From NCBI GenBank assembly GCA_011049595.1, contig DRHN01000521.1, positions 1-37,928 of the forward strand: 37,928 nt of DNA, written 5' to 3'. This document shows positions 1 to 37,928 of the stretch, piece after piece. The position numbers and the translations under genes were made by a program. How positions within the stretch are numbered: position 1 is the first letter of the stretch; every line of letters begins with the position of its first letter. The DNA is from Spirochaetota bacterium (GTDB taxonomy: Bacteria; Spirochaetota; B62-G9; DRHN01). The notes below the pieces were generated by a model, which did not search any database, was not told where the DNA came from, and saw nothing but the letters and a program-made list of their open reading frames with translations.

Positions 1-169
1 CCCGATCATCAGTGCACTGAGCCGCAAGGATCGTGGCAATAAGAAGCTGGAATGGTGTTTCATAATCTAACAGTGCCCTGGAGTCCGGGTGCTCAAGTTT
101 CAGTTTATCAAATATCTCGTGGGTCCTTTTTCTTTTATCATCTTTTCTTTCTATTTCTAAAGAATTCAT
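1..169 (-). CDS. nth: Endonuclease III, 5' part only (runs off left edge)
   Basis: Not in the ORF track because it is cut by the window edge. Read on the minus strand from the ATG at 169, it gives a 56-codon open frame containing LDYETPFQLLIATILAAQCTDDR. This closely matches the N-terminal region of endonuclease III, the HhH/[4Fe-4S] DNA glycosylase-AP lyase that removes oxidised pyrimidines in base excision repair. The catalytic Lys/Asp and the cluster cysteines lie beyond the edge. A strong ribosome site, AGGGGAG, sits just upstream. The start lies inside the last 32 bases of polX in another frame, so the two genes overlap and are probably translated from one message; both act in base excision repair. 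I am confident in the family. Whether the gene is intact cannot be seen. Confidence 0.85.
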   Translation of the reverse strand, partial: MNSLEIERKDDKRKRTHEIFDKLKLEHPDSRALLDYETPFQLLIATILAAQCTDDR

Positions 170-1892
170 CTATCTCCCCTGCCGTCATGCTGTTCAGAAG
201 CCCCTTTTTACTGACCCACGCCTTTCTGGCCATGATCAGGCCGTATTTTATATCTTTAAAACCGTCGATCGAATGAGCGTCCGGGCCGAGGGAGATTAGT
301 ACGCCCCTCCGGGATGCTTTTATTAAATATTGCCATCCCGGGTCCAGCCGGTAGGGGTTGCAGTTGTGCTCAAGCACAACCTGTTGAGCTGCAAGAGCTT
401 CAAGAATTTTTTCTTGATCGTATTGGTAACCCTCTCTTGACAGGAGCAGCCGGCCGCTTATATGGCCCAGAATAGTGACGTACGGATTTTTGATCGCTGT
501 CAAAAGCCTTTCGGTAGCCTCTTCGGTCCCCATCGATAGTTTTGAATGGACCGAGGCGATCACGAAATCCAGCTTTTTAAGGGTATCGTCAGGATAATCA
601 AGGCTCCCATCAGTAAGGATATCAGACTCGATTCCGCAGAATATTTTAAAAAACGAACGCCCGCCGGAGCCGAACTCACTGTTTAGCTGTTTCACTTCTT
701 CGATCTGCGCAAGAAGTCTCTCATTTGACAGCCCGTTCGCGTAAAAAGCTGACCTTGAGTGATCGGAAAGACAGAGATAACTGTAGCCCTGTTTCACACA
801 CTCCCTTGCAAGAATTTCGATACTGTGGGCTCCGTCAGAGAAGTTTGAATGGACGTGTATCATGCCTTGAATATCAGAGTCTTTTACAAGTTCGGGCAGT
901 GTCCCCTGCTCCGAGGCTTCGATTTCGGCCCCTCCTTCACGTATCTCGGGTGGAATAAATCGAAGTCCGATATGGTTATATATGGTTTCTTCTGTCTCTA
1001 TCTCAAGCGCGCTTTCACCTTTAAAAATACCGTATTCATTCATTTTGAGTCCCATCCGTTTAGCGCGTGACCTGAGGATGGTGTTGTGCTCTTTTGAGCC
1101 TGTGAAGTGCTGGAGGGCTGCGGGGTATGATTCGTTTTTTATTATTCTGAAATCTATCTGGAGCCCTTTGCGCCTGATTGAAACTTTTGTCGGGCCCGCT
1201 CCTATTACGTCTTTCGTGCCGGGGTCCCCGTCCGCGAGGCTAATGAGGGTTTTATTGATTATCGTATCTTCAATATTTCCATCAGGTACAAGGACTATAT
1301 CAATGTCCTTGAATGTGCTCTTTCCCCTTCTGAGACTTCCAGCGATGGCTATTTTAACAAAAATATTCGATGATTTCAGGATCCCGGCGACATCATTTGC
1401 CGTTTCAAGGGCATCAGAAAAAAGGTGTTTGTCTTTGTACAGTTTTTTTAAATCGATTCCTCGCAGGATCTTTTCCTGGCTCTTTTGTCCGAAACCTTCA
1501 AGAGTCTTCAGCCGGTTTTCTTTACAGGCGTATTCAAGCTCGCCTATATCCGAGATCTCCAGTTTATCCCAGACGGCCTTTACTTTTTTTGGCCCCATGC
1601 CGGGTATTGTCAAGAGCTCCTGAATACTTCCGGGGAATGATGATTTTAATTCTTCAAGTACCGTTGAGTGTCCATTTGCTATGTATTCGAGGATGACCTC
1701 TTCAACACTTTTCCCTATCCCTTTTATTTCCCTGAGTTCACCTTTTTCCACGAGGTCTGCAATTTCTGCCGGGTTTGTTTCGACACTCCGCGCTGCCTGT
1801 TCAAACGCGCGCGCTTTGAACGGATTTTCTCCTGAAAGTTCTTTGTAAACCGCGATATTTTTAAGAATTGACGCGATTTCTTTGTTATTCAT
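138..1892 (-). CDS. polX: Family X DNA polymerase/3'-5' exonuclease PolX (Pol beta + PHP)
   Basis: This 584-aa protein has the normal length and layout of bacterial PolX, a gap-filling repair polymerase with a C-terminal PHP nuclease. The N-terminus carries helix-hairpin-helix turns (KGIGKSV, PGMGPKK, EGFGQKS, about residues 55-135). The nucleotidyltransferase signature GSLRRGKSTFKDIDIV (about 186-201) holds two catalytic aspartates, and LQIDFRI supplies the third. The PHP domain (about 343-560) shows the metal ligands in HVHSNFSDG, LSDHS, GIESDI, ASVHSKL, LGHISGR and GPDAHS, so both activities look intact. The gene starts two bases after the stop of the solute-binding protein gene and has no Shine-Dalgarno of its own, which suggests translational coupling. 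Its 3' end overlaps nth. Function is certain at family level; co-regulation is inferred from spacing. Confidence 0.95.
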   Translation of the reverse strand: MNNKEIASILKNIAVYKELSGENPFKARAFEQAARSVETNPAEIADLVEKGELREIKGIGKSVEEVILEYIANGHSTVLEELKSSFPGSIQELLTIPGMGPKKVKAVWDKLEISDIGELEYACKENRLKTLEGFGQKSQEKILRGIDLKKLYKDKHLFSDALETANDVAGILKSSNIFVKIAIAGSLRRGKSTFKDIDIVLVPDGNIEDTIINKTLISLADGDPGTKDVIGAGPTKVSIRRKGLQIDFRIIKNESYPAALQHFTGSKEHNTILRSRAKRMGLKMNEYGIFKGESALEIETEETIYNHIGLRFIPPEIREGGAEIEASEQGTLPELVKDSDIQGMIHVHSNFSDGAHSIEILARECVKQGYSYLCLSDHSRSAFYANGLSNERLLAQIEEVKQLNSEFGSGGRSFFKIFCGIESDILTDGSLDYPDDTLKKLDFVIASVHSKLSMGTEEATERLLTAIKNPYVTILGHISGRLLLSREGYQYDQEKILEALAAQQVVLEHNCNPYRLDPGWQYLIKASRRGVLISLGPDAHSIDGFKDIKYGLIMARKAWVSKKGLLNSMTAGEIDEFFRNRKKR

Positions 1893-1894
1893 TT

Positions 1895-3163
1895 TTAATA
1901 CACAAGATCCAGTTTGTCGATCTCTGTCTGAGCTATATTAAGGATATCTTCGGGGTCTTCCCCGTTGATCATGATCTCTTCCAGCGCTTTTTTTATAATA
2001 TTATCAACATTTGAAAAACCTGAAGCCGGATTGAATACCTCTCCTTTTTCGAGGTCAATGGCCGATGTCATATGATTGGGGTTGTCCTCATAAAATATGA
2101 GAAGATCAAATGATTTTTTTACGCTTGTTTTAATTGAAGGACTCCCGGTATGAGTGTGCCATTTTATTGCATTTTCGTAATCAACAAGATATTCAACAAA
2201 TTTAAAAGCATCCTTTTCCCTCTTTGGATCGGACGCAAGGATGGCAAGGCAGGTACCTTCGATAGTAGGAGCAGTTTCTTTTCCCCCGGGCAAATTCCAG
2301 ACATTTAAATCATAAGGCAGCTTTGACTCAGTGTGCACAAGCTTCAAGCTGGAAGCCAGCATAATCCCCAGATTTCCGCTTAAAAAAAGACCCTCTCCCT
2401 CATCGACTGTTATCTTGGCAGGCATGATCTTGTCTTTATACACAAGCTGCTGTAAAAAACGCATCGCCCCGATAACTTCACCGGTATTTATCTCTATTTT
2501 TCCGTTTTCGATGACCGGTCTTCCGGTGTAGCTCTGGGTGAAAGAAATAAACTGTGCGGTTGTTTCCAATGGAATATAAAGTCCCCATTTGCCGCGGCTG
2601 TTTTTCTTGATTTTTCCGGCAATTGCGGCGATTTTTTCCCATGACATGGGAATTTCATCCTGTCTTACTCCCGATATTCGTATGATATGCTGATTAACAA
2701 AAAGGATACCCACATTGTAGGAAAAAGGCATTCCGTATGTTTTGTTTTCTATGGATACTGATTTCCAGATCTTTTCGGGGATATCCTCATATATTTTATC
2801 TGGGATAAAAGGCGTTATATCGACGATATAACCATTTTCCTGCAGTGAAGGTAATAAATGAACGGGCACCTGCACTATGTCGGGCAATTTCTCCTGGGAA
2901 AAAAGTTTCAAATATAAATCCTCTTCATTCCCCTGGAATACACCTTTTACGGGTGTTTGCCTGTTGTTTTCGTTGAAAGCGGTGATCAGCGAGTTTAATA
3001 CATCTTTATTGTAAAGGCCGATAGAGTGCCAGAATTTTATTTCATCCAGATCCCGCCCCTCCCTTTCTTTTTTTGAAGCGAAAGCAATCGTGGCCGCGAT
3101 AAAAAAAACAGCGAAAAATATAAGGACAGGGAATGAGCAGGTTTTCGATATTTTTTCACCCAC
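1895..3163 (-). CDS. Extracellular solute-binding protein, family 1 (sugar ABC transporter type)
   Basis: This 422-aa secreted protein has a signal peptide (hydrophobic FPVLIFFAVFFIAATIAFA, about residues 12-30) with no lipobox cysteine. The remainder resembles family 1 solute-binding proteins of the UgpB/MalE type: an early IKFWHSIG strand, PDIVQVP, YGMPFSYNVGILFVN, and a late EGTCLAIL strand followed by KFVEYLVD. Such proteins capture sugars or glycerol phosphate for an ABC importer, but no permease or ATPase gene is present in the window, so the ligand is unknown. The start is GTG (GTGGGTGAAAAA) with GAGGG nine bases upstream. Its stop lies two bases before polX, an unusual partnership for a transport protein. 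It is probably the first gene of an SBP-polX-nth transcript. Confidence 0.85.
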   Translation of the reverse strand: MGEKISKTCSFPVLIFFAVFFIAATIAFASKKEREGRDLDEIKFWHSIGLYNKDVLNSLITAFNENNRQTPVKGVFQGNEEDLYLKLFSQEKLPDIVQVPVHLLPSLQENGYIVDITPFIPDKIYEDIPEKIWKSVSIENKTYGMPFSYNVGILFVNQHIIRISGVRQDEIPMSWEKIAAIAGKIKKNSRGKWGLYIPLETTAQFISFTQSYTGRPVIENGKIEINTGEVIGAMRFLQQLVYKDKIMPAKITVDEGEGLFLSGNLGIMLASSLKLVHTESKLPYDLNVWNLPGGKETAPTIEGTCLAILASDPKREKDAFKFVEYLVDYENAIKWHTHTGSPSIKTSVKKSFDLLIFYEDNPNHMTSAIDLEKGEVFNPASGFSNVDNIIKKALEEIMINGEDPEDILNIAQTEIDKLDLVY

Positions 3164-3207
3164 GGATAAATACCCTCATATATTCCGGTAGCATTTCAGC
3201 TATTTTT

Positions 3208-3376
3208 AAATAGATCTTGGTGACAACTTCGACCACGACTAAGTCGGGCAAGCCCGACAACTCCGGAGTTTTACCCGGCGTAGTCGCCAAATAACTCTAT
3301 TGAGCCGTTTCACCGCGACTAATCTCAAAGTTACTTACATTGATAAATAGCATGGATTCTTCACCAAGAACTAATT
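3208..3376. repeat. MITE-like intergenic repeat, copy R1
   Basis: This 169-bp non-coding element has imperfect 15-bp terminal inverted repeats: AAATAGATCTTGGTG on the left, and CACCAAGAACTAATT on the right, whose complement is AATTAGTTCTTGGTG (13 of 15 identical). Inside are the palindrome GTCGGGCAAGCCCGAC and the block TTGAGCCGTTTCACCGCGACTAAT, both shared with other copies. It fills the space between two divergent genes and ends 16 bp before the DUF434 start codon. There is no open frame of note. Confidence 0.8.
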
Positions 3377-3381
3377 ATAAT
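3376..3381 (+). promoter_or_regulatory. Possible -10 box at the edge of repeat R1
   Basis: A perfect TATAAT is formed where the repeat terminus (CTAATTAT) meets the flank (AATATA). It lies ten bases before the ATG at 3392, and no ribosome site separates them. If used, it would give a leaderless or nearly leaderless message. No good -35 box is seen 16-18 bp upstream, so this is tentative. Confidence 0.3.
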
Positions 3382-3391
3382 ATAACGATAT

Positions 3392-4135
3392 ATGGGAGAG
3401 ATAAATATAAATTTTATAAATTCGATAGCAGATCTTATTGTGCTTCTTGATAAAAAGTATCCAAAAAAAGCCTCGTTAGAACTGGTCGGTAACAGGTATA
3501 ATTTAAATCGTGACGAGCGATTGATCCTCTACAGAGGAGTATTTGACACCGCGGGAAGCAACAGGAGAAAGAAGAAGCGGTTGGATCTTTTACACGCGGG
3601 AGATACCGCCGATTTGAATATTAAATGTTTAATACTCGATGGGTATAATATACTAATATCTCTTGAAAGCTACCTGAAAGGGATGATCATTTTCCGTGCT
3701 CTGGATGGGTATGTCAGGGACGTATCCGGTGTGTACGGCTCCCACAGTTTTAGCGGTTATACCGAAAGAAGTGCCGGACTGCTTGCCGATTTTATAAAAG
3801 ATTTAACAGAAAAATTCGATTCTCGACCGGATGTGTCTGTATATCTGGATTCGCAGGTGTCAAAAAGCGGAGAACTTTCCATGTATATGCGGGATTTGTT
3901 TAAACGGGAACATATTTCTGCGGAAGTTGCGGCAATAAAAAATCCTGACGCTGTTATCGTTGAGCTGAGCAGACGTTGTGCAAATTCCCTGACAGCTACT
4001 TCCGACACAGTGCTCATTGATGAAGTCGGGCGTGTAATTGATATTCCCGATTGTATTATCCGGCAGGTATTTGGGACAGCACCATTGGACCTGAACACTC
4101 TGCTTTTGTCGAAAAAAGTAAAAAAATCCGGTTGA
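3392..4135 (+). CDS. DUF434/DUF5616-type conserved protein
   Basis: This 247-aa soluble protein resembles DUF434 proteins, best known in archaea and scattered bacteria. An N-terminal helical domain (about 1-70) carries the diagnostic LVGNRYNLNRDERLILYRGVFD. The C-terminal part (about 85-240) starts LILDGYNILISLESYL and has acidic residues spread in a PIN/NYN-like manner: DGYN, YLDSQVSKSG, ATSDTVLIDEVGRVIDIPD. By analogy it could be a metal-dependent nuclease, but I know of no proven function, so this is inference. No Shine-Dalgarno is visible before the ATG. The repeat R1 ends 16 bp upstream and may provide the promoter. The next gene lies about 190 bp downstream on the same strand; between them are a weak TATTTAC/GTAAATA inverted repeat and GGCATATGCC followed by Ts (4219-4233). 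Confidence 0.8.
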   Translation: MGEININFINSIADLIVLLDKKYPKKASLELVGNRYNLNRDERLILYRGVFDTAGSNRRKKKRLDLLHAGDTADLNIKCLILDGYNILISLESYLKGMIIFRALDGYVRDVSGVYGSHSFSGYTERSAGLLADFIKDLTEKFDSRPDVSVYLDSQVSKSGELSMYMRDLFKREHISAEVAAIKNPDAVIVELSRRCANSLTATSDTVLIDEVGRVIDIPDCIIRQVFGTAPLDLNTLLLSKKVKKSG

Positions 4136-4328
4136 AAAACTGAAATTATTAATATTTACGATATACTGTAACTGTGTAAAGTGTAAATATCTAATTAATA
4201 TCAAGTAAATAACCTCTATGGCATATGCCTTTTTTACTGAAGATAACAGATGAATTGTAATTTTCTATATTGTTAAAAGCCTCTCCGTTTGAGCAGGAAA
4301 TGTGGATTTTTTTTAAGGAAAAAAGTGT

Positions 4329-6065
4329 ATGGTCCGTGATATTGATAAAACCAGGGAAAAAGTAGGAATCGACAAGCTGAGCATGAAAGAGCGGGACGGT
4401 TTGTTCCGGCAGTTTGTTGAGCATGGAGGCAAGATTGAATACAAAATAAATAGAAACCTGAGCGGACAAATGGCCAACCGCTGCAAGTCCGGCCCTTTGA
4501 AAGTATCAGAAAGTCCCGGTCCGGCCCTGCAAGAAAATAGAAAATCGCAGCAGGGTCCCGTAAATGACTCTTCACAAAATAGAATATATGATAGGATAAA
4601 ATTACAGAGGCCGGTTAATAAAAACAGACTGGCCGATCTGTTGATTTTAGGTTTTAAAGGATTTATGCTCAAGGTAACAACATTCGGCGGTAAAAAAATT
4701 ACGCACAGTTTTATAAAAGAGTTTCATGAACAGATACGATGGTATTTTGAGGAAATTTCCGTAACCCTTAGTTCCATTCTGGAGAATGAGCCTGCTGTTG
4801 TTGAGCAGATAAAAAGAATGTCCAAAGGAGTAAACAGCATTTTCTATGAAGTTTTAGTGCGGCTCACCGCACTTTATGACGAAACGGAATTTTTAAAGAT
4901 CGCGGTCGTGTTTTCCAGGAAAAAGATCCCTTCCGATATTTACATGAAGATTTTCAAGCAATTTTTTAAGAAACTTTATATACTCGCCCAGTTTAAAAAT
5001 GTTTGTAAAACTTATGTGGATAAAGCGGTTGTACTAAAAGGTGTCAACAACGATATCACCCGGCATGTTGTTTTTACGGTCAACAACCAGCTTAATAAAG
5101 ATATGGACGTGCTTTTCGACGATTTTCTTAAAAAGTTCCATATTATTCTTTGCAGGATGGCGCGTTCATACTATCCCCTGTTTTCTCAAGAATTCAACGA
5201 TTTTTTGGATATTTCCGCGAAAGACAGGCTCGGCTACATAACCCGGATGGAAAAGAAAAAGAAAAAAGAAGAGTTTTACGATCGATCGTGTACGATAAAG
5301 AACGGTAAGACGAAAGAAAATAAAATAGTAAAGATCCCTGAACATATAAAAAAGGAAATTCCCGTAATAAGGAACATTATCGAAAAGTATGAGGACGATC
5401 GTCACTATGACCTTAAATGCCCGATCAGGGTCCTGGACAAAGAGGACACCATGTACAACGCTGTTGTGCTGCTGGATATATTTGACATGCGATACTCGTT
5501 TCTACTGTCATCGAGCAAAACCCATTACAATATTGATTACCGCGATCGGCGAAAGATAAACATAAAGGAAGAATTAAATCATTCGTATCTTCTCTTTAAT
5601 GAAGCGTGGGATGAGGCGAAAGGTTATGTTGGTATAGTAAAAGAAATAAGGGATGTGCAAAATAACGGCAGATTGACAGTATATCAAAGGTCTGTTTTAC
5701 TGGATACCCTCGTTAAAAAGAAAACTATTTCAAGAAGAAACATGAACAAAAGGGTTACAGATGTAATGAAGACGATAGAAAAGATAATGGAAACTGTGAT
5801 ACTGGATTATGATTCCGATAAGAGGCTCCTTCAAAACCCCGATGAAATACTCATGTTTGACGAGAAAATCGACAGGGGAAAAAGTTCTGACGGGAAAAGG
5901 GTGATCGATGCGATCACCGAAGCATATCTTTTTTCCGCTGTGTTCCCCTATGCCACGGGCAGCGGTGAAAGTAATGAAAATGAACACCCCAATGAGGCTG
6001 GTATTGATTTAAATGGGCATCAAATCATTATCCACCCGGCTGCAGTAGTAAAATCGGCCTCCTGA
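4329..6065 (+). CDS. Unrecognised 578-aa protein, probably lineage-specific
   Basis: I do not recognise a named family. The protein is soluble, basic and largely helical, with no signal peptide or membrane segment. An N-terminal block (about 10-37, KLSMKERDGLFRQFVEHGGKIEYKI) is followed by a low-complexity linker (about 45-95). The helical core (about 100-300) contains ADLLILGFKGFMLKVTTFGGKKI and many KK/EE pairs, with a KKKKKEE stretch near 308. The last 30 residues are polar. AAGGAA nine bases before the ATG supports the start. The general style is like the DUF5312-type protein at 32123-33712, but I cannot align the two by eye. It follows the DUF434 gene on the same strand, and a terminator-like hairpin lies 130 bp downstream. 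The function is unknown. Confidence 0.75.
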   Translation: MVRDIDKTREKVGIDKLSMKERDGLFRQFVEHGGKIEYKINRNLSGQMANRCKSGPLKVSESPGPALQENRKSQQGPVNDSSQNRIYDRIKLQRPVNKNRLADLLILGFKGFMLKVTTFGGKKITHSFIKEFHEQIRWYFEEISVTLSSILENEPAVVEQIKRMSKGVNSIFYEVLVRLTALYDETEFLKIAVVFSRKKIPSDIYMKIFKQFFKKLYILAQFKNVCKTYVDKAVVLKGVNNDITRHVVFTVNNQLNKDMDVLFDDFLKKFHIILCRMARSYYPLFSQEFNDFLDISAKDRLGYITRMEKKKKKEEFYDRSCTIKNGKTKENKIVKIPEHIKKEIPVIRNIIEKYEDDRHYDLKCPIRVLDKEDTMYNAVVLLDIFDMRYSFLLSSSKTHYNIDYRDRRKINIKEELNHSYLLFNEAWDEAKGYVGIVKEIRDVQNNGRLTVYQRSVLLDTLVKKKTISRRNMNKRVTDVMKTIEKIMETVILDYDSDKRLLQNPDEILMFDEKIDRGKSSDGKRVIDAITEAYLFSAVFPYATGSGESNENEHPNEAGIDLNGHQIIIHPAAVVKSAS

Positions 6066-6197
6066 TTTTTTCTCCAACCCCGCAATTATTATTCGGATTA
6101 AGTTTCGCCGGCCTTATAACAATTGACATAACTCTTGATGCCGGTTATCATATGTTTATTGAATGACGTGCTGGCATGCAAATAGGCGCTTAATAAC

Positions 6198-6226
6198 AAT
6201 TTCCTTGCTTTTTTGGCAAGGAAATT
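6198..6226 (+). terminator. 11-bp perfect hairpin followed by T-rich tail
   Basis: AATTTCCTTGC and GCAAGGAAATT form a perfect 11-bp stem around a 7-base loop, followed by TTTCC. It lies about 130 bp after the stop of the 578-aa gene and 45 bp before the next start. It fits an intrinsic terminator or an attenuator between the two genes. The T-tail partly overlaps the stem. Confidence 0.5.
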
Positions 6227-6238
6227 TTTCCAATCAAG

Positions 6239-6257
6239 AATGCGGCTTGTCCGCATT
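6239..6257 (+). promoter_or_regulatory. Small hairpin just upstream of the ribosome site of the GIN-domain gene
   Basis: AATGCGG-CTTGT-CCGCATT is a perfect 7-bp stem with a 5-base loop. It ends right before AGGGGG, the ribosome site for the ATG at 6272. It could protect the message end or modulate translation initiation. This is visible structure with inferred function. Confidence 0.4.
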
Positions 6258-6271
6258 AGGGGGCTAATGAT

Positions 6272-6988
6272 ATGAATGCGCGTAAAATAATTTACCGGGT
6301 GTTTAAAAAATCCTGGTTTATTTTTGCTTTTGCGATATTTTTTAATTCCGGTTTTGCCCTCGAAACGGAAGAGCGTATTGTCGCTTCGTTTGACATCATA
6401 AGAGCTACAGGACGTGTCAAAGTATTTCTTAAACCGGGGAAAAGCGAGCGGTTGAGAATCGAAACCCGGGGGGTCGAGATCAGCAAGGTTTTTACCGTGA
6501 TTGACGGAACAACTTTGAAAATATATATCCAGAAGGGTTTTATAGATGATAACATTGATGTGAAAGTTTATGTGACCTATAAAGTGCTTCGGGAAGTCCA
6601 TTCAAGCGCGCTTGCGGATATTCAGGCGGAATCGGCTATTAAAGGGGATAAGCTTGTCGTGGATGTGAACAGTAAAGGCCGGGCGAATGTAAAAGTAGAT
6701 GTCAACACTCTTGAGCTTATGGTTTCAGTTTCAGGCGAACTTGAAATTTCAGGAAAAACAAAGATCCAGAATACGAGAGTTAACTCGGATGGAAAGTTGA
6801 AGGCATTTAATTTACAGTGCGAAAAAACCTATATCAAGATAAATACTGCGGGAATAGCTGAAGTGAGAGCGGGTGAACTGCTCGATGCAACAGTCCACAC
6901 GGGGGGCAACCTCCGGTATAAAGGAAACCCTTCCAAAGAAACGATCAAATCCACCCTGGGAGGTACGGTTACAAGGCTCGCTGATTGA
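6272..6988 (+). CDS. Secreted GIN-domain (DUF2807) protein
   Basis: This 238-aa protein has a signal peptide (SWFIFAFAIFFNSGFAL, about residues 12-28). It then has one repeat-rich beta region typical of DUF2807, the putative head-domain fold: FDIIRATGRVKVFLKPGKSERLRIETRG near the start, then many short strands such as VDVNSKGRANVKVDVNTLELMVSVSGELEISG. Proteins of this family sit in the periplasm or cell envelope and probably form a right-handed beta structure. Their ligand is generally unknown. The start is supported by AGGGGG ten bases upstream. It is probably monocistronic: hairpins lie ahead of it, and the convergent batE gene begins 24 bp after its stop. The domain call is good; no specific role can be given. 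Confidence 0.8.
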   Translation: MNARKIIYRVFKKSWFIFAFAIFFNSGFALETEERIVASFDIIRATGRVKVFLKPGKSERLRIETRGVEISKVFTVIDGTTLKIYIQKGFIDDNIDVKVYVTYKVLREVHSSALADIQAESAIKGDKLVVDVNSKGRANVKVDVNTLELMVSVSGELEISGKTKIQNTRVNSDGKLKAFNLQCEKTYIKINTAGIAEVRAGELLDATVHTGGNLRYKGNPSKETIKSTLGGTVTRLAD

Positions 6989-7012
6989 GTTAATTTTTTT
7001 AAATCCGGTCCG

Positions 7013-7840
7013 CTATCTGAAAACAATACCCTGCGTGTAGACCCACCCCTCTCTGCCGTCCGTGAGTGAAATTAGAAGCCACTCTTCCCGCGTTTCTAAA
7101 AGTTTTGTTGCTGTTCCTTCGTGAAGGACGAATAAAACACCGCTTTCCGCGATAGGTGCCGTCATGACCTCGATCTCTTTTTCCACCACAATTCCTTTCG
7201 GGTGTTTTTTTTCGTTGGACTGGTAGAAAAATGAGGCGGTTGAAAAAATAATGAACACAACGGCGCACAGAACAAAATACTTCTTCAATATATGCCTTTT
7301 ATAGGGACTGAATAAATAAAGGTAGCTAAGAGCAATGAGAACGGTGAAGACAAACAGTTCGATGAAAGCTATGTTGCGCAGATTTAGGTATGAGTATATC
7401 TCCCGAAGAATTTTAAAAAAATTTTCGTTGTACAGGGGGAGGACCCTTTCTTTCAAGGACCTTTTTGCATACTCCAGGTTTTCCCTGGTTTCCCTGTCAA
7501 AAGATCTTAAGGCCAGAGCTTTCTCGTAATAGAGAATAGCGTAGCCTGGTTCCCCCAGTTTAAAGTACGTGTTGCCGAGATTGTAGTATAACTGGGGATT
7601 TTTCACTCCCCTTTCAATAACTACAAGATAGTTTGAAAGGGCTGACTGGAAGTCATTTGAAGCGTAATGCTGATTTGCTTTATTATAAATATCCACTGCT
7701 TCAAGGCCGGGGTTTTCTCCCCGGCCCTGAACGGTTTCAGTAAAAGAGCGCTGCCCGTTTTCATCTATCGGTTCCTGGCCGTAGGATATGCAAAAGATAC
7801 TCAGGAAAAGCACAAATAAAGCAAGAACCTTGGAATTCAT
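7013..7840 (-). CDS. batE: BatE: TPR + transmembrane + SH3 aerotolerance protein
   Basis: Last gene of the bat operon, 275 aa. A signal peptide (about 1-21) is followed by a periplasmic TPR pair (about 45-120; IYNKANQHYASNDFQSALSNYL, LYYNLGNTYFKLGEPGYAILYYEKAL). Two transmembrane helices follow (about 158-180 and 187-208), then a C-terminal bacterial SH3-like domain (VMTAPIAESGVLFVLHEGT ... REEWLLISLTDGREGWV). This is the BatE arrangement described in Bacteroides and Leptospira. The role is in the envelope-associated Bat complex linked to oxygen tolerance, although the exact biochemistry of Bat proteins is unsettled. The gene begins 6 bp after batD. Its stop faces the GIN-domain gene with only 24 bp between. 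Confidence 0.88.
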   Translation of the reverse strand: MNSKVLALFVLFLSIFCISYGQEPIDENGQRSFTETVQGRGENPGLEAVDIYNKANQHYASNDFQSALSNYLVVIERGVKNPQLYYNLGNTYFKLGEPGYAILYYEKALALRSFDRETRENLEYAKRSLKERVLPLYNENFFKILREIYSYLNLRNIAFIELFVFTVLIALSYLYLFSPYKRHILKKYFVLCAVVFIIFSTASFFYQSNEKKHPKGIVVEKEIEVMTAPIAESGVLFVLHEGTATKLLETREEWLLISLTDGREGWVYTQGIVFR

Positions 7841-7846
7841 GTAATT

Positions 7847-9691
7847 TTATTTCCTTTCTGCTGCCTGAGGTCGGGATGTTTCCATATTGTTTATCGCGGA
7901 CATGACCTTTTCATGCAGATCGTTGACTTTCTGGCTGTAGCCCGCGTTCCAGGCTGAAAATTTTAAAAGAGTGCACTGTTCGATCAGGTTCAGAATATCT
8001 TTTTCAGCCTCCCCGTTTATTGAAAAACAGTCCTCAAGCAGGCTTCTTGCATTTTTGATGGTTATTTCCTGCGGAGTTTTCCCGCACTTGTAAGCGATAT
8101 AAGTAGATAGAGCCTGATAGATGAGAGCAATTGTGGCGGAATAATTATTCTGTTCTATTGTGCTCCCCGCCTCTTTTAGTATATTCATTGCGATAGAACG
8201 GGCCCTTTTTTTCTTGAAAAGGTTTTCGTCCTGTTTCAGCTTTTCCCTTTTCAGCTTGATGAAAAAGAGGATCCCCGTGATCGATGCAAGGAAAAGGTGA
8301 TACAAATAAAACACGGGACTTCGAAAAGGGTTTTTTGAAATATTCTTAAGTTCTTTCAAATTTTGTTTTATAAAGTTGAATCCGCCTTCCGCGAATTCTC
8401 TTTTTGAAGTCAGGATAGTTTTTTCCTGGTGAATATCGGCCCCTGTTACATTTATGCGGGCCGGTTCTGCCACGGCGTCAGTATAACTGCCGGTGCCTGT
8501 ATCAAAATACATGAAGTTTTCAGCACTTATTTCAAGGACCCCGCTTTCTTCGGGTATTATAGTGTATTCAAATTTTTTTATAAAACTAACTTTGTCCTTT
8601 TCTCCAATTTTATCGATTTTTGTATCCGATAAATACATCCTGCCCCTTTTGGACATCAGCAGCTCAGGGTCGGAAATTGTGTTCAAGTTCCCGGTACTTT
8701 TAAGCGTGAGGTAGAAAGTCGTGGATTCACCCGTGTTCACGATGCTCTCCCGCCTGGAGATACTGGAACTCAGGTCGCCGACTATATAGGAAAATGCTTT
8801 CCCTGTGTTATTTTTTGGGAGCGGGTTCACGGTTATTGTTATCGGGTTGCTTTCGATCAGAAAATGGTAAGGTCTTCCGAAAAAGCTGAACAGGTCATCG
8901 TTTTTTGCTATAACTGTTGTTTCAAGCTCGAGAGGGTTTGGAGAATATGTTCCCGGCCCAATGGCAAAGAGCGCTACTTTTTTTAATAAAGTTGTCTCGT
9001 ACTGTTTTCCCTCATAAACTTCTTTTTTGTGCTCCAGCCGGGTTGCGTTGTATATATCTTCTTTAAAAAATCCCGAAAAATCCGGGCTGCCGCTGAGAGC
9101 GATACTGTCAATATCAAGCCTCGAAAATAGAGTGTATGTGAGTACAAGCTGCTCACTTTCAAAAACCGTGTTTTTTTCAGGTCTTGCCAGTATAAATATC
9201 TCTTCTTTTAGCTTGTCGATATCAATGGCTTCTTCTTCCGGAAGCAGAGCGCTGCTGCGGGGTTTTATTTTCCCTTCAACAACAGTTATTGTGATGGGGT
9301 CTGTTTTGTATTCAACGCCTTTATATTTGATCGTGACCGGCCCTATAAAAAAAATGCCTTTTAAGTTCGGCTGTACCAGATAGGTACGCGTGATGGTCTT
9401 TGTGCGCTTTGTTTGCCCGTTTACAATAGAAATACTGGTCTGACTTTTCGTGCTCTCGCTGAGTACGGTAAACGCTCCTAATTCGGGCAGCAGGAGGTTC
9501 GGGACCCTTGCCGTTCCTTCAATATCTACGGTAACTGTCAGGTTTATGGTGTCCAACAGCCCCACTTTTACAGCATCCACGGAAGCGTGAATGTTCACGA
9601 TTTCATCGGACGGATACGCGTTGCCCTGCGCGTAGAGAAAATATGCGCAAAACAGGATGAGTATAAGTAAAAAGTTACCAGTCTTTTTCAT
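7847..9691 (-). CDS. batD: BatD: BatD/oxygen-tolerance family membrane protein
   Basis: This 614-aa protein has a signal peptide (about 4-21) and a long periplasmic part made of Ig-like beta repeats (DTINLTVTVDIEGTARVPNLLLP, LVLTYTLFSR, STTFYLTLKSTGNLNTISDPEL). One transmembrane helix follows (FYLYHLFLASITGILFFIKL, about 455-475), then a basic cytoplasmic helical tail. This is the Pfam BatD layout. The family is required for aerotolerance or envelope fitness in some anaerobes and Leptospira, but is not enzymatic. The start overlaps the end of batC by 17 bp, a sign of coupled translation. It probably forms a complex with the VWA proteins BatA and BatB. No defect is visible. Confidence 0.92.
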   Translation of the reverse strand: MKKTGNFLLILILFCAYFLYAQGNAYPSDEIVNIHASVDAVKVGLLDTINLTVTVDIEGTARVPNLLLPELGAFTVLSESTKSQTSISIVNGQTKRTKTITRTYLVQPNLKGIFFIGPVTIKYKGVEYKTDPITITVVEGKIKPRSSALLPEEEAIDIDKLKEEIFILARPEKNTVFESEQLVLTYTLFSRLDIDSIALSGSPDFSGFFKEDIYNATRLEHKKEVYEGKQYETTLLKKVALFAIGPGTYSPNPLELETTVIAKNDDLFSFFGRPYHFLIESNPITITVNPLPKNNTGKAFSYIVGDLSSSISRRESIVNTGESTTFYLTLKSTGNLNTISDPELLMSKRGRMYLSDTKIDKIGEKDKVSFIKKFEYTIIPEESGVLEISAENFMYFDTGTGSYTDAVAEPARINVTGADIHQEKTILTSKREFAEGGFNFIKQNLKELKNISKNPFRSPVFYLYHLFLASITGILFFIKLKREKLKQDENLFKKKRARSIAMNILKEAGSTIEQNNYSATIALIYQALSTYIAYKCGKTPQEITIKNARSLLEDCFSINGEAEKDILNLIEQCTLLKFSAWNAGYSQKVNDLHEKVMSAINNMETSRPQAAERK

Positions 9692-10391
9692 TCTGGGTCC
9701 GGCCTATTCTGTATTTTATTATATCGTTTATGATATTCGTCTGATCTGAGTTGAGCGCGTTTATCAACCTCTCAGCTTCTTCCTGAGTAAGATCTTTTTC
9801 GTTCGGCACATCATTGTCAGATGTTTTTTCCTGCTCTATATTATTTTCCGTCTGCTCATTTTTATCACTATTTTCAAACGGTTTTTCCGTGCCGTTCGGT
9901 TCCTTCTGGTTTTCGTTACCCTCCGGCCCGCTTTCGGTTTCGTCCTCCTGTTCTTTTTCCTGCATTTTTTCCAGCGTAAGCTCCAGGTTGTACTTTGTGT
10001 TCAGATCAACCGGGTCGATTTCGAGCCCTTTCATATAGTTTTCAGCAGCCTTCGGGTAATCACCAAGTCGAAAGTAGGTGTTGCCTAGATTAAAAAACAC
10101 ATCTGCCTTATTTTTATCGTTTTTTGTGTATTGAAGGGAATCTGTAAATGATTCAACTGATTTATAATAAGCTTCCATTTTGTAATAGGAGACACCTGCG
10201 TTGAAAACAGGTTCAGGGACTTTATCGTTCATACCTTTACTTTCTAAATAATATCTGAGAGCTTCGTTGTAAAGCTCATTGCTGTAAAACCGGTTGCCCT
10301 TCCTGATATGGCGGGTATATGAAGCGGCCGCAGCTGAGTTAAATGTTATCATAAGAACGGCTGTGATAATGATAAGTATACGTTTTTTCAT
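9675..10391 (-). CDS. batC: BatC: secreted TPR protein
   Basis: This 238-aa protein has a signal peptide (about 3-22) and three TPR units (about 25-145; GNRFYSNELYNEALRYYLES, PVFNAGVSYYKMEAYYKSVESF, VFFNLGNTYFRLGDYPKAAENYMKGLEIDP). A very acidic, Glu/Asn-rich tail follows (EQEDETESGPEGNENQ ...), ending in a short helix with QTNIINDIIKYRIG. It has no membrane anchor, so it is likely periplasmic and a scaffold for BatA, BatB and BatD. Its ATG overlaps the batB stop as ATGA, the classical coupled junction. Known TPR proteins at this locus vary widely in length, so the length is not unusual. Confidence 0.88.
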   Translation of the reverse strand: MKKRILIIITAVLMITFNSAAAASYTRHIRKGNRFYSNELYNEALRYYLESKGMNDKVPEPVFNAGVSYYKMEAYYKSVESFTDSLQYTKNDKNKADVFFNLGNTYFRLGDYPKAAENYMKGLEIDPVDLNTKYNLELTLEKMQEKEQEDETESGPEGNENQKEPNGTEKPFENSDKNEQTENNIEQEKTSDNDVPNEKDLTQEEAERLINALNSDQTNIINDIIKYRIGRTQNEKDW

Positions 10392-11398
10392 GATTCCCGG
10401 CTCTTGGTTTTTACTATGCTGATTATATACAGCAGCAGGAAAATGATCCCAAGGGCCAGAGGAATTTGAAATCTTTCTTCATAAACAGTGTACTCCTTGG
10501 TCTCCAGCTCCCTTTTTTTCATCGCCTGAACAGTAGCTAAAAATTGTTTTATTTCATTCATTTTGTCCCCGGTCTCGAAGTAGTAGCCATTGGTTTTTTC
10601 AGCGATCTCTTTCAGCAGTATGTCTTCAAGTTTTGAGACAATAACTTTCCCGTTGAAATCTTTTTTATATCCGATTCTTTTCATATTATCATCATAAACA
10701 GGTATGGGCGCGCCGTTTTTGGTTCCAATTCCTATACTGAATACCTTTATCCCCCGTTTTTGAATATCTCTTAACACTTTTTCATCGACACCGCCTGTGT
10801 TTTCACCGTCGGTCAGTAAAAGTAGAAGTGCGTACTTGTCCTCCTGGGGCTTGATGGAGTTAAGTGCGATCTCCAGAGGCGCGAACAGGTTTGTGCCGCT
10901 GGCCACAGCGGTCTGAGAATCCAGGGAGTTGGTAAATGTGATGACGGCGTCATAATCGGTAGTGAGCGGGCAAAGAACGAACGCGTCTCCCGCAAAAAGT
11001 ATAAGACCTACCCTGTCCCCCTGGAGAGATTTAACCAGCTCGAGAGTTGTAATCTTGGCCCTCACAAAACGGTTTGGTTTTACATCCTCTGCGGTCATGC
11101 TTTTTGACAGATCGATAGCGATATAAATATCTGAACCGGTAATTTTTACCGGTTCAAGCCTCGTCCCGGCCTGGGGCCTTGAAAGAGAAAGAATAAATAA
11201 CATAAAGACGATGCTTATGTAAAGACTTTCCAGCCTGTAATTCATAGGAAAGTCTCTGTTTGAAAACCTGTTCAAAGTATGTGTTTTACCGAGTCCGGCA
11301 AATTCCCTGATACGCTTTTTACCGACCCCGAGGGAAATAAAAAAAATGACCGGGGCAATAATTAGCAGATAAAGGAAAAAAGGTGCGGAAAATCTCAT
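10388..11398 (-). CDS. batB: BatB: membrane-anchored von Willebrand factor A protein
   Basis: This 336-aa protein has two N-terminal membrane helices (about 7-24 and 57-75) and the PQAGTRLE motif after the second. The VWA domain (about 85-290) has an intact MIDAS metal site in IAIDLSKSM (DxSxS), VGLILFAGDAF, and LLLTDGENTGG. A C-terminal membrane helix follows (IPLALGIIFLLLYIISIV). It is paralogous to the upstream BatA (same order of motifs) and is placed as the second VWA gene of the operon. VWA proteins bind a partner through the metal; in this system they are thought to pair with the MoxR ATPase as a chaperone-like module. It starts 43 bp after the batA stop and overlaps batC by 4 bp. Confidence 0.9.
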   Translation of the reverse strand: MRFSAPFFLYLLIIAPVIFFISLGVGKKRIREFAGLGKTHTLNRFSNRDFPMNYRLESLYISIVFMLFILSLSRPQAGTRLEPVKITGSDIYIAIDLSKSMTAEDVKPNRFVRAKITTLELVKSLQGDRVGLILFAGDAFVLCPLTTDYDAVITFTNSLDSQTAVASGTNLFAPLEIALNSIKPQEDKYALLLLLTDGENTGGVDEKVLRDIQKRGIKVFSIGIGTKNGAPIPVYDDNMKRIGYKKDFNGKVIVSKLEDILLKEIAEKTNGYYFETGDKMNEIKQFLATVQAMKKRELETKEYTVYEERFQIPLALGIIFLLLYIISIVKTKSRES

Positions 11399-11441
11399 AT
11401 ATGTATACTGTTTTAAAAAATTTTATTCCATACGGCGCGAG

Positions 11442-12419
11442 TCAAGGCACAACTCTTAGCACCAGTTTGTGAATAGTAAAATGCAAACATAACAGAAAAA
11501 TACCTGATAAGAGAGGGTAATAAAAACGCTCTCTTACTTTGATGAATTGTTTTATTTCGATCTTACTTTTTTCAAGTTTATCTATCTCTTCATAAATTTC
11601 TATAAGTTTTTTTGTGTCCGTTGCCCTGAAATATCTTCCGTTTGTTATACCCGCAATATTTAAAAGAACTTCTTCATCAATCTGAACAGGTATTGAAACA
11701 TACCGTTTGCCGAAAGCCTGGTCGTCGACAGGGTATGGAGCGGTACCCTTACTGCCCACACCGATAGTGTATATCTTTATACTCAGAGCTTTCGCGGCGC
11801 GGGCGGCCGTAAGAGGGTCTATTTCGCCGCTGTTGTTCACTCCATCCGTCAGTAATATAAGTACTTTACTCTTCCCTTCACCTCCCCTCAGGCGTTTTGT
11901 ACCTTCTGCTATAGCATTACCTATCGCTGTCCCGTCGGGTATCATCCCAATTTCAATGGTATCTATAAAATTGTATAAAATACCGTAATCGATGGTCAGA
12001 GGACTGTATGTTATCGCTTTCCTGCTGAACACCACCAGCCCGATTTTATCGGTTTTTCTGCCGTTTATAAACTCCTTCGCGACGCTGTTCGCCGCCCCAA
12101 GCCTGTTCGGCTTCAGATCTTCGGCTTTCATACTGGAAGATATATCCAGAGCGAGGACGATGTCAATTCCTTCGGTGATAAATTTATCCTCGATGTAGCC
12201 CTCCTGCGGCCTTGCTAAGGCCGTCAGGAAAAATCCCATGGAAAGGACAAGCGAGATATTTGCGATTAGGAACAATGTTACACGGAAAGTGTTTTTTTCC
12301 GGGAAAAAAGAGAAAAAAGGAGCTGAAATAGTCCCCTCTTTCTTTTTTCTATACACATAGTACAGAGTGAGCGGGATGATGATCAAACTCCAGAGTATGT
12401 GCGGGTTTTTAAACTCCAT
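11442..12419 (-). CDS. batA: BatA: membrane-anchored von Willebrand factor A protein
   Basis: This 325-aa protein has N-terminal helices (about 9-23 and 48-68), then ARPQEGYIEDKF. A VWA domain (about 85-285) follows, with a complete MIDAS signature in LALDISSSMKAEDLKPNR and ILLTDGVNNSGEIDP. A C-terminal helix (YPLLSGIFLLCLHFTIHKLVL) closes it. The Asp-Ile-Ser-Ser-Ser metal site and the downstream Thr-Asp are intact. It lies 31 bp after the lipoprotein gene and before batB, the usual batA position. It probably acts at the cytoplasmic membrane, with its VWA domain in the periplasm, together with BatB. The split between A and B rests on gene order, since the two are close paralogues. Confidence 0.92.
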   Translation of the reverse strand: MEFKNPHILWSLIIIPLTLYYVYRKKKEGTISAPFFSFFPEKNTFRVTLFLIANISLVLSMGFFLTALARPQEGYIEDKFITEGIDIVLALDISSSMKAEDLKPNRLGAANSVAKEFINGRKTDKIGLVVFSRKAITYSPLTIDYGILYNFIDTIEIGMIPDGTAIGNAIAEGTKRLRGGEGKSKVLILLTDGVNNSGEIDPLTAARAAKALSIKIYTIGVGSKGTAPYPVDDQAFGKRYVSIPVQIDEEVLLNIAGITNGRYFRATDTKKLIEIYEEIDKLEKSKIEIKQFIKVRERFYYPLLSGIFLLCLHFTIHKLVLRVVP

Positions 12420-12450
12420 TAAATTAGTTACCTTTCAATGTATTCTAGTC

Positions 12451-13440
12451 CTACTGATTTTCCTCTTCAGCCGGTCTTGAAGATGCTGCCGGCTGCATTG
12501 CGGATTTATGGACTTCTTTAATTATGGTGATCGAATCCTGGATGTCTTTTGTAACTTTTTCTCCAGGCAGTTTCCCCCTGGCAAATTTCACCATATCGCT
12601 TGTTTTAAGAATATTCATGACACGTACCGAAGGAATAGGGACCTTGTCTGCTTTTCTTACATGACGCCTGAATTCCCTTGTAGTCATCTGCAGAGCGTCG
12701 ATTTTAAGGGCATTACCCAGAAAAAATTTTAGAATAAACGAGACCCCGGAATATGTTTGTTTTGCATTTTTCTTGTTGTTCTCGTAAGCAGTTTTTATAA
12801 TATTCAGCTCGTTCATTGAATACTGAAAAGGGTCGATTGCAGTTTCGGTGTATGTATGCCCCTGTTTTTTACCCTTTTTCTTTTTAAAAATTCTAAGCAG
12901 TACATAGATTATTGCGGCCCCACCCATTATCGAAAGCAGGATTATAGCAACAGTCACAGGATTTGCCCGTGCCGGATAAGGAGGAACAATATCCTTCAGG
13001 TCAGGATTATCTTCATTTTTTGGAATGACTGAGAGTATAGCTATTTCAATTGGTTCGGTTTTTAGGGCGGTGTCTCCTACTCTGACTTCAATAGGGTGAA
13101 GCAAGTATTTGCCGGTTTGAAAAAGTGTGACGGTATAAAATACCATTGTTTTATAGCTTTTTCCTTTAATTTTTTTCTGTTTGATGTCCATCGTTCTCAA
13201 GGTAAAGGGCAGAAAGCTGTCACTTTCATTCGGAAAAACAACTTCACTGTTTTTGTTGTGGTAGATCGTCAGCGCGATATCTATTGGGTCGCCAATGGTT
13301 ATTGGTTTCACGGTTAATAAAGAACTCGATACCGATGGAATGACAACTACGCTGTCATTTTCATCACCGCAGCCCGATGCCAGGAGAAGAAGAAAGCAGG
13401 AAATAAAAAGAGTGGAAATGATTTTATACTTCATCTTCAT
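12451..13440 (-). CDS. Membrane-anchored lipoprotein of the bat operon (BatD/DUF4381-like)
   Basis: This 329-aa protein has a lipoprotein signal, MKMKYKIISTLFISCFLLLLASGC (lipobox LASGC). A periplasmic Ig-like beta domain follows (about 30-140; DPIDIALTIYHNKNSEVVFP, KYLLHPIEVRVGDTALKTEPIEI). One transmembrane helix (VTVAIILLSIMGGAAIIYVLLRIF, about 167-190) leads to a basic cytoplasmic domain with QMTTREFRRHVRK. The arrangement looks like a short BatD or DUF4381 protein, and such a gene commonly lies between the DUF58 gene and batA. It starts 9 bp after the DUF58 stop. A protein that is both lipid-anchored and membrane-spanning is a little unusual. The role is probably to link the MoxR/DUF58 pair inside the cell to the Bat proteins outside; that is inference. 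Confidence 0.7.
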   Translation of the reverse strand: MKMKYKIISTLFISCFLLLLASGCGDENDSVVVIPSVSSSLLTVKPITIGDPIDIALTIYHNKNSEVVFPNESDSFLPFTLRTMDIKQKKIKGKSYKTMVFYTVTLFQTGKYLLHPIEVRVGDTALKTEPIEIAILSVIPKNEDNPDLKDIVPPYPARANPVTVAIILLSIMGGAAIIYVLLRIFKKKKGKKQGHTYTETAIDPFQYSMNELNIIKTAYENNKKNAKQTYSGVSFILKFFLGNALKIDALQMTTREFRRHVRKADKVPIPSVRVMNILKTSDMVKFARGKLPGEKVTKDIQDSITIIKEVHKSAMQPAASSRPAEEENQ

Positions 13441-13449
13441 ATATTGACC

Positions 13450-14328
13450 TTATAACTTCCTCGCTCTTTTATTGAAAAATTCGAAGAGCGGTTTTATATA
13501 AAGCTCATCCGTTGATATTTCAATAAAATCCAGGCCTGTTCCCGTAAATAGTTTGTTCCTGATCATTCTGTTGCGCTTTAAATTTTGATTGTACGCTTTT
13601 CCTATGGCTGGATGCGCCGTATCGATGAGACGCCTGGCCCCCGTTTCAATATCTCTCAAGAGGAAAAGGCCCTTATAGTCGGTGATCACGTGTTCGATCG
13701 GGTCGCTGAACACTATCGGAATTACATCATGTCTTTTTGACATCATTTTAAACGATTTTTCATAACCCTCATCAAAAAAATCCGATAAAACAAAAACGAT
13801 ACACTTTCTTGTTTGCGTATTGTTGATAAAATCAAAGGCCTTGTTAATATCCGTACCTTTACTGTCAGGATTATAGTACAGTAGTTCACGGAGAATTCTC
13901 AACGCGTGGGTTTTTTCTTTTTTTGGCGGTATGTATTTTTCTATCTTATCGGAAAACAGTATTGCCCCGACCCTGTCGTTGTTATCGACCGCTGAAAACA
14001 AAAACAGAGCAGAAAGTTCGACCATAACATCGCGCTTGGTATAATCCGTGGAGCCGAAGAGTGTTGACGAGCTGACATCGAAAAGAATTATTACGGTCAG
14101 CTCTCTTTCTTCCTCATACACCTTTACAAAAGGTTTCCCGTACCGGGCAGTGACGTTCCAGTCTATAGTTCTGATATCATCGCCGTAGGTATATTCGCGG
14201 ACCTCACTGAACTCGATCCCCCTCCCTTTGAAAACAGAGTGATACTCCCCTGAAAACATCTCGTCTACCATAAGCTTTGTTTTGATATCGATCAGCTTGA
14301 TCTTTTTTATTATTTCCTGCGGAAGCAT
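13450..14328 (-). CDS. DUF58 protein partner of MoxR
   Basis: This 292-aa soluble protein is of the DUF58 (VWA-like) family. The signature FKGRGIEFSEVREYTYGDDIRTIDWNVTARYGKPFVKVYEEERELTVIILFDVSSS is present (about 34-95), with a degenerate metal site DVSSS. Further on are VGAILFSDKIEKYIPP and FVLSDFF. DUF58 proteins occur almost always beside moxR and are believed to be the substrate adaptor of the ATPase. The ORF track starts at a TTG (14331). I prefer the ATG at 14328, which shares its A with the moxR stop (TGATG), a classical coupled start. All the usual family motifs are intact. Confidence 0.93.
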   Translation of the reverse strand: MLPQEIIKKIKLIDIKTKLMVDEMFSGEYHSVFKGRGIEFSEVREYTYGDDIRTIDWNVTARYGKPFVKVYEEERELTVIILFDVSSSTLFGSTDYTKRDVMVELSALFLFSAVDNNDRVGAILFSDKIEKYIPPKKEKTHALRILRELLYYNPDSKGTDINKAFDFINNTQTRKCIVFVLSDFFDEGYEKSFKMMSKRHDVIPIVFSDPIEHVITDYKGLFLLRDIETGARRLIDTAHPAIGKAYNQNLKRNRMIRNKLFTGTGLDFIEISTDELYIKPLFEFFNKRARKL

Positions 14329-15317
14329 CAAGGCACCTCAACGCCCATGAAAATTTTTTCAATAACATCTTCGGTGGTTATATCTTCGGCCTGAGCTTCA
14401 TATGTAAGGATGAGCCTGTGCCTGAGAACGTCGAACCCGACTTCTCTGATATCGTCCGGGATCACATATCCTCTTCCGTTCAAAAAAGCGTTCGCCTTTG
14501 ATGCTATTTTAAGATGGAGGGTAGCCCTGGGGCTCGCGCCGTAAGCGATGAGATCCTGTATATCCGCGAGGCCATAATCTTTCGGTTTTCTTGTCGCGAA
14601 AGTGATGTCAACAATGTATCTTTCTATCTTTTCATCCGTGTATACCTTATGGATCAGATCACGCGCTTTTTCAAGGTCTTTTTTTGTCAGCACGGGTGCT
14701 GTTTCCGGCTGTTTTCCCGAGCCGTGAATTTTTAAAATAGTATGCTCTTCCTCTTTTGACGGGTAGCCTAATTTCAGCTTCATCATAAACCTGTCCACCT
14801 GTGCTTCGGGGAGCGGGTAGGTCCCGTGCTGCTCTATCGGGTTTTGGGTCGCGATCACAAGGAACGTGCTATCAAGAGGGTAGGTTTTATCACCTATGGT
14901 GACCTGCCTTTCCTGCATCGCTTCAAGCAGGGCGCTCTGTGTTTTTGCGGGCGCCCTGTTTATTTCATCTGCGAGTATTATCGATGAAAAAACCGGGCCC
15001 TTCTTAACCTGAAAAGAGCCTGTTTTCTGGTTATATATGAGTGTGCCGATAAGGTCGGCGGGGAGCATATCAGGCGTGAACTGTATCCGTTTGAACTCCG
15101 TGCTGAGCGCCCTGGCCAGGGTGTTCACGGTCAGGGTTTTTGCCAGACCCGGCACACCTTCGATAAGTATGTGGCCATTGGACAGAAGTCCAATTAAGAG
15201 TTTGTCGATCATATCTTCCTGGCCTATGATTATTTTACCAATCTCGGTCTTCAGAGGAGCAAGCAGTTGACTCTCTTTCGCTATCTCATTCTGTATTGCC
15301 TGTATCTCGTAATCCAT
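14328..15317 (-). CDS. moxR: MoxR-family AAA+ ATPase
   Basis: First gene of the bat operon. This 329-aa protein has a Walker A EGVPGLAKT (about 54-62), Walker B ILADEINRAP (about 113-122), sensor 1 region FLVIATQNPIEQHGTYPLPEAQVDRFM, and sensor 2 region YGASPRATLHL, all typical of the MoxR subfamily. MoxR ATPases act as chaperone-like motors on VWA-domain partners, here probably DUF58, BatA and BatB. The start ATG is preceded by GGGAGAG. It is transcribed after a 280-bp gap with a clear promoter-like region and palindrome (see 15358-15398), so this is the likely operon head. All catalytic motifs are present. Confidence 0.95.
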   Translation of the reverse strand: MDYEIQAIQNEIAKESQLLAPLKTEIGKIIIGQEDMIDKLLIGLLSNGHILIEGVPGLAKTLTVNTLARALSTEFKRIQFTPDMLPADLIGTLIYNQKTGSFQVKKGPVFSSIILADEINRAPAKTQSALLEAMQERQVTIGDKTYPLDSTFLVIATQNPIEQHGTYPLPEAQVDRFMMKLKLGYPSKEEEHTILKIHGSGKQPETAPVLTKKDLEKARDLIHKVYTDEKIERYIVDITFATRKPKDYGLADIQDLIAYGASPRATLHLKIASKANAFLNGRGYVIPDDIREVGFDVLRHRLILTYEAQAEDITTEDVIEKIFMGVEVP

Positions 15318-15357
15318 TGATCTCTCCCTATTGTTAATGATCGAGCTTATTTATTTC

Positions 15358-15398
15358 TGCACAACAATAAGATATATTGTGCATTGATATTAGTTCAA
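15358..15398 (-). promoter_or_regulatory. Candidate promoter and overlapping palindromic operator of the moxR-bat operon
   Basis: On the minus strand TTGAAC (15398-15393) is followed after 16 bases by TATATC (15376-15371). Lying over the -10 is the inverted repeat TGCACAA-N12-TTGTGCA (15358-15383), with perfect 7-bp arms. About 54 bases separate the -10 from the moxR ATG. This placement fits a repressor site. Which regulator binds is unknown; no regulator gene lies next to it. Confidence 0.45.
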
Positions 15399-15598
15399 CA
15401 ATTCATCTGTGCTGTTTTACAAAACAAGCTTCAGTCCTTTACGGGCAAGCACGATCTCTTTTGAAAACGAATGTTCTGCTTCCCTGAGAAATGATAAGTT
15501 TCATAAAAGCCTTAAGATAAAACCTTGATTGGAAACAACGTCCCTGAGCGGTACAGAATACTTCAAAACAGAAAATGAGTGCGTACTTTTCGTTTGTG

Positions 15599-15940
15599 TC
15601 ATATCTTAAATTCAAAAGCGACAAATTTTGTGTCTTTATAGGGGAATTTTTTAATGACAACGGCAATGTTTTTTACAGGATAATTGTCTTTTATATAAAA
15701 TGCTAATTTGCCAGCGGCTGTTTCGATCAGTTTGAACCTGTTTTTTCCGATAATATTAATAATATCTCCCCTTACGTTTGAGTAATTAATTGTATTGTCT
15801 ATCGAATCATTCAGGGATTTAAAGTGTATGTCGGGTACGATACTAACTGTTACCAGTATTTTCTGTTTTTTCGCTCTTTCCTTTTCTGTGACGCCCAGGT
15901 GCGCTGTCACAGAGATCTCTTCCAGAATAATCCTTTCCAT
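15599..15940 (-). CDS. folB: Dihydroneopterin aldolase
   Basis: This 113-aa protein makes 6-hydroxymethyl-dihydropterin from dihydroneopterin in folate synthesis. The family pattern is clear: ERIILEEISVTAHLGVTEKERAKKQKILVTVSIV at the N-terminus, then DSIDNTINYSNVRGDI, and FKLIETAAGKLAFYI with the catalytic Glu region. The C-terminus ends VAVVIKKFP-like (IAVVIKKFPYKD). The ORF track starts 21 codons earlier; the usual FolB N-terminus and length (about 115-120 aa) favour the ATG at 15940, though its ribosome site (GGGA) is weak. It stands alone, divergent from the STAS gene, with no other folate gene in the window. Confidence 0.88.
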   Translation of the reverse strand: MERIILEEISVTAHLGVTEKERAKKQKILVTVSIVPDIHFKSLNDSIDNTINYSNVRGDIINIIGKNRFKLIETAAGKLAFYIKDNYPVKNIAVVIKKFPYKDTKFVAFEFKI

Positions 15941-16069
15941 GAAAGCATCCCGACTTGACAACCGTTTGATAGCTTTAATTGACAAAGAAACATAATATAT
16001 CAAATAAAAAGTATTGAAAAGTACTTTTTTTTTTATTATTCTATAAGGATGAAAGACCGGGGAAAAAAC

Positions 16070-16378
16070 ATGGATATAAAAGTTAGTGAAAATGAAGACC
16101 GGATAGTTGTTACCCTCAGAGGGGATATCTACGTGGAACAGACAGACGAACTTTTGGAAACATTCAACTCAATTATCGAAAAAAGCCCGCAGGAGGTAAT
16201 AATTAATATTAAGGATTTGAAATCAATAACAAGCTCCGGCATAGGGAAGATTGTCCTCCTGTACAAAGGTTTAAACCGGAAAAATGGAAAGATCAGGATC
16301 ATCGGCGCAAATGAAACTATTATGCAGATATTCAAGGTGGTAAAGCTCGATAAACTGGTTGAAATAGAGGCGTCTTGA
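16070..16378 (+). CDS. STAS-domain protein, anti-sigma factor antagonist type
   Basis: This 102-aa protein is a single STAS domain: DIKVSENEDRIVVTLRGDIYVEQTDELLETF, then the conserved loop DLKSITSSGIGKIVLLYKGL, where the Ser of TSSGIG is the usual kinase target of SpoIIAA/RsbV proteins. Such proteins switch partner anti-sigma factors or phosphatases by phosphorylation. No kinase or sigma gene is adjacent, so the partner is unknown. I chose the second ATG (16070), preceded at a good distance by GGGGA, over the track start at 16049, where AAGG sits too close. Upstream is an AT-rich 129-bp gap shared with folB. Confidence 0.85.
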   Translation: MDIKVSENEDRIVVTLRGDIYVEQTDELLETFNSIIEKSPQEVIINIKDLKSITSSGIGKIVLLYKGLNRKNGKIRIIGANETIMQIFKVVKLDKLVEIEAS

Positions 16379-16535
16379 AGGGTCCATTTGTTTTTACTCT
16401 TATTCAGCAGCTTTGTGATCGATCGGAAAAATGTTCAGCTTTTGTTTTATTTAAACTAATTATAATGAAATGTTATTGTGTAATTAAGTATTGAAATATT
16501 TTTTATAACGTGTTATTGTAAATTTAAAGCGGATT

Positions 16536-16630
16536 AATTTGTTCTTGCCGCCACGCCGTATAAAACACGGAGTAGCCGGCTTCCCCGGCTTAAAGTCGGG
16601 CAAGCCCGACGTTGTTACCAAGAACTAATT
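16536..16630. repeat. MITE-like intergenic repeat, copy R2 (short form)
   Basis: A 95-bp copy with ends AATTTGTTCTTGCCG and TACCAAGAACTAATT. The left end matches the family terminus AATTAGTTCTTGGTG at 12 of 15 positions. It holds GCCGGCTTCCCCGGC and GTCGGGCAAGCCCGAC. Its left half resembles the reverse complement of the right half of copy R3 (CCACGCCGT...AGTAGCCGG). It sits 38 bp upstream of the UVR-protein start. The rest of the 16379-16667 gap is AT-rich and shows nothing else. Confidence 0.75.
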
Positions 16631-16667
16631 TTCAATGCGGTTGTCTTTTTTAAACAAGGGTAATGAA

Positions 16668-17450
16668 ATGCTATGGAAGAAAAAAAGAAAGCTGTGGGGA
16701 AAATATGATATATCACCCGTTTTAAAGTCGTGGGAATATGATCTGCGGCAGGATATGATGGTGAGGCGCGTGCCCGGTAAGGATGGCAAAATGAAGGTAC
16801 AGATGCGTCTTGACCTCGGAATATTACAGATGGAAGAAGAAGGAAGACCCGACGGGAAAAAACCGCACGGAATGGAGTCTTTACTGACATATTTTGAAAA
16901 TATCACCAAGAGGTTAGCAGTCAAACAGGGATCTGCCTCGGATTTCAAACTCGATAAAGATGACTGCTACGCGCTGCAGCAGGAAGGCATTCAATTTTAC
17001 TATAGATATCTCTGTTTTTTTCAGCTCGGGGATTACAAACGTGCCGAGAGGGATACAGCCCGGAATCTGCGGCTGTTCGATTTTGTAAAGAGGCACGCTT
17101 CGGATAAGCATAATATCGAAGAGTTTGAGCAGTACAGGCCTTATGTAATGATGATGAACACTCGCGCGAAAGTGTTGAATGCACTGAAATCCAAGGACAC
17201 CAGAACCGCGGTCAATGAAATAAATCAGGGAATTACAAAAATTGAAAATGAATATGAAAAGGACGGTCCGCTTTCGAGCCACCCTAAAACTGAGGTAGCA
17301 TTTTTAAAAAATTGGGCTGAAGAAATAATAAAAAGATTTACACCCACAAAAAAACAGCGGCTGAATGAGGAACTTCGTTCAGCTGTTGAAAATGAGGAAT
17401 TTGAAAAAGCCGCGAAAATCAGGGATAAGCTCAACAAATTAAAACAATAG
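16668..17450 (+). CDS. UvrB/UvrC-motif (UVR) protein of unknown function
   Basis: This 260-aa soluble protein has a C-terminal UVR helix pair (LNEELRSAVENEEFEKAAKIRDKLNKL), the motif that mediates UvrB-UvrC contact and also occurs in McsA and Clp adaptors. The N-terminal half contains KYDISPVLKSWEYDLRQDMMVRRVPGKDGKMKVQMRLDLGILQMEEEGRPDGKKPHGMESLLTYFE. I know this type of block from unnamed UVR-motif proteins in several anaerobic phyla, without an assigned role. The middle is helical and TPR-like (YYRYLCFFQLGDYKRAERDT). The track starts at 16635; I prefer the ATG at 16668, which has AAGGG seven bases upstream. It does not carry nuclease or ATPase motifs. Repeat R2 ends 38 bp upstream. Confidence 0.8.
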   Translation: MLWKKKRKLWGKYDISPVLKSWEYDLRQDMMVRRVPGKDGKMKVQMRLDLGILQMEEEGRPDGKKPHGMESLLTYFENITKRLAVKQGSASDFKLDKDDCYALQQEGIQFYYRYLCFFQLGDYKRAERDTARNLRLFDFVKRHASDKHNIEEFEQYRPYVMMMNTRAKVLNALKSKDTRTAVNEINQGITKIENEYEKDGPLSSHPKTEVAFLKNWAEEIIKRFTPTKKQRLNEELRSAVENEEFEKAAKIRDKLNKLKQ

Positions 17451-17560
17451 CACACCGCCGGGGTACGTGCCGGGAGAAGTGCTTGCCAAGGGCCAAATAC
17501 CACCGGTGAGTTTGTCTTCAAATTTTGTTCTGCCGGGGCTTCTGATTTAAAAAAATCCTG

Positions 17561-18187
17561 TCACCGGATGAAGTTTTTTTTCCTGAACTTGAGAAAATAT
17601 ATCTCTCTTCCCTCTTTTTCAAATCTTTCCTGAAACAGTGTTTTTGAGTATGAATCCGGGTATAAAGAATTTTCATCTTGGCGGGTACACTGAAAATTTC
17701 CATTCTTTTTGAACTCTTCAAGTATCAACTCTCTGTACTCGGGGAAATCAGTTGCAAGTGTAACGGTTCCCCCCTGTACTAAACAGTAATGGAGCATGTT
17801 TATGAACGCGGCCTTAAGAAGCCTGTGTTTGTGGTGCCTTTTTTTCGGCCAGGGGTCAGGGAATAATATTATAAATTCACTGACGATTTGTTCAAATAGA
17901 AATTCCCAGACGAACCTGCGTGCGTCGCCTTTGAATACTACAATATTTTCCAATGCCCGTTTTTCAATTTTTGAATGAAATCTTTTAGCTCTCCCGTTGA
18001 GGATCTCTGTCCCGATAAAATTCCTGCCGGGACATTCACGGGCCCGGTCTACCAGGAAATGACCATTGCCGGAACCGATTTCAATGGTAATAGGATTCCT
18101 GTTCCCGAAAATACTATAGTAAAACGATAGAGCTTCCTCTTTATTTTCCGGCGGAATTACATCTGCAATGTAAATAAGATCGCTCAT
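17561..18187 (-). CDS. trmB: tRNA (guanine-N7-)-methyltransferase
   Basis: This 208-aa SAM-dependent enzyme methylates G46 of tRNA. The SAM site ITIEIGSGNGHFLVDRA (about 34-50), the second strand motif IGTEI, and the family signature FPDPWPKKRHHKHRLLK (about 111-127) are all present, followed by GGTVTLATDFPEY. Length and order of motifs are normal for TrmB. The stop faces the UVR gene with 110 bp between; the gene is divergent from nagA, with 105 bp of AT-rich sequence between the two starts. It appears to be monocistronic. Confidence 0.95.
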   Translation of the reverse strand: MSDLIYIADVIPPENKEEALSFYYSIFGNRNPITIEIGSGNGHFLVDRARECPGRNFIGTEILNGRAKRFHSKIEKRALENIVVFKGDARRFVWEFLFEQIVSEFIILFPDPWPKKRHHKHRLLKAAFINMLHYCLVQGGTVTLATDFPEYRELILEEFKKNGNFQCTRQDENSLYPDSYSKTLFQERFEKEGREIYFLKFRKKNFIR

Positions 18188-18292
18188 ATATGTGATCTGT
18201 CGATTAAAATATTTCTTGATTATCTTTTAAATATACAATTTAATGAAAGTGAGGAATTTTTCAAAACCTAATATCAACGCGGGATAATAATT

Positions 18293-19453
18293 ATGTCAGA
18301 TAATTTGTTGATCACAAATTGCGAGCTTTTTTATTCAAAAGAAACAGCTGAAACAGTGTCTCTGGTAATCGAGGATGGTACTATTTCGGGGATTGAGAAA
18401 TCCGGGCGAGAAGATGTAAACCGGGTAACTCTCAACGCGGAAAACCGTATCATTGCCCCGGGTTTTATTGACGTGCATATTCAGGGCGCCGGCGGCGCGG
18501 ATGTGCTGGACAGCACGCCTGAGGCATTAAAGACAATCGCAAAGACCTGTGCCCGTTACGGAACTACAAGTTTTTTAGCGACAACGGTATATCGCCCTGA
18601 AGGGGATAACAGGCATCTGGGGGTTGTGGCCGACTGCACCGGGAAAGATCTTGGAGGCGCGAATCTTTTAGGGCTGCACCTTGAAGGCCCTTTTATTTGC
18701 CCCGAGAAGAGAGGTATGATATTACCTGAAAGTATTTGCGCTCCGTCAGGCCAGGTGTTGAAAAAAATTCTCGGTCTTTCAAAGGATACATTAAAGATCA
18801 TGACTATTGCGCCGGAGCTTGAGGGAAGCCTTGATACTATTAAACAGCTTGCGGCGTCAGGCGTGGTTGCATCATTCGGACATTCAAATGCCACATACGA
18901 TGAGGCTGTGAAAGGGATCGGGGCCGGAATATCCCATGTTACCCATCTGTTTAACGCGATGCCATCCCTTCATCACCGCGCACCGGGCCCTCTTTTGGCT
19001 ATTTTTAAAACAGAAACGGTGAGTGTCCAGGTTATCCCGGACGGTGTCCATCTTCACCCCAGGGTATTGAAATTCGCATATGAATTGATAGACGGCGACC
19101 GGTTTACGGCTATCACGGACGGTATGAGGCCCATGGGTCTTCCGGATGGCGTATACGTTTACAATGGTGTTGAATATGAATCAAAGAAGGGGGTGACACG
19201 ATATTTTGACGGTACTCTGATCGGGACTTCACTTGGTTTTATCCAGCTTGTTCTACGGCTTATGGAGTTTACGCACTGCACACTGGAGGCCGCCGTAAAA
19301 ACCGCGACGAAAAACCCGGCCAAAGCCCTGGGTGTCTGGAACCGCAAAGGTGCGATAGCGGTCGGAAAGGATGCCGATCTTGTTATCCTGGACCATGATT
19401 ATTCTGTGTGGGCAACGATCGTCGGAGGCAGGGTCGTTTTTAAGAAGAAATGA
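18293..19453 (+). CDS. nagA: N-acetylglucosamine-6-phosphate deacetylase
   Basis: This 386-aa amidohydrolase converts GlcNAc-6-phosphate to glucosamine-6-phosphate, feeding amino-sugar use and cell-wall recycling. Recognisable motifs include PGFIDVHIQGAGGADVLD near residue 58, LLGLHLEGPFICPEKRG with the metal-binding Glu, ASFGHSNATYDEA with a metal His, VTHLFNAMPSLHHRAPG, ITDGMRPMGLPDG with the catalytic Asp, and the C-terminal NPAKALGVWNRKGAIAVGKDADLVILD. The length is standard. GlmS, coded later in the window, makes the same product by synthesis. No nagB or phosphotransferase gene is adjacent. It is probably transcribed alone. Confidence 0.95.
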   Translation: MSDNLLITNCELFYSKETAETVSLVIEDGTISGIEKSGREDVNRVTLNAENRIIAPGFIDVHIQGAGGADVLDSTPEALKTIAKTCARYGTTSFLATTVYRPEGDNRHLGVVADCTGKDLGGANLLGLHLEGPFICPEKRGMILPESICAPSGQVLKKILGLSKDTLKIMTIAPELEGSLDTIKQLAASGVVASFGHSNATYDEAVKGIGAGISHVTHLFNAMPSLHHRAPGPLLAIFKTETVSVQVIPDGVHLHPRVLKFAYELIDGDRFTAITDGMRPMGLPDGVYVYNGVEYESKKGVTRYFDGTLIGTSLGFIQLVLRLMEFTHCTLEAAVKTATKNPAKALGVWNRKGAIAVGKDADLVILDHDYSVWATIVGGRVVFKKK

Positions 19454-19494
19454 TTACGCGGGTTTCCCGGTTTTAAATGACATGGAGACCCAAA

Positions 19495-19757
19495 AATTAG
19501 TTCCCGGTGACAACTTCGCTTGCGACTAAGTCGGGCAAGCCCGACATCGTCGGGTGCCCCGAAGTAGCCGGTTGTAAACCGGCGTAGTCACCAGTTCACT
19601 TTATTGAGCTGCTTCACCGCGACTAATTAGTTCTATTTAACTGTTTATATTTTCCAAATTGATTATCTTAAGAATACTTAGTTAATTAAAAATACTAATT
19701 AAGCCGGGCAAGCCCGGCTACTACGTGTGCTACACGGCGTGGCACCAAGAACTAATT
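19495..19757. repeat. MITE-like intergenic repeat, copy R3 (longest copy)
   Basis: This 263-bp element fills almost all of the 322-bp gap between nagA and dodecin. Termini AATTAGTTCCCGGTG and CACCAAGAACTAATT are inverted repeats (13 of 15). It reads as two joined units meeting at the internal GCGACTAATTAGTTC (about 19618-19632): one with GTCGGGCAAGCCCGAC, one with CCGGGCAAGCCCGG. The block TTGAGCTGCTTCACCGCGACTAAT matches R1 and R4, and TTAAGAATACTTAGTTA...AATTAAGCCGGGCAAGCCCG matches R4. It is non-coding and ends 18 bp before the dodecin ATG. Confidence 0.85.
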
Positions 19758-19775
19758 ATACAAAGGAGAGAGGGC

Positions 19776-19991
19776 ATGGCAGACAGTGTTTACAAAGTCA
19801 TTGAGCTTGTAGGTACAAGTGATGTTTCATGGGAGCAGGCTGCTAAAAATGCAGTTGAAGCAGCAGGCAAAAGTCTCAAGAATTTGCGAATAGCGGAAAT
19901 AAACAAACTGGACATGAAAGTGGAGAACGGCGGTGTCACTGCTTTTCGTGCGAGGGTGAATCTGTCCTTTAAAATTGAAAATATCGTTTGA
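19776..19991 (+). CDS. Dodecin (flavin-storage protein)
   Basis: This 71-aa protein belongs to the dodecin family, small proteins that form hollow dodecamers binding and storing flavins. The full pattern is present: VYKVIELVGTSDVSWEQAAKNAVEAAGKSL with the flavin-stacking Trp, then LRIAEINKLDMKVENGGVTAFRARVNLSFKIE. The track starts 17 codons earlier inside the repeat; the ATG at 19776 with a strong AAAGGAGAG ribosome site is the true start. Repeat R3 ends 18 bp upstream, so the gene's promoter must lie in or just beyond the repeat. Dodecins often respond to stress and may buffer free flavin. Confidence 0.92.
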   Translation: MADSVYKVIELVGTSDVSWEQAAKNAVEAAGKSLKNLRIAEINKLDMKVENGGVTAFRARVNLSFKIENIV

Positions 19992-20061
19992 AAAGGGCAA
20001 AATATTTACCGCGGTTCGGGGCTGCAGGGTAAAATAAAAGCCTGGTTGCTGCCGGTCCTGC

Positions 20062-23000
20062 TTAGCCCTGCAAATTACAGGCGTATTTTTTTGCCTGATA
20101 CATCATAGCCTGCAGCTTTGTGTCTATACTGGTATCTTCCTGGCCGTCATAGGCTATGTTTATCCACGGTATGTTGTTGAAATCTTTGCGGAAAATCGGA
20201 GTTACAGCCGTGGTGAAAGTTTCCGGCATACAGGTAAACGGCATGATGTTCACTATACCGGAAATCCCCGTTTTTACCTGACCGGCATGGCTTCCGAGAA
20301 GAATAGCCGGCTGCCCGTCGTAACTTTTGTCAATGTACGGGGAGCACAGCTCGAGGCATTCTTTAAGCTCTGTGTCCCGGAAAATATCTATATCGTCTTT
20401 TACAAGATCGACAAATCCTTTCTCAATTGAGTGCTGGTAGATCCACTGAATTTTTGATTTTATCAAACCCTTCAGGTTCCGGTTCCAGACACTGTCTCTC
20501 CAGTAGCGGTACGTTGAATAGGTTATCCATTCACGCATCGGGGTGACAAGAATTTCAGCACCGAGTTTTTCCAGTTTGTCCGCGATATACCCGTTGCAGG
20601 ACGGGTTGTCACGCATGTAAACTTCACCGGTGATCGATATTATGGGCCTTCTCGGGCTGTCAGTTACCGGGATCCCTTTAAAAGCCTCCCTCGCCCTGAC
20701 AAGGATATCAGTCATATCTTTTGCCCCGTTTACTATCGATCCTTCAAACTCGCGTAAATATTTTTGATAGGTCTTTTCAGTATCGCCTTTATTGGTTTCA
20801 TAAGGTCTTTTTTCCTGAAGAAACTTTCTCAAAATATCGACAATGATAATCCCTTTCCAGGCAAGTTTGCGGAATGTTGTCCCCTGGCCGTCCGACAGGC
20901 CTTCATAGGAATTATCGTTTCCCGGGGATATTATCTCAACATTGGTGTATCCAAGATGATCGAAAATTATCCTCTGCAGCTTGTTGTACTGCCCGAAACG
21001 GCAGGGCCCGTTGTGGTCCGGCATAAAGAAACTCGCCTTTTCCGGTTCGAATCCGAGTTCCAGTATTTTTCTCAAAAAAGCGCCCGTAGTGCATACAAAA
21101 GGAAAACATTCTTTCGAGGATGTGTGTTTTCTACCGAGCTCGAGTGATCTTTCATCCTGCGGCGGAAGGACCTGCGCGTTGACACCGCAGTGCCTCGATG
21201 CCGCGGCCAGCACGTAAGCATGATCGGACATATACGGGAAATACAGGACTCTGTCCTTATCAAAATGACTGCGCATCGAGCCGGGCAGGAAGCTTTTTTC
21301 TTTTTTCCTGATGGTCTGTCCGTTGCTTGAAAGGCTGTCAAGAAACGCCTCGCAGCGGGTGATCATACCGGCGTCAGCGCTGTGCTCATCGACTTCAAGC
21401 TGCAGATAAGGTTTGTCTTTCATTTCCTCCCGTACGAAGTGGATCAGAAACGAATCAGGACCGCATCTGAAATTCCCGAGAAACACAGCATTAAGATCTT
21501 TGTTTCTCGCGATTATCCTCGAGGCCGCCAGGATATTGCGTCCGTTCGGCCAGTACATCATGCTGTAGTCATTATATATGTTTTCCTCACTTAAAGGCAA
21601 AAAGTCGATCGGTATTGGAAGGACATCGAGATTTATGAGTTTTTCGACAAGATGGAGGTTCATCTCGGGATCATTTGTGTTGTAGGGTCTGCCGATGATG
21701 ACAACAGACTTCTTACCTTCGGGCAGATCTTTCAACACCTCATGCCCACGGGTTTCCAGTTTACGCTCAAACTCTGTCTGCGTCCGGTCGGCTTTCTTCA
21801 TGGCTTTCAGGGTCTTTGCTTTTGATATATTGAACTTCTCGCTCATATAAGATGAGATTTCCTTGTTCAAGATCTTTCCGGTGTACTTGAAATGGAACAC
21901 GGGGATCAGGAGCTTTTTTACAGCCTCGTTGTCCCTGAGGCCTGCTCTCGCCATGTACGGAAAGGTCTGCACCCAGGGGCAGTTGTAGTTTTTTGTTGGG
22001 TTGATCTTTTCGGCTTTTGAGTCGATTATGGACGGCAGGAAAATATAATCCGTGCCTTTTGTGAGCAGGTCGTACACATGCCCGTGCATTACGCCGCAGG
22101 GAAAGCATGTCTCTGCCTGCTGTTTTTCCAGGGACTCGGTTATGAGTTTGCGGTTAGTAGAGCTTGAAAGAACTATCCGGAACCCGAGCTCCTTAAAAAA
22201 CGTGCGCCAATAGGGAAACTGCTGATAAAAAACCATTAGCCCGCGGGGAATCCCGATCGTCGGTCGCCCGTCAGGGAGTTCTTCTGTGAAGTCGCCCAGC
22301 AGTAAATTCAGACGTTCCTTGAAAAGATTTGGAATATTTTTTCCTTTGCCTTTTCTCTCCTCCACCTCGTACCTTTCACACCTGCCGCCGTAGAAAAGGG
22401 GCTTGTCCTCACCTTCGATCTTTACACTGCGTATCTCGCACTGGTTGGAACAGTATTTACATGTAAAATTATTCACCGAATAAGAAGCCGCGCTGCGCCT
22501 GAATCCTTTAAACTTTGTCTCTTTGCCCTTTATAGTTTTTCTGGCAAGGATTGCGGCACCGATCGCGCCCGTTACATCGAAGTGGGGCGGAACTGTAATA
22601 GGTTTACCTGTCACTTTTTCAAAGGCTGCTATAACGGATTTGTTGTTTGTAACGCCGCCCTGAAAAAATATCCGGTTCCCGATGCGTTTTTTCCCTACAA
22701 CTTTCAGGATATAGTTGTAGACAATGGAATAGGCGAGACCGCTTATAAGGCTTTCCTTTTTTACGCCCGACTGTTGATGCGCGTTGAGATCGGATTCCAT
22801 GAACACGGTGCACCTGTCTCCCAGACGTGCAGGTTTGTCGGCTTCCAGCGCTATTTTCCCGAAATCTGTTATTTTGATATCGAGCTTTTCCGCCTGCTCT
22901 TCGAGGAAAGACCCGGTACCGGCCGCACAGACCTTGTTCATCTCAAAATCCACAACGATTCCGTTGTCAATGCTGATATACTTGGAGTCCTGTCCCCCGA

Positions 23001-24261
23001 TCTCGAATATCGTGTCAACTTTCGGATCGTAGGCTATTGCGGCGGTAGCCTGGGCCGTAATCTCGTTCTGGATCGTGTCCGCCCCGATGAAATCGCCTGT
23101 AAGGTAACGGCCCGAGCCGGTCGTTCCGACCGAAGTTACTCTGACCTTGTCGCCGATCTCATCGTATATTTCGGACAGCCCTTTTTTTATTGCTTCAAGC
23201 GGCCGGGATGCGGTTGGGAGATAACTTCTGGCTACGACATTGTTTTCATCATCGATCAGCACCACGTTTGTGCTTAATGAACCGACATCCAAACCCAGGG
23301 AAACTTCCAGCTTATCTTTTCCGGTATTTTTATACACCGTGTTTTTGTGAGCGTTTGAAGGGGGGTTTAATATGAGGCGCTCTAAATGATCATTATTTGT
23401 TGAGCTGCTTTTTAGATAATCGTCCAGATATTGCAGTCCCTTGAAGGAGCTTTTGATTTCCGGCGGGTTGTCGATAATGTGGAAAACGGAGCCGATAGCG
23501 CCCATTGAAGCATGATATTCGGGAATTATCATTTCCTGGGGACCCAGTTCGAAGATCTCCCTAAAGGCTCTGATCATGCCGGTGTTCGCTGCGACACCGC
23601 CCTGAAAACTTACAGGTTTATCAAGCGGCTTGCCGTGGGCGAGGCTGCTTTTGTAATTTCTCGCAACCGCGAAACACAGGCCCGCGACAATGTCGTAAAC
23701 TGGAGTGGCTATCTGCTGAAGGTGTATCATGTCGCTTTTCGCAAACACGCTGCACCTTCCGGCTATCCTCGGGGGGTTCTTCGATTTTAACGCGAGTTCA
23801 CCAAACTCCTTTTCTATCGAGACTTCTATCCGTTTTGCCTGCTGGTCCAGGAAAGAGCCTGTTCCGGCAGCGCAGATACTGTTCATTGCAAAATCGGTAA
23901 GGCCGGACCTGCCTTCACCCGTGTCCATAAAAATAAGTTTCGAATCCTCCCCACCCATTTCAATGATTGTTTTTACCTGCGGGTACAAGCAGTGCACGGA
24001 TGCTGCCTGGGCCACAAGCTCGTTTACGTAATAACCTCCTATCAGCTCGACACCAAGAAGACCGCCCGTGCCGGTAACGGCAATATCGGTTATGGTTTCA
24101 TATTCATATCTGTCCAGGATCCGTTCAAGAATTTTTTTTAATAGATGGAAGGGTTTTCCATGGCAGTAATCGTAATGAACTTCCACTACTTTCCGGTTAT
24201 TATCCATTATTACAGAATTAATAGACACTGACCCTATATCAAGACCAATGTAGTATTTCAT
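20062..24261 (-). CDS. Giant acyl-CoA dehydratase activase (double ASKHA + DUF2229 + HgdB-like)
   Basis: This 1399-aa protein has two activase (BadF/BadG/BcrA/BcrD) domains in tandem, about 1-280 and 320-590. Each has an ATPase start (YYIGLDIGSVS; SLGLDVGSLS), a middle signature (EMGGEDSKL; EIGGQDSKY), and the cysteines CAAGTGSF and GRCSVF or DRCTVF that bind the [4Fe-4S] cluster in HgdC-type activators. A Cys-rich linker (FTCKYCSNQCEI, GGRCERYE) leads to the DUF2229 part (IGIPRGLMVFYQQFPYWRTFF, ETCFPCG), then an HgdB-like part with KECFPFVCTTG and CNGYIADKLEKLGAEI. In family knowledge, activators transfer an electron at ATP cost to 2-hydroxyacyl-CoA dehydratases or similar enzymes. No dehydratase subunit gene lies nearby, so the substrate is unknown. 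The protein is probably cytoplasmic, oxygen-sensitive and monocistronic. Confidence 0.93.
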   Translation of the reverse strand: MKYYIGLDIGSVSINSVIMDNNRKVVEVHYDYCHGKPFHLLKKILERILDRYEYETITDIAVTGTGGLLGVELIGGYYVNELVAQAASVHCLYPQVKTIIEMGGEDSKLIFMDTGEGRSGLTDFAMNSICAAGTGSFLDQQAKRIEVSIEKEFGELALKSKNPPRIAGRCSVFAKSDMIHLQQIATPVYDIVAGLCFAVARNYKSSLAHGKPLDKPVSFQGGVAANTGMIRAFREIFELGPQEMIIPEYHASMGAIGSVFHIIDNPPEIKSSFKGLQYLDDYLKSSSTNNDHLERLILNPPSNAHKNTVYKNTGKDKLEVSLGLDVGSLSTNVVLIDDENNVVARSYLPTASRPLEAIKKGLSEIYDEIGDKVRVTSVGTTGSGRYLTGDFIGADTIQNEITAQATAAIAYDPKVDTIFEIGGQDSKYISIDNGIVVDFEMNKVCAAGTGSFLEEQAEKLDIKITDFGKIALEADKPARLGDRCTVFMESDLNAHQQSGVKKESLISGLAYSIVYNYILKVVGKKRIGNRIFFQGGVTNNKSVIAAFEKVTGKPITVPPHFDVTGAIGAAILARKTIKGKETKFKGFRRSAASYSVNNFTCKYCSNQCEIRSVKIEGEDKPLFYGGRCERYEVEERKGKGKNIPNLFKERLNLLLGDFTEELPDGRPTIGIPRGLMVFYQQFPYWRTFFKELGFRIVLSSSTNRKLITESLEKQQAETCFPCGVMHGHVYDLLTKGTDYIFLPSIIDSKAEKINPTKNYNCPWVQTFPYMARAGLRDNEAVKKLLIPVFHFKYTGKILNKEISSYMSEKFNISKAKTLKAMKKADRTQTEFERKLETRGHEVLKDLPEGKKSVVIIGRPYNTNDPEMNLHLVEKLINLDVLPIPIDFLPLSEENIYNDYSMMYWPNGRNILAASRIIARNKDLNAVFLGNFRCGPDSFLIHFVREEMKDKPYLQLEVDEHSADAGMITRCEAFLDSLSSNGQTIRKKEKSFLPGSMRSHFDKDRVLYFPYMSDHAYVLAAASRHCGVNAQVLPPQDERSLELGRKHTSSKECFPFVCTTGAFLRKILELGFEPEKASFFMPDHNGPCRFGQYNKLQRIIFDHLGYTNVEIISPGNDNSYEGLSDGQGTTFRKLAWKGIIIVDILRKFLQEKRPYETNKGDTEKTYQKYLREFEGSIVNGAKDMTDILVRAREAFKGIPVTDSPRRPIISITGEVYMRDNPSCNGYIADKLEKLGAEILVTPMREWITYSTYRYWRDSVWNRNLKGLIKSKIQWIYQHSIEKGFVDLVKDDIDIFRDTELKECLELCSPYIDKSYDGQPAILLGSHAGQVKTGISGIVNIMPFTCMPETFTTAVTPIFRKDFNNIPWINIAYDGQEDTSIDTKLQAMMYQAKKYACNLQG

Positions 24262-24624
24262 AGATGTTGTCCTTATAGAGGTTTAATAAAAGATCAAGTT
24301 AAGTCGACCATTGCGGTTAATTCCTTTTTAATCCGACCCCAACGATTAATTTAATAAAGATTTTGGTTATACATAAATATAATACGATTATCGACTATTA
24401 TTAATTGAATTTTTCATCAATAAAAAAGTATATTACAAATTAATTAAAAAATGCTGTAAGGACACATCGGGGACTGTGTAGCCCCTGAATTTTACAAAAT
24501 TCTATCCGGAACAAAAAATCTTTATTAAGATATTTTGAAATAATCGGAAAGTCAAAAGAAACATACAATTTTTGTAAGGTTAATATTGTTATATTACTAT
24601 ATCTTGAAACGGTGAATTAAAGAC
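24262..24624. other. AT-rich divergent intergenic region, no gene seen
   Basis: This 363-bp gap lies between the starts of the activase gene (minus) and the epimerase gene (plus), so it should hold two promoters. It is very AT-rich. I see no ORF, no clear -35/-10 pair and no repeat copy. One GC-richer spot at about 24466-24490 (CACATCGGGGACTGTGTAGCCCC) could form a short GGGG/CCCC hairpin, but support is weak. Confidence 0.5.
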
Positions 24625-25620
24625 ATGAAAATACTCTTGACCGGCGCAGATGGGTTTTTAGGCAGCAATCTTGTAAGGGAATTATTGGAAAGAGGCCATA
24701 AAGTCCGCGCGCTTGTGGAGCCCGGCCGTGAGAGCGCAAGCCTGAAGGGACTTGATGTGGAGATCTGTCAAGCGGATATTCTGGATCTCCGTAAAGTAAA
24801 AGACGCAGTAAACGGCTGTGGCTCCATTATTCACACGGCCGCAGTTACAGCAACATGGCCTTCACGTTCGAAAATTGTAAAAAAGGTCAATATACAGGGC
24901 ACAAGGAATATAATAGACGCAGCCAAAGAAAGAGGTGTGAGGAGGCTTGTATACGTAGGCTCAGCTAACTCTTTCGGTTTCGGTCCAAAAGAAGACCCTG
25001 GTGATGAAAAAAAACCTTACAGTGCATCCAGGTACGGCCTGGATTACTTTAATTCAAAACATCATGCGCAGTCAATGGTTTTGGAAGAGGTCAGGGATAA
25101 CGGGCTTAAAGCTGTAATCGTCAACCCCACCTTCATGGTCGGACCCTATGACGCAAAACCCGGCTTCGGTGTTATAATTCTTGCCATTTACATGGGGCGC
25201 ATGCCGGGATGCGCGGCCGGAGGCAGAAATTACATACATGTCAGGGATGTGGCAGTCGGAATAGCGAATGCCTATGAAAAGGGGCGGATAGGGGAATGCT
25301 ACATACTGGGAAACCGGAATTTATCCTACAGGGAACTTTTTGACATGATCGCGAATGAAATAGGAGCAAAGGTCCCAAAATTCAACTATCCCGGGATGCT
25401 TATAAAAATATACGGAATGAGCGCTTCTGTATTCGGTACGATCATGAAGAAAAAAAATGTCCTCAGCTTTACTCTGGCAAGGATCGCCTGCGATGAGCAC
25501 TATTACACGGCCCAAAAAGCGGTTAAAGAGCTGGGCTTACCCCAGACCCCAATAGAAACAGCAATAAAAGATGCGTTCCTCTGGTTTAAACAAAATGGAT
25601 ATCTTGAAAAAAAATTTTAA
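24625..25620 (+). CDS. NAD-dependent epimerase/dehydratase, extended SDR (dihydroflavonol reductase or HpnA-like)
   Basis: This 331-aa extended short-chain dehydrogenase has a Rossmann motif GADGFLGSNLVRELLERGH (about 7-25), the acid-strand region CQADILDLRKV, IIHTAAVTA, and the catalytic Tyr-Lys pair in YFNSK (about 150). The sequence then reads IVNPTFMVGPYDAKPG and YIHVRDVAVGIANAYEKGRIGECYILGNRNLSY, which is close to dihydroflavonol-4-reductase-like and hopanoid-associated HpnA-like proteins. These act on a ketone or alcohol of a sugar- or terpenoid-like substrate; the true substrate cannot be read from sequence. No clear ribosome site precedes the ATG. The neighbouring classical SDR gene is convergent, with 50 bp between the stops. 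Confidence 0.85.
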   Translation: MKILLTGADGFLGSNLVRELLERGHKVRALVEPGRESASLKGLDVEICQADILDLRKVKDAVNGCGSIIHTAAVTATWPSRSKIVKKVNIQGTRNIIDAAKERGVRRLVYVGSANSFGFGPKEDPGDEKKPYSASRYGLDYFNSKHHAQSMVLEEVRDNGLKAVIVNPTFMVGPYDAKPGFGVIILAIYMGRMPGCAAGGRNYIHVRDVAVGIANAYEKGRIGECYILGNRNLSYRELFDMIANEIGAKVPKFNYPGMLIKIYGMSASVFGTIMKKKNVLSFTLARIACDEHYYTAQKAVKELGLPQTPIETAIKDAFLWFKQNGYLEKKF

Positions 25621-25670
25621 AAAAAACTCTTAAACCCAGGGTTTTGGATATCAGCTGCATGATATATCTA

Positions 25671-26483
25671 TCATCTATAAAATTTCGGAATATTTTTATA
25701 AGAAAATTTCAGCAAAAAGTCTGCCAGGCCTGGGGCAAGTCTGAAACCGGTCCGGGCTAATTTCCCGGGTATTGAAAGAGCAGTCTTGTATTTTTTTTTA
25801 GCTATGCATTTCATGATAGATCGGGCAACTTTCTTTTGAGGGGATTGAAAGGGGGGATCAACCTGGATAAGAGAGCCGTCGGCACTGTAAACCCGTTTGT
25901 CAGGGTCGTTCTCGACAAAACCAACGTAAATGATCCCGGCATGAACTCCGGTGCCGGTCAATTCGATCCTGATCGATTCTACCAATCCTGTAAGAGCCAT
26001 CTTCGCCGCGCTGTACGCTGAAGCAGCCGGCATCCCGTGGAGCCCTGCAAGGCTCGAAATAAAAAAAACACTGCCCCCTGTCTGTTTAAGGTGCGGCAGG
26101 GCGAACATAGACGGGTAAGCTGAGCCGAGGATGTTCCCTTCGATAACCTTCCTGAAGATATCGGGTTTTATCTCCTCAAATCCTGCCCTCATAATGGTTC
26201 CTGCATTATTAATAAGTACATCGATACGGCCCGTTTGGGCGCGAGCCTTTTCGATCAGGTTTCTGCTGTCTTCAGGGGAAGTCACATCGCCGGGGATTGA
26301 AAGGACCTGGTGGCCTTTTTTCTTCATCTCTTTTCTTGTCTGCTCCAATCTTTCAATGTTTCGTCCATTCAGGACGATCAGGGCCCCTGCTTCGGCGAGA
26401 GCGTAAGCAGTAGCCCTGCCAAGCCCGCGGCTTGATCCCGTAATAATAACGACCTTTTTATTAAAAAATTTGCTGCCTCGCAT
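25671..26483 (-). CDS. Classical short-chain dehydrogenase/reductase
   Basis: This 270-aa NAD(P)-dependent oxidoreductase has the cofactor motif GSSRGLGRATA (about 16-26), GRNIERLEQT, the stabilising NNAGT (about 92-96), the catalytic Ser in FFISSLAGLHG, and the active-site YSAAK (about 157-161). A C-terminal extension runs past SIMKCIAKKKYKTALSIPGKLARTGFRLAPGLADFLLKFSY. This tail resembles those of SDRs acting on lipids or sterol-like substrates, so a hydrophobic substrate is possible. It faces the extended SDR gene. All catalytic residues are present; the exact substrate is unknown. Confidence 0.88.
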   Translation of the reverse strand: MRGSKFFNKKVVIITGSSRGLGRATAYALAEAGALIVLNGRNIERLEQTRKEMKKKGHQVLSIPGDVTSPEDSRNLIEKARAQTGRIDVLINNAGTIMRAGFEEIKPDIFRKVIEGNILGSAYPSMFALPHLKQTGGSVFFISSLAGLHGMPAASAYSAAKMALTGLVESIRIELTGTGVHAGIIYVGFVENDPDKRVYSADGSLIQVDPPFQSPQKKVARSIMKCIAKKKYKTALSIPGKLARTGFRLAPGLADFLLKFSYKNIPKFYR

Positions 26484-26664
26484 ATTATCCTCTTACACCA
26501 GTTAATAAAGGAAATATTATGCTAAGCAGGGTTTATTCGCAAGTAGTTTATTGACGGGGCAGGGTGAAATATTAGCTTTTAATGTACACTGCTTGACTAA
26601 TACTGAATGAAATTATAAATTTCAACCACCTGGTGTTTTAAATATATAAACAGGCAGCAGATAA

Positions 26665-27750
26665 ATGAGTCTGGAAAAATACGGCAAAACTTATTCCGGC
26701 TTTTTCAGCCAATACAATATTTCAACAAATATTACGGTAAATGACACTCCCCTGAAGATGAACGAGGTGCAGGCTGTCGGTCATGTTGACGATCTGGAAA
26801 AACTGCTTGAGAAATGCTCTGCCATGACTATTATCGAGCTTTGTGTTGAGTCGGAGAGGTATTTCAACAACTCGTTTGTCGGTGAGTCGTTTTTTTATTA
26901 CGTTATGGCGGGGCTCCAAAACGGCAGGGAGATGGATGAGATATCAAAAGAGTTTATGTCCATTGCGAAAATAGCGGAAAATCCTTATACCATACATCAG
27001 CTCCACGGGAGTTTTGTGCAGGACCATTCTAATGCGATTTTTGTGTTTCTGGACTGGGACGGTACTCTTGAAGTCTACGACAAGCAGGTTGGGAAGTTCA
27101 GACTGAGGGAGAACGTGTTATCGTTTCTGATGCATTACAAGCAGTTGAATAAAGATCTGGGTGTGAGTAAGTACAAGTTCATTATCACATCGGCAAGCCC
27201 CAATATCCACGAAAAAGTCAGAGCTTATCCGGATATATTCGATCTGGTCGACGGCATCTCATCTGTGACCGGTATTGCAAGGCTTTCGAAAGATAAGAAC
27301 AGGAACCAGGTTTTCGGCAAATTGTATACGGATATATGCAAGCGGCTTGGCATACCGTTCAGCCGCGCGATAGCGGTTACGGATTACTGGTTTGACAGGT
27401 CAGTGGAAAATACTTTTCCCATAAATACTATTGTCACTCCTCCGGAGATCTCTGCCGATCACTGGATCAAGATAATCGACACTTTTGAAAGAAAGGGAGA
27501 CGGTAATCTCTATATGGGTTTTACCGAGCTCAGGAGAAGCCCCTACGAGTTTAGAGATATCCCTATCCTCGATACCAGACAGATAGATTCTGTCAGGACT
27601 TATACTATCGGCAGCGGAATATTTCTTTTCAGAACAACTCTTCTGGGAGACTGCTTCTTTGTTCACCCGGGCGAAATCCCTCAGAACAAACCTGACTTTA
27701 TTGAAAAAAGCCTGCAGGGTGTATACAGGACCATTTTTAAAAAGTTTTAG
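26665..27750 (+). CDS. Divergent HAD-like protein with N-terminal helical extension
   Basis: This 361-aa soluble protein has a clear HAD motif I, FVFLDWDGTLEVYD (about 128-141, DxDGT). A motif II-like IITSASPNI follows (about 174-182), and a motif IV-like AVTDYWFDRSVENTF (about 238-252) carries two Asp in the usual spacing. The motif III lysine is not certain. The first about 120 residues have no family I recognise (PLKMNEVQAVGHVDDLEKLLEKCSAMTIIELCVESERYF), and the last about 80 are also unassigned. HAD proteins are mostly phosphatases; here the fold is likely and the activity is inferred. The gene stands alone between a divergent SDR and a convergent deacylase gene, and its AGGCAG ribosome site is weak. 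It may be lineage-specific. Confidence 0.7.
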   Translation: MSLEKYGKTYSGFFSQYNISTNITVNDTPLKMNEVQAVGHVDDLEKLLEKCSAMTIIELCVESERYFNNSFVGESFFYYVMAGLQNGREMDEISKEFMSIAKIAENPYTIHQLHGSFVQDHSNAIFVFLDWDGTLEVYDKQVGKFRLRENVLSFLMHYKQLNKDLGVSKYKFIITSASPNIHEKVRAYPDIFDLVDGISSVTGIARLSKDKNRNQVFGKLYTDICKRLGIPFSRAIAVTDYWFDRSVENTFPINTIVTPPEISADHWIKIIDTFERKGDGNLYMGFTELRRSPYEFRDIPILDTRQIDSVRTYTIGSGIFLFRTTLLGDCFFVHPGEIPQNKPDFIEKSLQGVYRTIFKKF

Positions 27751-27781
27751 GGCTGTTTTTTCCAAAATTTGACGCCGGCAC

Positions 27782-28261
27782 TTATTCGCTTGAAAAATCA
27801 AAAACCACAGGTGATGCGAGTTTTTTATAATCTTTCACCTTCATGATAATGGAATCGGTTAAAGATCCCGCATTAAAAGCTATGCGCTCGTTGTTTATGA
27901 TGGAATGGTCAACGTAAAGCTCGAGTCCCGTGATGGGCTTTCCAAAGGGGGGCACCGAACCCGGAACCAGACCGGTGATCTTGAGGAGCTCCTCCGGGGT
28001 GGCAAAACGTGTCCTTTTTACGTGAAAATACTCTTTTATCTTTGAAGAGCTCATTTTACAGGCGGCGCTCAGGACGAAAAGCTTAAATGTTTCACCCACT
28101 TTCAGGACAAGCGCTTTTCCCCCTATACCGATGTCCTCTCCCCGCGCGTTCGCCGCATCAGCTGAGGTTCTTGTGGGTCCATGGTGCATCTCCTGAAACA
28201 TGACGGACTGTTCTTCTAAAAGTTTCTTTATGTTTTGATAGATCTCATTGTTCACTGCCAA
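27782..28261 (-). CDS. YbaK/EbsC-type aminoacyl-tRNA deacylase
   Basis: This 159-aa protein belongs to the YbaK/ProX editing superfamily, which hydrolyses mischarged tRNA in trans. Visible features are HHGPTRTSADAANARG near residue 26, the invariant Lys region GIGGKALVLKVGETFKLFVLSAACKMSSSKIKEYF, RFATPEELLKITGLVPGSVPPFG, and the C-terminal NAGSLTDSIIM. The frame begins with TTG at 28261, preceded ten bases upstream by AGGAGG; a GTG two codons later is the alternative. The specific misacylated tRNA is not predictable from this. The stop faces the HAD-like gene with 31 bp between. Confidence 0.88.
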   Translation of the reverse strand: MAVNNEIYQNIKKLLEEQSVMFQEMHHGPTRTSADAANARGEDIGIGGKALVLKVGETFKLFVLSAACKMSSSKIKEYFHVKRTRFATPEELLKITGLVPGSVPPFGKPITGLELYVDHSIINNERIAFNAGSLTDSIIMKVKDYKKLASPVVFDFSSE

Positions 28262-28376
28262 AAGGAAGCAACCTCCTATGGATGTGGTCTATAATTTTAG
28301 AAAGTGGTTAAATCAAAGTCTATGCCTTTGAAAATCTTTTGGCTTGTAAAAAAGCCACCTGTTGTGAGAAACCGCA

Positions 28377-28517
28377 CTAATTCACAAACATCGAAACGAG
28401 CGCCCCGATACCATATGCCGCAGCTGCCGCTACACCGCCCACGATGAACATTTCCAGTCCCGACAGGACCCTGTCAGCATAAAACATATCTCCAAAAAGG
28501 TTTTCAGGATTTTTCAC
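28377..28517 (-). pseudogene. C-terminal remnant of a VIT1/CCC1-family transporter, or a very small membrane protein
   Basis: Not in the ORF track (46 codons, GTG start). It reads KNPENLFGDMFYADRVLSGLEMFIVGG, then VAAAAAYGIGALVSMFVN and a stop. The piece from RVLSGLEM to YGIGAL is very like the last transmembrane helix of VIT1/CCC1 iron/manganese transporters. An in-frame stop lies two codons before the GTG, and upstream sequence shows no other part of the family, so it is probably a decayed gene whose first four helices were lost. A stand-alone one-helix protein cannot be excluded, and no convincing ribosome site precedes the GTG. The rest of the 28262-28720 gap is AT-rich and without recognisable features. 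Confidence 0.45.
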
Positions 28518-28720
28518 AAATTAAATGACCCGAAAACTAAATAGTGGTATCATATAACATTACGTTTTTCTGTATCATTCAGGTTTCCAAGGTAATATTT
28601 ACATTATCGGATGAGACCCTTTTATTAAATGAAACCTGTGCCGCCGTTGAACTGAATATAATGGTAAAGTACTTTTGAGTGTAACAAATATACAAGAGCA
28701 TGAATGTAAAAGGATTTTTT

Positions 28721-29536
28721 ATGCGTTTTATACCAGCTGAGTCGCCGGTCTTTAATAACATAAAGCCTGGTTGGTGGTTTTTTTTACGTAATGATGAGTT
28801 GTTGATCAAAACTACAGGTGAAAAGACAGAAATTCCTTTTATGGACGATGTGAATATTCCCGGCCTAGAGCTTCTGTGTATGCATTATCTGGGTAAACTT
28901 GACGGAAGTCCCTGCTTTACGGCCGAGCTGACAGTTGACGCTCAGGCTCCCGAAGGGATGGTATTCCAGGGTGTACGGGGGATATTCGGGCTGCTCGGGG
29001 AAGAAATATTCCAGCTTGCCTGTCGGGCTGTCCATATTTTGCAATGGGACCGGAACAGTCAGTTTTGCGGCCGGTGCCCAAACCCCACCCGGGCGGACAC
29101 GCTCGAGCGGGCAAAAGTATGCTCGATGTGCGGTTTTAGAAGCTATCCCAGGATTTCACCGGCAACAATAACTGCTGTGAAACGGGACAAACGGATATTG
29201 CTTGCCCGGGCAAGACGATTTCCAGCTGAATTGTACAGTGTTGTAGCAGGTTTTGTTGAACCGGGAGAGACCCTGGAGGAATGCGTAAAGAGAGAGATAA
29301 TGGAGGAAACCGGTATCGATGTAAAAAATGTACGATACTTCGGAAGCCAGCCATGGCCTTTTCCCGATTCTCTTATGATCGCCTTTACGGCGGATTACGC
29401 GGGTGGGGAGATCAGGATCGATAAAAATGAAATAATGGACGCGGGCTGGTTTTCCGCGGACGCGCTGCCGCGAATTCCTGACAAGCTCAGCATTGCGTGG
29501 AGGCTTATCGACCATTTTATTGAAAATAACTTGTAA
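28721..29536 (+). CDS. nudC: NADH pyrophosphatase / NAD-cap decapping Nudix hydrolase
   Basis: This 271-aa Nudix enzyme hydrolyses NADH to NMNH and AMP and may remove NAD caps from RNA. Between residues about 107 and 135 is the Cys4 zinc ribbon CGRCPNPTR...CSMCGFRSYPRISPA. Next is the Nudix box GFVEPGETLEECVKREIMEETGI (about 167-189), then the NudC-specific SQPWPFPDSLMIAF. All catalytic residues are present. I chose the second ATG (28721), preceded by AAAGGA at seven bases; the track start at 28700 has no comparable site. Its stop is ten bases from the glmS stop, a tight convergent pair. Confidence 0.94.
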   Translation: MRFIPAESPVFNNIKPGWWFFLRNDELLIKTTGEKTEIPFMDDVNIPGLELLCMHYLGKLDGSPCFTAELTVDAQAPEGMVFQGVRGIFGLLGEEIFQLACRAVHILQWDRNSQFCGRCPNPTRADTLERAKVCSMCGFRSYPRISPATITAVKRDKRILLARARRFPAELYSVVAGFVEPGETLEECVKREIMEETGIDVKNVRYFGSQPWPFPDSLMIAFTADYAGGEIRIDKNEIMDAGWFSADALPRIPDKLSIAWRLIDHFIENNL

Positions 29537-29546
29537 AGTTTTAACC

Positions 29547-31373
29547 CTACTCCACGGTCACGCTTTTTGCCAGATTTCTCGGCTGATCAACATTACATCC
29601 CCTGATAACCGCCACATGATAGGCAAGAAGCTGGAGCGGTATGACATTTATAACCGGTGAGAGAAACGTCAGGGTCTCGGGCACTTCAAAAACGATGTCC
29701 GAAAGCTCCTTGATTTGTTCATCTCCGCTGGTAACTACAGATAAAATAGTCCCGTTACGTGCCCGGATCTCGGAAATATTGCTCATGATCTTTTCATAAA
29801 TGACGTCTTTTGTAGCAATGACAATAACGGGCATATTTTTATCTATCAGGGCGATAGGGCCATGTTTCATCTCCGCGGCTGGATACCCCTCAGCGTGCAG
29901 ATAGGATATCTCTTTTAGTTTTAACGCTCCCTCGAGAGCAACGGGGAAATTGTAGCCTCTTCCAAGATATAGAGCGTTATTGTGCTTTGAAAGTTTTTTT
30001 GCGATATTTTCGATCTCGCTGTTTCTGTTCAGAATTCCTTCAACAAGATCCGGTATATCATCCAGGGCCTTGACAATTTTTCTTCCGTTTTCGAGGGTCA
30101 GGTTTTTCATTCTTCCTATCATCAATGCGATCATCGTCAGGACAAGGACCTGTGATGTAAATGCCTTTGTGGAGGCGACGCCGATTTCCGGTCCAGCGTG
30201 GATATACACACCGGCGTCGCTTTCACGGGCTATAGTGCTCCCGACAACATTACATATTCCGAGCACTGTGCCGCCTTTACGTTTTGTTTCCTTAAGCGCG
30301 CCCAGGGTGTCGGCTGTTTCCCCTGACTGGCTTATGACAAAAACAATGTCCCCTTTGTTGATGATCGGCCCCCGGTACCTGAACTCGGACGCGTATTCAA
30401 CTTCCACGGGAATACCGGCGAGCTCTTCAATAATATATTCTCCGATCAGCGCTGAATGCCACGATGTCCCGCAGGCTGTTATAATAATTCTCGAAGCGTT
30501 TTTGAGCTGTTCGATATTTTCCAGAAGGCCGTCAAGGCGGGCGGTACCTTCATCATAGTTCAGACGTCCCCGAAGAGTGTTTCTGAGGGATGTTTTCTGT
30601 TCAAAGATTTCTTTGAGCATAAAATGCTCGAAACCGTCTTTTTCGATCATTTCAAGGTTCCAGGAGATCTGCTGGACCTTTTTTGATACCTTTTTCATGT
30701 CAAGGGACATCACATTGAACTCTTTAGCCGTAAGCTCGGCGATTTCACCATCTTCGAGATAAATAATTTCATTTGTGTATCTCAGGATCGCGGCCACGTC
30801 TGAAGCGATAAAATACTCATCCTTCCCTTTGCCGATAAGAAGCGGGCTCCCTTTCTTTGCGGCGAAGATCCTGTCGGGCTCCTTTTTAGATATGACAGCA
30901 AGACCGTAAGTCCCTTCCACTTCAGCAAGGGCCGTTGAGAGAGTTTCAAAAAGGCTGCCGTTGTAGTTCTCCTCGATAAGGTGCGCCAGCACTTCCGTGT
31001 CGGTATCACTTTTGAAATGATGGCCCCGGTCTTCAAGGTATTTTTTAAGAGACCTGTGGTTCTCGATTATACCGTTGTGCACGACTGTTACGTCGCCACT
31101 GCAGTCCGTGTGCGGGTGGGCATTTACCCTGTTAGGTGCGCCGTGGGTTGCCCATCTCGTGTGCGCGATCCCGGCCGTTCCCGAATGCTTCGTGCTTTTT
31201 ACAAGGTTCTCGAGGTCCTGAACCTTGCCTTTTGTCTTTTCAATAAAAAGGTCATTGTCTTCAAGGACCGCGAGGCCGGCGGAGTCGTAACCCCTGTATT
31301 CCAATCTTTTCAGCCCTTCGATCAGCACGGGGATTGCGAGTTTTTTACCTATGTAACCAACTATTCCGCACAT
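29547..31373 (-). CDS. glmS: Glutamine-fructose-6-phosphate aminotransferase (isomerising)
   Basis: This 608-aa enzyme makes glucosamine-6-phosphate from fructose-6-phosphate and glutamine, the first committed step towards UDP-GlcNAc. The N-terminal glutaminase domain begins MCGIVGYIGKK with the catalytic Cys2, followed by HTRWATHGAPNRVNAHPHTD and SDTDTEVLAHLIEE. Two SIS sugar-isomerase domains follow (IITACGTSWHSALIGEY, FVISQSGETADTLGAL, ALYLGRGYNFPVALEGALKLKEISYLHAEGYPAAEMKHGPIAL), and the protein ends LAKSVTVE. The track starts seven codons earlier; the ATG at 31373 has a strong GGAGGAG site and gives the required Cys at position 2. The start is 38 bp after repeat R4. I see no glmS ribozyme core in the leader. 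Confidence 0.97.
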   Translation of the reverse strand: MCGIVGYIGKKLAIPVLIEGLKRLEYRGYDSAGLAVLEDNDLFIEKTKGKVQDLENLVKSTKHSGTAGIAHTRWATHGAPNRVNAHPHTDCSGDVTVVHNGIIENHRSLKKYLEDRGHHFKSDTDTEVLAHLIEENYNGSLFETLSTALAEVEGTYGLAVISKKEPDRIFAAKKGSPLLIGKGKDEYFIASDVAAILRYTNEIIYLEDGEIAELTAKEFNVMSLDMKKVSKKVQQISWNLEMIEKDGFEHFMLKEIFEQKTSLRNTLRGRLNYDEGTARLDGLLENIEQLKNASRIIITACGTSWHSALIGEYIIEELAGIPVEVEYASEFRYRGPIINKGDIVFVISQSGETADTLGALKETKRKGGTVLGICNVVGSTIARESDAGVYIHAGPEIGVASTKAFTSQVLVLTMIALMIGRMKNLTLENGRKIVKALDDIPDLVEGILNRNSEIENIAKKLSKHNNALYLGRGYNFPVALEGALKLKEISYLHAEGYPAAEMKHGPIALIDKNMPVIVIATKDVIYEKIMSNISEIRARNGTILSVVTSGDEQIKELSDIVFEVPETLTFLSPVINVIPLQLLAYHVAVIRGCNVDQPRNLAKSVTVE

Positions 31374-31410
31374 ATAATCTCCTCCCCCGGTCAACTGTTT
31401 ACATTTTCGT

Positions 31411-31517
31411 AATTACTAATATTGAGCCGTTTCACCGCGATTAATCATAAGAATACTCAGTTATCTTGAAAATTCAAATTAAGCCGGGCAAGCCCGAAGT
31501 AGCAACAAGAACTAATT
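31411..31517. repeat. MITE-like intergenic repeat, copy R4 (left end worn)
   Basis: An approximately 107-bp copy. The right terminus CAACAAGAACTAATT (31503-31517) matches the family end at 14 of 15 positions. The left terminus is not recognisable. The interior has ATTGAGCCGTTTCACCGCGATTAATC (as R1 and R3) and TAAGAATACTCAGTTA...AATTAAGCCGGGCAAGCCCG (as R3). It sits between the membrane-protein gene and glmS on the minus strand. Its right edge contributes the stop codon of the membrane-protein gene. Confidence 0.75.
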
Positions 31518-32118
31518 ATCCTCCGCCAGTGTTTGCTTCATCATCATGGTCTAAGGAGGGGCCTGTTTTAATTTCTTCAGCCGAAGTGGAGTTTTCCGCA
31601 GTGGCTGCTGTTACTCTCAGCGTGTTTTTTCTACCAAGACCTCTTGTCAAAAACGCGGCTCCCAAAAGAAAGATCGAAACTCCGATGACAAGCCCGAACT
31701 GGGTTTCCAATGAATAAATTATCCAGATAAGAAGAGAAATAGAGATGATGAGGGTCGAAAGCACTGCCAGAACCTTTTTTTTATTCCCGTAAAAGTACAT
31801 TGACAACAGGCTCAACCCGAAAGTAAATAGAAACCCGGGCCAGAGTATGGTTATACGCTCATATGAAGTGAATATAAGAACAAAAAGAGGGACAGAAGAG
31901 GTGGCGATAAATGTCGCTAAAAAAAGGATAAACAGACGTTGTTTTTTCTTTCTTGTAGAAAAGTAAAAAATGTAGAGGATAACTCCTGCAAGCAGGAGAA
32001 TTGCAGGCCACACTTTGTTGAATCCTCCCTCAAATACCTTGAGGTTGAAGAAGATCACAGCAATACTGATGACGATGAGCGTCACGCCGATAAATAGATG
32101 TTTGTTTTTTTGGGTCAT
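31516..32118 (-). CDS. Six-helix membrane protein, LiaF/DUF5668-like
   Basis: This 200-aa integral membrane protein has about six hydrophobic helices: LFIGVTLIVISIAVIFFNL, VWPAILLLAGVILYIFYF, LFILFLATFIATSSVPLFVLIF, ITILWPGFLFTFGLSLLSMYF, VLAVLSTLIISISLLIWIIY, FGLVIGVSIFLLGAAFL. A cytoplasmic Ser/Thr-rich tail ends NTGGG. The paired helices with short loops recall LiaF/DUF5668 N-terminal domains, but no LiaF beta domain is present. The ATG at 32118, with AAGGAA eight bases upstream, is preferred over the track start at 32136. The stop codon is part of repeat R4, so the C-terminus may have been shortened by insertion. It lies between the DUF5312-like gene (4 bp upstream) and glmS. The role is unknown. 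Confidence 0.7.
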   Translation of the reverse strand: MTQKNKHLFIGVTLIVISIAVIFFNLKVFEGGFNKVWPAILLLAGVILYIFYFSTRKKKQRLFILFLATFIATSSVPLFVLIFTSYERITILWPGFLFTFGLSLLSMYFYGNKKKVLAVLSTLIISISLLIWIIYSLETQFGLVIGVSIFLLGAAFLTRGLGRKNTLRVTAATAENSTSAEEIKTGPSLDHDDEANTGGG

Positions 32119-32122
32119 AATT

Positions 32123-33712
32123 TTATTCCTTGACAATGGCTTTCTTTTTTTCGATTTCCGCCATTGTGATGTTTATGGATACATAATTATTCATGAGTTT
32201 TAACAGTAAAAATATGTCTTTGTAGGTTTTAACTAGCTCTTCGATAAATTGTTTATTACTGCCGGCGCGTATTTTTTTTATGTTTGAAACTATCTTTGGA
32301 GTTTTTAGTTTGTAATCCTCCAGCACGTTCTTCAGGCATTGAGCCATTTTTTTTATGTTTAATACCTGCTCGTCGATGATTATCTTTGCCTTCAGATTTA
32401 TATTTTTAATTGTTTTATCCAATATTTTTTTCGCACTTTTTTCCCTTTTTATTGACTGCAGCAGCCTCGTAATTACTTTTCCGGTTGTGCCTTCTGAATC
32501 AAGGCTGTTTTCAAAGGCCGTAATATTATGAAGATGACTGTTCAGAGCGTAATAGCTGTTGGAGAGGTCGTTGAGTACACCCTTGTTTATGAATATCCCG
32601 CTTATTATAAGCTCGTTTACCACTTTGCTTATGTACGTCTTGTATTTATCAGTTATAAATGCTTTTACATAATTTATGGGTAGAACGTACTTGAAAACAG
32701 GTATCCCCAGGTTCGCCAGCTGATCGTTTTTGGAATCCGTGTAATTTTTTACTCTTCCTTCCGCAGATCCTTCAAATAATTGGGAGATCATTGTGTGCAT
32801 GGATTGTTCTTTCAAGGTTCTCTTTATGGAATTTACAACCGTTTGGACGTCATTTTTCTTTTTCTGCAGATAGGAGTTGAAGACATCAACGGTTCCCGGC
32901 TTATCGATCGGTACCGGGGCCAGGCTTTTGTCGATCGCCCGGATGATCAGCGCGATATAGCCGTTTTTCTGGAGGCTGGATATCAGGTTTTTCAATTTGT
33001 TGTAGTTGCTTTTACTGATAGGCTCAAAGCCTTTGATATTGGAAAAGATCTCGAACGCCGCGTCGAGTTTTCCGTCGACCTCGAAGGTGAAGAGCGACCG
33101 ATGGAATTTAAGTAGATCGTTTTTTAAAAAGGAGCCCTCTGCCGGAGAAAACGAAGGCTTTCTGATGAAATTCGCCTCCTCCAGTGTTGTGTCAAATTCT
33201 CTTAATATGGGAAAGAAATCAAAGTTGGTGAATCGAGCGAAATACAGGAAATTTGAAAAAACGGAATTTATTTTGATGAGAGTCTCTTTATCGAAATAAT
33301 CGAAATACTCGTTTAACAGCTTGTCAAGATGGTCCGCGGTTTTCTGGATTCCGTATTTCGGTACAAGTTTTTTGACATAATCTTCATTGAGTTTGTTATA
33401 GACCTCGAGCGCGTCACTTTGATGAAAACTAAGCACAAAGCTTTCTTCAAACGAGGGGGGAAATTTTATTGTTTTTTTATCAAAAGAAATAAACTGCTTG
33501 AGAGGGTAGGTGAGCTTATAAATCTCAAAGATCAATTTAGCTATCGGCGTCTGTATTAAATCCTGTTTTAACTTGAAAAGGTCTATCCTCGATGATGAAA
33601 GCTCTTTCTTCAACACCCTGAACGCCCTTCTCTTTACAGGGTCTTTTCCTCCAAAGAGTTTTTTGAAAAACCCGAGTTTTTCTTCCGGTTCCGTTAGGTT
33701 ATTAGAATCCAT
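32123..33712 (-). CDS. DUF5312-like spirochaetal protein of unknown function
   Basis: This 529-aa soluble, all-helical protein starts EEKLGFFKKLFGGKDPVKRRAFRVLKKELSSSRIDLFKLKQDLIQTPIAKLIFEIYKLTYPLK. That N-terminal block resembles what I know of DUF5312 proteins of spirochaetes. Further parts, GIPVFKYVLPINYVKAFITDKYKTYISKVVNELIISGIF and RLLQSIKREKSAKKILDKTIKNINLKAKIIIDEQVLNIKKMAQCL, look like coiled-coil or repeat helices. No catalytic motif, membrane span or signal peptide is seen. Its start overlaps the J-protein gene by 11 bp and its stop is 4 bp before the membrane-protein gene, so the three are probably co-translated. The function is unknown; the family label is by memory, not search. 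Confidence 0.7.
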   Translation of the reverse strand: MDSNNLTEPEEKLGFFKKLFGGKDPVKRRAFRVLKKELSSSRIDLFKLKQDLIQTPIAKLIFEIYKLTYPLKQFISFDKKTIKFPPSFEESFVLSFHQSDALEVYNKLNEDYVKKLVPKYGIQKTADHLDKLLNEYFDYFDKETLIKINSVFSNFLYFARFTNFDFFPILREFDTTLEEANFIRKPSFSPAEGSFLKNDLLKFHRSLFTFEVDGKLDAAFEIFSNIKGFEPISKSNYNKLKNLISSLQKNGYIALIIRAIDKSLAPVPIDKPGTVDVFNSYLQKKKNDVQTVVNSIKRTLKEQSMHTMISQLFEGSAEGRVKNYTDSKNDQLANLGIPVFKYVLPINYVKAFITDKYKTYISKVVNELIISGIFINKGVLNDLSNSYYALNSHLHNITAFENSLDSEGTTGKVITRLLQSIKREKSAKKILDKTIKNINLKAKIIIDEQVLNIKKMAQCLKNVLEDYKLKTPKIVSNIKKIRAGSNKQFIEELVKTYKDIFLLLKLMNNYVSINITMAEIEKKKAIVKE

Positions 33713-34340
33713 GTATATGTTCCTGCAATATTTTTATTTTTATGTATAGATTTTCGATCATGAAATATGCGTATTCCTTTTGTCTTAACTTTCTAACAGG
33801 AAGATAAAACATATCTCCATCCTCCAGGTTTCTGGGTATAGGGACCGGCACAGTTACCGCCTTTAAAATATGACCCCTGTGTGAACAAAGACTGCAGTGA
33901 ACCCTGTCCCCGCCGCATGAAGGGCATATAACATGCGCGGGGATATCGATTTTTACATAAGACCCGTTTTCCAGTTCGGAACGTGTAAGATGCACGCAAA
34001 CGTCATACCCTTTTGGCCTAAAATGTCCCGATTTTCTCCCGTTGGTTTTCCTGTAGAAACATCTCAGATCTATAAGGTCCTGCAGTGATACTGCAAATGA
34101 TACCCTGTTATTTGGAAGAGCAGGGCTTCTTTTGGCCTGTTCGCATAATTGCGCTGTGTTGTAGAGTTTTCTCTTTTTGTCATCGATAAGTGTTTTGTAA
34201 GCGTCAAGTATTTTGAGGAACATACTGTTTTCGCTGGAAAGATCAGGATGATATTGCTTGGCAAGCTGGTGAAAAGCCCTTTTTATATCTTTGTTATCGG
34301 CATTTGTGTTTACATTTAATAGTTCATATAAGGTTTTCAT
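33702..34340 (-). CDS. Small DnaJ-like protein (J domain + half zinc finger + short C-terminal domain)
   Basis: This 212-aa protein has an N-terminal J domain (about 1-62; LYELLNVNTNADNKDIKRAFHQLAKQYHPDLSS with intact HPD). The linker is basic, without a clear Gly/Phe region. A two-repeat cysteine cluster CPSCGGDRVHCSLCSHRG follows (about 140-157), where full DnaJ has four repeats. The short C-terminus contains VPVPIPRNLEDGDMFYLP, which is like the end of the DnaJ substrate domain. HPD means it can stimulate an Hsp70 ATPase. The reduced size suggests a dedicated co-chaperone, not general DnaJ. It follows guaA by one base and overlaps the DUF5312-like gene by 11 bp, so a DUF5312-type client is possible (inference). 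Confidence 0.85.
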   Translation of the reverse strand: MKTLYELLNVNTNADNKDIKRAFHQLAKQYHPDLSSENSMFLKILDAYKTLIDDKKRKLYNTAQLCEQAKRSPALPNNRVSFAVSLQDLIDLRCFYRKTNGRKSGHFRPKGYDVCVHLTRSELENGSYVKIDIPAHVICPSCGGDRVHCSLCSHRGHILKAVTVPVPIPRNLEDGDMFYLPVRKLRQKEYAYFMIENLYIKIKILQEHIHGF

Positions 34341-34341
34341 T

Positions 34342-35892
34342 TTACTCCCATTCTATGGTCGAAGGAGGCTTCGAGGAAATATCATAAACCACTCTGTTGA
34401 TCCCCTTCACTTCGTTTATTATTCTGGATGATATTTTTTCAAGAGTCTCATACGGGATCTTAAACCAGTCGGCTGTCATCCCGTCAACAGAAGAAACCGC
34501 CCTCAATACACAGGCGTTTTCATAGGTCCTCTCATCTCCCATTACTCCAACGCTCCTGACAGGCAGAAGCACGCCAAAGGCCTGCCAGATATCGTTGTAG
34601 AGGCCCGAGATTTTTATTTCTTCGGTAATAATTGAATCGGCTTCTTTTAAAATTAACAGCCTTTCTTCTGTTATTTCACCTATGATCCTGATCGCAAGCC
34701 CCGGGCCTGGAAAAGGGTGTCTCTCGATGATCTTTTCCGGTATGCCCAGAAGCCTTCCGAGCTCCCTTACTTCGTCCTTGAAAAGCTCACGCAGGGGCTC
34801 GATCAGCTTGAGTTTCATTTTTTTGGGGAGCCCTCCCACATTGTGATGGCTTTTGATCGTAGCAGAGGGTCCGCTGAAAGAGACAGATTCGATAACGTCA
34901 GGATACAGGGTCCCCTGCGCAAGGTACTCGACATCCCCGAACTCCTTTGCCTTTTCTTCGAATACGTTTATAAACTCTCTACCGATCGTTTTTCTTTTGT
35001 GCTCCGGGTCGGTTATGCCTTTCAGGCTCGAAAGGAACCTGTTTTTCGCGTCAAAAGAAAAAAGTTCGAAGTTGAACCCGTTGCTGAAGGTTTCTTCCAC
35101 GTCCTTTTCCTCGTTTTTTCTCAAGAGCCCGTTGTTGATAAAAACCGCTTTTGTGTTTTTCCCGATTGCCCTGCCAAGCAGTGTTGCGACAACGGCGGAG
35201 TCAACGCCCCCGGAAAGAGCGCAGATGACCTTTTTGTCACCGACCCGCTCCCTGGTCCTTTTTATTTCTCTTTCAATAAAAGAGCCCACGCTCCATTTTT
35301 TATCAAATCCGCATACAACGGACAAAAAGTTCCTCAATATTTCTTTTCCCCGTTCAGTGTGCGCGACTTCCGGGTGAAACTGAACACCGTAATATTTTCT
35401 ATTATCGTCAGCGATGGCCGCGTACGAACTGTTTTTTGTCGCGGCTATGACCTTGAAACCGGCAGGGATACCTTCGACCCGGTCTCCATGGCTCATCCAA
35501 ACCGTCGTGTTTTCTCCCTTCTTGAACCCTTTGAAGAGACTTGAAACATCGTTTATTCTAAGGATCGCTCTTCCGTATTCTCTTTCTGTTGACGGGCTGA
35601 CTTTGCCTCCAAGTAAACGTGCGAGTGCCTGCAGGCCGTAACATATCCCAAGTATTGGAATATCAAGGGAAAAAATATCGTTTTCAGGAACAGGCGCGTT
35701 TCCGGAATAGACAGAACTGGGGCTTCCGGAAAAAATTATTCCTTTCGGGGAAATCTGACGCAGCCGGTTTATGGAAATATTGTACGGGTGGATCTCCGAG
35801 TATGTGCCCAGCTCTCTCGTTTTACGGGCGATAAGCTGAGTGTATTGTGATCCAAAATCCAGTATCACAATAGTGTCGAAATCCGTACCCAT
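34342..35892 (-). CDS. guaA: GMP synthase (glutamine-hydrolysing)
   Basis: This 516-aa enzyme converts XMP, ATP and glutamine to GMP. The GATase domain has [18 protein letters not shown], the nucleophile Cys in [15 protein letters not shown], and [14 protein letters not shown]. The ATP-pyrophosphatase domain has [35 protein letters not shown], and [11 protein letters not shown]. The dimerisation domain ends [13 protein letters not shown]. All are intact and the length is standard. GGAG nine bases before the ATG supports the start. It is the first gene of a run guaA, J protein, DUF5312-like, membrane protein, glmS. A 200-base leader with hairpins precedes it (see 35940-36126). Confidence 0.98.
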
Positions 35893-35939
35893 ACCCAGGT
35901 TCTCCGGGAGTTGAATGAAGAAGATTTAAATGTTGATCA

Positions 35940-36065
35940 AACCCGAGGCAGCTGTGAATCGAAGCCGTGACCTCTTTTTTTCATAATATGCCGCTAATAT
36001 AAAAGCATTCGGGTTACCTGCCTCGCACACGGAGGCGGTTTTCCCGTCGCAATGAGAAAACCGCC
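35940..36065 (-). promoter_or_regulatory. Structured leader candidate upstream of guaA
   Basis: In the guaA-sense strand, a perfect 10-bp stem GGCGGTTTTC-N12-GAAAACCGCC occupies 36065-36034. Downstream, GAGGCAG (36024-36018) can pair with CTGCCTC (35951-35945), and AACCCGA (36015-36009) with TCGGGTT (35946-35940). The two 3' partners overlap by two bases, so the pairings compete or form a pseudoknot. I do not recognise a known riboswitch class. Confidence 0.4.
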
Positions 36066-36092
36066 GCTTTTGCGCTGGTCTACTCTGTATTT

Positions 36093-36126
36093 TATATTAT
36101 AATATAGAATGTCGGGAAAATACCAA
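36093..36126 (-). promoter_or_regulatory. Candidate guaA promoter, with a shared palindromic -10
   Basis: On the minus strand TTGGTA (36126-36121) is followed after 16 bases by TATTAT (36104-36099). The -10 is part of the 14-bp perfect palindrome TATATTATAATATA (36093-36106), which on the plus strand contains TATAAT 34 bp before the radical SAM gene. The palindrome could thus serve both divergent genes. The plus-strand -35 is weak. Confidence 0.4.
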
Positions 36127-36137
36127 TGTATTTTTAA

Positions 36138-37100
36138 TTGCTTATGGAAACAGCTTATTATCGCTCATTCTCAACCTATCTCTCCGAAAAGTTCGATCAA
36201 AGGGTTTACAGGGTATCCCTTGATGCCGGGTTTTCCTGCCCTAACAGGAACCGCTATGCGGTTATCAGGGACCCTGCTGTTAGGAAAGGAGCTGTTGGAA
36301 CAGGAGGCTGTGCATACTGCTCCGCGGAAGGTTCCTGGAACGGGTCGAAAAAAAAACTGTCACTCGAGGACCAGGTAAAGACGGGGAAAGTAATGATCGG
36401 GCGGCGTTACAATGCCTCGAAATTTCTTGCATATTTCCAGGCATATTCGAACACCTATGCCCCTGTGGATACTCTCAGGGAGATATACGATTCTGTTGTT
36501 CTTGATGACGAGGATTTTGTCGGCCTCATAATAGGGACGAGGCCAGATTGTATTGACTACGAAAAGCTGGAGCTTATCTCGTCCTACAAAGAACGCGGGC
36601 TGGAAGTGTGGCTCGAATACGGGCTCCAGTCCTCGAATGACAGGACCCTTGAGATAATAGGGCGGGGCCACACTGCGGAGGATTTTGCCCGGGCAGTTTA
36701 TATGACAAAGGATTTCGGGATCTCCGTGTGCGCCCACGTGATAATAGGGCTTCCTGGAGAGAGCAGTTCCGATATATTAAATACGGCCGGGTTTTTATCC
36801 GGTTTGCCTGTGGAAGGCGTCAAGCTGCACAACCTGAATATTGTAAAGGGCACACGTATGGCTGATGAGTACTACAGAGGGAATGTTATGCCTCTCGCCC
36901 TCGATGAGTACGCTCGGCTGGCGGTGGGTTTTCTTGAGCGGATAAGCCCCGATGTTGTGGTACAGCGTCTTGTCGCCCAGACATCTTCAAGATGGCTGTT
37001 AGGGCCCGAGTGGAGTTTGAATAAACCAATGGCTGTCAACGCCATTATTGAAGAGTTCAAGCGAAGGAACAGCTTTCAGGGGAAACTGTTCCGGAAGTAG
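36138..37100 (+). CDS. Radical SAM protein, TIGR01212/YhcC family
   Basis: This 320-aa protein has an N-terminal radical SAM cluster site, here FSCPNRNRY...GTGGCAYCSAEGSW. The gap between the first and second Cys is 23 residues; the usual form in this family (CPNRDGTKGTGGC-like) has about 11. The rest is regular: IYDSVVLDDEDFVGLIIGTRPDCIDYEKLELI, LEVWLEYGLQSSNDRTLEIIGRGH, HVIIGLPGESSSDIL, VEGVKLHNLNIVKGTRMADEY, RLVAQTSSRWLLGPEWSLNK. The family is widespread, and its reaction is not established to my knowledge. No obvious ribosome site precedes the ATG. It is divergent from guaA. The insertion is a local oddity, not a truncation. Confidence 0.9.
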   Translation: MLMETAYYRSFSTYLSEKFDQRVYRVSLDAGFSCPNRNRYAVIRDPAVRKGAVGTGGCAYCSAEGSWNGSKKKLSLEDQVKTGKVMIGRRYNASKFLAYFQAYSNTYAPVDTLREIYDSVVLDDEDFVGLIIGTRPDCIDYEKLELISSYKERGLEVWLEYGLQSSNDRTLEIIGRGHTAEDFARAVYMTKDFGISVCAHVIIGLPGESSSDILNTAGFLSGLPVEGVKLHNLNIVKGTRMADEYYRGNVMPLALDEYARLAVGFLERISPDVVVQRLVAQTSSRWLLGPEWSLNKPMAVNAIIEEFKRRNSFQGKLFRK

Positions 37101-37136
37101 GCCAGGGCCTGATTTTCACAAATAATGTCGTAGACT

Positions 37137-37165
37137 TTGACCTGGATTTGCTTTATAGTTTAAAT
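37137..37165 (+). promoter_or_regulatory. Candidate sigma-70-type promoter of the thioredoxin-like gene
   Basis: TTGACC (37137-37142) and TTAAAT (37160-37165) are separated by 17 bases and lie about 30 bp before the start codon. The -35 fits at five of six positions and the -10 at four of six. It is the best promoter-like pair in the 93-bp gap. Confidence 0.35.
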
Positions 37166-37193
37166 AGGTAATATTTATCTTCGAAACCGGGCA

Positions 37194-37817
37194 ATGATGA
37201 ATAAAATAATCAGAGACATTTTTATCCTGTTTTTTCTGGTTTTGTCGGCAACGGCTGCCGTTGTTCACGCTGATGATGGAACTGTGTTTAGAGGAAACGG
37301 GAAAGAAGACACACTCAGAGAGGACACGTTCCTGGTCAAGAATATCGATTATTTTGCTGAACTGGGTATAGCGAAACCTATGACCGGGCTTGCGGCAATC
37401 AATTTTTCGGCGGAGTCACTTGACGGAAAAATGGTAAACCTGTTCGATTTTAAAGGGAAAGTGATCTTCTTGAACTTCTGGGCCACGTGGTGCGATCCCT
37501 GTAAAGCGGAAGTAAAAGATATAGATAAGCTCTGGGGCATGCTCAAAGACGAGGATTTCGTGGTGATGGCCGTCGATCTAAGGGAAAAGAAAAAGAAAGT
37601 ACGTACTTTTATTGAGGAATACGGGATCGATTTCCCTGTATATCTCGACCCGTCCGGGAGGATCTCCTCCATGTACAGCGTTGGCGGCATTCCTACTACC
37701 TATATAATCGATCCGGACGGGAATGTTGTCGGCAAGGCGATCGGCCCGCGGGACTGGGGGGGCAAAGAGTCGATCGGGTTTATGAGGAGTCTTATGCGCC
37801 CGAAAGATAAAACCTGA
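37194..37817 (+). CDS. Secreted TlpA/ResA-like thioredoxin-fold protein
   Basis: This 207-aa protein has a signal peptide (IFILFFLVLSATAAVVHA, about 10-27), an about 40-residue linker, and a thioredoxin-fold domain of the AhpC-TSA/Redoxin type. The domain has FSAESLDGKMVNLFDFKGKVIFLNFWATWCDPCKAEVKDID with the active-site WCDPC (about 100-104), and VGGIPTTYIIDPDGNVVGKAIGPRDW with the cis-Pro region. The Glu-containing insert seen in ResA is not obvious. Such proteins reduce disulfides of envelope proteins, for example in cytochrome maturation, but no partner gene is seen here. The gene ends shortly before a HAD gene at the contig edge. Confidence 0.9.
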   Translation: MMNKIIRDIFILFFLVLSATAAVVHADDGTVFRGNGKEDTLREDTFLVKNIDYFAELGIAKPMTGLAAINFSAESLDGKMVNLFDFKGKVIFLNFWATWCDPCKAEVKDIDKLWGMLKDEDFVVMAVDLREKKKKVRTFIEEYGIDFPVYLDPSGRISSMYSVGGIPTTYIIDPDGNVVGKAIGPRDWGGKESIGFMRSLMRPKDKT

Positions 37818-37861
37818 ATGCCCGCCGGTGGAAAAAATCCTTCTATCATATCTATTTTTAT

Positions 37862-37909
37862 ATGACTAAAAAAAAGTGCGTTTTTTTTGATCTCGGGGGA
37901 GTGCTGTAC
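37862..37909 (+). CDS. HAD-superfamily hydrolase, first 16 codons only
   Basis: The last genuine bases read MTKKKCVFFDLGGVLY. FDLGGVL is HAD motif I (the nucleophile Asp with the GGVL of subfamily IA-type phosphatases). The frame then enters adapter sequence and is lost. It lies 44 bp after the thioredoxin-like gene and probably shares its transcript. The substrate cannot be guessed. Confidence 0.7.
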
Positions 37910-37928
37910 CTGTCTCTTATACACATCT
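37910..37928. other. Nextera transposase mosaic-end adapter (artefact)
   Basis: The final 19 bases, CTGTCTCTTATACACATCT, are identical to the Nextera/Tn5 mosaic-end adapter read-through. The ORF track's minus-strand protein beginning MYKRQ is the translation of its reverse complement. This is contamination left by library preparation, not genomic sequence. Confidence 0.97.

Follow-up and report, generated by a model that had tools for sequence, protein, structure and literature searches.

A family of short hairpin-rich repeats with TAATTA-type junctions, resembling non-autonomous mobile elements, in the gene gaps of a Spirochaetota bacterium

The genome assembly of a Spirochaetota bacterium (G000; 4.44 Mb in 521 contigs, about 89% complete) holds considerably more than a hundred short sequences, non-coding and rich in hairpins, that resemble mobile elements and lie between genes. 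The new part of the finding is the junction, in which the flank on the right side of a copy is nearly constant and the flank on the left varies around the hexamer TAATTA. The best explanation, to which we assign a probability of roughly 0.5, is that these elements are non-autonomous and that a recombinase with a 6-bp core, supplied in trans, inserts them.

Copies in the analysed window

The window, that is the whole stretch of 37,928 nt under analysis, contains four copies of a palindromic mini-element and no others in a motif scan, in agreement with the first-pass annotation; when up to 3 mismatches are allowed, the end motif is matched 7 times, where shuffling predicts 1.35. The copies, their bounds counted to include the TAATTA-type flank, and the parts of the longest one are as follows.

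3207..3377, + strand: copy 1, 171 bp, with a left hairpin unit, the D block TTGAGCCGTTTCACCGCGACTAAT and the right end, between a solute-binding protein gene and a DUF434 gene
16535..16631, + strand: copy 2, 97 bp, a short GC-hairpin form with TAATTT as both flanking hexamers
19494..19758, + strand: copy 3, 265 bp including flank, a composite of two units
19495..19509, + strand: left end of copy 3, AATTAGTTCCCGGTG
19614..19638, + strand: internal junction of copy 3, CACCGCGACTAATTAGTTCTATTTA, the right end of unit 1 and the left end of unit 2 with a single TAATTA in common
19743..19758, + strand: canonical right end of copy 3, CACCAAGAACTAATTA
31391..31518, + strand: copy 4, left end truncated

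Copy 3 (19494-19758), which had been suspected of being two units joined, is such a composite, with its joint at CACCGCGACTAATTAGTTCTATTT, and it lies 17 bp upstream of the ATG of a dodecin gene. Copy 4 had been bounded at 31411-31517 and actually starts at 31391; its truncated left side is 17 bp from the glmS ATG (31371-31373), and the TTA of its right end (31516-31518), read on the other strand, is the TAA stop codon of the neighbouring minus-strand ORF (31516-32136). The elements are small and without an ORF, as the earlier statement that no transposase is encoded within them would have it.

Two further dispersed repeats were seen in the window. The stretch at 6189-6261 is a copy of a second repeat of 73-82 bp with two hairpins (GTACCTTAATAACAATTTCCTTG...CAAGAATGTGGCTTGTCCACAT), which also occurs in genomes G002 and G047 and for which 1.24 Mb of G000 gave about 17 good copies; it reaches up to 95% identity between genera, and at locus L067 it adjoins the remnant of a DDE transposase. 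The third repeat, of about 111 bp, lies at 28251-28361. The same 1.24 Mb of G000 contains at least 6 more copies of it, complete or partial; G002 has dozens, 40 having been scored from 172 candidates, and in G047 a copy is found close to a DDE_Tnp_1 gene (L371).

Copy number and genomic placement

Across the whole G000 assembly the 16-mer end CACCAAGAACTAATTA is matched 222 times when up to 2 mismatches are allowed, where the reversed control is matched once, and 147 times at up to 1 mismatch; blastn with the 263-bp copy as query returns 45 matches genome-wide. Further copies are abundant, so that the outcome held up at first pass as fatal to the family, no copies elsewhere in the genome, did not materialise. 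Paired copies could be delimited 67 times in 1.24 Mb of G000, a subset of contigs picked for carrying ends, which may inflate the share of canonical ends, not the left/right difference described below. Only one of the 67 falls inside an ORF of at least 100 aa, against 57.5 expected under random placement, and the other 66 lie between ORFs; being nearly all intergenic, the copies are not equally common in coding sequence, the second outcome that had been named as adverse. Neighbouring genes are co-directional at 30 copies, divergent at 13 and convergent at 8, against 110, 36 and 22 for all gaps. The orientation around copies thus matches that of all gaps and indicates no special tie to start codons, and the position upstream of a start codon that had been described for each copy is true of the four in the window but does not extend to the genome. 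On contig C122 of G000 (about 18620-18690) there is a tRNA-like gene, tRNA-Pro by eye, with an element directly 3' of it (CAGCCCGAATAATTAGTTCTTGG).

Architecture and mosaicism

The elements have inverted ends, GTTCTTGGTG...CACCAAGAAC, and range in size from bare hairpins of 32-38 bp up to about 270 bp. The long form is made of two units that have one TAATTA in common, the first running from TTAGTTCTTGGTG through a hairpin block closed by GGTG/CACC to TTCACTTTATTGAGCCGTTTCACCGCGACTAATTA, and the second from TAATTAGTTCTATTTAACTG through an AT-rich stretch and a GC hairpin block to CACCAAGAACTAATTA; joined ends, CACCNNNNACTAATTAGTNNNNGGTG, are seen within composites. Copies are mosaic and diverged, with hairpin modules exchanged between them, and the short GC-rich copies look like left and right blocks joined at the repeated CGGGCAAGCCCG. 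In a set of 30 distinct hairpins, stems average 4.4 pairs; reshuffling the halves gives 2.7 on average and no more than 3.6 in any of 2000 shuffles, and the stems persist through compensatory changes while their sequence varies. Relative to shuffles, the predicted DNA fold of copy 2 has a z of -4.3 and the predicted RNA fold of copy 3 a z of -6.3, and the predicted fold of copy 4 is not above shuffles; the curated Rfam models gave no match to the element.

Two side observations concern hairpins outside the elements proper. Short tandem hairpin repeats (CAGGAACCGCTTGCCGGTTAT; GGGTTCCTGGTAACCCTTAAA) adjoin elements on G000 contigs C334 (about 1960-2060) and C405 (near element C405b 14217). At locus L316 (1108-1160) of G046, one of the Actinobacteria-labelled MAGs considered below, a stand-alone palindrome, TTATTCAACAGGGAC-TAATTA-GTTCCTGTTGAATAAT, consists of two ends joined at TAATTA with an element on neither side; a joined-end site or a remnant would look like this.

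Junctions, target sites and stop codons

Among 58 oriented copies in the 1.24 Mb of G000, TTA stands at the right flank in 55 and TAA at the left flank in 23, an asymmetry for which the discordant pairs give p ~2e-8. The left hexamer resembles TAATTA in a gradient that is strongest beside the arm, and where the two flanking hexamers differ, TAATTA is usually one of them. Left and right hexamers are no closer to each other than permuted pairs (mean distance 1.24 against 1.26; permutation test, p = 0.29), and there is therefore no general target duplication; a duplication of 3 or 6 bp finds no support. Identical non-canonical hexamers, as duplication would give, stand on both sides of the window copy at 16535-16631 (TAATTT) and of a copy on G000 contig C124 (TGATTT). 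Sixteen elements from MAGs (Actinobacteria-labelled, plus one unclassified bin) have TAATTA on both sides in 8 cases and on one side in 6, and one has TAATAA on both sides. Target duplications, which the first-pass annotation had proposed to look for, are thus absent in general, with these three identical-hexamer exceptions (two in G000, one in a MAG). The pattern of one donor-like and one target-like core is compatible with recombination over a 6-bp overlap, and it is also compatible with single-strand insertion beside a fixed TAA; alternatively, the conserved right flank could belong to the element proper.

The stop codon of a neighbouring gene falls exactly at the element end in 11 cases, as TAA (of TAATTA) in 8 and as TAG (of TTAG) in 3, and the end concerned is the right one in 9 of the 10 cases with an orientation. 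Use of TAA as a stop is modestly enriched at right ends (7/67, against 14/454 for other intergenic TAATTA sites; p = 0.01). Several of the abutting genes look full-length, judging from their C-termini, and therefore both insertion at an existing stop and the supply of a new one may have occurred.

Empty sites and occurrence in other genomes

In G001, a genome of the same genus that is 60% complete, the element is absent from the dodecin gap, which holds copy 3 in G000, and from the UVR and glmS gaps. The joined flanks align across the insertion point in the dodecin gap against G001, and in the gap that follows a tyrosine-recombinase (xer-like) gene against G004. The empty sites that had been recommended for inspection were in this way found in both relatives at the level of alignment, the genomes having about 65-75% DNA identity, at which junctions are not resolvable to the base.

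At up to 1 mismatch the 16-bp end occurs 45 times in G004 (same family; CP070841, bin100), 3 times in G001 and 1-4 times in the family's other genera, and at this threshold it is almost absent elsewhere in Spirochaetota among the relatives searched. An extended form of the end, TTATTCACCNNNNACTAATTA, is found in Actinobacteria-labelled MAGs (54 matches in G041 and 38 in G046; control 0), where it encloses elements of about 110 bp with different interiors, and in G004, which represents another Spirochaetota genus and where the elements, again with different interiors, are longer. The end length common to different genomes is 18-21 bp, and the sharing of ends across genomes around unrelated interiors points to a common enzyme. 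Where the 16-mer was matched in Nostoc, Paenibacillus and other genomes, there was mostly one site, probably by chance; in two Nostoc genomes the counts at up to 1 mismatch were 3 and 6, with controls of 1 and 4. The phage and plasmid collections gave no match to the element, and 3 exact matches to the end in viral contigs were taken as chance.

Mode of insertion and candidate enzymes

A mobile, non-autonomous origin of these elements is very probable, and insertion with a TAATTA core and without target duplication is likely. An enzyme supplied in trans would join both ends around the 6-bp TAATTA core, and this end junction would then recombine with a TAATTA-like target, leaving the donor core on one side and the hexamer of the target on the other. 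Such flanks would be the product of a conservative recombinase of the circle type, such as a tyrosine recombinase, which can be put forward tentatively as the agent; the flank pattern fits the inverted arms, 6-bp core and donor and target cores of tyrosine recombinases, and no enzyme is linked to the elements. With TAA-initial sites favoured, insertions beside TAA stop codons would be frequent, element ends would provide TAA and TAG as stop codons, and the copies that survive would be those between genes. Following insertion, units may join end to end, and repeats such as CGGGCAAGCCCG may be the places where hairpin modules are swapped or lost, processes that would produce the mosaic structure. 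The original idea of non-autonomous transposons moved in trans thus stands as regards dispersed, non-autonomous elements and is not borne out as regards a classical MITE, no general duplication being seen and no parent with the same ends having been found in the genomes searched.

A transposase gene with the same ends, the search for which had been advised, was not found: across six enzyme families (Y1, tyrosine recombinase, DDE_Tnp_1, IS1595, IS630 and IS110) no gene detected in the genomes searched is bounded by the element ends. None of the tyrosine-recombinase loci examined bears these ends; one such gene in G000 has an element 50 bp downstream, and its counterpart in G004 has none. The 1.24 Mb of G000 examined contains no long element with these ends, and the long end-bounded candidates on G000 contig C134 (1391 bp) and at loci L098, L309 and L314 proved to contain ordinary genes or to be two separate elements. 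Long repeats are few in the assembled G000 sequence. MAG assemblies frequently lose insertion sequences, and for that reason the absence of an enzyme is weak evidence.

Single-strand transposition of the IS200/IS605 or RAYT type, in which a folded strand is excised and inserted without duplication beside a short fixed TAA, would also give a fixed motif on one side and a variable flank on the other; the strong hairpins suit it, and Y1 genes are present in G003, G004, G005, G041, G043 and others. However, inverted terminal repeats are atypical of the IS200/IS605 group (PMC3119063). No Y1 locus bears these ends, none was detected in G000 (about 89% complete), the genome richest in copies, nor at E<=1e-3 in G042 or G047, and such a route is unlikely. 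It is likewise improbable that these are classical DDE MITEs whose short AT-rich duplication is masked by the palindromic TAATTA and later drift. Inverted ends, small size, the lack of an ORF and the identical hexamers around two G000 copies (TAATTT, TGATTT) and one MAG copy (TAATAA) speak for such an origin, as do the loss of insertion sequences from MAGs and the scarcity of assembled long repeats, but flanking hexamers are not matched pairwise, the left inner triplet ATA stands opposite the right TTA in many copies, and the DDE_Tnp_1, IS1595, IS630 and IS110 loci found all lack these ends. A DDE pseudogene beside an end (L067/L373) was discounted, a different dispersed repeat (L067, about 1260-1347) lying between the end and the gene. 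Finally, a REP-like or cis-regulatory RNA element selected in front of genes, the other reading offered at first pass, is highly improbable, for although predicted folds are strong, hairpin changes are compensatory and start codons are close by in the window, the neighbour orientations equal background, the same gaps in G001 have no copies, interiors vary between copies and genomes, Rfam gives no match, a Y1/RAYT gene is undetected in G000 and regulation of the downstream gene is unsupported.

Relation to known repeat families and significance

The proposed insertion by a trans-acting recombinase at a 6-bp core can be set against several described families. BOX elements have a modular structure and are likened by description to the present family as a modular dispersed repeat; we know of no mobility rule with a TAATTA core for them. 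They occur in pneumococcus (PMC3049150). The closest described class is that of the small mobile repeats (SMR-A/B) of Haloquadratum walsbyi, which combine inverted repeats with the lack of both a target duplication and a parent transposon, and whose movement is termed 'enigmatic' (PMC3119063). Like the SMRs, which measure about 80-110 bp, the present elements are too short to code for a transposase, occur in many copies and have inverted terminal repeats and no target duplication (three exceptions aside); in the six enzyme families searched, no transposon with these ends was found. SMR families are reported to be homogeneous, with identities commonly above 95%, and other mobile elements are the targets of SMR-A (PMC3119063), whereas the present copies are mosaic, reach 270 bp, have no high identity to one another and no preference for other mobile elements, and lie mostly in ordinary gene gaps or joined to their own kind. 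The family is thus SMR-like, placed beside the SMRs by description and not as a proven member.

The MITEs RUP and Correia/NEMIS are similarly short, non-coding and intergenic with inverted ends, but they have termini of the TA type and duplicate their target, and for RUP the parent is an IS630 element (PMC2229807); neither a fixed-length target duplication nor a parent insertion sequence with the same ends, as DDE MITEs have, was found here. REP, BIME and REPIN sequences with RAYT share the many palindromic intergenic copies and the mosaic assembly (PMC2817692, PMC3733652), but the present elements end in inverted terminal repeats, and neither the GTAG/CGTC tag nor, in G000 (89% complete), a Y1/RAYT gene was detected. 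PATEs also have palindromes, heterogeneous copies and no target duplication, and differ in being related to IS605 and without inverted terminal repeats, which the present elements have (PMC3119063).

It is conceivable, if rather doubtful, that these sequences are a cross-phylum form of minimal mobile DNA, in which arms of 10-15 bp and a 6-bp TAATTA core would suffice for conservative, duplication-free insertion by a candidate recombinase and the interior would be a free mosaic of hairpins. With its many copies, a measurable junction rule and an end sequence found across phyla, the family is one for which the enzyme can be sought, and it shows one way in which intergenic DNA beside stop codons fills with structured repeats.
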